Positions 1 to 57,408 of a DNA stretch of 57,408 nt are shown one piece after another (position 1 is the first letter of the stretch; every line of letters starts with the position of its first letter). A model generated the notes under the pieces. The model had not been told where the DNA came from. It ran no database searches and saw only the letters and a program-made list of their open reading frames with translations. The position numbers were made by a program, and so were the translations under genes. Source of the DNA: Flavobacteriaceae bacterium. Lineage in GTDB: Bacteria > Bacteroidota > Bacteroidia > Flavobacteriales > Flavobacteriaceae. The stretch lies in the NCBI GenBank assembly GCA_002400885.1, contig NVRM01000003.1, positions 1 to 57,408 on the forward strand, in the 5' to 3' direction.

Positions 1-30
1 TTTCTGTACATTCGTTTTAAAGAAAAAGAA

Positions 31-1809
31 ATGCGTAAAATAATTGTCCTTATTTTTATACTTATCCAATCTGTTGTCTTATTTGGACAAGAGCAGCAAT
101 TGGGCTATCAATATTTCCGGTCTGGTGAATACGAAAAATCAGCATCCATCTTTGAAAACCTATTGAAAAAACACAAACACAATTATACCTATTTAAAATA
201 CCTCATTCAGTCATATCAACAAAACGAAGCATACGATAAGGCTGCAGCCCTCATAGAAAAAAACATACTTACATCGCGTAGCAAGCATTATTTAGAAATA
301 CATTTGGGCTATAATTTCCAGCTGCAACACCAACAAGAAAAAGCAGCAGAATACTATGACAAAGCAATTGAATCCATCAATAAAAACCCGAATCAAGGGT
401 ATATGATTGCGCGTACATTTCAAGATTGCCTCCTCTTAGATTACGCCTTAAAAGCGTATGAAAAAATCATGGAAAAGAATCCAAAAACGAACTATAACAT
501 CCAAATCGCAAAGATTTACGGAGAGAAAGGTAACTTAGAATTGATGTTTAACACCTACCTAGATTATCTAGAAAAGAACAAAAAAAACATAAAATTAGTA
601 AAGAGTTACTTAGGTAAATACATCACAAACGATTCGCAAGACAATGCTAATTTACTATTTAAAAAGTCGGTCTTACTACGCTCACAAAGCAATCCACAAA
701 ACACATGGAATCAGCTATTGAGTTGGTTATTTATGCAACAAACCGATTACAGCAAGGCACTCATACAAGAAAAGGCCTTATTTAAAAGAAACAAAACTTC
801 CTTAAACCCCATTTTTGAAATGGGAAAAATAGCCTTTAATGCCAGCGACCATTATGCCGCAAAACAATGTTTTAGCTATATCTTAGACAATAGCAACGCT
901 CCCATAGATCAGTTAAGTGCTAAATTGTTTTTATTACAAATCACCATTGCCAAAGACCCGAACGCGGATATTATCGAAGAAAAATTTCAAGAACTATTCA
1001 CTAGCTATGGAAAAACCATGAGTACCTTAGATGTACAAATGGCCTATGCTAACTATTTAACCTATGTAAAAAACGCGCCCGAAAAAGCAAGGGACGTTTT
1101 ACAACACGCGCTAAGCTTACACCTTAATAAGTTCCAAGCAGCGAGCATCAAATTAAGTTTGGCAGATATCTTTGTGTTTACTGGTAAGTACAACAAAGCT
1201 CTTATCTATTACACCCAAGTCCAATCCAAATTAAAAAACCACGTTCTGGCACAGCATGCCCGCTTCAAAATAGCCAGAACCTCCTACTATAAAGGAGACT
1301 TTAAATGGGCACAATCCCAATTAAAAGTATTGAAAAAGTCTACCTCACAACGGATTTCTAATGACGCACTAGACTTAAACCTACTTATTTTAGACAACAC
1401 GGCAAAAGACAGTATTCATACCGCATTAAAAATATATGCAACAGCAGATTTACTGAAATTTCAAAACAGAAAAGAGGAAGCTTTAGATTTACTGAAACAA
1501 TTATTAGTGGACCATAAAGGACATTCTATAGAAGACGAAACCCTATTTAAGTTAGCACAGTTCGAAGTGGAAAATCAGCATTATGAAAAAGCGATTAGTT
1601 ATTACACTAAGCTTATAGCAATTAACAAGGAGGACATTCTTGTAGACGATGCGGTGTACAACATAGGACTCATTTATTTGAATAAGCTAGAGAACCCAAC
1701 AGAAGCGGCTAAATATTTTGAAGATATTATCTTTAATTACCCGTCCAGTATATTCTTAGTAGAAGCCAGAAAAAAATACAGAAAAATTAGAGGTGATGAT
1801 ATTCAATAA
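31..1809 (+). CDS. Secreted/periplasmic tetratricopeptide-repeat protein
   Basis: 592 aa ORF with N-terminal signal peptide (MRKIIVLIFILIQSVVLFGQ) and repeated TPR-like helices (e.g. YYTKLIAINKEDILVDDAVYNIGLIYL, AAKYFEDIIFNYPSS). Confidence 0.8.
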   Translation: MRKIIVLIFILIQSVVLFGQEQQLGYQYFRSGEYEKSASIFENLLKKHKHNYTYLKYLIQSYQQNEAYDKAAALIEKNILTSRSKHYLEIHLGYNFQLQHQQEKAAEYYDKAIESINKNPNQGYMIARTFQDCLLLDYALKAYEKIMEKNPKTNYNIQIAKIYGEKGNLELMFNTYLDYLEKNKKNIKLVKSYLGKYITNDSQDNANLLFKKSVLLRSQSNPQNTWNQLLSWLFMQQTDYSKALIQEKALFKRNKTSLNPIFEMGKIAFNASDHYAAKQCFSYILDNSNAPIDQLSAKLFLLQITIAKDPNADIIEEKFQELFTSYGKTMSTLDVQMAYANYLTYVKNAPEKARDVLQHALSLHLNKFQAASIKLSLADIFVFTGKYNKALIYYTQVQSKLKNHVLAQHARFKIARTSYYKGDFKWAQSQLKVLKKSTSQRISNDALDLNLLILDNTAKDSIHTALKIYATADLLKFQNRKEEALDLLKQLLVDHKGHSIEDETLFKLAQFEVENQHYEKAISYYTKLIAINKEDILVDDAVYNIGLIYLNKLENPTEAAKYFEDIIFNYPSSIFLVEARKKYRKIRGDDIQ

Positions 1810-1894
1810 AAACAGTAAATAACTATTCAAACCAACGAATTACCCCCTTTAAAAAGAGACAAAAAACAGTAGACTCACAGTCAATAAAAACTGT

Positions 1895-1902
1895 TACCTT
1901 TG
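1895..1902 (+). promoter_or_regulatory. Bacteroidota-type -7 element TACCTTTG
   Basis: TAnnTTTG match 13 nt before the 1916 start codon. Confidence 0.45.
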
Positions 1903-1915
1903 CATTTTAAAATAA

Positions 1916-2236
1916 ATGCCCATGTATATTTATAGCGTTACCATAAATATTGAGAAAAATGTAGAAAAGGAATGGCTAGATTGGATGTGTAACACCCATA
2001 TCCCAGCTGTTTTAAAAACCAAAAAATTCAGCAAAGCTCTTATGAGCCAAGTGATGATAGAAGAAGAAATGGGAGGCGTTACCTACTCGGTACAATACAC
2101 CACAGATAGTTTGGAAACATTACATGCTTACCAACAAGAAGACGCCCCAAGCCTACAGCAAGAAACCGAGCGAAAATTCGCAGGTAAATACGTGGCTTTC
2201 AGAACAGAATTACAAGTAATCCAAGAATTTATATAA
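1916..2236 (+). CDS. DUF4286 family protein
   Basis: 106 aa; MYIYSVTINIEKNVEKEWLDWMCNTHIPAVL...KFAGKYVAFRTELQVI is typical of DUF4286; followed by rsmA after 0 nt. Confidence 0.8.
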   Translation: MPMYIYSVTINIEKNVEKEWLDWMCNTHIPAVLKTKKFSKALMSQVMIEEEMGGVTYSVQYTTDSLETLHAYQQEDAPSLQQETERKFAGKYVAFRTELQVIQEFI

Positions 2237-3034
2237 ATGTCAGTAAGAGCAAAAAAACATTTAGGGCAGCACTTTTTAACCGATGAGACCATCGCTAGAA
2301 AAATAGCAAACACCTTAACCGAAGTCGGTTACGACAAGGTCTTGGAAATTGGCCCAGGAATGGGTGTACTTACCAAATATTTATTAGAGAAAAAATATAC
2401 GACTTCGGTGATAGAAATTGACACCGAATCTGTAGCCTATTTAGAAAGTCATTTTCTCAATTTAGCAGATCGCATTCATTGTAAAGATTTTTTAAAAACT
2501 GATTTGTCAGAAATTTTTAAAGGAGAACAGTGTGCTATCACAGGAAACTTCCCTTACAATATCTCTACACAAATTGTATTTAAAACATTAGATTACAGAG
2601 AATTTATTCCTGAATTAACAGGAATGTTTCAAAAAGAAGTAGCAGAACGTATTGCGGAAAAAGAAGGGAGTAAAAAATACGGAATCCTATCTGTAATAGC
2701 CCAGGCTTTTTACGATATCGAATATTTATTTACCGTTCCTCCAAGTGTTTTTAATCCACCACCAAAGGTTGATTCTGGAGTTCTTAGAATGGTTCGAAAG
2801 AAGGATTACTCTTTACCGGTAGATGAAAAATTATTTTACCGTGTGGTAAAAACTGGATTTCAACAACGTAGAAAAACATTGCGAAACAGCCTGAAAGTTT
2901 TCAACCTATCGGATGAATTACGTGCAGAAGAAGTGTTTTCAAAACGCCCAGAACAACTAAGTGTAAAATCATTTATAGAGCTAACAGCTAAAATCCAAAA
3001 CGATGCAGTTCAAACTCACGCCACAGATAGCTAA
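2237..3034 (+). CDS. rsmA: 16S rRNA (adenine1518-N6/adenine1519-N6)-dimethyltransferase
   Basis: [35 protein letters not shown] and [12 protein letters not shown] motifs of KsgA/RsmA. Confidence 0.95.
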
Positions 3035-4352
3035 AAACATAAAAAAATGGATCGCTAATGGCGAAAATCTTCAATTAACACAGTTATTAGAAGATGTCCA
3101 TTTTGCAGATATCGCTGAAATCTTAGAAGAAATCAGCTTTTCCGACGCTATTTATATCATCAAGTTATTAGACAGTGAAAAAACAGCTGATATTCTAGCC
3201 GAGCTAGATGATGATACGCGTGAAAAAGTATTGAACGGACTTTCTTCTAAAGAAATTGCCGAAGAAATAGACGAACTAGATACGGATGATGCTGCCGATA
3301 TTATTTCGGAATTACCAGACCAACAAAAGGAAGAGGTAATCGCCCAACTAGAAGATGTTGAACACGCCAAAGACATTGTAGAATTACTCCGACACGACGA
3401 GGATACTGCAGGTGGACTCATGGGAAAAGAGTTGGTAAAAGTAAACGAAAACTGGACCAATATTACCTGTGTAAAAGAAATGCGTAGGCAAGCTGCCAAT
3501 GTAGACAAAGTACACACTATTTACGTGGTGGACGACAATGATATACTCAAAGGACGCTTGTCCCTAAAAAGTTTATTGACCACTCCAGCAACCACCCCTG
3601 TTAAAGAAATTTACAACCATCAAATCACCTCGGTTTCTGTTACGGAAAACGATGAAGAAGTAGCGAGAATCATGCAAAAATATGACCTTTTTGTAATTCC
3701 CGTTATTGATGAAATGGGAAGACTTACCGGTCAAATTACCATTGATGATATTGTAGATATCATTAAAGATGAAGCCGAGAAAGATTATCAAATGGCCGCT
3801 GGTTTAGTTGAAGATGTAGAGGCCGATGATACCATTTTTGAATTGGTAAAAGGTCGTTTACCTTGGTTGGTACTCGGACTTTTTGGAGGTTTAGCCGCCG
3901 CATCAATTATGTCTGGTTTCGACGAAGCACTTAAAAAATTCCCTATTCTTTTCATGTTTACGCCTCTAATTGCCGCCATGGCAGGAAATGTAGGGGTGCA
4001 ATCTTCCGCCATTATTGTACAAGGATTGGCCAACGACAATATCAAAGGAAGTACTTGGGACCGATTGCTAAAAGAAGTGGGATTGAGTTTGGTTAACGGA
4101 ACTATATTATCCCTCCTAGTAATGGCCTATGGAACTATTTTCAACATGGAATTCTTAACAAGTATTACCATTGCTATCTCTTTACTAATTGTGATTATTA
4201 TAGCAGCACTTATCGGAACTTTTGTCCCTTTAATTTTACACAAACGAGGTATTGACCCTGCATTAGCAACCGGTCCTTTTATCACCACTATTAATGATAT
4301 TTTCGGGATTTTTATTTACTTTTATATCGCTAAATTAATTTTACCCTTTTAG
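3003..4352 (+). CDS. mgtE: Magnesium transporter MgtE
   Basis: N-domain repeats, CBS pair and C-terminal membrane domain ([48 protein letters not shown]). Overlaps the rsmA 3' end by 32 nt. Confidence 0.93.
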
Positions 4353-4472
4353 CCCCGTTCTCATGAGGCTAACAAGTAATTTGTCTCCAAACGGCATATG
4401 ACATTTGGAGACAAGACACAGGAATCCATGACGGAATAAAAATACCTGCTTTTTATTTAAATCAACAACAAA

Positions 4473-7151
4473 CTATCTAATTCCTGGATTGAAATCAACG
4501 GGAGCGTTTTGAGGTAATTTTATAGTTCCTCCAGCCCCTGTATCGTTCCAAATAACCCATTCTGAAGGGTCAAATATTGGATTCCCTCCTTGGATACCTG
4601 TATTTCTTAAAGCTCGCCCATCTTCAAACTCATGATTGGTTCCTGAACCATCTTCGCCTATAAGTCCAAATATATCCACCACTTCTCCATCGGGATTCAC
4701 TAAAACAATGGTGTCATCGCCATTAGAATCTGCAGGACCACCTTTAGAGACTCCCAAATTGGACTCAAACCCATAGACAGCTAGAAATTCAGCCGCATTT
4801 GGAGAGATTACAAAAGTGCTATTTGCCCCAATGCTAAACCCTGTTAATTGTATGTTTTTTGTACTGGTAACATTAGCGTTTGTATAGCGAATTAATTGCC
4901 ATCCATTCATACTTTGTGTTTCGTTTGAAGGATTGTACAGTTCTATAAATCGAGCCCCCGAATTATTATCAGGGTCAGCTATCTCAGAAATGTAGAAGGG
5001 AAAATTTGTGAGTCCAACCATTGAACAATCAATATATTCTTCATAAAACGTAACATCGTAGGATTTTCTAAGGTAGAGTTGAGGCACTTCATATTCCGTC
5101 ATAATTCCGATTACAGCCCCATTGTTTTTATTGACTTTAAATCCTGAAAATGCAGCTTGATAACGAATGTATACATTCAAATCATCTACACAATCTGTCA
5201 ACTTATTTTCCCCTGAATAGGTTTTAGTGATGTCTTTAAACTGAACATTTTCAATCCTAACCAATACAGATTCAAAATCCCCAGATAATGCTTGCTCTAG
5301 CGTTATGGTCTGAGGAGCAGGTATAATACCAGGGGTAGTACTTATAATATTTGCTTTTGGAACATGATTTAATTGCAAGAGTCCTTTGTATTCTTCTATA
5401 CTTGTTCCCAACAAGGACAATTCCACTTCATCTCCAAATTTCAAACCATGAGGACTACTAAAACGCAAGGCAATGGCTCCCGAATCATCTTGTATAAATG
5501 CATTGGTTTCCGTGATGTTTAATTCGGCTGCATCCGAAGTAATCACCGCTTTTATTTTTATATTTTGAGTGATATTTAACGACTTGTCAAAAAACATGTT
5601 CCTAATTTCTGACAATGAAACCAACTCGGCATTTTCTGCCACATTACAGCGTTCGTTCGTCATTAACACGACATCGTTAATATCTCTTAGTAACAATTGA
5701 AAATTCCCGTTGTAATAATTTAGAACCCCTTGTACATTTCCATTTCCTGTAGGTAATTTAGCCCCTGAAAAATTGGCAAATTTACTCGTTCTCACATGTA
5801 TGGTATTGGCAGTACAATCGATTAAAGTACGTGTAGATCCATTGGCCGTATCATCTACAAAATTTAGTTCTTGCTCTAGAAACTGAAGGTTTTCCAGCAA
5901 CAGATAACTTCCAATATCTTTCGCTGTAATATCTGATAGGGTCACTATTTTAGGCAATAATACTTCATTTTCTGCTAACACATATAAATGCTTAAACACA
6001 TCGTAACTTTCTATATTCCCAATATTCCCCTCATACAATCCTCCCAATTGTAATTCTCCACTCAAGGCATGTATATATAAATCCTTAGTGTTTACCACTA
6101 TTTTTTGACCCACACTAAAACCACGTAAATACAAGTTTTTTTGGTTGATTTTAATTTTTATACCTCCTGAATCATCTTGTACATAAATGTATTTGTAGGC
6201 ATTGCCACTTTTGTCATTTGCTGTAACAATTGCCTCAAAAACTAAGGAATCTTCCAATTGTAACAACGCTCCTTGGTACTTGTCCTTTACCTCTTGGATT
6301 GTTGCATTTACTGAAGGAGGGATACAGGAATAACTATTCCCATCACATCTATCACCTAGCAACATTAAATCATTGGTATCGCGAATGGTCAATTGAAAAT
6401 CGTTGTTATATTTCCCTAAAACACCCTGTAGCTTTCCATTCCCAACAGGTAATAAATCGGCTTGAAAATCCGCATAACCACTATTTCTTAAAACAATCGT
6501 ATTCCCAGAGCAATTCTGAACCAATACATTCGTGTTTTTATCTACCAATGCATAGGACTGGCAATATGAATCTGAAGTGATTTCAACGTTCTCAAGTACA
6601 ACAAGCGTATTGATCATTGCATCATCTATATGGTCTATTTCCACCAACATTGGCACCATCTTAACAGGAGATTCACAAGAAACAAACAATGCTTTTTTAA
6701 CCAATGTACTGGACAATCTACCTACCGCTACCCCTCCGTTTTTTTGCGGATATATTCCCCCAATTTTTAAAACACCTCGGTACTTATCAAGATACAAACC
6801 CTCGCTATTGATAAGTATCTTCGAACCGATTGGATACATGGTGTGCAAATTTTGAATATCTACATCTATCTGCAACCCTTCCGTCGGATTTTCAGGACTA
6901 TTTTGAAAATGTAGCGTTCGGTAAAAATTTCCTTTTTCGTCGGAAGAAATTACATAGCCTTCTATAATCAACTCCTGTTTAATCTGTACTACAGCACCTT
7001 TATACATAGCACTTAGATCCCCTATGGTTGCATTCACCTTTAACGCAGGTGAAATACAGGGAGTTTCGGGCACATTATACCCTTGATCTTCTGCACAAGT
7101 CCAGATCATAATTACGATCAATCCTAAAAATAGTTTCCTAACACTTTTCAT
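4473..7151 (-). CDS. DUF5689 (OB-fold-like) repeat surface lipoprotein with C-terminal lamin-tail domain (copy B)
   Basis: ORF extends to 7223, but the ATG at 7151 gives a lipoprotein signal (MKSVRKLFLGLIVIMIWTC|AEDQ). Three internal DUF5689-like repeats (e.g. VGNGKLQGVLGKYNNDFQLTIRDTNDLML / TGNGNVQGVLNYYNGNFQLLLRDINDVVLM). C-terminal LTD-like PFYISEIADPDNNSGARFIELYNPS...DIFGLIGEDGSGTNHEFEDGRALR. Confidence 0.85.
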   Translation of the reverse strand: MKSVRKLFLGLIVIMIWTCAEDQGYNVPETPCISPALKVNATIGDLSAMYKGAVVQIKQELIIEGYVISSDEKGNFYRTLHFQNSPENPTEGLQIDVDIQNLHTMYPIGSKILINSEGLYLDKYRGVLKIGGIYPQKNGGVAVGRLSSTLVKKALFVSCESPVKMVPMLVEIDHIDDAMINTLVVLENVEITSDSYCQSYALVDKNTNVLVQNCSGNTIVLRNSGYADFQADLLPVGNGKLQGVLGKYNNDFQLTIRDTNDLMLLGDRCDGNSYSCIPPSVNATIQEVKDKYQGALLQLEDSLVFEAIVTANDKSGNAYKYIYVQDDSGGIKIKINQKNLYLRGFSVGQKIVVNTKDLYIHALSGELQLGGLYEGNIGNIESYDVFKHLYVLAENEVLLPKIVTLSDITAKDIGSYLLLENLQFLEQELNFVDDTANGSTRTLIDCTANTIHVRTSKFANFSGAKLPTGNGNVQGVLNYYNGNFQLLLRDINDVVLMTNERCNVAENAELVSLSEIRNMFFDKSLNITQNIKIKAVITSDAAELNITETNAFIQDDSGAIALRFSSPHGLKFGDEVELSLLGTSIEEYKGLLQLNHVPKANIISTTPGIIPAPQTITLEQALSGDFESVLVRIENVQFKDITKTYSGENKLTDCVDDLNVYIRYQAAFSGFKVNKNNGAVIGIMTEYEVPQLYLRKSYDVTFYEEYIDCSMVGLTNFPFYISEIADPDNNSGARFIELYNPSNETQSMNGWQLIRYTNANVTSTKNIQLTGFSIGANSTFVISPNAAEFLAVYGFESNLGVSKGGPADSNGDDTIVLVNPDGEVVDIFGLIGEDGSGTNHEFEDGRALRNTGIQGGNPIFDPSEWVIWNDTGAGGTIKLPQNAPVDFNPGIR

Positions 7152-7171
7152 AGCCTTCTCTTTTTTAAGCA

Positions 7172-9895
7172 TTAAAAACTCACCGAAAAATTCACATAAT
7201 AGGACGCACCATATCCCATCCAATATTTAGCCCCAAACATTGGTGTTTCTCTGTTTTTATCCTTCTTTAACAATTTATAATTCCCATACCTTCCTTGCTC
7301 ATAACCCCCTGTCCTATACTGTGTATTCAAAACATTACTAGCACTAATAAACAAACTGATATACTTTTTCTTCCTTTTCCATGATTTCCCGCCAATGATA
7401 TTTACAAGGACATAGCCCTCAAACTGTTCTTGTACTAGTATTTCTTTTACATCCTGCTTGCTAACTCCTTCATAAAGTTGATTGGTAGCAGGGTTGGTGT
7501 AAAAACGGGCCGTTCGCAAACCCGAAGCAACATCCACGTAAGTATGTGATAAATGATTGGCATTTAACCCAATCCACCAATATTTTTGAGAGCGATAATC
7601 CACACCTATAGAAAATGCTTGTTGTGGTGTTCCTGCCGTATGATAGCCTTTTAAAAAAGTGGGTACAGGAGCTGCTGCGGCGATCAATGATTCGTCAGAA
7701 GTATAATAACTTAGTGGATTATTTGTGTAAGTATATTTCCCTATGGAGGCTACAAAATTAGCATTTATGGAGGACGTGATTTTAGTTTCAAAACTCACTT
7801 CCACTCCTAGATGCGTTTTCGCTACACCTGTCAACACTTCGGCTACAAACTCTCCTAAATTCTGATCATAATACCTAGAAATATCTGTTCCTTTTGAAAA
7901 CGAAGTATAATAGCCTGTAATTCGTGACTTTATACGTGGAGACCTATGAATATAACCAATATCTATGGTGTTTATTTTCTCACTTTCTAGACCTAAGACC
8001 TGGTCTTTATTTACCCGTGGATTGGAATAACTATTGCGTAAGGTGGGAGCTTTAAAAATACTTCCTGCGTTTATATTTAATAAATGACGCCCTGTAACCT
8101 TATAGGTCATTCCCATTTTAAATTGAGGTGTATTGAATGTTAATGGAGCTCCCAAGCCCAATGAATTTTCTTTGTACAATTCGTTTTGAAACAATCCTTC
8201 TCTTTGATAACGAGTATTCACAAACTGTACGGAAGCAAAGGCCTCTACCTTATTTTTCTGGTATTGATATTGTCCAAAAACAGTTTTCTTTTGTACCGAT
8301 AATAAATAGTGATAGTTAAATGTATCCCCTTTTAAAATAGTGTTATCAGACACTAAATTATTGGAAGTATTATTAAACCCATCCCTATCTACAAAATAAG
8401 AAGCCCCCAATAGGTCTAACATCTTCGCGTAATTCCGAGAATTAAACCCAACGTAACTGAGCCCAAAATTTACAGTAGAACGCACTGTCAAATCCAAAGA
8501 AATCATACTTTTTATACTTAATTGCTGGTCGTCATTTCTATCTTCGTATAAATAATACCCCGCATTTTCATTATTTAATGCTTTGTTAGTTTTATATAAT
8601 TGCAACCAATCGATTTGAAATCTTTGTGGATTTTCTTTAAAAGCAGTGATGGATTCTGGGATTATATTTGGATTTAAAGGGGCGTTTGATTGAAAATAAG
8701 AAGGCAAGTTTCGGTAATAAGTAGGGTCTGGATTTTGTTGTTTAAAATAACCTAACCTGCTATTCCCTATATATCCAAATTGATACGCTATACTTGTATT
8801 AATGACTGTTCTCTCCGATAATTTAATTTGATGAGATAACATTAGTATCGGCTCATTCACCTCCTTTACTCTTGCATTTCGTTTTCTTCCATCTTGCCTC
8901 CCCCAATACGCGTTGTATTTACGCCCCATCAGCCCCCATACCTCTTGCGTGTGGCCTGCATTTTTACCGCGTTTATTTTGTGCATAAATAGCCGTTAAAT
9001 TAAAATTCTGCTTGGAACTAGGCTTGTATTCTACTGCTCCAAAAAAGGAATTGGCATCATAAAAAGAACCTTCAAAGTAGCCTTCCTTAGCAAATCGTTT
9101 TGAAGCAGAAACTGTATAGGCCCAGTTTTTCTTTAAACCAGAAGCATGGGTCACCATCAGTCTCCCTTTGTAACTTTTATTGGTCGCAGAAACGGTGATT
9201 TTTGTTCCAGGACGATACAAAGAAGCAGTGGTATTCATATTGGTAGTTCCCAATATCCCTCCAAAATCACTTTCCGAAGGTGCCAATCCAACAGTAACTT
9301 CTTGATTCCTGGTGGCATCATTCAAACCTCCCCAATTACTCCACTGAGGACGCCCTCCGTAGATTTTATTCATGGAAATCCCGTTGATCATTACCCTCGC
9401 ATTTTCGGAATCATAGCCCCGAACACGAAACCAGGCCTGACCAAAACTATAAGCTGCGGCTCTAGAAAAGGCATCTTTGGAAGCAGCTAACACCCCCGTA
9501 ACATTGTTGGAATCTCCTGCATCATCTAACAATTCTATTTCCGAAATAGCAATGATACTTTCATCTTTTAAATCAGTAACTATTTTGGACAGGACTAAGA
9601 ACCCTAAGTCTATTTCTTTATTCCCAACACAGAAGACAGGAACCTTCAAGGGTTCAAAACCCTGTAATCTAATTTCGATTAAATGCTGTCCTAAGGTACA
9701 ATTCTCTAGAATAAAGGCACCTTTTGAATCCGTAGTTATCCAAAGAGGCCTCTTGGTAATTCCAACAGACACTCCCAACAACGGTGTTTTTGTTACTTCA
9801 TAAATCACCACTCCTTTTATACTACAATGTGACTGTGCATTTATAATTACAACATGACACAGACACATGAATAATACACGCATCGTCTTTTTCAT
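7172..9895 (-). CDS. TonB-dependent receptor with carboxypeptidase-regulatory-like N-terminal domain (copy B)
   Basis: Signal peptide, CarbopepD-reg-like domain, plug (FRVRGYDSENARVMINGISMNK...) and C-terminal beta-barrel ending YVNFSVSF. 20 nt upstream of its DUF5689 partner. Confidence 0.88.
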   Translation of the reverse strand: MKKTMRVLFMCLCHVVIINAQSHCSIKGVVIYEVTKTPLLGVSVGITKRPLWITTDSKGAFILENCTLGQHLIEIRLQGFEPLKVPVFCVGNKEIDLGFLVLSKIVTDLKDESIIAISEIELLDDAGDSNNVTGVLAASKDAFSRAAAYSFGQAWFRVRGYDSENARVMINGISMNKIYGGRPQWSNWGGLNDATRNQEVTVGLAPSESDFGGILGTTNMNTTASLYRPGTKITVSATNKSYKGRLMVTHASGLKKNWAYTVSASKRFAKEGYFEGSFYDANSFFGAVEYKPSSKQNFNLTAIYAQNKRGKNAGHTQEVWGLMGRKYNAYWGRQDGRKRNARVKEVNEPILMLSHQIKLSERTVINTSIAYQFGYIGNSRLGYFKQQNPDPTYYRNLPSYFQSNAPLNPNIIPESITAFKENPQRFQIDWLQLYKTNKALNNENAGYYLYEDRNDDQQLSIKSMISLDLTVRSTVNFGLSYVGFNSRNYAKMLDLLGASYFVDRDGFNNTSNNLVSDNTILKGDTFNYHYLLSVQKKTVFGQYQYQKNKVEAFASVQFVNTRYQREGLFQNELYKENSLGLGAPLTFNTPQFKMGMTYKVTGRHLLNINAGSIFKAPTLRNSYSNPRVNKDQVLGLESEKINTIDIGYIHRSPRIKSRITGYYTSFSKGTDISRYYDQNLGEFVAEVLTGVAKTHLGVEVSFETKITSSINANFVASIGKYTYTNNPLSYYTSDESLIAAAAPVPTFLKGYHTAGTPQQAFSIGVDYRSQKYWWIGLNANHLSHTYVDVASGLRTARFYTNPATNQLYEGVSKQDVKEILVQEQFEGYVLVNIIGGKSWKRKKKYISLFISASNVLNTQYRTGGYEQGRYGNYKLLKKDKNRETPMFGAKYWMGYGASYYVNFSVSF

Positions 9896-9995
9896 AACTC
9901 AATCTTAACAATTAAATAGGACTTCAATTTTTTATAAGTTAGTCAATTCAAGGTGATTAAAAAATAAACTGTTTTAAATACTGTTTTAAAAAGCA

Positions 9996-10027
9996 CAAAA
10001 AAAGGCGACCAAATGGCCGCCTTTTTA
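9996..10027 (-). terminator. Rho-independent terminator downstream of DUF5689 copy A
   Basis: AAAAAGGCGACC-AAAT-GGCCGCCTTTTT stem with one mismatch; A/T tracts on both sides. Confidence 0.7.
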
Positions 10028-10052
10028 ATTTATTTTAAAAATGATTTTAAAC

Positions 10053-12755
10053 TTATCTAATTCCTAAGTTTGACCAATCGTTTTTGTCTTTAACTTCCCA
10101 TTCAGAAGCTGAAGACGCCGCCCAATCAGCATTCCCTTGAGTTACTGTTTTTCTAACAATTGTATGGTCTTTTGTAGCTGCTGAAACACCCGCAACTTCC
10201 CATCCAGAACCTGGATCAACATCTGGAGTTCCAATAACATCAATGATAGCATAAGTTCCTGCATCGTTCTTTTTTGATAAAGCAATAGCATCATCACCAT
10301 TAAAATGAACAGGGCTTGGATACCCTAAAGCCAACGTAGCTTTATCTAAAATTTCAGTATTTGCTTGATCGGCAGCAATTATTAAGAAAGCCCCATCAGC
10401 TAAAGTACCTGTCAAATTTAAATTTGTATCCCATCCTTTTCCGCCATTAGCACCCCAAACTTGATAATTTGATAAATCAATTGCAGCACCCGTTCCATTG
10501 TAAATTTCGATGTATTTATTAGAACTTGATCCTTCAGCATATTCAGAAATATAAAGATCAGTAGCAGATCCATCAGAACCTTCACCTTCACCTTCTCCAC
10601 CTCCATCAACAGGAGTACAAGCCTCATATACATCAGCAAACACAACATCAGCCGCATCACGAATGTACATCTGAGGGGTATTAAATTCACTCATAATTCC
10701 AGTAATAGCTCCTTTTAAAACACTCACTTGACTGTCTTTAAAAGTAGCATCACCACGTACATAAACTTTCAACTCATTTGTACAGTCTGTAACACTATTG
10801 TCTCCTTCAAATGTTTTAGTAATATCTTTAAACTCTACTCCTTCTATAGTTACTAACATAGACTCATAGTTACCAGACAACGCTTGTTCTAATGTAATTA
10901 CTGTCGGCGTTGGCAATGTACCTGTTGTAGTAGCACCGATATTCCCTAAAGGAATATTACTTAATTGTAACAATCCGTTGTATTCTTTTAAATCTACTCC
11001 CATTAAAGCAATCACAACTTCAGTTCCAATCTCTAAATCATGAGTTCCTGCAAAACGCAAAGCAATAGCTCCAGTTGCATCCTGTGCAAAAGCACTTTGA
11101 CCGTGAATATTACCAGTAGCTCCATCAGAAGTGATCACTGCTTTAATTTTCACATTGTTTTCTATAGACAATTTACTACCTGTGAACATCGCTCTTACAG
11201 CCGATAAATCTATCATTTCTGCACTGGCATAAATATCACATTTATCATCGTTCATTTCAGAAAAATCAGCGAAATCTCTTAACAGCAATTGGAAGGTACC
11301 TTTAAATATATTTACAATTCCGTATACTGCACCGTTACCTGTAGGTAGCGTAGTTCCAGCAAAAGTAGCTTTACCACTTGTTCTAACGGTAATTCCATTC
11401 GCACTACAATCGGTTAAAAAAGTATTCCTTTTATCTGTAGAACCTTTGTCTGCAAAAGTAATTCCTTCTTCTGAAAACTGTAACGATTCAAATTTAACAA
11501 ACAAACCTACATGCTCTTCAGTTAGCCCTGCAATAGTTAATACTTTTGGTTCTAAAGGAGCGTTTTCTTCACCTACAAATAAGTGCTTATAAACAACGCT
11601 TTCCTCCATTATACCGTATTTCCCATTTCCACCTAAATAAATTTCACCAGCGTAGTTATCAACTTTTAAGCCTTTGGCTTTCACTATTACTTTTTGTCCT
11701 AAAGTATATCCTCTTAAGTATAAACTGTATTGATCAATCTTAATTTTCAATCCTCCAGTTTCGTCCTGAATATAGATATATTTGAATAAGTTTCCTGCAA
11801 CATCATTTGCAGTAACTGTTCCTTCTACTACTAAGTCCTCAGTAATTAAGGCTTTATCTCCTGCGTAAACATCTTTTATATCTTGAATTGTTGCATTGGC
11901 CTCTGGAGCCTCACAAGAGAAAGTAGAACCATCACAACGTGCATCGTTCATAACAACATCTTGAATACTTCTGATTTTTAATTGGTATTTCCCTTTATAC
12001 TTGCTTAAAACAGCGACTAAAGTACCTTTACCAGCTGGAACTAAATCTGCTTGAAAATCTGCAAAACCACTATTACTTAAAATAATTTCATCTCCATTAC
12101 AGTCTTGTAAAGTAACGCTTGTAGGTTTAGATTGTCCACCTACAGCATATGTTTGACATAAACTAGCAGGTCCCATTTCTACATTTTCAAATTTAATTAA
12201 GGTATTAATCATCGAGTCGTTCAAGGCTCCAATAGATACTATATTAGGAATTACATCTGCATTTTCATCACAAGCAAGGTAAATAGCTTTTGATGTTTTA
12301 TCAGCACTCAAACGCCCTACTTTTAGCGATCCATAAGAATCAAATAATCCCCCTACTTTTAGCACTCCATTATAATCTCCTAAATACAATCCATTTAGAT
12401 TGATTACGATTTTACTTCCTGCTGGATATTTCGTGTATAAATCAGGTAAATTTGTATCTAACTGAAACCCTATTGTTGGATCTACTAATGCATCTTGAAA
12501 ATGTAATGAACCATAAAAATTCCCTGCTTCATCACTAGACACTACGTATCCTTCAATAATCATATCACTAGTAATATGCACAACACTTCCTGCGTACAAT
12601 GCTTTTACTTCTCCAATCGTTGCATTTACCGTAACATCCGGTTCATTACACGTTATTTGTGGTGTGTCGTATTTATTATCCTCCACACAGGCTGCTAAAA
12701 CACCTACTAAAAGGAATAAGCTTGCCGCGAATTTTAAAATTGTTAATTTTTTCAT
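10053..12755 (-). CDS. DUF5689 (OB-fold-like) repeat surface lipoprotein with C-terminal lamin-tail domain (copy A)
   Basis: Lipobox LLVGVLAAC|VEDN; three DUF5689-like repeats; GGGEGEGEGS linker; LTD DLYISEYAEGSSSNKYIEIYNGTGAAIDLSNYQVWGANGG as found in extracellular nucleases. Confidence 0.87.
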   Translation of the reverse strand: MKKLTILKFAASLFLLVGVLAACVEDNKYDTPQITCNEPDVTVNATIGEVKALYAGSVVHITSDMIIEGYVVSSDEAGNFYGSLHFQDALVDPTIGFQLDTNLPDLYTKYPAGSKIVINLNGLYLGDYNGVLKVGGLFDSYGSLKVGRLSADKTSKAIYLACDENADVIPNIVSIGALNDSMINTLIKFENVEMGPASLCQTYAVGGQSKPTSVTLQDCNGDEIILSNSGFADFQADLVPAGKGTLVAVLSKYKGKYQLKIRSIQDVVMNDARCDGSTFSCEAPEANATIQDIKDVYAGDKALITEDLVVEGTVTANDVAGNLFKYIYIQDETGGLKIKIDQYSLYLRGYTLGQKVIVKAKGLKVDNYAGEIYLGGNGKYGIMEESVVYKHLFVGEENAPLEPKVLTIAGLTEEHVGLFVKFESLQFSEEGITFADKGSTDKRNTFLTDCSANGITVRTSGKATFAGTTLPTGNGAVYGIVNIFKGTFQLLLRDFADFSEMNDDKCDIYASAEMIDLSAVRAMFTGSKLSIENNVKIKAVITSDGATGNIHGQSAFAQDATGAIALRFAGTHDLEIGTEVVIALMGVDLKEYNGLLQLSNIPLGNIGATTTGTLPTPTVITLEQALSGNYESMLVTIEGVEFKDITKTFEGDNSVTDCTNELKVYVRGDATFKDSQVSVLKGAITGIMSEFNTPQMYIRDAADVVFADVYEACTPVDGGGEGEGEGSDGSATDLYISEYAEGSSSNKYIEIYNGTGAAIDLSNYQVWGANGGKGWDTNLNLTGTLADGAFLIIAADQANTEILDKATLALGYPSPVHFNGDDAIALSKKNDAGTYAIIDVIGTPDVDPGSGWEVAGVSAATKDHTIVRKTVTQGNADWAASSASEWEVKDKNDWSNLGIR

Positions 12756-12782
12756 CGTTGAATATTTTATTTAATTTTTTTA

Positions 12783-15503
12783 TTAAAAGCTAACTGAGAA
12801 ATTGATGTAAAAAGAAGTCCCGTACCCATACCAGTATTTAGATCCAAATAATGGTGTTTCACGTGATTGATCTTCTTTTAATAATTCGTAATTTCCTTTT
12901 CTTCCTTGCTCGTATCCTCCTGTTTTATATGCTGTATTTAAAACATTGTTTACACTTGCAAAAAGAGATACATATTTACCGTTAATTCTCCAAGATTTCC
13001 CTCCTGTTAAATTCACCAATACATAATCGTCAAAACGTTCTTGCTTTAACACCTCGTCAATATCTGACTGACTTACACCTGCAAATGGCTGGTTGGTATC
13101 TGGATTTGTATAAAAACGATCTGTTCTTAATCCCGAAGAAACATCTACATAGGTATGTGACATATGGTTGGCGTTTACACCTACCCACCAGTATTTTGGA
13201 TCGCGGTATTCCAATCCTAAAGAATAGGCTTGTTGTGGCGTTCCTGCAACTTTGTAATCCTTAATATATGAAGTTGTAGGCTCTACAGACTCAATAAATG
13301 ATTCGTCAGAAGTATAATAACTCAACGGATTATTGTCATACGTATATTGCCCTACAGCTGCAACCGCAATTGCTTTTATAGTTTGGGTTACATTGTATTC
13401 CAATCCAAATTCTGCTCCAAAATGCTTGCGGTTTACACCCGTTAACACTTCCGATACAAATTCTCCTAAACTCTCATCAAAATAACGAGAAATGTCGGTT
13501 CCGTTTTCAAATTTCGCATAATATCCAGTTAAACGTGCTTTGATTCCTGGAGCTCTAAAAATATAGCCTAGATCTACTGTTTTAACCGTTTCACTGTCTA
13601 TTCCCAATACCACATCATGATTTACACGTGCATTTGAATAGGCATTTTTTAATAAAGGTGCTTTGGTTAAATAACCTGCATTAAAATCAATTAAATGACG
13701 GCCTGTAATTTTATAGGTTGCCCCTCCTTTTACACTGAAATCATCAAAATTCAACTCTCTACCTTTTCCGTAAGAAGTATCTTCGTACACTTCGTTTTGA
13801 AACAATCCCTCACGTTGGTATTTCGTATTCGAAACATTTCCAGCTACATAAAAATCAACCTTATTATAGTTGAATTGTAATTGCGTAAACACATCAAAAG
13901 TTCTGGCGTCTAAGTTATAATTATAACTAAAAGTATCATTGTTTGAAATGATTCCATTTCCTAATAAGTTACTTGATTTCAACGTATACTGTCCTTCATC
14001 ATAAAAATGACTCGCCCCTAAAAGGTCTAACATTTTCGCGTAATTATTAGACTGTAAATTACGATAGCTCAAGCCTACATTAATTCCAATATGCTCACTA
14101 ATCTCAGAAGACAATACGGTATTAAAACTAAATTGATTGTCATCATTACGGTCTTCATACAAGTAAAAACGTGCACTTCTAGAAGGATCCATTAAGTTAG
14201 CAGCATATAATGCTTCCCAATTTAACTGTCCAACACGCTCATCGTTTTGTAAATTATACGCTGCATTTATAGCCTCGTTAGGATCTAAAGAATTCGCAAA
14301 ATAACTCGGTAAGTTTTTATAGTAAACAGGGTCTGGATTTCTTACATTAAAATATCCTAAACGGCTGTTTCCTATTTTTCCAAATTGATATCCAACACTA
14401 GTACTCAGTTGGGTATTTTCGTAGATATCCCATTCATGGGTTAACATAAAAATAGGTTCTGCAACCTCTTTTCTACGTGCATTACGTTTTTTACCATCTA
14501 GCCTTCCCCAATAAGAGTTGTATTTATTCCCCATGAGGTCCCACACTTCTTGCGTATTACCAGAGTTTTTACCTCTATGATTCACGGCATAAATAGCCGT
14601 AAAGTTTAAACTATGTCTATCATTCGGTTGATACTCTACGGCTGCAAACATAGAATTGGCATCGTAAGTAGATCCTTCAAAATAGCCTTCGCTAGCAAAC
14701 CTTCGAGAAGTAGAAAATACGTAGGCCCATTTGTTTTTCATACCAGAAGCATGAGTTGCCATAATACGACCACTGTAATTTTTGTTCGTAGCAGATGCGG
14801 TAATCTTTGTTCCAGGACGGTACTCAGATGCTCTAGTAGAAATATTAGTAGTACCTAATACGCCTCCAAACACTTTGTTAGACGGTGCTAATCCCAAGGT
14901 TACTTCCTGGTTTCTTGTCGCATCGTTTAATCCTCCCCAGTTCGACCATTGCGGACGTCCTGCATACATTTTGTTCATCGTAATACCGTTTAACATCACG
15001 GTACCATTTTCAGAATCAAAACCACGTACTCTAAACCAAGCTGCACCGAAATTAAAAGCGGCGGCTCTAGAAAAAGCATCTTTCGAGGATGATAATAAAC
15101 CAGAAACATTGTCTGACCCACCACCTTCGTCTTCTAAAAGATCGTCGTCAGAAAGTGAAATAACACTTAAATCACTACTGAAACCCATCTCTTTGTACAT
15201 TAATAACACTCCTAAATCCGATTGTTTTCCTTCTAACACATCAACTGGATAATTTTGTGTGTCGTAACCATCAAAAATCAACTGAACTATTTGTTGACCT
15301 TTTGGAACTTGCTGTAAAACAAAATTCCCTTCAGAATCTGTTTTTTGAACAAATGTTGTTCCCAATACCTTTACTGTAACCCCAGCGATGGCAGTACCTG
15401 TATCGCTATCAGAAACAGTACCTTTAACACTACTCAAACTTTGTGAATTCATCGAAAAAATGACAAATAAACTAAGGAATAGTGAGACGATTGTTTTTCT
15501 CAT
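12783..15503 (-). CDS. TonB-dependent receptor with carboxypeptidase-regulatory-like N-terminal domain (copy A)
   Basis: ORF extends to 15551; the likely start MRKTIVSLFLSLFVIFSMNSQ is at 15503. CarbopepD-reg-like domain, plug and barrel strongly similar to 7172..9895. Confidence 0.88.
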   Translation of the reverse strand: MRKTIVSLFLSLFVIFSMNSQSLSSVKGTVSDSDTGTAIAGVTVKVLGTTFVQKTDSEGNFVLQQVPKGQQIVQLIFDGYDTQNYPVDVLEGKQSDLGVLLMYKEMGFSSDLSVISLSDDDLLEDEGGGSDNVSGLLSSSKDAFSRAAAFNFGAAWFRVRGFDSENGTVMLNGITMNKMYAGRPQWSNWGGLNDATRNQEVTLGLAPSNKVFGGVLGTTNISTRASEYRPGTKITASATNKNYSGRIMATHASGMKNKWAYVFSTSRRFASEGYFEGSTYDANSMFAAVEYQPNDRHSLNFTAIYAVNHRGKNSGNTQEVWDLMGNKYNSYWGRLDGKKRNARRKEVAEPIFMLTHEWDIYENTQLSTSVGYQFGKIGNSRLGYFNVRNPDPVYYKNLPSYFANSLDPNEAINAAYNLQNDERVGQLNWEALYAANLMDPSRSARFYLYEDRNDDNQFSFNTVLSSEISEHIGINVGLSYRNLQSNNYAKMLDLLGASHFYDEGQYTLKSSNLLGNGIISNNDTFSYNYNLDARTFDVFTQLQFNYNKVDFYVAGNVSNTKYQREGLFQNEVYEDTSYGKGRELNFDDFSVKGGATYKITGRHLIDFNAGYLTKAPLLKNAYSNARVNHDVVLGIDSETVKTVDLGYIFRAPGIKARLTGYYAKFENGTDISRYFDESLGEFVSEVLTGVNRKHFGAEFGLEYNVTQTIKAIAVAAVGQYTYDNNPLSYYTSDESFIESVEPTTSYIKDYKVAGTPQQAYSLGLEYRDPKYWWVGVNANHMSHTYVDVSSGLRTDRFYTNPDTNQPFAGVSQSDIDEVLKQERFDDYVLVNLTGGKSWRINGKYVSLFASVNNVLNTAYKTGGYEQGRKGNYELLKEDQSRETPLFGSKYWYGYGTSFYINFSVSF

Positions 15504-15548
15504 ATTTGAATTGATAAAATGTTTTATTGCAACTGTTTTATTGCATGA

Positions 15549-15576
15549 CAAAATTACACATTATAAATATCTACAA
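15549..15576 (-). promoter_or_regulatory. Candidate promoter of TonB receptor copy A: TTG-N17-TAATTTTG
   Basis: Minus-strand TAATTTTG (15556-15549) matches TAnnTTTG, with TTG at 15576-15574. Confidence 0.5.
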
Positions 15577-15600
15577 ATGTTATTTTAAGGTAAAATATAG

Positions 15601-15629
15601 TTGCAATTCGACTTTTGTTTATAACTTTG
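15601..15629 (+). promoter_or_regulatory. Candidate promoter of the EEP nuclease gene: TTG-N18-TAACTTTG
   Basis: TTG 15601-15603 and TAACTTTG 15622-15629, 22 nt before the ATG at 15651. Confidence 0.55.
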
Positions 15630-15650
15630 TCCTCTCAATTTTTTATACCG

Positions 15651-16709
15651 ATGAATAAAATCAAAATATTAATTATTGTACTATGTTTTTCAGTACTTAA
15701 TAGCTATGCTCAAAACAGCAATAAGGAATACCAAATCAGAACGATAGCGTTTTATAATTTAGAGAATCTATTTGACACTGTAAACGACCCTAATGTTTAT
15801 GATGAAGCAAGCCCTATCATGGAATCTAAAGGAGATACCGCTAAAATTTACGCTCAAAAATTGGACAATATGGCACGTGTAATTGCCCTGATTGGGAGTA
15901 AAAAAACACATACCGCTCCTGCAATTATTGGCGTTTCTGAAGTCGAAAACTTACGTGTATTGGAAGATTTAGTAGCGAACCAACACCTTAAAAAATTCAA
16001 CTACGGAATTGTACATTACGATTCACCAGATTTTAGAGGAATAGATGTAGCACTCTTATATCAAAAACGTTATTTTAAACCTGTGTTCAGTAAAAATTAC
16101 GAACTTAAACTAGCCAATAACAAAGACGGTAAAAAACAAACCACTAGAGATCAATTATTAGTTTCTGGTTATTTGGATGATGAATTAATCCATATTATAG
16201 TAAACCACTGGCCATCTAGACGTGGTGGTGAAAAGAAAAGTAGTATTAAACGTGAAAAGGCAGCCGCTTTAAATGTACAGATTATTAAAGAAGTACAAGA
16301 GAAAAACCCAACTGCTAAAATTATTACTATGGGTGATTTTAATGATGACCCAACAAACAATAGCTTAAAAAAAGTATTGAATGCAAAAGGTGAAAAATCA
16401 GAAGTAAAATCTGGTGACATGTATAACCCCATGGAAAACATGCATGCAAGAGGACTAAACACCTTAGGTTACAGAGATAACATCAACCTGTTTGATCAAA
16501 TTTTAATCTCTTCCTCTTTACTGGATACTGATAAAAAGTTTGAAGATTATAAGATGTTTAAAGCTAATATTTACAACCCTCGCTTCCTTATTAATAAAAA
16601 AGGACGTTATAAAGGATATCCAAATAGAAGTTTTAGCTATGGTAACTTTACCGGTGGTTTTAGCGATCACTTTCCTGTATATATTTACGTGATTAAGGAA
16701 AAACATTAG
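15651..16709 (+). CDS. Secreted endonuclease/exonuclease/phosphatase (EEP) family protein
   Basis: Signal peptide MNKIKILIIVLCFSVLNSYAQ; EEP motifs FYNLENLFD, GVSEVEN, NHWPSRRGG, ITMGDFNDDP and FSDHFPVYIYV. Start at 15651 preferred over 15615. Confidence 0.88.
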   Translation: MNKIKILIIVLCFSVLNSYAQNSNKEYQIRTIAFYNLENLFDTVNDPNVYDEASPIMESKGDTAKIYAQKLDNMARVIALIGSKKTHTAPAIIGVSEVENLRVLEDLVANQHLKKFNYGIVHYDSPDFRGIDVALLYQKRYFKPVFSKNYELKLANNKDGKKQTTRDQLLVSGYLDDELIHIIVNHWPSRRGGEKKSSIKREKAAALNVQIIKEVQEKNPTAKIITMGDFNDDPTNNSLKKVLNAKGEKSEVKSGDMYNPMENMHARGLNTLGYRDNINLFDQILISSSLLDTDKKFEDYKMFKANIYNPRFLINKKGRYKGYPNRSFSYGNFTGGFSDHFPVYIYVIKEKH

Positions 16710-16760
16710 CTACTGAGCCTAGGCATATTGTTAACTGTAACTGGTAAAACAACACAAAAA

Positions 16761-16813
16761 ATATTAATCATAAAAAACGTCGGCCATAGGTCGACGTTTT
16801 TTATGATTAATAT
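16761..16813. terminator. Long inverted repeat / probable bidirectional terminator between convergent genes
   Basis: ATATTAATCATAAAAAACGTCGGC-CATAG-GTCGACGTTTTTTATGATTAATAT: 24-bp stem with one G-U pair and a 5-nt loop. Confidence 0.8.
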
Positions 16814-16897
16814 ATAGATAAGCAGCAGTCATTCTGGAGTAACAAATAGTACTTTAATACCAAGCATCCTTCTCCTACACAATCTATTTTACACTTA

Positions 16898-19258
16898 TTA
16901 GTTATTCAATTGCATATTAAAGAGACCTTTATCATCTAGGTGAATGTCTAAAACGCGTCCATTTACTTGTATTTTTACAGGCTCAAATGGGGCACCTTTT
17001 ACACCAAATTCATACACTTTTGATTTCTTCCATTTTATCGATATTTCAAAATTACCTCTTGCTTTTAACCCTGAAATTTCACCTTGACTCCACACATCAG
17101 GTAAGGCAGGTAATAGCGCTATCACATCTGTATGAGACTGTAACAACATCTCAGCAATACCCGCTGCTCCTCCCATGTTTCCGTCTAACTGAAAAGGTGG
17201 GTGTGCACATAAAAGATTGGAATATGTTCCTCCAGAGGTGGACATTTCTACTTTTTTACTCAGCACTGGTTTTAATAAATAAGACAGCATTTTATGAGCA
17301 TGATTCCCATCTTTTAAACGCGCCCAAAAATTGAGTTTCCATGCCCTAGACCATCCCGTACCTGAGTCTCCACGTGCCAACAAACTTATTTTTGCTGCCT
17401 CAGCCAATACAGGAGTATCGGTGGTTGTAATCTGATTCCCTGGATACAACGCATACAAATGCGACACATGCCTGTGTTTATTCTCCGGGTCATCTCTGTC
17501 CTCTATCCATTCCTGCAACTGCCCCCATTTACCAATTTTAGGTTTCAAAATAGCTGCGCGCATTTCCATTGCTTTACTTCTAAAGTCCGCATCTATATTT
17601 AAAATTTCTGTTGCCTTGATACAATTATTAAATAAATCCCATGCTATTTGATGATCCATAGACGCTCCGGTAGAAATCCCACCATGTTCTGGGGAATACG
17701 ACGGTGATGACACCCAAGCACCATCCGCATTTTTTGTCAAATAATCCATCCAAAACAACGCCGCTTCCTTCATGACTGGATAGGCTTTTTCTCGTAAAAA
17801 TTGCGCATCTTTTGTAAACTGATAATGTTCCCACATATGCTGAGAGAACCAACCCGCTCCTCCTGGAAAGAAACCCCATGGAATGCCCCATCCTGGAGAG
17901 GTGTACCCAAAGGCATTACACATCGTATTGACCATCCAACCACGGGTTTTAAAAAAAGAATTCGCCGCTATTTTTCCTGGAACCACTAAGCTTTCTATAT
18001 AATCCAAAAAGGGTTCGTGACACTCTGATAAATTCGTTATTTCTGCGGGCCAATAAATCATTTGAATATTAATATTACTATGATAATCAGCTGCCCAAGG
18101 TGGGTTGGTAGAATTATTCCATTTCCCCTGTAAATGCATGGACATACTGTTAGGACGACTTCCAGCAATCATTAAATAACGCGCATATTGAAAGTACAAG
18201 CGTTCCATTCCCCTGTCTCCATTTCCTTCAAAATATTGCTTTAGTCGAATATTTGTAGGAACGTTTATCTCTTTTTCGACCCCTAATTTTAACTGTACCC
18301 TATCAAAAAGAATGCGATAATCCACCACATGTTCTTTTTTCAACTCACTTACAGTCCTCTTTTTAATCTTTTTAAAAACACGCTTGTTCTTAGCGATATA
18401 ATCGTTGCCCGTATAGGTTGGATAGCGCAAGGTATACTCCGTAGAGACCGTGCAGATGACACTGAACAATTTTGTCTTTTTCACATAAATCACCCCCTTC
18501 TTAAAACACACTTTCCCTTTAGGTGCCTCAATTTTAAGCAGTGTTTCAAACCCCATATTATTATCTGCCACTTTTCCTCTAAATGAATACACACCATTTT
18601 TAAAATCAACAGTTACTTTTACATGCGGACTTGTAAATCTAATTTCATAGGATGTTTTTTTAGAGCTTTTAAATTCATACACCATCACTTTACTCGGGTA
18701 ATTACCGAAAAATGTACGTGTATAACTTTCTCCTTTTATTTGATAACTAACCAGGCCTAAAGCATTGGATATATCTAAGCTTCTACGGTAATTTTCTACC
18801 CTTCCCTGGTGCAAGACTTTTATAAAAATATCGCCCATCGTTTGTTGTGCTCCATAATCACCAAAATCACCATTGTATTGCTTTCCGGTCTGTAGCCCCC
18901 CTGTATATTTTTCCTTCACTAAGGCATTCGCTGCAGAATTTTTCCCTTGTGATAATAAGTTTCTTACTTCCTCTAAATCCGCCGCCGTATTTTCCTTAAT
19001 ACCAAAATCATACGCCTTGTTAGATCCAGGGCCACCAGACCACAACGTGCCCTCGGAAAATTGAATATGCTCCTCGAAAGGATCCCCAAAAAACATGGCA
19101 CCGATGTATCCATTTCCAATAGGTAACGCTTCGGTCATCCAATCAATTGCAGGTTCATTGTACCAGATTTCGAGTGGACTATTTTCTTGAGAAAAGACAC
19201 ACATAGAAGTACAAAAAGCAATAATACTTATACTAAAGTTAGCGAATAATGTTTTCAT
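16898..19258 (-). CDS. GH95-family glycoside hydrolase (alpha-L-fucosidase/galactosidase-like)
   Basis: 786 aa, signal peptide; LEIWYNEPAIDWMTEALPIGNGYIGAMFFG, DYHSNINIQMIYWPAEITNLSECHEPF, ARGDSGTGWSRAWKLNFWARLKDGNHA, LDGNMGGAAGIAEMLLQSH. Confidence 0.9.
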   Translation of the reverse strand: MKTLFANFSISIIAFCTSMCVFSQENSPLEIWYNEPAIDWMTEALPIGNGYIGAMFFGDPFEEHIQFSEGTLWSGGPGSNKAYDFGIKENTAADLEEVRNLLSQGKNSAANALVKEKYTGGLQTGKQYNGDFGDYGAQQTMGDIFIKVLHQGRVENYRRSLDISNALGLVSYQIKGESYTRTFFGNYPSKVMVYEFKSSKKTSYEIRFTSPHVKVTVDFKNGVYSFRGKVADNNMGFETLLKIEAPKGKVCFKKGVIYVKKTKLFSVICTVSTEYTLRYPTYTGNDYIAKNKRVFKKIKKRTVSELKKEHVVDYRILFDRVQLKLGVEKEINVPTNIRLKQYFEGNGDRGMERLYFQYARYLMIAGSRPNSMSMHLQGKWNNSTNPPWAADYHSNINIQMIYWPAEITNLSECHEPFLDYIESLVVPGKIAANSFFKTRGWMVNTMCNAFGYTSPGWGIPWGFFPGGAGWFSQHMWEHYQFTKDAQFLREKAYPVMKEAALFWMDYLTKNADGAWVSSPSYSPEHGGISTGASMDHQIAWDLFNNCIKATEILNIDADFRSKAMEMRAAILKPKIGKWGQLQEWIEDRDDPENKHRHVSHLYALYPGNQITTTDTPVLAEAAKISLLARGDSGTGWSRAWKLNFWARLKDGNHAHKMLSYLLKPVLSKKVEMSTSGGTYSNLLCAHPPFQLDGNMGGAAGIAEMLLQSHTDVIALLPALPDVWSQGEISGLKARGNFEISIKWKKSKVYEFGVKGAPFEPVKIQVNGRVLDIHLDDKGLFNMQLNN

Positions 19259-19343
19259 GATTTTTTAAATGTAAAAAATAACCCTTGTAATATCCGATAA
19301 AAAGAACAGGTTCACGCATCTAATAGCCAGTATTTTAACAAAT

Positions 19344-21041
19344 CTAGTGTACTTTTAGATCCTTTAACATTAATTGTAGGCTTGTATTTCCTTGCCAGGT
19401 ATTTTCATCTACCGTAAAGGCAACATCAAATGTATTTCCCTTCTTTATTTCTGAAAATTTAGCGGCCAATCCAAAACCAATTCCACTGATAGTAATACTG
19501 GTTTCAGGGTCTTCTAAATTCACTTTTAAATGTGATTTATCACCGCCCACAGGTTTCCCCCAACCGGTATCTCTCACGTTTTCCGCCACAAATGTAGGGG
19601 TCATATTTCCAGGACCAAAAGGGGCTAATTGTTTTAAAATACGATTAAATTTAGGGGTAATTTCAGCAAAAGTAATCTGGACATCATATTTTAATTCAGG
19701 CACCCTTAACTCCGCTGGTATTGTAGCTTTCACAACCTCCTCAAACTTGGCTTTAAATTTAGGGTATTGTTCTAAAGACAAGGTAAGTCCTGCTGCATAT
19801 TTATGCCCTCCAAATTGCTCAATAAACTCGCTGCATTGCTCCAAGGCATCATAGACATCAAAACCTGTAACAGAACGTGCGGATGCGGCTAATTTATCAC
19901 CACTTTTAGTAAATACAAGGGTGGGTCGGTAATAGGTCTCTATGAGCCTAGAAGCTACAATTCCGATGACACCTTTGTGCCAATTCTCATCGTAGACTAC
20001 CGTGGTATAGCCTTCTTGCTCTTCATTTTCTATGATTTGGGCTAAGGCTTCTAGGGTAATGGATTTATCAAGTTCTTTCCTGTCCACATTATTAATCTCA
20101 ATGGCTTCCGCAAATTTTTGTGCTTTTGCTGCATCCTGTTCAATTAACAATTGCACGGCATCATTTCCTGATTTGATACGCCCTGCAGCATTGATCCTTG
20201 GAGCGATCCCAAAAACAACGTCTGTAATGGTTAAATTTTCTTTTTTAGATTGTGAAATTAAGGCTTTCATTCCTATCCTTGGATTGGAATTTATCACTTT
20301 TAAGCCATGATAAGCCAAGACTCTATTCTCCCCCGTAACGGGTACAATATCTGCACCGATAGCTGTAGCTACCAAATCCAAATAGGGTAAAAAATGATCG
20401 ATTTGGTGATTGTACTTCGTACCAATTGCCTGAATTAATTTAAACCCTACTCCGCAACCACAAAGCTCATCGTAAGGATAGGCACAGTCCAACCGTTTTG
20501 GATCCAATACGGCAACTGCTGCAGGGATTTCATCCCCTGGCCTGTGATGATCACAGATGACATAATCGATGCCTCTTTCCGAGGCATATACTACTTTATC
20601 AATGGCTTTGATTCCACAATCTAGCGCAATAATTAAAGTAATCTCATTGTCCTTTGCATAATCTATTGATTGAAAAGAAATCCCATATCCTTCCGCATAA
20701 CGATCTGGAATATAAGTCGATAAATTATGATGTAAGGTCTTTAAATAGGAATACACAAGCGATACTGAAGTCGTCCCATCCACATCATAATCGCCATAGA
20801 CTAAAATATGTTCCTCATTTTCAATCGCTTTCATGATTCGTGCGACTGCAAGATCCATATCTTTCATTAAAAAAGGATCGTGAAGTTCCCTTAAATCGGG
20901 ACGAAAAAAAGACTTTGCTTGTTCAAAAGAGGAAACACCTCTTTGAATAAGCAAAGTCGCTATGGTTTTATCAACTCCCAAATCATTGGAAAGTTTTGTT
21001 ACAATGTTAGTATCCGTTATTTTTTTTTGAGTCCAGCGCAT
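19344..21041 (-). CDS. recJ: Single-stranded-DNA-specific exonuclease RecJ
   Basis: VYGDYDVDGTTSVSLVY, CDHHRPGDEIP, APRINAAGRIKSG, GGHKYAAGLTL motifs. Confidence 0.95.
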   Translation of the reverse strand: MRWTQKKITDTNIVTKLSNDLGVDKTIATLLIQRGVSSFEQAKSFFRPDLRELHDPFLMKDMDLAVARIMKAIENEEHILVYGDYDVDGTTSVSLVYSYLKTLHHNLSTYIPDRYAEGYGISFQSIDYAKDNEITLIIALDCGIKAIDKVVYASERGIDYVICDHHRPGDEIPAAVAVLDPKRLDCAYPYDELCGCGVGFKLIQAIGTKYNHQIDHFLPYLDLVATAIGADIVPVTGENRVLAYHGLKVINSNPRIGMKALISQSKKENLTITDVVFGIAPRINAAGRIKSGNDAVQLLIEQDAAKAQKFAEAIEINNVDRKELDKSITLEALAQIIENEEQEGYTTVVYDENWHKGVIGIVASRLIETYYRPTLVFTKSGDKLAASARSVTGFDVYDALEQCSEFIEQFGGHKYAAGLTLSLEQYPKFKAKFEEVVKATIPAELRVPELKYDVQITFAEITPKFNRILKQLAPFGPGNMTPTFVAENVRDTGWGKPVGGDKSHLKVNLEDPETSITISGIGFGLAAKFSEIKKGNTFDVAFTVDENTWQGNTSLQLMLKDLKVH

Positions 21042-21079
21042 TCATTATTTTTTTCAAAAATAATCAAAAATGCTTTAAA

Positions 21080-21499
21080 CTACTGTTCTATGTACTCAAC
21101 TTTGATAGAAAGTTCTGAAAAACCTTTAAACATTTTCAAAACACCACAATAACGATCTACCGATAAATCTACTGCTTTTTGAATTTTATCTTTCTTAAAG
21201 TCCTTTCCATAAAAGCGGTAAATCATCTCCACTTTATCGTAGTATTTAGGATGCTCGTCTGTTAAATTCGCATTGACTTCGATCTTAATATCTGCAACCT
21301 CTGCTCGCATTTTTTTTAATAAAGAAACAATGTCCATGGCAGAACACCCCGCTAATGAAGTCAACATTAACTTTTTAGGAGTCACTCCTTTTCCAGTACC
21401 TCCAAGTGCTGGGCTTGCATCAATATTTATTATTTGCTCATGACCTTCGGCAACAAAATGCATGTCTCCACGCCAAGATAATTCTACTTTATTTTCCAT
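21080..21499 (-). CDS. OsmC family protein
   Basis: 139 aa; PKKLMLTSLAGCSAMDIVSLLKKMR and VDRYCGVLKMFKG are OsmC hallmarks. Confidence 0.88.
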   Translation of the reverse strand: MENKVELSWRGDMHFVAEGHEQIINIDASPALGGTGKGVTPKKLMLTSLAGCSAMDIVSLLKKMRAEVADIKIEVNANLTDEHPKYYDKVEMIYRFYGKDFKKDKIQKAVDLSVDRYCGVLKMFKGFSELSIKVEYIEQ

Positions 21500-21583
21500 T
21501 TTTCTATATTTAAAAACCGAAGTTAGGAATTATTACAAACAAATTTGATGACAATCTACACTTTCTTTTATTCACCCGTTTAA

Positions 21584-23374
21584 TTAGGTGGTTACTGCTA
21601 ATAACTGACGACGATAAGCGGTAAGCAACTTAGATTTAGAGATAAACCCAAGGTATTTCCCGTTTTTAATTACCGGTAAATTCCAGGCTCCTGTATGCTT
21701 AAACTTATCCATAATCGTTTGCATGGTGTCATCTTCATAATAAATCAAGTCCGGTGCACTGTGCATTAAATCAGCTACTTTTACTTTCTTACATAATTTC
21801 TCGTCGAACATAATCCCTCGAATATCATCTAAAAGCAACACTCCTAAAAACTCATTTTCATCACTCACTACAGGGAAGTTATTCCTTGAAGATTTTGCCA
21901 CTGCACTATGCAACATGTCCTGTAAAGGCATTTCTGGTTTGATGGAAATGAAATTGGTTTCAATCACCTTGTCAATTTTCAATAAAAGCAATACATTATT
22001 GTCTTTATTATGTGTCATTAACTCTCCTCTTTTTGCCAATTCCATCGTATAAATAGAGTGGGAAACAAAATAACGAGTTACTGAATATGAGATCACGGCA
22101 ACCAACATTAAAGGCACAAAAAGTTCATACCCTCCTGTAATTTCTGCAATTAAAAAGATCGCTGTTAATGGGGCATGCAATACTCCAGACATCAATCCTG
22201 TCATCCCAATTAAGGTAAAATTAGATTCCGAAACATGGAAACCTAGTCCTAAATTATTGATGATTCTAGCCACCATATTTCCTAAGGCACTCCCCATAAA
22301 TAAGGTAGGAATAAAAATCCCTCCAATACCACCCGCTGCAAATGTAGTGGTCATGGCAATGGCTTTAAAAATAGTAATGATAAAAAGCATGGCGATGATT
22401 CCCCAAGCGTGGTCGGTTAAATGCCCAAAATAAGGCATGTTTCCTAAGGCGGCTTTTGCATTTCCATGCAGTAGATTATTCATTAAATTATACCCTTCCC
22501 CATACAAAGCGGGAATAAAGAATAACATGGTACCAATACCAACACCTCCAATTAATAATTTTTTAAACGGATTACTCATCTTTTCAAAAAAGTCACTAAT
22601 TCCAAAAAATATCTTAGAAAAATACACGGATGCCATCCCTGTAAACAGGCCTAATAAAATATAAAATCCAATGTCAGATATTTCAAATTTATCTTGTAAT
22701 TCAAAACTAAACAACACTTCTGTTCCTCTAAAAAAGTAAGTAGTCAAAACGGAAGAAACAGAGGCAATAAGTAAGGGAACCATAGAGGCAAACCCTATTT
22801 CTAAACTAAAGATTTCCAAGGCAAATACAATCGCAGCAATTGGTGCTTTAAACATCGCGGCCAATGCGCCGGCAGCAGTACAACCAATTAACAACATCCT
22901 TGTTTTTGTACTCATGTGGAATAACTGGGCTAAATTGGAACCAAAAGCGGCCCCAGTACTTACAGATGGCCCTTCCAATCCAACAGACCCACCAAAACCA
23001 ACAGTCAATGGTGCGGTTAATAAAGAACCCCACATTTTATAACGTTCTATAAATCCATTTTTCTTTGAAATTGAATATAAAGTCGACGGAATTCCATGTG
23101 GAATTTCATGTCTTACTACATATTTAATTACAAAATACACCAATATTAATCCTATGGTTGGAAAAACAAAATACAAGGCATGGTGGTAATCCTTGATAAA
23201 TTCCCATTCCAATAAGGATTGAATAAAATGTGTTAAGTTTTTTAAGAGAACTGTACCTAAACCGGTCAGTAATCCTACAAATACACTTAAGATGTAAATA
23301 AATTGACGTTCAGAAATATGTTTATATTTCCAAATCAGAAATTTGACGAGTAACGTTTTTTTTACGCTTGGCAT
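21584..23374 (-). CDS. ClC-family chloride channel/antiporter with C-terminal CBS domains
   Basis: GSVGLEGPSVSTGAAFGS, GCTAAGALAAMFKAPIAAIVFALE, GGIGGIFIPTLFMGSALG; two CBS-like segments at the C-terminus. Confidence 0.92.
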   Translation of the reverse strand: MPSVKKTLLVKFLIWKYKHISERQFIYILSVFVGLLTGLGTVLLKNLTHFIQSLLEWEFIKDYHHALYFVFPTIGLILVYFVIKYVVRHEIPHGIPSTLYSISKKNGFIERYKMWGSLLTAPLTVGFGGSVGLEGPSVSTGAAFGSNLAQLFHMSTKTRMLLIGCTAAGALAAMFKAPIAAIVFALEIFSLEIGFASMVPLLIASVSSVLTTYFFRGTEVLFSFELQDKFEISDIGFYILLGLFTGMASVYFSKIFFGISDFFEKMSNPFKKLLIGGVGIGTMLFFIPALYGEGYNLMNNLLHGNAKAALGNMPYFGHLTDHAWGIIAMLFIITIFKAIAMTTTFAAGGIGGIFIPTLFMGSALGNMVARIINNLGLGFHVSESNFTLIGMTGLMSGVLHAPLTAIFLIAEITGGYELFVPLMLVAVISYSVTRYFVSHSIYTMELAKRGELMTHNKDNNVLLLLKIDKVIETNFISIKPEMPLQDMLHSAVAKSSRNNFPVVSDENEFLGVLLLDDIRGIMFDEKLCKKVKVADLMHSAPDLIYYEDDTMQTIMDKFKHTGAWNLPVIKNGKYLGFISKSKLLTAYRRQLLAVTT

Positions 23375-23604
23375 AATTTGATAAAGTGAATTTTTAGCGG
23401 AGCAAAGGTATCATTTTAACAATACAATGGTTCAGATCCACTTTATTTAATCTAATTAATTTAAGAATACGTATTCGTAACCTTTAAAGTACTGACCTAG
23501 GTATCTTTAAATTAGGTAGTACATTGGGAGTAATTTGAGAAAATTACACAAAGAAATTAGTGATAATTATACATTTTCGGTATTTTAAATACTAAAAGTG
23601 GAAC

Positions 23605-23700
23605 TTAGTTTTCCAATACCCTAGGACAACGGCCACAGAAAGATTTCCCTTTTTTCTTGTAACTCTTGCAACATTTCTTTTTCTTATTGATGGTTTCCAT
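23605..23700 (-). CDS. Candidate small Cys-rich/Lys-rich protein (31 aa, possibly longer with a TTG start at 23781)
   Basis: Manual translation of the minus strand: METINKKKKCCKSYKKKGKSFCGRCPRVLEN*. The open frame continues upstream as LFLFILNKNNVSAIIVAKSVYAYDFSA-METI. Not in the supplied ORF track because of length. Confidence 0.4.
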   Translation of the reverse strand: METINKKKKCCKSYKKKGKSFCGRCPRVLEN

Positions 23701-23917
23701 CGCAGAAAAATCATATGCGTATACAGATTTAGCGACAATTATTGCGGACACGTTATTTTTATTTAGAATGAATAAAAACAAAGGTACTCTTTTTTTTGTA
23801 GTATGAAAGTGATATTGGTTAGTTTAAACAATATTAACTGAATCAATATTACTTGCTTAGCCCTTACAAGTCCATAAATAGCTTGGCTAGCTGAATAAAT
23901 CTAGATACTTTTACAAG

Positions 23918-24697
23918 ATGCAGGAACATATCACTTTTAAAAATTCTAACATTTGTTTCAATCAACAAGGAAAAGGACCTACGGTTGTATTACTTCATGG
24001 TTTTTTGGAAAACAAAAGCATGTGGGAAAATACCCGATCAGTATTGGCTAAAAAAAATCGTGTGATCAGCATCGATTTGTTAGGACATGGCAAGAGTGAA
24101 AACCTAGGATACATTCACAGCATGGAAGAGATGGCCATTACCGTAAAAACAGTATTGGAGGTTTTAAAAATAAGAAAAGTGATGCTTATTGGACATAGCA
24201 TGGGAGGCTATGTAGCACTCTCTTTTGCAGCGCAATATCCGGAGAACACTAAAGGTGTCTGTTTATTAAATTCAAGCCCTATTAGTGACACTCCTGAAAA
24301 AATAATTCATAGAGATCGAGCAGTGGCAGCACTCAAACAGCATTTTACAACCTTTATAAAAATAGCCATTCCAAATTTGTTTGCGCAGAACTCAAAAGTA
24401 AGTTTAAAAAATGAAATAGACCGTGTAATTTTAGCCGCTTTAACTACGAGTAAACAAGGAGCTATTGCAGCTACGCAAGGCATGAAAACAAGAAAAAATT
24501 ACTGTGATTTTTTCCTTAATTCCTCCTTTAAAAAGCAGGTAATCTTAGGGGAAGATGACCCCGTTTTAGATTTAAAAAAACAATTAGAAATTTACAAAAA
24601 AAACACTGTTCCTACCACAGTTCTATCCGGAGGACATATGAGTCATATTGAAAGTTTTGACTCCCTAATCATTGCACTGAAAAAATTCTTGAAATAA
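23918..24697 (+). CDS. Alpha/beta-fold hydrolase
   Basis: VVLLHGFLENKSMW, LIGHSMGGYVAL (nucleophile elbow GHSMG), GGHMSHIE catalytic His region. Confidence 0.9.
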   Translation: MQEHITFKNSNICFNQQGKGPTVVLLHGFLENKSMWENTRSVLAKKNRVISIDLLGHGKSENLGYIHSMEEMAITVKTVLEVLKIRKVMLIGHSMGGYVALSFAAQYPENTKGVCLLNSSPISDTPEKIIHRDRAVAALKQHFTTFIKIAIPNLFAQNSKVSLKNEIDRVILAALTTSKQGAIAATQGMKTRKNYCDFFLNSSFKKQVILGEDDPVLDLKKQLEIYKKNTVPTTVLSGGHMSHIESFDSLIIALKKFLK

Positions 24698-24719
24698 GAA
24701 CAAGCCTGTTACTCTCCCT

Positions 24720-25076
24720 TTATTTTTTTGCTTCCTCCAAGGTGTCTACAACCTCAATGATCCAATTAGTCCCTTTCATTCCTTCTTTGTACAAGGTTAA
24801 AAGAGTTTTCAATTTAAGGTTTGTAGTAACATGAATTACTTTTACAACCCTATTCCAACGGCTCGCGCCCTCTTCTAATGTCGTAATAATTTTAGCGTCT
24901 TTACTTGATAGATCTACTCTTTCAACATCGGTAAAATCAGCAATTTGAACACACATCTCATCAAATCGACCATCTCCATATATAAGTCCATTGGCATCCA
25001 TTAGATCCTGAAGAACTAAGATCCCATAAAACTTTATATTCGCATCATTATTATCCCATTCTAATTGAAATCCCAT
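24720..25076 (-). CDS. Hypothetical STAS/SEC14-like small protein
   Basis: 118 aa with no secretion signal; alternating beta-alpha pattern; family assignment tentative. Confidence 0.6.
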   Translation of the reverse strand: MGFQLEWDNNDANIKFYGILVLQDLMDANGLIYGDGRFDEMCVQIADFTDVERVDLSSKDAKIITTLEEGASRWNRVVKVIHVTTNLKLKTLLTLYKEGMKGTNWIIEVVDTLEEAKK

Positions 25077-25122
25077 ACCTAAATTTTCGCTTACACACAG
25101 TCGTTAAATGTTAAATATACGT

Positions 25123-25170
25123 AAAAAGAAGGAAGAGAACGTCCATTCGGCACGTTCTCTTCCTTCTTTT
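25123..25170 (-). terminator. Terminator downstream of thiL
   Basis: AAAAGAAGGAAGAGAACGT ... ACGTTCTCTTCCTTCTTTT perfect 19-bp inverted repeat around a 9-nt loop. Confidence 0.8.
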
Positions 25171-25186
25171 CAATTCTCTTCTATTA

Positions 25187-26236
25187 TTATTCCCCTTTTA
25201 AAGGGTTCCATCCTTGTGCAGTCAATACTATTTTTTGATTGGCTCTTGTAATCAAATTTACACCTTCGTTTTGTTCGGTCATATGACCTATTACAGTCAA
25301 ACTAGGGTTGGCTTTAATTTTTGGAAAATCTTCTTGAGCTACTGTAAATAGTAATTCGTAATCCTCTCCTCCACTCAAAGCGATAGTCGTGCTATTCAAC
25401 TCAAACTCCTCACAGGTAGAAATTACCTGAGGGTCTAATGGAATTTTATCTTCATATAAATTACAACCCACTCCTGATTGTTTACATAAATGTAAAATTT
25501 CTGAAGACAATCCATCAGAAATATCAATCATACTGGTAGGTTTCACCTCTAATTTACGTAATAAATCAGGGATATCTTGTCTCGCTTCAGGTTTTAACTG
25601 ACGCTCTATCAAGTAAGAATACTTTTCTAAATCTGGCTGCTCTTTTGGATTGACTGCAAACACTTGTTTTTCGCGTTCCAATACTTGCAAGCCTAGATAG
25701 GCAGCTCCCAAATCACCTGTAACAACTAATAAATCACCTTCTTTAGCGCCATTTCTATAGGTTACATCTTCTTTTTTTGCTTCCCCGATCGCTGTGACAC
25801 TGATCAACAAACCTGTTTTCGAAGATGTGGTATCCCCTCCGATTAAATCCACGTTATACATGTCACAAGCCAAGGCTATTCCTGCATATAATTCCTCTAT
25901 GGCCTCTAAGGTAAATCGGTTGGAAACTGCGATAGAAACGGTTACTTGCTTCGCTTCTCCATTCATAGCATACACATCGGATAAGTTTACCACGATTGCT
26001 TTGTAGCCCAAATGTTTTAAAGGCATATATCCCAAGTCAAAATGCACACCTTCTATCAACAAGTCGGTAGTTACTAATAGTTGATTTTTAATACCTCCAA
26101 GTACAGCGGCATCATCTCCTACTCCCTTAATGGTAGTTGATTGCTTATTTTTAAACCCTGAAGTCAAGTGTTCTATCAGTCCAAATTCACCCAATTCAGA
26201 CAAACTTGTACGGCTTTGATTTTTATTTTCTAACAT
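25187..26236 (-). CDS. thiL: Thiamine-monophosphate kinase
   Basis: GVGDDAAVL, TTDLLIEGVHFDL, LIGGDTTSSKTGLLISVTAIG, ISDGLSSEI. ORF to 26278; start MLENKNQS at 26236 preferred. Confidence 0.93.
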   Translation of the reverse strand: MLENKNQSRTSLSELGEFGLIEHLTSGFKNKQSTTIKGVGDDAAVLGGIKNQLLVTTDLLIEGVHFDLGYMPLKHLGYKAIVVNLSDVYAMNGEAKQVTVSIAVSNRFTLEAIEELYAGIALACDMYNVDLIGGDTTSSKTGLLISVTAIGEAKKEDVTYRNGAKEGDLLVVTGDLGAAYLGLQVLEREKQVFAVNPKEQPDLEKYSYLIERQLKPEARQDIPDLLRKLEVKPTSMIDISDGLSSEILHLCKQSGVGCNLYEDKIPLDPQVISTCEEFELNSTTIALSGGEDYELLFTVAQEDFPKIKANPSLTVIGHMTEQNEGVNLITRANQKIVLTAQGWNPLKGE

Positions 26237-26564
26237 ACCGCAAAGATACATATTCTTAGTCATTTTAGATGAACTCACAGCAGCCTTGAATAATTATGCA
26301 TCAATTTATAGCCTTATAAATCATTTCACAGGAGCTACTTCCTCTCTACTCAAACGTTTTATTAAATTTAAACATTTGGCCCGTTCAATCTCTATATAAA
26401 TAAATTTAGGTATTTAAGTATTGACATACAGCTACTTAAGACGCAACAAACACTAAGTACTCTTAAATTATTAAATAAAATTCCTTATTTGTAAAACCAC
26501 AGTTTATCCGTACTTTTGTAAGATAAAATCTATCTATCTAATTATAAGAGTACTCAATACAATC

Positions 26565-26584
26565 TTTATGATAATTATCATAAA
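26565..26584. promoter_or_regulatory. Perfect 20-bp palindrome (candidate iron/Fe-S-responsive operator) in the sufA promoter
   Basis: TTTATGATAATTATCATAAA, 5 nt upstream of a TATCTTTG -7 element (26590-26597). Confidence 0.5.
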
Positions 26585-26633
26585 TTGCGTATCTTTGTAA
26601 TTCTATTAATTTGAATTAAAGCGCATTTAAACA

Positions 26634-26963
26634 ATGATTAAAGTTTCAGACATCGCAAAAAAGAAAGTAGTTGAGTTAATGACCGACGATGGTTTTGACG
26701 CTGTCACGGATTTCGTCCGTGTTGGAGTTAAGAGTGGGGGTTGTTCAGGACTTTCTTATGACTTAAAATTCGACAAATCTAAAAGCGAGGATGACAAAGT
26801 TTTTGAAGACAATGGTGTGAAAATCATTGTAGATAAAAAAAGCTTTTTATACCTAGCCGGAACGACCTTAGATTTTTCTGGAGGGCTCAACGGTACAGGA
26901 TTCGTTTTTAACAATCCTAATGCTAACAGAACCTGCGGATGTGGCGAAAGTTTTTCGTTATAA
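26634..26963 (+). CDS. sufA: Iron-sulfur cluster assembly accessory protein (HesB/IscA/SufA family)
   Basis: GVKSGGCSGLSYDL and NRTCGCGESFSL conserved cysteines; upstream of sufB. Confidence 0.9.
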   Translation: MIKVSDIAKKKVVELMTDDGFDAVTDFVRVGVKSGGCSGLSYDLKFDKSKSEDDKVFEDNGVKIIVDKKSFLYLAGTTLDFSGGLNGTGFVFNNPNANRTCGCGESFSL

Positions 26964-27115
26964 TATAAAACAGGTGCTACAACTGTATTAAGTGTAGCAG
27001 AATTTTTAGATAATTATAAATTTTAGACTTCGTTTAAAATTATAACATATAAGATTCATAGGGTGATATTACTGCATAGTAAAACGTCACCTGCGCATCT
27101 TTTGAACAGTCACTT

Positions 27116-28564
27116 ATGAGTAAGTATACAGAAGACGATTTAAAAAAAGAACTCGAAACACAAGAATACGAGTATGGTTTTTATACAGATATAGAAGCTG
27201 ATAAATTTCCTGTGGGTTTAAATGAGGATATTGTAATTGCCATTTCTAAAAAGAAAAACGAGCCACAATGGATGACAGACTGGCGTTTGGATGCTTTTAG
27301 AATATGGAAAAACATGGAGGAACCAGATTGGGCCAACGTAAATTACACCAAACCAGATTTTGACGCCTTGAGTTATTACTCTGCTCCTATTCAAAAAAAG
27401 CAGTTAGACAGCTTGGACGAAGTAGACCCTGAATTACTAAAAACATTTGAAAAACTAGGAATATCTATTGGTGAACAAAAGCGATTGAGCAATGTTGCCA
27501 TGGATATTGTTATCGATTCAGTCTCTGTTGCCACTACTTTTAAAAAGACATTGGCAGAAAAAGGGATTCTATTTATGCCTATTTCTGAAGCCATTCAAGA
27601 GCATCCAGAATTGGTAAGAAAATACATGGGTAGTGTTGTTCCAAAAACAGACAATTTTTATGCAGCATTAAACTCTGCTGTGTTTTCTGACGGATCGTTT
27701 TGTTATATCCCTAAGGGGGTAACTTGCCCAATGGAACTTTCTACTTATTTTAGAATTAACGAAGGAGGAACCGGTCAGTTCGAACGTACTTTAGTCATTG
27801 CAGACGAAGGAAGTTTTGTAAGTTACTTAGAAGGTTGTACCGCCCCATCACGTGACGAGAACCAACTACATGCTGCCGTAGTAGAATTGATTGCTATGGA
27901 CAATGCAGAAATAAAATACTCTACCGTTCAAAACTGGTACCCTGGTAACAAAGAAGGTGTAGGTGGTGTTTATAACTTTGTAACGAAAAGAGGAATTTGT
28001 CACAATCATGCTAAAATTTCTTGGACACAAGTAGAAACAGGAAGTGCCGTGACTTGGAAATACCCAAGTTGTATCCTTAAAGGTGATTATTCTGTAGGAG
28101 AATTTTATTCTATTGCGGTAACTAATAATTATCAGCAAGCGGATACTGGAACTAAAATGATTCACTTAGGAAAAAACACTAGAAGTACTATTATTTCTAA
28201 AGGGATTTCCGCTGGACACTCTCATAACTCTTACCGTGGATTGGTAAAAGTAGCCAAAAACGCTAGTAATGCAAGAAACTTCACGCAATGTGATTCCTTG
28301 TTAATGGGAGATTTATGTGGAGCACATACTTTCCCTTATATCGAAAACAAATCGGCATCTTCACAAATAGAACACGAAGCTACCACGAGTAAAATTGGAG
28401 AAGACCAACTTTTCTATTGTAATCAAAGAGGGATTGATACTGAAAAAGCCATTGCATTAATTGTAAACGGTTTCAGTAAAGAAGTATTGAACAAGCTACC
28501 GATGGAATTTGCAGTAGAAGCACAAAAATTACTTGAAATATCCTTAGAAGGAAGCGTAGGATAA
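27116..28564 (+). CDS. sufB: Fe-S cluster assembly scaffold SufB
   Basis: [58 protein letters not shown]. Confidence 0.96.
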
Positions 28565-28585
28565 GCCCCAATATTTAGATCCATT

Positions 28586-28990
28586 ATGAAAAGAGTCCTA
28601 TTACTTTTTGTTTTAATTTCAGCCATCAGTTGTAACACTTCTTCGAAGAAGAATCTTGTTAAAACTGGAAATAAAACGATAAAGGTTTCCTTAAATCAAG
28701 AAGATTTTAAAGGAGAGACTAGTTATGACTCTGAAAATAAACTCATACTTTTCAAAGATGCTTCAGGCAGCTATGAAATTTATAAAAACAACGATTATTA
28801 CAGTCTGTTAACAATTTTAAAGGACAATAAATCCTTGGAAGGAAGTAACAGTATTACTGTATCATTTAGAGGAGAAAGAGTGACAAAAGGAACAGGCAAC
28901 CTTCCACTCATTAAAATGTCTACATTTAGTATAAATACAAGTAAAGACAAATACTCCACAATAATTAAAAGACAATTAAACGACAATTAA
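28586..28990 (+). CDS. Small predicted lipoprotein inside the suf operon
   Basis: 134 aa; MKRVLLLFVLISAIS|C lipobox; 21 nt after sufB and 9 nt before sufC. Confidence 0.75.
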   Translation: MKRVLLLFVLISAISCNTSSKKNLVKTGNKTIKVSLNQEDFKGETSYDSENKLILFKDASGSYEIYKNNDYYSLLTILKDNKSLEGSNSITVSFRGERVTKGTGNLPLIKMSTFSINTSKDKYSTIIKRQLNDN

Positions 28991-28999
28991 GCAGATACC

Positions 29000-29737
29000 A
29001 TGTTAAAAATAGAAAACTTAAAGGCTAGAATTGGAGATAAAGAAATCCTATCAGGAATTAACTTAGAAATAAAAGCAGGTGAAGTACATGCTATTATGGG
29101 ACCTAATGGTTCTGGAAAAAGTACTTTATCGGCTGTAATTGCAGGAAAAGAAGAATACGAAGTTACCGATGGAACCATCTTTTTAAATGATGAAAACATT
29201 GAAGACTTATCTCCAGAAGAACGTGCACATAAAGGTATCTTTTTATCTTTCCAGTACCCTGTAGAAATCCCCGGAGTTACGGTAACCAACTTTATTAAAA
29301 CTGCCATTAACGAAGGTCGTAAAGCAAGAGGAGAAGCAGAACTTCCAGCAAAGGACATGTTAAAATTAATTCGCGAAAAAGCGGATCTATTAGAGATGGA
29401 TCGTAAATTTTTATCAAGATCATTAAACCAAGGGTTTTCTGGTGGAGAGAAAAAACGTAACGAAATTTTCCAAATGGCCATGCTAGAACCTAAATTGGCA
29501 ATTTTAGATGAAACTGATTCTGGTTTAGATATTGACGCTTTAAAAATTGTAGCAAATGGTGTTAATAAATTAAGAAACAAAGACAATGCAGTCATCGTAA
29601 TTACGCATTATCAACGTCTTCTTGATTATATCGTTCCAGATTTTGTACACGTTTTACACAATGGTAAAATAGTAAAATCGGGAGGAAAAGAATTGGCTTT
29701 AGAATTAGAAGCAAAAGGATACGATTGGTTAAAATAG
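29000..29737 (+). CDS. sufC: Fe-S cluster assembly ATPase SufC
   Basis: GPNGSGKST Walker A, FSGGEKKRNEIFQM signature, LDETDSGLDIDAL Walker B. Confidence 0.96.
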   Translation: MLKIENLKARIGDKEILSGINLEIKAGEVHAIMGPNGSGKSTLSAVIAGKEEYEVTDGTIFLNDENIEDLSPEERAHKGIFLSFQYPVEIPGVTVTNFIKTAINEGRKARGEAELPAKDMLKLIREKADLLEMDRKFLSRSLNQGFSGGEKKRNEIFQMAMLEPKLAILDETDSGLDIDALKIVANGVNKLRNKDNAVIVITHYQRLLDYIVPDFVHVLHNGKIVKSGGKELALELEAKGYDWLK

Positions 29738-29794
29738 TTGTTCCTAATTTAGAAACAACACCTCGTAATTAACTAATAGTACAAAAGAGTAACC

Positions 29795-31117
29795 ATGGAA
29801 TTAAAAGATAAATTAATATCATCATTCATAGCCTTTGAAAACAATGGCAACGTAGATTTAGATTCAGCGGTACATGCCATTAGAACTAAAGCTATTCAAA
29901 ATTTTGAAGCAGAAGGTTTCCCTTCTAAAAAAGATGAAGAATGGAAGTATACCAACTTAAAATCTTTATTAAGACAAGATTATAGTCTTTTTAACAAGGG
30001 AGAAAACAATGTAGATTACAATACGATTAAACCCTATATTATTAGTGATATAGACAGCTATAACCTTATATTTATAGATGGTGTTTTTAATAGTTTTTTA
30101 TCAGAAACTACACATGACGAATCGGATATTTGTGTTTTGTCTGCTGCACTTTCAAAACCAAAATACAACATCTTAATTGATAATTATTTTAATACAGTTG
30201 CTGCTGATAAAAACAGTTTGTCGGCCTTAAATACTGCATTTACAAATGAAGGGGCCTATATAAACATCCCTAAAAACACTATTGTTTCTAAACCAATACA
30301 AATTTTAAACTTCTCTACAGGAAGCGAAAAAAATGTATTGATTCAGCCTCGTAACCTAATTATGGTTGGTGAAAATTCACATGTTCAAATTATTGAACGT
30401 CACCAAAATCTATCAAAAAACCATACGTTTACGAACGCTGTTACCGAAATTTTTGTAAATAAACGTGCAATTGTTGATTATTACAAAATTCAAAACGATA
30501 CGGATAATTCATCCTTAATCGACAGTACTTTTGTACAGCAAAAACAACACAGTGTTGCCTCTGTTAGTACATTCTCTTTTGGAGGAAAACTTACCAGAAA
30601 TAATTTAGAGTTTCAACATGAGGGAGAGCATATCACTTCTAACTTAAATGGAATTTCTATTTTAAATAAGAACCAACACGTAGATAGTCACACCTTGGTG
30701 GAACATAAATTCCCGAACTGTGAAAGTCATGAATTGTACAAAGGAATTTATGCAGATACTTCTACGGGTGTGTTTAATGGAAAAGTAATTGTGAGACAAG
30801 CAGCTCAGAAAACAAATGCCTTCCAACAAAACAACAATATTCTAATGAATGACGGTGCTACGATAAATGCCAAACCTCAATTGGAAATATTTGCTGATGA
30901 TGTAAAATGTTCTCATGGTTGTACCATTGGACAATTAGACGAAAGCGCCTTATTTTACATGCAATCTCGTGGGATTCCTAAAAAAGAAGCCAAAGCATTA
31001 TTGTTGTACGCTTTTGGAAACGACGTGATCGAAAAAATAAAAATACCACAACTTAAAACTATTATTACAGGATTAATCGCTGATAAATTAGGCGTAAACC
31101 TAGGTTTTGATTTGTAG
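29795..31117 (+). CDS. sufD: Fe-S cluster assembly protein SufD
   Basis: KKDEEWKYTNLKSLL, DDVKCSHGCTIGQLDESALFYMQSRGIPKKEAKALLLYAF. Confidence 0.95.
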   Translation: MELKDKLISSFIAFENNGNVDLDSAVHAIRTKAIQNFEAEGFPSKKDEEWKYTNLKSLLRQDYSLFNKGENNVDYNTIKPYIISDIDSYNLIFIDGVFNSFLSETTHDESDICVLSAALSKPKYNILIDNYFNTVAADKNSLSALNTAFTNEGAYINIPKNTIVSKPIQILNFSTGSEKNVLIQPRNLIMVGENSHVQIIERHQNLSKNHTFTNAVTEIFVNKRAIVDYYKIQNDTDNSSLIDSTFVQQKQHSVASVSTFSFGGKLTRNNLEFQHEGEHITSNLNGISILNKNQHVDSHTLVEHKFPNCESHELYKGIYADTSTGVFNGKVIVRQAAQKTNAFQQNNNILMNDGATINAKPQLEIFADDVKCSHGCTIGQLDESALFYMQSRGIPKKEAKALLLYAFGNDVIEKIKIPQLKTIITGLIADKLGVNLGFDL

Positions 31118-31142
31118 AAATACCTAAATAATTTTATAAAAT

Positions 31143-31178
31143 ACCTTTTAAATATGGCTATTTAAAAGGTGTTTTTTT
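31143..31178 (+). terminator. Terminator after sufD
   Basis: ACCTTTTAAATA-TGGC-TATTTAAAAGGT followed by GTTTTTTT. Confidence 0.75.
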
Positions 31179-31323
31179 GTTTTATAACGTAGGACTTCTC
31201 GAAACAGTAATAGGTTGTTTGTTATCGGATTGAGTCTCACACCGAATCCGTCTTTTCGAGAGATAGCCTAGTAATCCCACACCTCCATCAAACAAAAGAA
31301 TCAATGTACAGCTATTGATAGAA

Positions 31324-31359
31324 AGATTCCCACGTCGTAAAAACTCCTCGCAATGACAT
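31324..31359 (-). repeat. Copy of a GTCATTGCGAGGA...CGACGTGG(C/G)AATCT-type dispersed repeat
   Basis: Minus strand ATGTCATTGCGAGGAGTTTTTACGACGTGGGAATCT; antisense ORF reads CHCEEFLRRGNL, similar to the spurious 'CHCEERSDVAI'-like peptides. Confidence 0.6.
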
Positions 31360-31429
31360 TTAAGAAAAACACTCGAAGTAACGTACAATTAGGATCTATA
31401 TAGTGACAAATAAAACCAATCCATCCGAA

Positions 31430-32773
31430 CTACTCAATCGCCCCATAAACACCGCCCAACAAGGCATTAAAATCAAAATCGCCATCACTGGCCAATCCCA
31501 TACGAACGATTACTAAATCCTTAGATGGGAAAATAGCAACGCGCTGTCCTTGATACCCATTACAAGAGTACATGGTTAGGGGAACATCCTTATATCCTTT
31601 ATCTGCATTCAACCAAAAATGGCCACCGTAAGACTTCTCAGAATTAGGAGCCGGAGTTTTAACATAGGTTTCCCAATTGGCATCAAACAATTGTTCGCCA
31701 TTCCAATTTCCTTTATACAGATACAATAAACCAAATTTTGCCCAATCCCTAGTCGTTGCCCAACCATAGGAAGATCCTATATAATTCCCTGCCATATCAG
31801 CCTCTACCACCATGCTGTGCATCCCTATTTTATCTATCAATTCCGTATACCAATAATCCAGGTATTCCTGATGTGTTTTAAATTGATTTCTGATAATCCT
31901 AGACAATAAATTAGTAGTTCCTGAAGAGTAATTCCAATGCGTTCCTGGGGCGAAATCTAATTTTTTATCACGCTGAGAAATGGTCATATCCCGAGTTAAA
32001 AATAGCATTTTTGAAACATCAGAAATAGTATTATAATCTTCCACCCATTCCAATCCACTATTCATTTGCAATAAATTATGGGTTGTTATTTCCGAACGTT
32101 CATCGTTCTTCCAAGCACTAATTGGTGCTGGTTTATAAATGTCAAATTTTCGCTGTTTAACCAATATCCCAACGATGGTACTGGTAATACTTTTAGTCAT
32201 ACTCCACCCTAAAATAGGGGTTTCTTTATCAATTCCCTTTTCGTATTTCTCAATAATGATTTGATTTTTGTAAATAACCAAAACAGCCCTTGTCTTTTTT
32301 ATACGTTGCTCATCAGTATCAAAAGCAGCATTTACAATGTTCTCGATTTTTTTATAATCAACATTTGAGAACAGCGTATCCTTCTGTGGTAAATCACCAT
32401 ATGGATAGGGAAGTTGTTTCCTCTTTAAATTCCTCTTAGGACTCAAATAAGGTTCCGACAAATCAAAATCATCATCTATCAATACAGCTCCCAAGCCCTC
32501 TCTATACACAGCGGTTCTTTCCAGTACTCCAAAGGAATTAGCACTCGCGGTTTTCCGGAGCGCATTTACACTTATTTCCGCCTTACTTATGGGGTCAAAA
32601 TTATTGTCAAATTGTAGGATAGAAGCCTCCGATCTATGTGCTAAGAAAACACTTGAGGCCATGTTTTTAGAAGCATATCCACTAATAATATTTAATCTTG
32701 GATAATTGATATAAACAGCAGTTATCAATCCAATTAACAGGACCAACAATCCATATTTAATTATTTTTTTCAT
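31430..32773 (-). CDS. Serine hydrolase, beta-lactamase/class C family
   Basis: GWSMTKSITSTIVGILVKQ (SxxK), WNYSSGTTNLLSRI (YxS/N), YGGHFWLNADKG; N-terminal membrane anchor. Confidence 0.88.
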   Translation of the reverse strand: MKKIIKYGLLVLLIGLITAVYINYPRLNIISGYASKNMASSVFLAHRSEASILQFDNNFDPISKAEISVNALRKTASANSFGVLERTAVYREGLGAVLIDDDFDLSEPYLSPKRNLKRKQLPYPYGDLPQKDTLFSNVDYKKIENIVNAAFDTDEQRIKKTRAVLVIYKNQIIIEKYEKGIDKETPILGWSMTKSITSTIVGILVKQRKFDIYKPAPISAWKNDERSEITTHNLLQMNSGLEWVEDYNTISDVSKMLFLTRDMTISQRDKKLDFAPGTHWNYSSGTTNLLSRIIRNQFKTHQEYLDYWYTELIDKIGMHSMVVEADMAGNYIGSSYGWATTRDWAKFGLLYLYKGNWNGEQLFDANWETYVKTPAPNSEKSYGGHFWLNADKGYKDVPLTMYSCNGYQGQRVAIFPSKDLVIVRMGLASDGDFDFNALLGGVYGAIE

Positions 32774-32932
32774 CGATTTTTTTGTTAGTTATATCTCAAA
32801 GATAAATTAAAAATAAAGAGTATTAAAAATACTTTGAGTACTTTTGTCTTTAGAACCATTCTAAGTGAATACTGAATACTAAACTCAGGATCACAGCATT
32901 GAATAATTAAAGAGATTAGACCACCATATACC

Positions 32933-34147
32933 ATGCTAGACATTGCCAAAATAAGATCAGATTTCCCTATTTTAGATCAATTGATTCACAAGAAACCATT
33001 GGTTTATTTTGATAATGCCGCCACCAATCAAAAACCACAAGTTGTGATAGATGCAATTGTAGATTATTATTCTAATTACAATGCAAATATCCACAGAGGA
33101 GTCCATACTTTAAGTCAGTTAGCAACCAACGCATTTGAACAAGCACGTTTAAAAGTGCAGACACATATGCATGCTAAAAACGCTTATGAAATTATTTTCA
33201 CCTCAGGAACGACTCATGGAATTAACATGGTAGCAAGTGGGTATAGCCAATTATTAAAAAAAGGAGATGAAATAATTGTTTCGGAAATGGAACATCATTC
33301 AAATATTGTTCCTTGGCAAATGCTCTGCGAAAAAACAGGGGCTATTTTACGTGTTATTCCTATGAACGAATTGGGAGAATTAGACATGGATGCCTATGTT
33401 AAATTACTCTCAAAAAACACTAAAATAGTGTTTGTAAACCATGTTTCTAATGCTTTGGGAACCATAAACCCTATTGAGTTTATTATAGACCAAGCTCATA
33501 AAATCGGAGCTGAAGTATTGATTGACGGAGCGCAAGCAGCTGGACATATTAAAGCAGACATGCAAGCCTTAGACGTGGATTATTATGTCACTTCCGCGCA
33601 TAAAATATGTGGCCCTACCGGTGTAGGTGTACTTTACGGAAAGGAAAAATGTCTCTTAAAATTACCACCATACCAAGGTGGTGGTGAAATGATAAAGGAA
33701 GTAACCTTCGAAAAAACTACCTATGCAGGTTTACCCCATAAATTTGAAGCAGGAACTCCTAATATATGTGGAGTCATTGCTTTTGGAGTCGCTTTGGATT
33801 ATTTAAACGAATTAGGTTTTGACAATATTGCTAGCCACGAAAATGAACTGCTATCCTACGCTACCGAAAAACTAGAAGAAATAGAAGGGCTAAGAATTTA
33901 TGGAACTTCCATCTCTAAAACAGCTGTTATTTCCTTTAATGTAAATGACATTCATCCTTTTGACATTGGTAGTATTATAGATAAATTAGGAATCGCTGTA
34001 AGAACCGGTCATCACTGTGCACAACCTATCATGAATTTTTATAATATTCCAGGAACCGTACGTGCGTCTTTTGCTTTTTACAATACTAAAGAAGAAATAG
34101 ACCTATTTATCAGTGCTTTAAAAAGAGCTGTAAGAATGTTGAGCTAA
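32933..34147 (+). CDS. sufS: SufS-type cysteine desulfurase
   Basis: YFDNAATNQKP, FTSGTTHGINMVASGY, SAHKICGPTGVGVLYG, VRTGHHCAQPIM. Confidence 0.95.
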   Translation: MLDIAKIRSDFPILDQLIHKKPLVYFDNAATNQKPQVVIDAIVDYYSNYNANIHRGVHTLSQLATNAFEQARLKVQTHMHAKNAYEIIFTSGTTHGINMVASGYSQLLKKGDEIIVSEMEHHSNIVPWQMLCEKTGAILRVIPMNELGELDMDAYVKLLSKNTKIVFVNHVSNALGTINPIEFIIDQAHKIGAEVLIDGAQAAGHIKADMQALDVDYYVTSAHKICGPTGVGVLYGKEKCLLKLPPYQGGGEMIKEVTFEKTTYAGLPHKFEAGTPNICGVIAFGVALDYLNELGFDNIASHENELLSYATEKLEEIEGLRIYGTSISKTAVISFNVNDIHPFDIGSIIDKLGIAVRTGHHCAQPIMNFYNIPGTVRASFAFYNTKEEIDLFISALKRAVRMLS

Positions 34148-34644
34148 GCCCTCCTTCTACTTCATATCATTTTTTTCACACGTTAAAAAAACGGTGTCTT
34201 CTTATGCGCATATTTTAGGTAAGTAAGTAATTTACAAGAACTAAACCTCTGTATAATGCGGCACCTCCCCAACTAAAAACACTTTTAGAATTGCTACAAA
34301 TAGCTAATTAATCCACTACGCTATTTCCCATTTAGCTCCCAACAAACAGCAATATCTGTCATCATAATCAAATTATTATAGGGAGCTTTATAAGATTGTG
34401 TATTGCTTATAGGATCATACCTACACGCTAATCAGCAAATGAAATTACACTATACATTATTTTCTAAAGCAATCGCAAATAATAAGTATGCTTACTTCAC
34501 TTAATTTTAAGTATATTCGCAGCATACTACTACAAAACATTACATTTACGACAATAAAACACTAACCCAAGAGGCTAGCTAAAAGACAAGAATCTATTTT
34601 TTTATTAAATTGACACTGACCAAACTTGCTTTAAGCTCAGCCTC

Positions 34645-35310
34645 TTATTTTTTATTTCCTTTGTGTTTTATCAATTCTGCTTTTTTATAAAAGATTATTT
34701 CTTCCGCAATATTTTTAATCAAATCCCCTACGCGTTCATACTTTTTAATGATAGAAGAAAGTTGCAAGGCTTTGCCTATAATCCCGGTATCTTTTTTAAT
34801 CTCAGCTTCTATAACAGAAAATGCCTCGCTATTAATCGCATCTAAAATCTTGTCTTTTTTAAACACTTTTCGTGCAGATTTTACATTTTCGTTTTCAAAA
34901 GCATCCATAATATCTTCGAACATATCCCGAATTGTCGCATGCATTTTTTCGAATTGTAAGACCTTAATTAAATGTTCTGGTGTTTTCGTTTCATCTTCGA
35001 CTACATATTTAGAAATCCCATAAGCATGATCTCCAATCCGTTCCAAATCAATATTGATTTTCAGTATCGCTATTACAAATCTCAAATCCGTGGCTACAGG
35101 CGTATACAAAGCCATATAGCGCTCACAATTCTTTTCAATGTAAATATCCAAGGCATTTACGTGGGCCTCGGTATAAATCACTTCCTCTGCCAGGTCCACA
35201 TCATTATTTAAATAGGCCTCTGTAGCTTTCTCTAACTGAGAAATACAAAGAGACATCATTTCTAAACCCGCTTGGTTTAGCAATTCTTTTTGGTGGTTTG
35301 CGTTTTCCAT
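34645..35310 (-). CDS. phoU: Phosphate signalling complex protein PhoU
   Basis: Two PhoU helical repeats (TPVATDLRFVIAILKINIDLERIGDHAYGISK, SSIIKKYERVGDLIKNIAEEIIFYKKAE). Confidence 0.94.
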   Translation of the reverse strand: MENANHQKELLNQAGLEMMSLCISQLEKATEAYLNNDVDLAEEVIYTEAHVNALDIYIEKNCERYMALYTPVATDLRFVIAILKINIDLERIGDHAYGISKYVVEDETKTPEHLIKVLQFEKMHATIRDMFEDIMDAFENENVKSARKVFKKDKILDAINSEAFSVIEAEIKKDTGIIGKALQLSSIIKKYERVGDLIKNIAEEIIFYKKAELIKHKGNKK

Positions 35311-35319
35311 ATCTATTGT

Positions 35320-36150
35320 TTATCCGAATCTTCCAGTGATGTAATTTTCGGTGCGTTTTTTTTCAGGTTTTGTAAATAATGTTTTTGTTTTACTGTATTC
35401 CACCAATTCTCCAATGTAGAAAAACGCAGTATAATCGCTAATTCTACTGGCTTGCTGCATGTTATGCGTCACAATAATAATGGTGTATTTTTCTTTTAAT
35501 CCAAAAATCAGATTTTCAATTTTAGCGGTAGAAATAGGATCCAGCGCCGATGTTGGCTCATCCATTAAAATGATAGATGGTTCCACAGCCAAGGTTCTAG
35601 CAATACACAAACGCTGTTGCTGTCCTCCAGACAATGCCAAGGCCGATTTTTTTAAGTCATCCTTTACTTCCTCCCATAAATCCGCTTGTCTTAATGCTTT
35701 CTCTACACGACTATCCAATACTTTTTTATCTGAAATCCCCTGTATTTTAAGACCATAAGCTACGTTTTCGTAAATAGACTTAGGGAACGGGTTCGGTTTT
35801 TGAAACACCATACCTACTTCTTTTCTAAGTTCTTCTACATGTATTTTCTTATTGTAAATATTGGTTCCATCGATCTTTATCTTACCCTCCATGCGGAATC
35901 CGTCTATATAATCGTTCATGCGATTAAATAATCGTAAAAAGGTTGATTTTCCACAACCAGAAGGTCCTATAAACGCCGTTACTGAATTAGGCTTGATATC
36001 CATGCTAATTCCTTTTACAGCCTCGAAATCACCATACCAAACTCTGGCGTTTTTTATAGAAATTTTAGTTTTACTTTCCTGCTCACTCTCCTTGTTCATT
36101 GTGAAATTTTTTGTGTTTTTTTCTGCTACTAATTCCATTTCTTTTGCCAT
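35320..36150 (-). CDS. pstB: Phosphate ABC transporter ATP-binding protein PstB
   Basis: [70 protein letters not shown]. True start could be an internal Met. Confidence 0.95.
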
Positions 36151-36983
36151 TTATTTCTATAATAAACGGCGACCGCATTCATCATAAAAGTTACTAATAA
36201 TAATATAATAATTGCCGCTGCGGCATTTTCTATAAACCCGTGTTGAGGCCTTGAAATCCAGTTAAATATTTGGATCGGTAAGACCGAGAACTCTTCCATT
36301 GGATTGCTTGGAGCAAAAGGCACATAGGCCAATGCCCCCACCACGATTAAGGGAGCCGTTTCACCAACCGCTCTGGATAAAGATAGGATTACCCCGGTTA
36401 AAATACCTCCACTTGAGGCGGGTAAAATCTGATTCCATATCGTTTGCCATTTCGACGCTCCTAAAGCATAAGATGCATCTCGGATAGTACTAGGAACTGC
36501 TTTTATAGATTCCCTGGTCGCTACAATAATTATAGGTAATATCAATAAGGATAAGGTGAGACTTCCAGCCAATACACTTGCCCCTAAATTGAGGATACGC
36601 ACAAAAACTTCGAGTCCTAATAAACCATATATAATGGACGGTACTCCCGCCAAATTTGAGATATTAATTTCCAATAAAGCAGAAAACCTTCCTTTCTTTG
36701 CATATTCCTCTAAATAAATTGCTGCAGCCACACCGATGGGAAAAGCAATGATGGTTGTCAAAGCTAAAATCCAAAGACTCCCCATTAGGGCTGTGTAAAT
36801 TCCAGATTTTTCTGCTTTCCTAGAAGGTAAATTCATGACAAATCCCCAATCTATTCGCATGATACCATCAATTAAAATATCACCAATAAATAGCACCAAT
36901 AAAATCAATCCCACGAGCGTACATCCGATACCCCATATTTTAAATAATTGATCTTTCCATCTGTTTACTTGTATCTTATTCAT
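36129..36983 (-). CDS. pstA: Phosphate ABC transporter permease PstA
   Basis: [59 protein letters not shown]. Confidence 0.94.
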
Positions 36984-37854
36984 ATTTAGACTGGTATTTT
37001 TTTCGAATTCTATAACTGATTGTATTCAAAACAAATGTGAATGCAAATAAGGTAATTCCGGCAGCGAAAATGGTTCTATATTCAATGGAACCATGCTGTA
37101 CGTCACCCAAACTAACCTGAACAATATAAGCTGTAATGGTTTCGATAGGCACCATTGGATTTAATGTGAGTCTCGGTTGCTGCCCTGCTGCAACGGCTAC
37201 AATCATCGTTTCTCCAATAGCTCTAGAAATGGCCAATATAATGGACACTATAATCCCAGAAGAGGCTGCTGGAACCACTACTTTAAATGCTGTTTGCAAC
37301 TTGGTAGCTCCCATACCATAGGAAGCTTCTCTTAATTCTCTTGGCACCGCATGCAAGGCATCTTCACTGATAGACGAGATAAATGGAATAATCATAATCC
37401 CCATCACCAAACCTGCAGACAAGGAGTTAAATCCTGATAAATTAGGAAATATGCCTTGTAAATATGGAGTGACAATAATCAATGCAAAAAAACCATATAC
37501 TACCGTAGGAATCGCTGCCAGTAACTCTAACATAGGCTTGACCGTTTTCCTAAAACTTTTAGGAGCGTATTCACTTAAATAAATACTGATGGATAAGCCA
37601 ATAGGCAGGGCTACAGAAATAGCAATAGCTGATGTTAAAAATGTCCCAGAAAGCAGGGGTAAAATACCGTAGTGTTTATCGGTAAATAAAGGTGTCCATT
37701 GGGAATCTGTGAAAAAATCAAAGATAGAGACTTCTTTAAAAAAACGCACGGCTTCAAAAGCTAACACAGATACAATTCCTATGGTTACGGCAACCGTAAT
37801 TAAGGCACTAGTAAGCAGTGTTTTTTCGATGAAACCTTCTTTAAATTTACGCAT
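36976..37854 (-). CDS. pstC: Phosphate ABC transporter permease PstC
   Basis: SISEDALHAVPRELREASYGMGATKLQTAFKVVVPAASSGIIVSIILAISRAIGETMIVAVAAG. Confidence 0.94.
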   Translation of the reverse strand: MRKFKEGFIEKTLLTSALITVAVTIGIVSVLAFEAVRFFKEVSIFDFFTDSQWTPLFTDKHYGILPLLSGTFLTSAIAISVALPIGLSISIYLSEYAPKSFRKTVKPMLELLAAIPTVVYGFFALIIVTPYLQGIFPNLSGFNSLSAGLVMGIMIIPFISSISEDALHAVPRELREASYGMGATKLQTAFKVVVPAASSGIIVSIILAISRAIGETMIVAVAAGQQPRLTLNPMVPIETITAYIVQVSLGDVQHGSIEYRTIFAAGITLFAFTFVLNTISYRIRKKYQSKYE

Positions 37855-37919
37855 TTGTAAATGGTTAAATTTAGAAAACCAACGGCCTATACCGTTGATT
37901 TTCGAATGGTTATTAAATG

Positions 37920-38876
37920 CTATTTATTTTTTAGTACAAAAGCCTTGAATCGTTCTATTTGAGTATCGTACATTTCTTGAGGTAATGGAATATACCCTAC
38001 ATCTTTAGATAATTCACCTGCATTTTTCAAATAAAACTCTACAAAGGTCACCACTTCTTTAGCAGCAACTGATGTACTATTTACATATAAAAATAAGGGT
38101 CTTGACAAGGGGCTATAGCTTCCATTACTTACCGTTTCTAAGGTTGGTTTTACAACTTCGGTACCGTTATGTACTCCTATTAAAGATAACTTTTCTTTGT
38201 TTTCACTGTAATATGCCAGTCCGAAAAAACCCAAGGCATATTTATCTCCTACTATCCCTTGTACCAATACATGATCATCCTCACTTGCCGTAAAATCTCC
38301 ACGGCTAGATCCGCTTTTTCCAACAATTGCTTTTGTAAAATAATCATAGGTTCCAGAAGCGACACCAGGACCGAACAAATGAATTTCCTCATTAGGCCAT
38401 TCTGGTCTGATCTGATTCCATTTCATAATAACTCCCTGAGCTGCTGGCTCCCAAATCTTTTTCAATTCTTCTACTGTAAAACTATCTACCCAATCATTTT
38501 TAGGATTCACCAATACCGCTAAACCATCATACGCAACTTCTAATTCTATATAGCTGATATTATTGGTTGCACAGGCAGCCATTTCTTTATCCTTAATCGG
38601 ACGTGAAGCGTTGGATAGATTTGTTTCTCCTCTAGAGAATTTCTTAAATCCACCTCCCGTTCCAGAAATACCAATCGTCACTTTTACTTTTGGAGCTACT
38701 TCCCTAAACTCTTCGGCAACAGCTTCTGTTATTGGGTACACGGTACTAGAACCATCTATTCTAATCGTTCCAGACAAGGCTGTCTCACCTTGTACTAGCG
38801 TTTTTTTATTTGTTGTTGTTTCTCCACAAGCAATTATTATAGCGGAAAAAATCGTTAAAAAAAGTATTTTTTTCAT
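37920..38876 (-). CDS. pstS: Phosphate-binding protein PstS family (lipoprotein)
   Basis: Lipobox [66 protein letters not shown]. Confidence 0.93.
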
Positions 38877-38901
38877 CTGTCTTATTTCTAATATTATTTT
38901 A

Positions 38902-38998
38902 CAAATAAAGGCAACAGATATAACTTGATTGTTAGCTAAAGATGAAGAAATAGCTCTTTTTAGGTTAGTTGAATGTTATGAACTTAACGAGAACTTAA
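38902..38998 (-). promoter_or_regulatory. Candidate Pho-box promoter of pstSCAB-phoU
   Basis: CAAATAAA (38902-38909; coding strand TTTATTTG), 19-nt gap, heptamer TTGTTAG 38929, then AGGTTAG 38962 and ATGTTAT 38973 in the same 11-nt register; further AACTTAA-cgag-AACTTAA at 38981-38998. Confidence 0.6.
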
Positions 38999-39079
38999 AG
39001 TAAGGTATTTCTCTAAAGCCTAAACTTCGAGGAGTTGCTTGCTAAAGCGTCTTTTGTGTCTTCTCAAAAAAAAAAGCAC

Positions 39080-39118
39080 AAAAAAAGAGGAAGATGCGAA
39101 CACCTTCCTCTTTTTTTT
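39080..39118 (-). terminator. Terminator downstream of the porin gene
   Basis: AAAAAAAGAGGAAGATG-CGAA-CACCTTCCTCTTTTTTTT. Confidence 0.75.
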
Positions 39119-39132
39119 ATCTTTATTCGTCC

Positions 39133-40332
39133 TTAAAAATCTATCTGAAAACGCAATTGAAAAGCACTAAATTGTCCTTTCCCTGTATAGTCTGTCGTAT
39201 TTTCAATAGTAGAAATCACATAATTTACCATCACACGGGTAGCAGGATTCAGGTGCCAGTTTAGGCCCGTCGTAACATTGCTCATTTTATCCATGTTCAT
39301 CCCATCGATATATGAATACCTCAAAGCAATCTGAAGTGCTCCATAGCCATTCTCTCCAAAGTTATTTAGTGGTTTTACACGTCCAAATCCAACTAATGAA
39401 TTTTTATAAACTCTTTTTTCGCCTGTTAAAAAATAACTTGCCTGAAAGTAATAACTAGAAAAATCTTGATTTTCAATAGCATTGACCTTTGCTTTTAAAA
39501 ACTCTCCTTGTAAAGAAAAAGAGTTGGCTACCCAGGCCATCTCAACATTCATCAGATTCACATGATCCACCCCGGAAACAGCCGTCACGATGTATTTATT
39601 AGAGATATGAGTTTCAGGTCGAACTGTATACCCATAATGGGTATCTTCTTGTGGTTTTCTATAACTATACCCAGCTCCTACATGTAACAAGTTATCGTCA
39701 TTCTTGATCACTAAACCAGCAACTCTCCCTGTTACCGCATAATCTCCATTTGCAACTTTTTTATCAGAAGAAGCATCAGCTCCTCTAAAGACTCCAAGCT
39801 GCCAAGACATTTTCTTCTCCGAAAACTGATCAAACAACATGGCTCCAGAACTACGTTCGCCCAACATACTAATAACTGTAGCACGTTCCATAAATGTAAA
39901 ATACTTACTACTAGTTAAGGCTTCTAATCTAAACGGCTCTTTAAAATGCCCGACTCTTAAATGACCTACAGGCAATTCTCTTAGGGTAATAAATGCATCT
40001 TTCAGTGTCACTTTACCTCCTGCAAAATCTACATTTAATTTAAAATCTACATTTTTATAAAGAGTACCAGACATAAAAAAACGTGCTCTTCGTAACTCTG
40101 TTCCGTTCGAAGATTTCAAAGAATACCCGTTCTTTTCTGCTTCATCATTCAATCCAAAAAAGCCCATATCATACATGATACGCCCACCAAAACTCAACTT
40201 TATACTTTTATCAGCATTGGTAACTTTAAATCCATTGTCCCACTTAATAGAAAACGGATTCTCCTTTTCTTGAGCGCTTACGCCTGTACATACACTCCAT
40301 AAAAATACGAATATTGCGACTCTATTTCTCAT
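39133..40332 (-). CDS. OprO/OprP-like phosphate-selective porin
   Basis: LSFGGRIMYDMGFFG, LRRARFFMSGTLYKNVDFKLNVDFAGGKVTLKDAFI, VGHFKEPFRLEALTSSKYFTFMERA. Confidence 0.88.
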   Translation of the reverse strand: MRNRVAIFVFLWSVCTGVSAQEKENPFSIKWDNGFKVTNADKSIKLSFGGRIMYDMGFFGLNDEAEKNGYSLKSSNGTELRRARFFMSGTLYKNVDFKLNVDFAGGKVTLKDAFITLRELPVGHLRVGHFKEPFRLEALTSSKYFTFMERATVISMLGERSSGAMLFDQFSEKKMSWQLGVFRGADASSDKKVANGDYAVTGRVAGLVIKNDDNLLHVGAGYSYRKPQEDTHYGYTVRPETHISNKYIVTAVSGVDHVNLMNVEMAWVANSFSLQGEFLKAKVNAIENQDFSSYYFQASYFLTGEKRVYKNSLVGFGRVKPLNNFGENGYGALQIALRYSYIDGMNMDKMSNVTTGLNWHLNPATRVMVNYVISTIENTTDYTGKGQFSAFQLRFQIDF

Positions 40333-40357
40333 AATATATTCTTAGTTTTTGTCGTTG

Positions 40358-40402
40358 CAAATAAACAACAGCTTTGTTAAGTTAAAGTTATGACTATGTT
40401 AT
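40358..40402 (-). promoter_or_regulatory. Candidate Pho-box promoter of the porin
   Basis: CAAATAAA 40358-40365; heptamers TTGTTAA 40374, AAGTTAT 40385 and ATGTTAT 40396, each 11 nt apart; 19-nt gap from CAAATAAA to 40385. Confidence 0.65.
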
Positions 40403-40426
40403 TTAAAAACAAAACTTCACACAAAA

Positions 40427-40450
40427 AAGGCCGCAATAAATTGCAGCCTT
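40427..40450 (-). terminator. Terminator downstream of the beta-helix lipoprotein gene
   Basis: AAGGCCGCAA-TAAA-TTGCAGCCTT, A-tract on the plus strand (T-tract in the minus transcript). Confidence 0.7.
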
Positions 40451-40508
40451 CCCATATATAAATCGTCGACAAAAACTAATTTATAAATCTAACATCATTA
40501 ACCTAAAG

Positions 40509-41711
40509 TTATTCTACAGTCCAACCTGCACCCCAAGTTGCGTAATCTGTCCCTGTTCCGTTTCCGTCTCCCGAGATAAAATCAGCTTCTGTAAAGGTAA
40601 ATCCAGTATCGTTTTTCATCTTTAAAGTAACATCTGTAAAAGTAATATCCTCTACTTTTAACACACCATCTACCACTCCTTTTCCAGTAGGGCTCGTAGT
40701 ATCGTCTCCATCTAGATCAAATCCTTCTTTAAATCCTATAATTTTAAAGTTTGAAAACACTCCTTGTGTACCTGCTCTTAAGCGTACTGCTTCTCCTCCA
40801 TCAGAAGATCCTAGACCAACAATAGTAACATTGCTTACCGTTGGAGCAGAGAAATAGTTTGTGTTTGAATTATTCCCTATATCGGTATTAAACCCATCCG
40901 CTTCTATTCCTTTATCATGATTTTCTCCATGTTTCACATAAGCATTGGTGATGTTTCCAGAATAGCCTTCTGTCCAGTCAATAGAATCATCTTGCGCATT
41001 TACAACCGATAAAAAACTAACATTAACAGTCCCTCCAAAGAATTCGATACCATCATCCAATCCCTCAAACATTTGAATATAAGAAACACGTGTTGCATTC
41101 CCTACTCCATAAAAAGAGAAGCCATTGTTCTCTGACTGACCATCTGCTTTTCCTCCCGAATATTCTACACGAACATATTTTAACGTTCCAGAATTATCCG
41201 CAACCACAGACCCTCCATAAGGTAAGGCTCCAATTTCTGAAGTAGACGTTAAATCACCACCAGTCACTGAGTTTATCGGTGCTTTTCCAAGAAGTATTAA
41301 CCCTCCCCAGTCTCCAGCTTTAGGAGCTGCAGCGTCAGAAGTAAAAACAATAGGTTTAGATACAGTACCTACCGCATTAATGGTCGCTCCTTGCGCTATT
41401 GCCACATAGATATCTGACCCTGCAGCCAATGCTTTTATAACAGTACCGGCTTCGATATTCAAGGTCGTCCCTTGAGTCATCACTAAGGCTCCATTTAAAA
41501 TATAAGTATTTGAAGCCTCTAAACTCAAATCTTCTACATAAGTCCCAGACAGGTAAATGGTTTCTGAAGTGCTTTGATTCTCAGCTCCATTATTATTCGT
41601 TACATTGTTCGTAGTGGTCGCGTTGATGATAATATCTGAAGTGTCATCATCTGCACAGGACACTGTAAAAATCGCTAAAAATGCTACTGCTATTTTAATT
41701 GTATTTTTCAT
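40509..41711 (-). CDS. Predicted surface lipoprotein, beta-helix-like
   Basis: Lipobox LAIFTVSC|ADDD; Gly/Asn-rich beta-repeat sequence (VYIA-like strands, DDGIEFFGGTVNVSFLSVVNAQDDSIDW); operonic with the TonB receptor. Confidence 0.75.
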   Translation of the reverse strand: MKNTIKIAVAFLAIFTVSCADDDTSDIIINATTTNNVTNNNGAENQSTSETIYLSGTYVEDLSLEASNTYILNGALVMTQGTTLNIEAGTVIKALAAGSDIYVAIAQGATINAVGTVSKPIVFTSDAAAPKAGDWGGLILLGKAPINSVTGGDLTSTSEIGALPYGGSVVADNSGTLKYVRVEYSGGKADGQSENNGFSFYGVGNATRVSYIQMFEGLDDGIEFFGGTVNVSFLSVVNAQDDSIDWTEGYSGNITNAYVKHGENHDKGIEADGFNTDIGNNSNTNYFSAPTVSNVTIVGLGSSDGGEAVRLRAGTQGVFSNFKIIGFKEGFDLDGDDTTSPTGKGVVDGVLKVEDITFTDVTLKMKNDTGFTFTEADFISGDGNGTGTDYATWGAGWTVE

Positions 41712-41750
41712 TGTTAATTATTTTTTGTTTTGTTGTTTTATTTTTAATTA

Positions 41751-44567
41751 TTAAAATTTGTACTTCAATTGGAATCCTATATTCATTCCATATTTATATG
41801 ATTTAATTACGACGCTTTTATTGCCGGCTAATGTTCTCTCCACTTTAATTGCTGGATTCAATAGATTTTTTGCACTTAAATTTAATTCGAAATGTTTTCC
41901 TATGCTGTTTTTCCAAACAATATCTAATGTGGTAAATCCCTTTTCTATTTTATTCCCTAATTTCCCTGAACCCAATGCATAAATACGATCTGAGAAGTAA
42001 CTTGCCATTACATTGATGTCTGCATCTATCCCTTCTCCAAAAGAGGGATGAAAACTGATATCGGCATTCACCAATAAGGGCGAAGCACCTTGTAAGTCCT
42101 CTTTTTCTCTATCAAAACTAGTACTAAAGGTTCCACTTATAGTATTAAATAAATCCTGTTCCGTATCCATATACGCAACGTTAAACCCCGTTCCTAAAAT
42201 TGTTTTTCCTTGCGCATTCACTACAATGTTTTTCTTTAGCTCTAACTCCACACCTTTAATTATAGCCTTGTTCCCTGTTCTAAAAAACCGCTGCGTTCCT
42301 GTAGCATCATTTGCGACTACTAAGTTTACTGGATTCTTAATTTGCTTTGCAAACACCGCAACAGAAAGCATCTCGTCCGATGACATAAACCATTCATACT
42401 TTAAGTCTAGATTTAGAATATCCGAATAGGATAGGTTCTTTATATTGGTGTATTTCATTCCTTTTTGACGTCCTAATAAATCTGGATTCCCTCCAGTTCT
42501 ACTCGTTACCCCTTCATATACATACGGTGCCATTTCTTTAAATTCGGGAAAGGATACGGTATTACTCACCGCTAATCGAAGGTTTTGATCCTCCTGTAAA
42601 CCATATTTAATATTTAAACTTGGTAAATACAAATTCTCATCAATACTTGCTTGCCCAGGATTGTTTAATAAATTGATAACATCCCAAGAAATTTCTTGCT
42701 CAAATTTCTCCATTCTAATTCCCGGAACAAACAACCATTTACCCGCCTTTAATTCTGCCGATGCATATGGGGCCATTACGGTTAATTTTCCATTGTAAGT
42801 GTTTTCTAAAAGTCCAGGAAGATTTGTAGGTCCAAATCCACCTTCTGGATATATGGCGTTAAAAACATCTGTTTCAACTAGGCCATCCGTAATATTTTGG
42901 AGATTAAAAATCGCATTAAAGTTAGTTGGATCCACTACAATGCTTGTTGCAATATTTTTATAACCATAGCGCACATTTTCAAAATGACGTTTTTTGTATT
43001 TACCATCATAACCTACAAACAGCTTGAAATTATCTGAAGCCGCATAAGAAAATTGAAGCCTAGAAGTCAATTCAGCATCTTTAATGGTTTCGAAATAACG
43101 CTGGTTATCAAAGGAGTTATTTTGAAAAATTGTAGGGTTGGTCGTAGGATCATCATCCAAGGCATCTTGGTAATTTTCTAATGAAAACCGCTTGCGGTCT
43201 GGTTCCCTAGACACCACCCTATTATAGCCTAATCCCCAATCTACTTTTAACTTTTCATCTTTAGAACTGTGTGTTCCTAACAATTGATTGGTATAGATCA
43301 TGTCCTGGTTAAACTGTACGTTCATTTGATAAAAACCAGTATCTGTATTCAGTTTTGCATCTCTATTGGCTCCCATACCTTGGGTTCCATAATACCCTAC
43401 TTCGTCTTTCGAAGCATTTACAAACAATGAATTAAATGATAGTTTATTACGGTCATCTATACGATAGGATACATTCATGAGACTTGTCGTTGTATTTTTA
43501 GTTTCATACTTGTCTACATGGGGAAATTTCTTTTTTTCTACCGTTGTATAATCTACTTCCGATCCCGTGATAAAATTATATTGCTTCTCAAAAGCAATCG
43601 TAGCAAACAAACTTAAACGACTTTCTTCAGAAAAAGAGAAGCTCTTTCCTCCAACAATACTCGCGGTTATATTCACAGGAGACCATCCTTTTACAGGATC
43701 AACCTCATGAGACAATACCACCGCATACGGATTGTGATTATAACGGTTGTAAAAACCAAAACCTCCTGTTCCTTCAGACTGTTTAAAATCAGCACCGTTT
43801 ATCGCTGTATTACGACCTCCACCAAGTGAAATTTCCAACATTCCATCTCCGTTGTACTCCTTTGTTTTTATATTGATATTCCCAGCAGCAAAATCACCAT
43901 ATAACTGAGCAGAATACGCTTTACTTACACTTACATTCTCAATAATATCTGTAGAAAATAAATTTAAATCTATATTCTTTTTATTAATATTATTGGAAGG
44001 AAGCGACAAACCATTTAACGTTGTGTTCAGGTAACGATCTCCTAAACCACGTACATACACATTGCTAGATCCTTCCTTAGAGATTCCAGAAATTTTAGAC
44101 ACTGCAGCAGCGGCATCACCTATTCCTTTTTGAGAAAGTTCTTCGGCACCAATACTTTGCTCAATAGACACTGCTTTCTTTTGTGCAGCTAATAAGGCAG
44201 AAACAGACTCCTTTTTTACAGTTCCTTGGATTAAAATTTCGTTCAATGTAACCCCACTACTCGAGTTTAATGTTTTATTTAAAACAACCGTTTCTCCACT
44301 GGTAATTAATACTCCTTCCTGACTTATTGTTTCATATCCTAAAAAACTAAACACAACAGTATAGCTTCCCGGAGCAATTTTAAATCTATAGGTCCCATCC
44401 ATTTCAGTAGTAGTCCCTATGGTCGTTCCTTTTATATAGACATTCGCAAATGGCAAAGACTCGTTATTAAACTCCTTGTCGTAGATTGTCCCTCTTAGTG
44501 TTCCTTTCTCTTGTGCAAAAGAAACCGTAAAAGTAAACATCAATAAAACTGTAATAATTTTCTTCAT
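41751..44567 (-). CDS. TonB-dependent receptor with CarbopepD-reg-like N-terminal domain (phosphate island)
   Basis: Signal peptide, TTTEMDGTYRFKIAPGSYTVVFSFLGYE domain, plug VYVRGLGDRYLNTTLNGLSLPS, C-terminal YKYGMNIGFQLKYKF. Confidence 0.9.
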   Translation of the reverse strand: MKKIITVLLMFTFTVSFAQEKGTLRGTIYDKEFNNESLPFANVYIKGTTIGTTTEMDGTYRFKIAPGSYTVVFSFLGYETISQEGVLITSGETVVLNKTLNSSSGVTLNEILIQGTVKKESVSALLAAQKKAVSIEQSIGAEELSQKGIGDAAAAVSKISGISKEGSSNVYVRGLGDRYLNTTLNGLSLPSNNINKKNIDLNLFSTDIIENVSVSKAYSAQLYGDFAAGNINIKTKEYNGDGMLEISLGGGRNTAINGADFKQSEGTGGFGFYNRYNHNPYAVVLSHEVDPVKGWSPVNITASIVGGKSFSFSEESRLSLFATIAFEKQYNFITGSEVDYTTVEKKKFPHVDKYETKNTTTSLMNVSYRIDDRNKLSFNSLFVNASKDEVGYYGTQGMGANRDAKLNTDTGFYQMNVQFNQDMIYTNQLLGTHSSKDEKLKVDWGLGYNRVVSREPDRKRFSLENYQDALDDDPTTNPTIFQNNSFDNQRYFETIKDAELTSRLQFSYAASDNFKLFVGYDGKYKKRHFENVRYGYKNIATSIVVDPTNFNAIFNLQNITDGLVETDVFNAIYPEGGFGPTNLPGLLENTYNGKLTVMAPYASAELKAGKWLFVPGIRMEKFEQEISWDVINLLNNPGQASIDENLYLPSLNIKYGLQEDQNLRLAVSNTVSFPEFKEMAPYVYEGVTSRTGGNPDLLGRQKGMKYTNIKNLSYSDILNLDLKYEWFMSSDEMLSVAVFAKQIKNPVNLVVANDATGTQRFFRTGNKAIIKGVELELKKNIVVNAQGKTILGTGFNVAYMDTEQDLFNTISGTFSTSFDREKEDLQGASPLLVNADISFHPSFGEGIDADINVMASYFSDRIYALGSGKLGNKIEKGFTTLDIVWKNSIGKHFELNLSAKNLLNPAIKVERTLAGNKSVVIKSYKYGMNIGFQLKYKF

Positions 44568-44588
44568 TTTAGTTAAATATTTCTACCA

Positions 44589-44666
44589 CAAATAAAGGAT
44601 AGAAATAAAAACAACAGGTTATCTAGATGTTATTCAATTGTGATAAATGAGTTAGCTAAAGGTTAT
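44589..44666 (-). promoter_or_regulatory. Candidate Pho-box array: five heptamers at exact 11-nt period upstream of the TonB receptor
   Basis: Plus strand CAAATAAA(44589)-N19-AGGTTAT(44616)-ctag-ATGTTAT(44627)-tcaa-TTGTGAT(44638)-aaat-GAGTTAG(44649)-ctaa-AGGTTAT(44660). Confidence 0.7.
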
Positions 44667-44758
44667 CGCAAAGACAATTAATTAAACGTTTTATAACGAG
44701 AAATTAACACTAAAAACAATATGGACGTATTTTATAGACTTCGGTGAAGTTCAAACAA

Positions 44759-44789
44759 AAAAAAGCCATCTATATTAGATGGCTTTTTT
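44759..44789 (-). terminator. Terminator of the kinase/regulator operon
   Basis: AAAAAAGCCATCTA-TAT-TAGATGGCTTTTTT perfect stem. Confidence 0.8.
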
Positions 44790-44923
44790 CCCTTTTTCTT
44801 TTCAATTGTAATACTATAAACATTCTTAATTTAGCAATTTATTAGTTCAAGTACACAACAAATATAATACATGTTTACACTATTATCCATCGGAAAAGCA
44901 CATATACCATTGTGAATTGACGA

Positions 44924-44957
44924 AATAAAGGACTCTTCATAGTGTGAAGAATCCTTT
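44924..44957. repeat. Inverted repeat (hairpin) downstream of the response regulator gene
   Basis: ATAAAGGACTCTTCA-TAGTG-TGAAGAATCCTTTAT, one mismatch. Confidence 0.55.
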
Positions 44958-45071
44958 ATGGTAGCTATAAAAAATAACTATTTGAAAAATAGCTTTTAAA
45001 TAATAATTTCAAGAGACAGCCATTCTTTTTTATTTCATGTGGGAAACCGCGTTTTATAACACGAAGACCTC

Positions 45072-45755
45072 TTAATCAACAATCCCTAATTCTTTTGCAA
45101 TTGTAAAAAGGTCTATATTATTATTTGCATCCAAATCAATACGCAGGTTACTCAACTTGTTTTCAATAGTTCTTAAGCTCAATTCTACTCCTTTAGCATT
45201 TTGAATGACCCCTACCATATTCTTAATTTTAGAATGCCTCGGAAGTTCTTTTAATATTTGAATAGCGACATCATCCATTTGAATTTCAACAATTCTTCGT
45301 CTCATCAATTTTTCATGAATAGAATGGGTGTAAAAATACTCGTTATTCAACATTTTTTGAACGGCAAAATAGAGTTCATCCTTAGAACAGTTACTCTTTA
45401 AAATATAAGCTAAAGGCTTTAAATTATGAATTACATTAAACACTCTATTAATAGAAGAATGCCCAGTAATCACACCTGTTTTAGGTCTAATTCCATCCCT
45501 ATCCAGTTTTTTCATCAGCGCTTCTCCGTCTTCAATTTCGTCTGTATTGTTAACGTTTTCAAAACTAAGATCTGTAAATAGGATATCAAATGCCTCGTTA
45601 GCAACTGCCGCTTTTTTAATCTCTTTATAAGCAGCATCACAATTAGTCTTTCCAATAATTTCTATTTCGTCATACTTATTTAATGCGTTCACAATACCTT
45701 CTAGTAAAAAGCTATGATCATCTACGGCAATTATTTTAACTATTCCTTTTTTCAT
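45072..45755 (-). CDS. Response regulator (REC + LuxR-like HTH)
   Basis: VDDHSFLLEGI, phospho-acceptor Asp in ILFTDLSF, T in GVITGHSS, K in AYILKSN; C-terminal LSLRTIENKLSNLRIDL HTH-like segment. Confidence 0.85.
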   Translation of the reverse strand: MKKGIVKIIAVDDHSFLLEGIVNALNKYDEIEIIGKTNCDAAYKEIKKAAVANEAFDILFTDLSFENVNNTDEIEDGEALMKKLDRDGIRPKTGVITGHSSINRVFNVIHNLKPLAYILKSNCSKDELYFAVQKMLNNEYFYTHSIHEKLMRRRIVEIQMDDVAIQILKELPRHSKIKNMVGVIQNAKGVELSLRTIENKLSNLRIDLDANNNIDLFTIAKELGIVD

Positions 45756-45776
45756 TTTCTTTTTTCTTTTTCTCTA

Positions 45777-47747
45777 TTAAAACCCCACACTAATTTGTGT
45801 AATCGTTCCAATATTTAATTTACTTTGAATTAAAAATTCGCCTTTTAACTTAAGGATCCTTTCTCTAATGTTTTTCAGTCCAATTCCGTTTCTTTTACTG
45901 TCTGTGTTAAAACCACGACCATTATCCGTTATAACTACTTTTGTCTTGTTTTCATGTACGGAAAACACAATTTTTATCAAGGTTGCGTCGGCATGTTTGA
46001 CCGTATTTTGAATGGTCTCTCTCACTCCTAAAAATAAAGCTTGTTTTTGAGGAACCGTAGTTTTTCTTAAATCTAAATGATCTAATCCTTTTAAATCTAG
46101 CTTAAAATTGTCCTTCTCATAGCTTGTTATTAAATTCTTGATTTGTGTTTTAAATGTAACCGTATCAAAATTTCTAATAGTTATCTCCTGTGAAAAAGAT
46201 TCTATTAGCTCTGACACCATTTCGGTTTCTATGGCTAGCTTGAGCTCTTGGTTTACTTCTAGGTGATGTTTTACTCTTTTTAAGGTAGTCGCTACATCTT
46301 TCCCCAATCGCTCCCCTATATCAAGCCTTTCTTCTTCCTTTACTTTCGCCTTGATTAGTTCTTGTTCGAAGCTCGTTTTAGATTTTTTATAATTAAACTT
46401 CATCAATAAAATAGCCATGAACAATAATAGGGCAACAATGGACAATAATATAATTACCCCTAATTGCTTCCTGTATTCAAACTCCTTTTGTTTCACTAAA
46501 TTGTCTTTAAACAAGGCCTCATTTTCCTGTTGCTTTTTTAAGGTTTCGTATTCAATACCCATCATACTATTTTTAGTATGGTATTTCATGTTATCCAAGC
46601 TATCGTTTAACTTTTTATATGCTTTTGCATATTTCAAGGAATTCTCTTCATCTATTTCCGTGAGGAATAATAAATTATTAAGCGTACGGTCATTAGATGC
46701 TACTTTCCGAGAAATCTTTAAAGCTCTCTTTGCATGAAACAGTGATTTTTTTAATTCCCTTGGTTTTTTTTTATAAAAATAATAGCCCCTATAAAAATCA
46801 ATAAATGTTAATACTCTATAATCATCCGAAAGTATCCCTATTTCATACGCCTCGTTGTAATTTTCCAATATCTGATCACTATTCCCTTCTAAAAAATTTG
46901 AATGTGCCAAATTAGCGAGCATCATGCTATAAAACCTAGGGAATTTTTCTTTTAGATTTTTTATTTTCAAGCCTTTTTCTAAGTAATAAATTACCGAATC
47001 TTTTTGTCCTCCAAAATAACTCGAATAAGAAAGGTTATTCAAAGCATTTGCCATTAACAAGGTATCCTTTTGTTTTACCGCTACTCTGTACACTTTCTTA
47101 TACAAATCTATCGAGGCTTCGATATCTTCCTGTTCAAATTTACAGGAAGCCAATAACATGTATAATGAATTGATAAACAATGGTTGTTTGGCCCCTGGCT
47201 CTAAATACATCAAACCATTTATGATGGTTTCCTCTGCCTTTTCATATTCATGACGCAGTAATTCTGATTTCGCAACATTATAAGATACCACACCATTAAA
47301 AATGGAATCACCTTCTTTTACTCCTAATGCTTTTGCTTTTTTAAAACAAGTATAGGCACTATCTGTCAAAACCTGCTCTCTCAAGGAAATTCCTAGGTAG
47401 CGATAATAATCATAATTATCTTTATATGCACGCTCTCCAAATGACCGTATCTCTTCAAGAACCATACTTAATTCTGTATATTTATCCCTGTAAATATACA
47501 AGTCCGCAATATTTAACCTCGCATCCATTCGCAAAGAATCTATCATCAAATAGTCAGAAATATCTATCGCTTTTAATGCATCTTTTTTATTGACATTAAA
47601 ACCTAAGGAGTCCATTTCAGACCTATCTATAAAATAGTAAACACTATCAAGTAATCTATTTTTACGCGTCATTTCTTGTGAAAATCCTACTTGAATTGTA
47701 ATTAAAAAGATTACAAAGAATACCGATGTTATTTTTCTATAAATCAT
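45777..47747 (-). CDS. TPR sensor histidine-kinase-like protein with intact HATPase but no phospho-acceptor His
   Basis: N-terminal TPRs, TM segment, DHp-like EEERLDIGERLGKDVATTLKRVKHHL (His replaced), HATPase RETIQNTVKHAD...VVITDNGRGF...NGIGLKNIRERI. Confidence 0.85.
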   Translation of the reverse strand: MIYRKITSVFFVIFLITIQVGFSQEMTRKNRLLDSVYYFIDRSEMDSLGFNVNKKDALKAIDISDYLMIDSLRMDARLNIADLYIYRDKYTELSMVLEEIRSFGERAYKDNYDYYRYLGISLREQVLTDSAYTCFKKAKALGVKEGDSIFNGVVSYNVAKSELLRHEYEKAEETIINGLMYLEPGAKQPLFINSLYMLLASCKFEQEDIEASIDLYKKVYRVAVKQKDTLLMANALNNLSYSSYFGGQKDSVIYYLEKGLKIKNLKEKFPRFYSMMLANLAHSNFLEGNSDQILENYNEAYEIGILSDDYRVLTFIDFYRGYYFYKKKPRELKKSLFHAKRALKISRKVASNDRTLNNLLFLTEIDEENSLKYAKAYKKLNDSLDNMKYHTKNSMMGIEYETLKKQQENEALFKDNLVKQKEFEYRKQLGVIILLSIVALLLFMAILLMKFNYKKSKTSFEQELIKAKVKEEERLDIGERLGKDVATTLKRVKHHLEVNQELKLAIETEMVSELIESFSQEITIRNFDTVTFKTQIKNLITSYEKDNFKLDLKGLDHLDLRKTTVPQKQALFLGVRETIQNTVKHADATLIKIVFSVHENKTKVVITDNGRGFNTDSKRNGIGLKNIRERILKLKGEFLIQSKLNIGTITQISVGF

Positions 47748-49675
47748 ATATTCATTGTTGGAATTATAATAGTGTACCTTCCTTTATCTCCTATCATAGA
47801 TTTAACCTCTCCATTTATTTCTTGAATACTTTCTGTTACGCTGATAAAATAGGGAAGCTTCTTAAAATCAAAAAGTGCATTATATTCTTTGACTTCTGTT
47901 TTTATGATGTCATCCAACAAAGAAAAATTTATTTGAACGACATCACCTGTCGTATTTTTCACAATACTAAGTATCCCTAAATACAAAACCCGTTTTACAG
48001 AGGAGGCAATATTCCCCCATATCACATCATTTAAACCGGTGATTTTTATATCCAACGAAGGTTTAAAATTCTCTGTCACTAAATTTATTATCTGATCTTT
48101 AAACCCAACCTCTTCAAAACTTTCCGAACTTAACTCATGGGACATTTCTCTAACAATTTCCCCAATACTATTTACAGCTTTAGCCAATTTATGATCCCCT
48201 GTGTTTTTAATCCTTAAATGCAACATGTTTAAATCTCCTGCTATTTCGTCATGTAGCTTTTTCGCCAATCGTTGTCGCTCTTCTTCTCTAGCCTCTACCC
48301 TTTCTAACTTTTCTATATAAAGTTGTTTTTTCTTTCGCTGTACAATACTATAGCTCAATGTAATAAACATCAGAAAAGCAGCTAACAATCCCAGTCCAGA
48401 AATTATATTATTAAACTGTACCTTTTCTATGACCGATTTTTTTTGCGTATTCTCTTTTTTCAAGGCTAAATTCAACTGCTCTTTTCGATTTACTTCAAAC
48501 TTAATTTTAGAAATTTTTGTCCGAACATCTTTATTTAAAAAATTGATACTATCCGTTAAGCGCAAATATTGAGAGGTATATTTTATCGCCTTATACGTAT
48601 CTAAAGATGCGCCTAAAAACAATGCAGCATACAGGTTTTCCAATTCATTAGATGAAAAATTACCGATGGCTAGATTGATATGTTTTTCAGCTTTAGCATA
48701 CTCAAGCCTTTCTTTATACACTTTTGCCAATCTAAAATGAAGCTCAAACAATAAATTACCAAAACCTTCTTTTTTACACATAGTAATATACTGAGCGCTC
48801 TCTGTAAAAAAGTGTTTGTTTCCGTATTTATAATAAGCGGTATAACTCCTGTTACTGATTAAGGAAACATCCTCCTTGTCTGCTAGTTTTTGAGATTTTT
48901 TTATAGCAATTCCCTTTTCAAAATAATAAAAAGCAGAATCATATGATTTTTGGGAGAGCAGCATTGTTCCTATTTTATTATACGCATAAGCTATACTCGT
49001 TGAATCTTCAAAATTTACGGCCCTGTTCTTTAGAACAAACAAGTCTTGATAGGCCTCTTCCTTATTGCCCATTTTAAACTCGACCTTGGATTTTAATAGA
49101 TATAGGCTGTTTGAAATCTTAAAATCATTCACTGCCAAAGGAATATCTAGGCCCAACAAGATGTTTTTTTTTGCCCCAACATATTCCTGACATTCATACA
49201 GTATACGTGAAATATTATAGTACCCTATTTTACTTTGATGATTATTCTCCTGAAGCAAACTGCTTTTTAATCCCTTATTGTAAAAATAAAAGGCACTATC
49301 TCCCACATGTTTAAAATGATAAAAGGCTCCCTTTTTATACCAGTAATTATTAAGAACAACCTTGGAGGAATGAACCGTAGACCTTTCTAGGTCTAAAAAT
49401 ATTTTTTGAAGACGCACTAAGGAATTATTTTTAGAAAACAAAAAGCCAACAAGATTTAAATTTGCAGTGATAATAGCCTCCTTGTTTTGATTCCTTTCTG
49501 CAATCTTTACTGATTTTTCTGCAAATGACAAGCGAAGACTTTCCGAAAACTGAAGTTTCTCGGATTTTTCAATGTAATAAGTAACGCTATCTAATTCCGA
49601 AGTAAGTAACTGAATTTGAGCATACCCACAACAAAACACACATAGAAAAAAAAGCATTATTGTGCCTTTCAACAT
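47744..49675 (-). CDS. TPR sensor histidine-kinase-like protein with canonical HisKA_3 His but degenerate HATPase
   Basis: N-terminal TPRs, TM segment, EEERQRLAKKLHDEIAGDLNMLHLRI; C-terminus LGILSIVKNTTGDVVQINFSLLDDIIKTEVKEYNALFDF lacks DxGxG and GxGL. Stop overlaps next start (ATGA). Confidence 0.83.
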   Translation of the reverse strand: MLKGTIMLFFLCVFCCGYAQIQLLTSELDSVTYYIEKSEKLQFSESLRLSFAEKSVKIAERNQNKEAIITANLNLVGFLFSKNNSLVRLQKIFLDLERSTVHSSKVVLNNYWYKKGAFYHFKHVGDSAFYFYNKGLKSSLLQENNHQSKIGYYNISRILYECQEYVGAKKNILLGLDIPLAVNDFKISNSLYLLKSKVEFKMGNKEEAYQDLFVLKNRAVNFEDSTSIAYAYNKIGTMLLSQKSYDSAFYYFEKGIAIKKSQKLADKEDVSLISNRSYTAYYKYGNKHFFTESAQYITMCKKEGFGNLLFELHFRLAKVYKERLEYAKAEKHINLAIGNFSSNELENLYAALFLGASLDTYKAIKYTSQYLRLTDSINFLNKDVRTKISKIKFEVNRKEQLNLALKKENTQKKSVIEKVQFNNIISGLGLLAAFLMFITLSYSIVQRKKKQLYIEKLERVEAREEERQRLAKKLHDEIAGDLNMLHLRIKNTGDHKLAKAVNSIGEIVREMSHELSSESFEEVGFKDQIINLVTENFKPSLDIKITGLNDVIWGNIASSVKRVLYLGILSIVKNTTGDVVQINFSLLDDIIKTEVKEYNALFDFKKLPYFISVTESIQEINGEVKSMIGDKGRYTIIIPTMNI

Positions 49676-49853
49676 ACCATCTATTTTTGAAGGTTCATTA
49701 AAATTATTACATACTCATAGATCCACAACAATTGTGGTATAATCAAGTTAAGAAATAAGTAAAAACAGTCTCAATTTCTCTATTTTTGGGGTAAGGTTTA
49801 CAATTTATATGTGAAAATAAACATTTTTTATTACCTAAACCCGCAATTCAATG

Positions 49854-50384
49854 TTAAAATCTAATCTTTTTAAACAAGTCCCAAAGAACAACACCACAGC
49901 ATACAGCTATATTTAATGAGTGTTTCGTTCCAAATTGTGGTATTTCAATACAATAATCAGAGATCGAAACTACTTCCTGTTGCACACCCTTTACTTCGTT
50001 ACCAAAAACGATAGCATAGGTCGCATTGGTCTCTATCTCAAAATTCTCTAAACTCACACTGTTTTCGGCTTGCTCTATCGCCGCTATTTTCACACCCTTC
50101 TCTTGGAGTTCCTTTAGTAATTCTACCGTACTTTCACGGTATTCCCATGTCACAGATTCTGTAGCTCCAAGGGCTGTTTTATGAATTTCTTTATGAGGTG
50201 GAGTCGCAGTAATTCCACATAAATAGATTTTTTTAATTAGGAAAGCATCACTGGTTCTAAATACAGACCCCACATTATTTAAACTTCTAATATTATCTAG
50301 AATAACAATGAGGGGAACTTTTGCTGAATCTTTAAATTCACTTACATTCAACCTACCCAACTCACTGTTTTTTAACTTTCTCAT
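49854..50384 (-). CDS. TrmH/SpoU-family RNA methyltransferase
   Basis: LDNIRSLNNVGSVFRTSDAFLIKKIYLCGITATPPH, FGNEVKGVQQEV, IPQFGTKHSLNIAVCCGVVLW. Confidence 0.92.
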   Translation of the reverse strand: MRKLKNSELGRLNVSEFKDSAKVPLIVILDNIRSLNNVGSVFRTSDAFLIKKIYLCGITATPPHKEIHKTALGATESVTWEYRESTVELLKELQEKGVKIAAIEQAENSVSLENFEIETNATYAIVFGNEVKGVQQEVVSISDYCIEIPQFGTKHSLNIAVCCGVVLWDLFKKIRF

Positions 50385-50487
50385 GGTGTCTTTATTTATA
50401 ACTTTTGCAAAGGTAAATTTTTGATTTCATTATTCCTTCTAAAACCAGACAATGTATGAATCTTAGAACAATAAAATAGACTCTTGT

Positions 50488-53157
50488 ATGCCTTGTTCCA
50501 AATGCATAACTTCGCCCCATAATTTAAAAGCACAAAAATTGGCAAAGTCTAAGGTAAAAGTTAAGAAAGTAACTCCTTTAATGAAACAGTATAATAGCAT
50601 AAAGGTAAAATACCCTGATGCTATGCTCTTGTTTAGAGTTGGAGATTTTTATGAAACTTTTGGAGAAGATGCTAAAAAAGCGTCCAAAATCCTTGGTATA
50701 ATCCTCACAAAAAGAGGTGCTGGTAGCGAGAATGAAACCGCGCTAGCTGGTTTCCCTTATCATTCCTTAAACACCTATTTACCTAAATTAGTGAAAGCAG
50801 GATTACGGGTGGCCATTTGTGATCAGTTGGAAGATCCAAAAATGACAAAAAACATTGTTAAACGAGGTGTTACAGAGCTGATCACTCCAGGTGTAGCTCT
50901 TAACGATGAAGTTTTACAAGCAAAAAACAATAATTTCTTAGCCACGGTACATTTTGGAAAGAAAAAAGTAGGGGTCTCCTTTTTAGATGTATCCACCGGT
51001 GAATTTTTAACTGCTCAAGGTTCTACAGAATACATAGACAAACTATTACAGAACTTTAACCCTAGCGAAGTCCTTGTCCAAAAACAATTTAAAACCAAGT
51101 TTAACGAGTGTTTTGGAAGTTCGTTTTACACCTTTTATTTAGATGATTGGGTTTTTCAAATAGATTATGCTACAGAAACACTGACCAACCATTTTAAGGT
51201 AGCTTCTTTAAAAGGTTTTGGTGTACAAGATTTAAAGGAAGGAATAATTTCGGCTGGAGTGGCCATGTATTATTTATCCGAAACTCAACATACAAAGCTC
51301 AAACACATTACTTCTATCACCAGGATAGAAGAGGATCACTACGTGTGGATGGACAAATTCACCATTCGAAACTTAGAGTTATATCACGGAACTAGCTTAC
51401 AATCTGTCACCTTATTAGACATTATAGATCAGACTATTTCTCCCATGGGAGGACGTCTTTTAAAACGATGGCTAGCCCTACCTTTAAAAGAAATAGCACA
51501 GATACGTAAACGACACAATGTGGTGGCTTACCTCAGACAAAACAATGATTTTTTCGAAACCACAAGCTATCAAATTAAGCAGATAAGTGATATAGAACGC
51601 TTGGTTTCTAAAGTGGCCACGGAAAAAGTGAACCCAAGAGAAGTAATCCTTCTTAAAAATTCACTAAATGCTATTCTTCCAATCAAAGAGGCGGCCATAA
51701 ACAGCGATAATGAATCGCTTAAAATAATAGGAGAACAACTGCAATCTTGTACTTTGTTACGAGAAAAAATAGCGGCTACTTTATCCGAGGACGCACCAGT
51801 AAACATTAACAAAGGAAATGCCATTGCGGCTGGAGTTTCTGAAGAACTAGATGCCCTACGAGCTATTTCAAACGCTGGAAAAAGTTATTTGGACGACATG
51901 GTGGCACGCGAAAGAGAACGCACTGGTATAACATCTCTGAAAATAGCATTTAACAATGTATTTGGCTACTATATAGAAGTACGAAATTCACATAAAGACA
52001 AAGTACCAGAAGAGTGGATTAGAAAGCAAACATTAGTAAATGCAGAACGCTATATCACCGAAGAATTAAAAGATTATGAATCTAAAATCTTAGGAGCTGA
52101 AGATAAAATAGGCGTTTTGGAACATCAAATCTTTAATGATTTGACCAGTTACCTAATCGATTTTATACAACCGATCCAATTAAATGCACAATTAATTGCT
52201 CAGATAGATTGTTTATGCTCCTTTGCAAAAACGGCTGAAGCAAATAATTATATCCAACCTGTAATAGACGACAGTACGGACATAGACATAAAAAACGGTA
52301 GACATCCCGTGATTGAAAAGCAACTTCCTATCGGAGAGGATTACATTGCCAATGATGTAATTTTAAATCGTAATCAACAGCAAATAATTATGATTACCGG
52401 GCCTAATATGAGTGGAAAGTCTGCCATACTTAGACAAACAGCACTTATTGTTTTATTAGCACAAATGGGGAGTTATGTTCCTGCAGAAAGTGCTAGAATA
52501 GGGATTGTAGATAAGATATTTACCCGAGTAGGAGCCAGTGATAATATTTCTATGGGAGAATCTACTTTTATGGTAGAAATGAATGAAACGGCTAGTATTC
52601 TAAATAATATTTCCGAACGAAGTTTGGTTTTATTAGACGAAATTGGACGTGGAACTAGTACCTATGATGGAATTTCTATTGCATGGGCCATTGCAGAATA
52701 TTTACACGAACACCCTTCGAATGCAAAGACGTTATTTGCAACGCACTATCATGAGTTAAACGATATGTCTAACACATTTGATCGCATCAAAAACTTTAAC
52801 GTTTCGGTAAAAGAGCTAAAAGATAAAGTATTATTTTTACGCAAACTTGTCCCTGGAGGAAGTGCACACAGTTTTGGTATTTATGTAGCTAAACTTGCCG
52901 GAATGCCAACATCTGTAATAAACAGAGCAAGTAAAATGTTACAACAACTAGAAAAGAATCACACCTCGGACGACATTAAAAATACCCTTGCAAAAACGGC
53001 CGAAGGCGACGCAATGCAATTGAGCTTTTTTAAGCTGGACGATCCATTATTGGAAGATCTAAAAGAGGAAATATTGGCGACAAATATCGATACCCTTACA
53101 CCAATAGAAGCCTTGATGAAACTGAATGAAATTAAAAGAATGCTTGTTAAAAAATAA
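50488..53157 (+). CDS. mutS: DNA mismatch repair protein MutS
   Basis: [80 protein letters not shown] at 50539 is an alternative start. Confidence 0.96.
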
Positions 53158-53163
53158 TATATT

Positions 53164-53832
53164 ATGTCAACATTATACTTAGTACCAACTCCTATTGGAA
53201 ATTTAAAAGACATGACTTTTAGGGCTGTGGAAATTTTAAACGAGGTAGATCTAATTCTTGCCGAAGACACACGTACTTCAGGAAAACTATTAAAGCATTT
53301 TGAAATAACTACTCAAATGCAAAGTTACCACATGCATAACGAGCATAAAGTGTTAAACCGTATTGTAGACCGCTTAAAATGTGGAGAATCAATCGCTATG
53401 ATTTCGGATGCGGGAACTCCAGCCATTTCTGATCCAGGTTTTTTATTGACCAGAGCCTGTATTAAAGAAGGCATCTCCATAGAATGTTTACCCGGAGCCA
53501 CTGCTTTTGTGCCTGCACTTGTAAACAGCGGCTTACCTAACGATAAATTTGTTTTTGAAGGCTTCTTACCTGTTAAAAAAGGAAGACAAACAAGATTGAC
53601 ATTTTTAGCAGAAGAAACACGTACCATTATTTTTTACGAATCTCCGCATAAGCTATTAAAAACACTGACTCATTTTACAGAGTATTTTGGAGAAGACCGT
53701 CAAATATCTGTTTCTAGAGAACTTACAAAACTCTACGAAGAAACGATAAGAGGTAGCATTTCCGAAGTCTTAACACATTTTGAAAACAAAGCCCCAAAAG
53801 GCGAATTTGTACTCATTGTAGCAGGAAAATAA
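53164..53832 (+). CDS. rsmI: 16S rRNA (cytidine1402-2'-O)-methyltransferase
   Basis: YLVPTPIGNLKDMTFRAVEIL, LAEDTRTSGKLLKHF, MISDAGTPAISDPGFLL, LPGATAFVPALVNSGLP. Confidence 0.95.
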   Translation: MSTLYLVPTPIGNLKDMTFRAVEILNEVDLILAEDTRTSGKLLKHFEITTQMQSYHMHNEHKVLNRIVDRLKCGESIAMISDAGTPAISDPGFLLTRACIKEGISIECLPGATAFVPALVNSGLPNDKFVFEGFLPVKKGRQTRLTFLAEETRTIIFYESPHKLLKTLTHFTEYFGEDRQISVSRELTKLYEETIRGSISEVLTHFENKAPKGEFVLIVAGK

Positions 53833-53834
53833 CA

Positions 53835-54476
53835 TTACAAAACTCGACTGATAGTCAATCCGTCACGAATAGGTAACAACACCGTTTCTACTCGAGGATC
53901 TTCTTTTAGTAATTTATTATATGCCAATAATATTTTTGTTGAAACATCCTTCGGGTTTAGTGGTTCAATAACTTTTCCTGTCCACAAAACATTGTCTGAA
54001 AGGATGACTCCTCCTGGATTCATCTTTTCTATAATAAGATTAAAATAGTTGACGTAATTGGGCTTGTCAGCATCTATAAAGACCAAATCGAATTTACAAT
54101 CAAGTGTAGGGATAATTTTTACAGCATCGCCCAGGTGCTGTACTATTTGGTTTCCATAGTTAGATTTCTGAAAGTATTTTTGTTGAAGATCCACCAATTC
54201 TTCATTTTTATCTATCGTATGTAGCAGCCCGTCTTTTTGCATTCCTTCTGCCAAACACAAGGCAGAATAACCCGTATAGGTTCCTAATTCCAAAATGTTT
54301 TTAGGGCGAATAAGTTTTGACAAGATGGACAAAACACGTCCTTGATACACGCCACTTAGCATCCGTGGATTCAGTACTTTCTGCCAAGTTTCCCTGTTTA
54401 ATTCCTTTAATAATTGCGGTTCGTTTTCTGAATGATCTACAATATAATCATCCAATTCATCTGATAAAAAGTGCAT
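53835..54476 (-). CDS. Class I SAM-dependent O-methyltransferase
   Basis: ILELGTYTGYSALCLAEG, DLVFIDADKPNYVNYF, GGVILSDNVLWTGKV. Confidence 0.92.
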   Translation of the reverse strand: MHFLSDELDDYIVDHSENEPQLLKELNRETWQKVLNPRMLSGVYQGRVLSILSKLIRPKNILELGTYTGYSALCLAEGMQKDGLLHTIDKNEELVDLQQKYFQKSNYGNQIVQHLGDAVKIIPTLDCKFDLVFIDADKPNYVNYFNLIIEKMNPGGVILSDNVLWTGKVIEPLNPKDVSTKILLAYNKLLKEDPRVETVLLPIRDGLTISRVL

Positions 54477-54507
54477 GGTATTTTTTTAAAGGCACAAAGA
54501 TAGTTTA

Positions 54508-54759
54508 TTATACCATTTCTTTAATTTTTAAGGCCATTTCTTCTTTTTCTTCACTGTTCAATTTACTTTTAACCACGCCTTTTTTATCTACAGAAGACAT
54601 GCATTTAGTCATAAAAGTATTTTGTTTAGAATACAGTTTACAAACAGCGCAAAACAACACATGAAACAGCATTCTAAATTTATCAGTTACAGAAGCTTCG
54701 CCATATTGGTTTTTTGAGCAAATAGCTGTGGCTTCGTCACAGGTTAATTTAAATTTCAT
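54508..54759 (-). CDS. Small putative zinc-binding anti-sigma factor (ZAS / zf-HC2-like)
   Basis: 83 aa; LTCDEATAICSKNQYGEASVTDKFRMLFHVLFCAVCKLYSKQN contains Hx3Cx2C; 35 nt downstream of an ECF sigma gene. Confidence 0.7.
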   Translation of the reverse strand: MKFKLTCDEATAICSKNQYGEASVTDKFRMLFHVLFCAVCKLYSKQNTFMTKCMSSVDKKGVVKSKLNSEEKEEMALKIKEMV

Positions 54760-54794
54760 TCGTATCTATTTATTATATAGGTTCGACACCTAAA

Positions 54795-55370
54795 TTATTT
54801 ATTAAACCAGTTTTCCTCCATACAAGCTCTTAGTTGTGTTCGAGCTCTATGAATTATAACCCATAAGTTTGACGATGAGATATCAAGTTCCTTACAAATA
54901 TCTGCTGTTTCCATTTCTTGCATTGTTTTCATTTTAAATACCATGGCGTATTTCTCTGGTAAATTATCAATACATTTCCTCAAGGTATCTGTCAGTTCCA
55001 TTTGTTCTAGATTATAATCACTCGCACTTGTCCATTTTGCGGGGACCCTTTCTTGAATCCAATCACCTTCTTGTGAGCCATCCTGATGAAAATTCACTCG
55101 GATTTCAGCTTTTCCTTTTACGGAATTCACCTTCCGGTAATGATCAATAATTTTTCTTTTTAAAATAGCTATAAGCCATGTCCGCTCACTTGCTAAGCCC
55201 TTAAAATTAGGAACAGACTTAAGAGCTGCATAAAAAGTTTCTTGAATTAAGTCTTTAGAAACCTCATGATTGTCTACTCGCCTAATGGTATAATTAAACA
55301 AATAATCGGCGTATAAGCCTACCCATTTTTCTGGGTTTAACTGGTGTTTTTTTTCAAGAGTCATTTGCAT
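54795..55370 (-). CDS. ECF-family RNA polymerase sigma factor
   Basis: Sigma region 2 (KDLIQETFYAALKSVPNFKGLASERTWLIAILKRKIIDHYRK) and region 4 (LPEKYAMVFKMKTMQEMETADICKELDISSSNLWVIIHRARTQLR). Confidence 0.92.
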   Translation of the reverse strand: MQMTLEKKHQLNPEKWVGLYADYLFNYTIRRVDNHEVSKDLIQETFYAALKSVPNFKGLASERTWLIAILKRKIIDHYRKVNSVKGKAEIRVNFHQDGSQEGDWIQERVPAKWTSASDYNLEQMELTDTLRKCIDNLPEKYAMVFKMKTMQEMETADICKELDISSSNLWVIIHRARTQLRACMEENWFNK

Positions 55371-55431
55371 GTATACTTATTAAAAACAATATTTTAGCAG
55401 GTGTAATATACAATTTTTAAGCAGGAAATTA

Positions 55432-57408
55432 TTAAACTTGTTTTTCTCTTGCTTTAGAAACATACTCTACAATGGTTTTAAGGAGTAGTTTTCTATTTAT
55501 AGGTTTAGAAATATAGCTATCGCATCCTTTACTCAAGGCATATTTTATATCGGACTCCATGGCAAATGCAGACAGGGCTATGATCGGTAAATCAGGCCTT
55601 GTTTTCTTAATAATTTCCGTCGCTTCTAAACCATTCATAATAGGCATTTTAATATCCATCAACACCACGTCTATTGTCGTGTTTTCTGCACATATGTCTA
55701 CTGCCTCTTTTCCATTTTCTACTTTTAATACCGTATAATTAGTTCTAGAAAAAACCTCCTCTAAAAATACCATATTATTTATTTCATCTTCCGCTATGAG
55801 TATCGTAATATCCTCCTTTTTAAAATCTTGAGCAGAAACAACATCAATTTTAACCATTGTTTCTTTCTCTGGTTCTAAAGAAGCATAGGGTAAAGTAAAA
55901 CATATTTTAGTGCCTTTCTCATCTGACCTCTCAATCCATATTTCACCTCCAAATAGCTCCACAAAAGATTTACTGATCGCCAAGCCCAAGCCATTTCCTT
56001 TTGCTTGTTTTCTGCTATTCTCATTGGTTTGAATAAATCGGTCAAATATTTTAGAGTGAAATTTTTGGGGAATTCCTATTCCTGAATCTTCCACATAAAA
56101 CTCCAATATATCCTCTTTTAAATAATAACCAATACGCACATAGCCGGAGTTTGTAAACTTAATAGCATTGGATACTAGATTAGATAGTACTTGTAATAAT
56201 TTAGTTTTATCATTCTTTATACTCAAATCATTCTTTACAAAAGGATCTAATACTAATTGTATCCCTTTGGCATCTGCTTTTACTTGATGGAGTTCTATTA
56301 AATGATTTACCAAATCATTTACTTTAAAAAATTCCTTTTTTAACCGAACCATCCCTGCCTCTATCTGTGAAATATCTAAAATATCATTCACAATATTTAA
56401 TAACTGAGCACTACTGTCTATAATTAGTTGGGTATAGTGTTTTCTATCCTCTTCTTTTAAATCAGAGTTACTTAATAATTCTGAAAAACCAACAATACCA
56501 TTCATAGGTGTCCTAATTTCATGACTCATATTAGCTAAAAAAGATGTTTTTAACGATTCGGATTGCACCGCTTCTTTTAACGCTTTTTTCAACTTTTTAG
56601 CTGCTCGTTTTCGTTCAATAACCCCACTTATAGAATTGGCTATCAACTCTAAATTCTCCACATCTTCCTGCGTATAAACCACTTCACTTTCAAAGTTTTT
56701 GACCACGATAGCACCGATACACTTATCTAGAACCATTATGGGAGCTCCCAACCAAACTTTAATTTCTTCCCCCAATATTTCAATACCATGTTTCGCTTTT
56801 AGTGCCTTAATTTCCGCTGTTTTTAACAGCAGTGATTTTTTATTTTTTATAACAAGCCCTGTTAAACTTGCGTTTAGCTCTAATTCTAAATTAGTTTCCA
56901 TTTTTGTAGAAACGCTAAATTTTTTATGCAACACACTCGTATCTCTATTGATAATCGCAATAAAACAATTATTGGCATCCAAAAAATTAGAAACCTCTAT
57001 ATGAGTAAATATGTAAAATTCCTTTAAACTAATGTTTGAAATAGCGGCTTTAGAAATTCTAGAAACGGCATTCTTTCTTCTTTCTTCTTTAATACGCTCC
57101 GTGACATCTTCTGCTAAAGTCACATAGCCAATCACTTTAGATTTCTCGTTTTTAACTTCCATAACATTCCAATTACAGCTAATAAGCTTCTCAAATTTAG
57201 TGGTATTTATAGTTGTTTTTTGAAGTCTTCCAGAGCCCTTCATTTCCGCCCTCCACTCCTCTTTTCTCAAATCAAATTTAGCTTTATTAAAAAACAATGT
57301 TTTAAAACTCTTCCCTAGCATTTCCTTTTCAGAATAGCCAAACATGGCTTCAGCCGTCTTATTCCATTTAACACAATTATAGGCTGTATCCCACATCATT
57401 GAAGGCAA
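55432..57408 (-). CDS. PAS-GAF hybrid sensor histidine kinase with C-terminal receiver domain (5' end outside window)
   Basis: PAS-like MFGYSEKEMLGKSF, GAF segment, HisKA FLANMSHEIRTPMNGIVGFSELL, HATPase EDSGIGIP / GNGLGLAISKSFVELFGGEI, REC VDVVLMDIKMPIMNGLEA. ORF runs off the window edge. Confidence 0.92.
   Translation of the reverse strand: MPSMMWDTAYNCVKWNKTAEAMFGYSEKEMLGKSFKTLFFNKAKFDLRKEEWRAEMKGSGRLQKTTINTTKFEKLISCNWNVMEVKNEKSKVIGYVTLAEDVTERIKEERRKNAVSRISKAAISNISLKEFYIFTHIEVSNFLDANNCFIAIINRDTSVLHKKFSVSTKMETNLELELNASLTGLVIKNKKSLLLKTAEIKALKAKHGIEILGEEIKVWLGAPIMVLDKCIGAIVVKNFESEVVYTQEDVENLELIANSISGVIERKRAAKKLKKALKEAVQSESLKTSFLANMSHEIRTPMNGIVGFSELLSNSDLKEEDRKHYTQLIIDSSAQLLNIVNDILDISQIEAGMVRLKKEFFKVNDLVNHLIELHQVKADAKGIQLVLDPFVKNDLSIKNDKTKLLQVLSNLVSNAIKFTNSGYVRIGYYLKEDILEFYVEDSGIGIPQKFHSKIFDRFIQTNENSRKQAKGNGLGLAISKSFVELFGGEIWIERSDEKGTKICFTLPYASLEPEKETMVKIDVVSAQDFKKEDITILIAEDEINNMVFLEEVFSRTNYTVLKVENGKEAVDICAENTTIDVVLMDIKMPIMNGLEATEIIKKTRPDLPIIALSAFAMESDIKYALSKGCDSYISKPINRKLLLKTIVEYVSKAREKQV

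Follow-up and report, generated by a model that had tools for sequence, protein, structure and literature searches.

What is the function of the short, regularly spaced repeats that precede a TonB-dependent receptor (TBDT) gene in a phosphate island of a member of the Flavobacteriaceae? We analysed these repeats within the window, the whole stretch of 57,408 nucleotides in which they lie, and then across genomes. The array very probably serves as operator and promoter for a phosphate-starvation (Pho) gene, on which PhoB dimers bound to six predicted half-sites would activate the receptor. The features around the receptor promoter are as follows.

44647..44668, minus strand: predicted distal Pho box, units U1 (CGATAACCTTT) and U2 (AGCTAACTCAT), the TAAC of both kept in receptor orthologues
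44625..44646, minus strand: predicted middle Pho box, units U3 (TTATCACAATT, weak) and U4 (GAATAACATCT), U3 being degenerate in most orthologues, yet in register
44603..44624, minus strand: predicted proximal Pho box, units U5 (AGATAACCTGT, strongest) and U6 (TGTTTTTATTT, weak), over the -33 region
44589..44596, minus strand: -7 box TTTATTTG, 10 nt past the U6 heptamer
41751..44567, minus strand: TBDT of 938 aa (CarbopepD_reg_2, plug and barrel), downstream of the main array
40509..41711, minus strand: lipoprotein-like protein of 400 aa, next after the TBDT, matching a beta-helix lipoprotein that owns an array in other genomes
45072-49675: LuxR/NarL-type response regulator and TPR histidine kinase genes, ending just upstream of the TBDT array

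An earlier note had described five heptamers on the plus strand, and re-reading the sequence confirmed AGGTTAT, ATGTTAT, TTGTGAT, GAGTTAG and AGGTTAT at starts 44616, 44627, 44638, 44649 and 44660, together with CAAATAAA on the plus strand at 44589-44596, 19 nt from the heptamer array. The 11-nt spacing is exact, as claimed; what is conserved is a four-base core, TAAC, not a whole heptamer, and the units number six, arranged as three adjacent 22-bp boxes, rather than five. On the coding (minus) strand this core is common to U1 through U5. The weak sixth unit (44613-44603) occupies the gap between U5 and the -7 box and reads TTTAC(A) in orthologues. The best evidence for three adjacent boxes comes from a Bacteroidales Na/Pi cotransporter gene (locus L245), which has six perfect TAAC units upstream. 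The motif does differ from the enterobacterial Pho box, as had been observed, since its core is TAAC and the consensus CTGTCAT is absent.

The box TTTATTTG has one mismatch to TAnnTTTG, in agreement with its earlier description as a degenerate -7 box, and no evident or good -33 element was found at the TBDT promoter; both features are as expected of an activator-dependent promoter. Flavobacterial start sites place the -7 box at -12 to -5 (PMC9723704), which predicts a +1 near 44584 and positions U5-U6 over the -33 region. Taken as a whole, the array has the general build of a Pho box: at least two direct repeat units of 11 nt, with seven conserved and four variable positions; a proximal box that replaces the -35/-33 element at a fixed distance from the -10/-7 box; and a position before phosphate-acquisition genes (pstS, Porin_O_P, PiT, Na/Pi cotransporter and TBDT).

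Two further arrays lie in the same island.

40372..40404, minus strand: second array, U4-U6 only (AAATAACATAG TCATAACTTTA ACTTAACAAAG), upstream of Porin_O_P
40358-40365, minus strand: TTTATTTG of the Porin_O_P array
39133..40332, minus strand: Porin_O_P, predicted regulated gene
38916..38981, minus strand: third array, with U1, U2, degenerate U3 and U4, U5 and U6, upstream of pstS
38902-38909, minus strand: TTTATTTG of the pstS array
34645..38876, minus strand: pstS-pstC-pstA-pstB-phoU, predicted regulated operon

The placement of a Pho-box-like array before the TBDT of a phosphate island holds, as the gene adjoins Porin_O_P and pstSCAB-phoU, the array is conserved and its register to TTTG is fixed. 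Because the porin array consists of the three proximal units only, these units are probably the essential part. PDB and Pfam searches with the 400-aa lipoprotein-like protein gave no match.

When the 57 kb were scored for five TAAC units at 11 nt, the TBDT site was the best (19/20), and the next independent sites were those before Porin_O_P (from 40401) and pstS (from 38978), both at 16/20. TAAC arrays at periods of 9, 10, 12 and 13 gave no comparable pattern in the window. The full pattern, with up to three mismatches, matched twice (TBDT and pstS), where dinucleotide shuffles would give 0.06. The array is thus above chance, and the similar frequency in shuffled or unrelated regions that had been named as evidence against an array was not seen.

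To compare orthologous promoters, TBDT homologues were collected from 60 relatives together with their upstream regions. In 18 receptor promoters, drawn from the same genus and about 14 other genera, the units align without gaps over 84 columns, with TAA(C) at U1, U2, U4 and U5, a weak U3 and TTTAC(A) at U6. All 18 keep the same U5-core-to-TTTG distance, 29 nt without exception, and the coding sequences behind these promoters are only 35-56% identical outside the genus. The pstS promoters of five genomes show the same register as the receptor promoters, with U3-U4 degenerate, and several more distant TBDT homologues were without a clear array.

A sequence-only model (R1) was built from the 18 receptor promoters, with no other gene type included, and used to scan the whole of the bacterium's own genome (2.96 Mb, about 75% complete). 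This search gave four clear matches, upstream of the TBDT (60.1 bits), a 129-aa secreted protein (30.0 bits), Porin_O_P (21.2 bits) and pstS (21.2 bits), followed by a fifth-ranked match of 14.3 bits. Only the TBDT was in the training set, so the other three are held-out recoveries. A shorter model (R2), comprising the three proximal units and TTTG and trained on many gene types including those four sites, picked up, in addition, a phosphate transporter gene of the PiT type that begins 27 nt downstream of its match (20.3 bits). It also gave a weak match of 13.7 bits, in which three perfect TAAC units lie on the opposite strand within the region upstream of phoB. The 129-aa protein is CarbopepD_reg-like and has its own array on contig C145 (L045:1096-1485); comparable small genes, each preceded by an array, occur ~600-750 nt upstream of the TBDT or lipoprotein array in several relatives (G008, G019, G021 and G036). 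At three other loci (L095, L100 and L116), proteins of ~110 aa that resemble type IX sorting-domain remnants have upstream TAAC arrays without the usual -7 register.

Across the 60 relatives, R1 matches lie mostly before TBDTs, lipoproteins of ~420 aa, CarbopepD_reg proteins of ~125 aa, porins, pstS and PiT genes, with TTTG mostly 15-30 nt from the ATG (32-79 nt for the lipoproteins). An R1 match is present in 81/101 Flavobacterium genomes. On a genome resembling F. johnsoniae, R2 gave one strong match and many weak ones, several of the weak ones in coding or unrelated DNA. Most of the PhoX-domain genes (PF05787) in 30 genomes were without a clear array; this is a weak test, though not a supportive one, because PhoX of the F. 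johnsoniae-like genome likewise escaped the family search. Some R1 matches in one Bacteroidales genome were rejected as promoters, being 11-nt tandem repeats. An 11-nt tandem repeat, AGGTAACCTTT at L244 (G062:C64:77639-77693), is unrelated to the promoter array and partly matches the model.

The distribution of the design was examined by scanning GTDB r220 with the exact 20-base pattern TAAC N7 TAAC N18 TAAY N7 TAAC N25 TTTG, selecting for neither taxon nor gene position. At least 120 loci were found. Of the 120 listed, 118 were titled Bacteroidota, one was from Balneolaceae and one was from an archaeon without a gene in place; a rough estimate from base composition would put the number of matches by chance in the whole database at some one to five. 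Among the listed matches, 117/119 downstream reading frames start 8-76 nt past TTTG (most at 24-29 nt), and the encoded proteins, which contain a CarbopepD_reg domain in 92/119 cases and a TonB plug in 79/119, are mostly TBDTs, small carboxypeptidase-regulatory-domain proteins and beta-helix lipoproteins. Three hundred random other spacings tried on the listed loci yielded 0 matches, and shifting the last gap left at most one. In 200 Bacteroidota genomes, the pattern with one mismatch allowed gave 33 matches vs 2 for the reversed pattern; the genes that follow again include TBDTs, lipoproteins and a PstS from a distant class, the last behind a six-unit array. In much of the Bacteroidota, then, genes for phosphate scavenging are preceded by the spaced-repeat design.

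Two OmpR-family regulators were found in the bacterium's own genome, at about 75% completeness: a PhoB-like protein (L001) beside a PhoR-like kinase, and an RprY-like protein (L002). The phoBR pair sits on another contig, away from the TBDT array. The PhoB-like protein scored 206.6 bits against NCBIfam TIGR02154, below the cut-off of 296.2, which was still its best-matching family, and 205.4 against a Bacteroides-type PhoB model with a cut-off of 270. The separate contig and the sub-threshold scores weigh against the PhoB assignment. The genomic neighbourhoods elsewhere point to PhoB, as the Pho-box-like reading had anticipated: phosphate genes lie downstream, and in 23 of the 120 listed, independently found GTDB loci an orthologue about 72% identical (range 69-74%) to the PhoB-like protein lies divergent from the array, 74-194 nt away, usually with PhoR behind it. 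We infer that the array is bound by PhoB, that PhoB is phosphorylated and that the outcome is activation rather than repression.

Expression data from F. johnsoniae bear on the same point. The F. johnsoniae-like genome contains, in order, genes for a glycosyltransferase, OprP, PhoR, PhoB, the array, the TBDT, a lipoprotein and a CARDB protein, an order that matches Fjoh_0541 to Fjoh_0549, and its array precedes the TBDT matching Fjoh_0545. Upon phosphate depletion, this TBDT was up 8.02 log2-fold and the lipoprotein Fjoh_0546 9.91 log2-fold, and both are reported to belong to a set of loci under tight repression when N and Fe were limiting (PMC8115612). Phosphate depletion did not induce the porin Fjoh_0542 (log2FC -1.3; PMC8115612), although the oprP/porin of the F. 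johnsoniae-like genome has a well-formed array at L257:4867-4912; this counts against the Pho reading.

Direct repeats of 11 nt occur throughout the OmpR/PhoB family, and the array could in principle be the operator of another member, either RprY-like (L002) or a broad regulator similar to the PhoP of Riemerella and concerned with envelope stress. That the genome encodes two such regulators is in keeping with this proposal, as are three listed GTDB matches that precede moxR/Bat genes with no obvious phosphate gene, and the Riemerella PhoP motif has been likened to that of ArcA (PMC9603813). We nevertheless regard this explanation as unlikely, given that it is PhoB, not RprY, that lies divergent from the array in the 23 loci; that pstS, PiT, Na/Pi cotransporter and porin genes are among those downstream; and that Fjoh_0545 and Fjoh_0546 respond to phosphate (PMC8115612). 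The RprY matches at the listed array loci are ~33% identical and are therefore the same PhoB genes.

Control of the receptor through the repeats by the LuxR/NarL-type response regulator and TPR kinases encoded next to the array, on its upstream side, is highly improbable. Long 11-nt arrays are not the usual target of NarL-type regulators, which tend to recognise paired heptamers or inverted repeats, and this candidate was rejected because no homologue of the regulator or of a TPR kinase was present at any of the 120 listed array loci. A functionless low-complexity coincidence, for which the A+T richness of the region and the commonness of single TAAC words could be invoked, is refuted for practical purposes by the conservation of the array over many genera, the fixed 29-nt register and the near-zero counts of the reversed and decoy-spacing controls.

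We propose the following mechanism for PhoB at this promoter. At low phosphate, PhoR would phosphorylate PhoB, dimers of which would assemble head-to-tail on the six 11-nt half-sites, forming three 22-bp Pho boxes with the core TAAC on one helix face. The U5-U6 pair would sit over the -33 region, with 10 nt between it and the -7 box; since there is no good -33 element, PhoB is proposed to take over sigma recruitment there, and the receptor would be switched on. By analogy with E. coli PhoB, phosphorylated PhoB would thus bind and activate by standing in for the -33 contact. On balance, we incline to a broader view, in which the stereotyped six-half-site operator in helical register with the -7 box would be the ancestral Bacteroidota PhoB promoter, its three dimers working jointly in place of -33 recognition by the divergent primary sigma factor of the phylum, and in which the array may define a phosphate regulon centred on receptors of the outer membrane together with beta-helix lipoproteins and one small secreted protein.

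The E. coli Pho box lies ~10 nt from the -10 element, as the array here does from the -7 box. The two also share 11-nt repeats, which in E. coli have seven more and four less conserved bases, and boxes in tandem that overlie the upstream element of the promoter (PMC4415409). Unlike the E. coli box with its CTGTCAT, the array has a TAAC-based half-site, usually comprises three boxes in fixed order and operates with the Bacteroidota -7 box TAnnTTTG. The PhoP boxes of Bacillus subtilis are of the TTAACA type, with several TAACA-like half-sites ~11 nt apart near the core promoter, in a different phylum and with a different sigma factor. In Bacteroides fragilis, PhoB binding to the pst promoter has been detected by EMSA in a study that does not define the site (PMC3547664); it parallels the PhoB binding predicted here. 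The F. johnsoniae study gives no operator sequence, and the terms 'Pho box' and 'promoter' are absent from its text (PMC8115612). The open-access papers searched contained no description of the array and no published Bacteroidota PhoB binding site. The Pho box is a known kind of element; the TAAC half-site, the six-unit layout and the phylum-wide definition appear to be new.

The phosphate response of the Bacteroidota has so far been known from expression data. A fixed, nearly chance-free promoter signature would make phosphate regulons readable from the genomes and metagenomes of a phylum dominant in marine, soil and gut environments. The array also connects phosphate scavenging with uncharacterised lipoproteins and small proteins, and it offers a clean test of an activator working with the unusual -33/-7 promoter.

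Together with the B. fragilis EMSA, the closest published data concern PhoP of Riemerella anatipestifer, an OmpR-family regulator of the Flavobacteriales with a DAP-seq motif of core TTTAACA and with EMSA on a TBDT and a moxR promoter (PMC9603813). The array unit consensus (T/A)TAAC(A) overlaps this motif in its core letters. The passages of that study covered here describe a short motif at 583 peaks, and not a multi-unit array, a -7 register or a phosphate regulon (PMC9603813). In three Flavobacteriaceae (L126, L194 and L228), the exact array pattern lies 51-53 nt upstream of moxR/Bat genes, which, together with the binding of Riemerella PhoP to the moxR promoter (PMC9603813), hints at a role beyond phosphate uptake.

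Follow-up and report, generated by a model that had tools for sequence, protein, structure and literature searches.

Reciprocal loss of the phospho-acceptor and ATP-binding sites in a tandem pair of flavobacterial membrane histidine kinases

Two kinase genes and a response regulator

The window analyzed here is a 57,408-nt stretch of a Flavobacteriaceae bacterium genome (contig NVRM01000003.1). Its minus strand carries two TPR histidine kinase genes, which we call A and B, and a response regulator (RR), in the order A, B, RR with 21 bp between B and the RR. The original prediction is matched exactly in the strands and coordinates of the three open reading frames; the ATGA overlap of A and B is found in the sequence, and the TPR-TM-DHp-CA layout that it described as common to both kinases is complete in each. 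The features of the locus are as follows.

47744..49675, minus strand: kinase A, 643 aa; signal sequence, TPR region, TM, DHp with intact His box, eroded CA; putative phospho-acceptor subunit
48230..48289, minus strand: HisKA_3 H box of A, residues 463-482 (REEERQRLAKKLHDEIAGDL), with the His475 codon at 48251-48253
47747..48115, minus strand: ATPase (CA) remnant of A, residues 521-643, G1 and G2 lost; the quickest-evolving stretch of A
47744..47747, minus strand: ATGA shared by the stop codon of A and the start codon of B
45777..47747, minus strand: kinase B, 656 aa; signal sequence, TPR region, TM, DHp without the His, intact CA; putative ATP-binding subunit
46281..46340, minus strand: degenerate H box of B, residues 470-489 (KEEERLDIGERLGKDVATTL), with the codon of Gly482, which replaces the His, at 46302-46304
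45783..46049, minus strand: intact CA core of B, residues 567-655, with ETIQNTVKHAD, DNGRGF and NGIGLKN
45072..45755, minus strand: RR, 227 aa; receiver and C-terminal effector region

Kinase A retains EEERQRLAKKLHDEIAGDL, and the LHDE within it, with the acceptor His475 and its adjacent Asp, is invariant in the three species in which the pair was found, so that the canonical HisKA_3 box predicted for A is indeed there. The HisKA_3 match of A scores 17.1 bits, under the Pfam cut-off of 24 bits, and intact single homologues likewise score 17-19 bits. The ATPase domain is eroded, as had also been claimed. At the CA motifs A reads LSIVKNTTGDV, EYNALF and YFISVT, with small deletions, where B reads ETIQNTVKHAD, DNGRGF and NGIGLKN; G1 (DNGRGF to EYNALF) and G2 (NGIGLKN to YFISVT, with a 3-residue deletion) are lost in all three species, and no Pfam HATPase match is found in A even at E<=1. 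The N-box Glu and Lys-His are gone as well, and a single N-box-like Asn (N574) may be left at a place where the alignment is ambiguous. An early alignment gave Ser/Asp there, and loss of this Asn was dropped when alignment with the closest single homologues gave Asn. The HDxxxQ phosphatase motif is missing in A (HDEIAG/HDEIVG) and in the single homologues of the related genus g156 (HDEVAG), so RR dephosphorylation by way of this Gln is not expected.

In kinase B, LGKD stands where the His is expected: Gly482 replaces the acceptor His, and Lys483 replaces the Asp next to it, which in DesK forms a catalytic dyad with that His (PMC6798134). The three B orthologues read GK, GK and GE at this position, with Gly in every species. 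No Pfam HisKA_3 match is found in B at E<=1, and the three-species alignment of its DHp domain holds no substitute conserved His. The HATPase_c match of B reaches 27.9 bits, over the 26.4 cut-off, and its N/G1/G2 motifs are invariant in the three species, which agrees with the intact ATPase boxes and LGKD box originally read in B; B is also the only one of the two kinases with HATPase_c above the cut-off. In the RR, the receiver residues D12/D13, D62, T97 and K120 are intact, as the predicted Asp/Thr/Lys set implied. Its C-terminal effector region is conserved and resembles LuxR-type RRs, and Pfam GerE gives no match in the protein.

Conservation, constraint and origin of the reciprocal loss

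The pair is common to two congeneric MAGs, NORP270 (L028) and NORP150 (L029), with 58-61% identity for A and 71-72% for B, and is known from these three species only, all of them incomplete, fragmented assemblies. The motif state is the same throughout: A has LHDE without G1/G2, and B in the congeners has LGKE or LGED with perfect N/G1/G2. Three independent contigs, with protein identities of 58-74%, carry the reciprocal loss. A DHp-CA profile was derived from intact kinases, and every distinct kinase ORF of the fetched loci was aligned to it; both halves are kept in 104 of the 111 rows that cover the H position, a sample of relatives and not a random kinase census. The three rows without the His but with the CA domain are all B orthologues, and the four with the His but without the CA domain are all A orthologues, one of which enters twice because of a fragment. 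Within these 111 rows the reciprocal state is confined to the A/B pair, where the acceptor His and the ATP site lie on separate polypeptides, the hallmark of a split kinase. The anticipated co-occurrence of His loss and ATPase loss in adjacent pairs is seen in both congeners, and the refuting case, a pair in which one paralog retains both halves, did not turn up; where the locus has an intact kinase, it is an unduplicated single gene. Second kinases adjacent in G441 and G482 were considered as split pairs and rejected, being intact, distinct TPR kinases (QELHDGVLSKL). In these g156 genomes the QELHDGVLSKL kinase lies 0.7-1.3 kb upstream of the main kinase (L124/L125).

Constraint is highest in each protein at its intact domain. 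By the Nei-Gojobori method, whose values are rough here with several pairs near dS saturation, dN/dS is 0.05-0.16 in the DHp and 0.36-0.48 in the CA core of A, 0.03-0.12 (where finite) in the CA core and 0.09-0.19 in the DHp of B, and 0.02-0.14 and 0.07-0.11 in the neighboring RR and trmH, respectively. Across the three species, 22/25 columns of the A H box (residues 463-487) are invariant, compared with 23/73 in its CA core (p=1e-6 between them), making the H box the best conserved part of A and the ATPase remnant the least constrained. For B the counts are 68/86 in the CA core, 14/24 in the H box and 35/57 in the DHp, and CA core invariance differs between A and B at p=1e-9. That the DHp of B is still constrained without a conserved His is what would be expected if B must dimerize. 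The reciprocal pattern is conserved and is more than chance, given the same losses in two congeners, the intact state of 104/104 other classified kinases and the domain-specific selection.

In family-wide profile searches of 400 genomes from 237 genera, A and B both have their nearest relatives in a single other flavobacterial genus, g156. Most g156 genomes viewed carry a single intact kinase (LHDE, DNGxGF, GIGL) and an orthologous RR beside trmH/mutS, in the order mutS, trmH, kinase, RR. A and B group with these singles in one clade with 100/100 support, apart from other TPR kinases. Because g156 has one intact kinase between trmH and the RR, the pair looks like the product of duplication and complementary degeneration; the plain reading is that one intact TPR-TM-HisKA_3-HATPase gene was duplicated in tandem at its native place, with complementary loss following, while an older duplication with later loss of one copy in g156 might also account for the pattern. 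The tree gave no firm branching order for A, B and the singles, as the stem branches of A and B are long, and A and B as sisters are not rejected (AU p=0.194). The G267 kinase (L043) is intact and sits on a long branch, so its placement is unsure. In G439 the single trmH-locus kinase (L140, 4392-6335) has one in-frame TAA in an otherwise intact frame, and no intact RR was seen directly after it.

A fourth congener, G001, which is an incomplete MAG, has a trmH-to-RR gap of 402 bp. The gap holds a match to the start of A, MLRGIVVPLFLQSFSLLVV and then a stop (23/30 identity; 0/2000 shuffles as good), 191 nt past the trmH stop, compared with 178-189 nt in the window and NORP270, and it keeps the last ~70 bp of B (81% identity, E about 1e-15). 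With an A start and a B tail present, the ancestor had at least B and probably both kinases, and a single deletion took both out of G001. The deletion, about 3.8 kb when compared with the congeners, left a scar that fuses the A start to the B tail (L188, G001:C49, 5830-6231). The orphan RR persists and is conserved, with dN/dS similar to that of other RRs. Because one event takes out neighbors together, the joint loss argues only weakly for joint function.

A proposed heterodimeric kinase and its alternatives

We propose that A and B are two halves of one histidine kinase, a heterodimer formed via the DHp helices, in which the CA domain of B would bind ATP and phosphorylate His475 of A in trans, and the phosphoryl group would then pass from A to Asp62 of the adjacent RR. 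What is observed comprises the sequences, their conservation, the synteny with a single intact gene, the selection pattern and the joint deletion; the heterodimer, the trans reaction, the phosphotransfer to this RR and the gating logic are inferred. A division of labor in which ATP is bound by one subunit and the phospho-acceptor lies on the other, as the original prediction had it, is well supported by comparison, through the reciprocal loss in three species and the intact single kinase of g156, and further by the reciprocal domain constraint and the joint deletion in the fourth species. We regard a duplicated, complementarily decayed heterodimeric kinase acting along this route as the likely reading, with good though incomplete confidence, and A and B probably must pair up to signal. 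Each has a signal sequence, and its TPR region is presumably periplasmic, which makes it probable that input from both sensors would converge on one output. AND logic of the two TPR sensors, also part of the original prediction, is plausible but not automatic, since one silent sensor would still give a working heterodimer; for the fuller claim of an obligate heterodimeric membrane DHp-CA kinase, born of tandem duplication and complementary loss, whose two TPR sensors gate one transfer as an AND gate, we see the chances as even. The proposal would require trans phosphorylation, and this HisKA_3 subgroup may work in cis or in trans; the mode is set by loop geometry, a rule from which NarX/NarQ may depart (PMC8199190). 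AlphaFold2 monomers built from 6-row alignments are of low confidence (mean pLDDT 62 for A and 61 for B, with the CA C-terminus mostly <35) and were left out of the argument.

Alternatively, A could be a pseudokinase-like modulator or phosphatase subunit whose His475 is phosphorylated, if at all, by another intact kinase and not by B. Pseudokinase modulators of bacterial histidine kinases are known, with such roles proposed for DivL, RetS and a ChrS variant with a frameshifted CA domain (PMC9491836, PMC12189002), and the same genome has 37 HATPase matches and, on contig C132, a further intact TPR kinase with an RR of its own. A complete, unlinked partner is conceivable. We nonetheless find a modulator role unlikely. 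No part of A is more conserved than its His box, while in DivL and ChrS the His is dispensable; the phosphatase Gln of HisKA_3 is absent, with HDEIAG in place of HDxxxQ; and the intact CA domain of B, translated from an overlapping start, would be left with no substrate. A DivL/RetS-like modulator works on a complete partner, and neither A nor B is complete. The second intact kinase (L171, G000:C132, 3684-6287) belongs to a different subgroup, with NGLSNM as G2.

It is similarly improbable that A and B are homodimers that meet transiently, B phosphorylating A without a stable heterodimer. CheA4 acting on the P1 domain of CheA3 is a precedent for such contacts (PMC3591291), but mixed dimers are favored because A and B each have the complete TPR-TM-DHp architecture of their common ancestor, which was presumably a dimer. 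Still less credible, in our judgment, is decay in progress, with one or both kinases being non-functional relics, short-lived after duplication. The long stem branches, the absence of the pair from G001 and the stop codon in one g156 kinase would fit such decay, but the frames are open in three diverged species under purifying selection in complementary domains, and exactly complementary loss would be unexpected. An assembly or frameshift artefact can practically be dismissed even though the metagenome-derived window genome and its congeners are incomplete assemblies, as three diverged, independent contigs share an identical arrangement and reciprocal motif state.

Known split kinases and the surroundings of the locus

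Split kinases are already known among CheA types. In CheA3/CheA4 of Rhodobacter sphaeroides, as in A/B, the acceptor His and the ATP site lie on separate proteins, and neither protein autophosphorylates alone; about 3.7% of HisKA proteins in SMART have no recognized HATPase and could be split kinases (PMC3591291). However, CheA3/CheA4 are CheA-type proteins of a soluble cluster with a separate P1 domain and whole domains missing, while A and B keep the full membrane sensor-DHp-CA layout and have losses at the motif level. Hik36/Hik43 (PilL-N/PilL-C) of Synechocystis likewise make one kinase from two genes for an RR (Rre6), but there a CheA-like gene is cut in two, the genes are unlinked and there is no duplication with reciprocal loss (PMC7656254). 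DesK/NarX-type kinases share with the pair the HisKA_3 H box with its His-Asp dyad (in A), the HATPase (in B) and the adjacent RR, but hold both halves in one homodimer and have the HDxxxQ phosphatase Gln that A lacks (PMC5231405, PMC8199190). In the RetS-GacS heterodimer, DivL and ChrS/HrrS a paralogue or pseudokinase also affects a partner kinase (PMC12189002, PMC9491836), yet one partner is complete there. The closest likeness in orthologous RR, synteny, architecture and clade is the g156 trmH-locus kinase with its RR (L040, L041, L126-L139), which differs in that a single gene has kept the His as well as the ATP site. A literature search that took in few subscription journals returned no earlier account of a pair of full-length DHp-CA membrane paralogues that show reciprocal loss; what is new here is that tandem copies of a HisKA_3-type membrane sensor kinase have decayed reciprocally into a split kinase.

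In this marine flavobacterial genus, one ordinary sensor kinase would thus have been replaced by two side-by-side half-functional copies. The pair looks like a natural counterpart of the trans-complementation experiments that are classic for two-component kinases, and a related genus still holds the unduplicated gene at this locus. How duplication, degeneration and complementation make an interdependent heterodimer out of a homodimer could be studied here in a tractable case, and the pair also offers a natural sensor kinase with two inputs in which gated signaling could be examined.

Downstream of the RR, on the minus strand at 34645-44567 of the window, lie genes for a TonB-dependent receptor, a 400-aa secreted protein and a porin O/P-like protein, and then pstS-pstC-pstA-pstB-phoU, which by sequence reading would be a phosphate uptake cluster. 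Phosphate sensing was considered on account of this cluster and was not adopted because the g156 kinase and RR at trmH stand without one. The TonB-dependent receptor, the 400-aa protein and the porin also lie 3' of the pair in both congeners.
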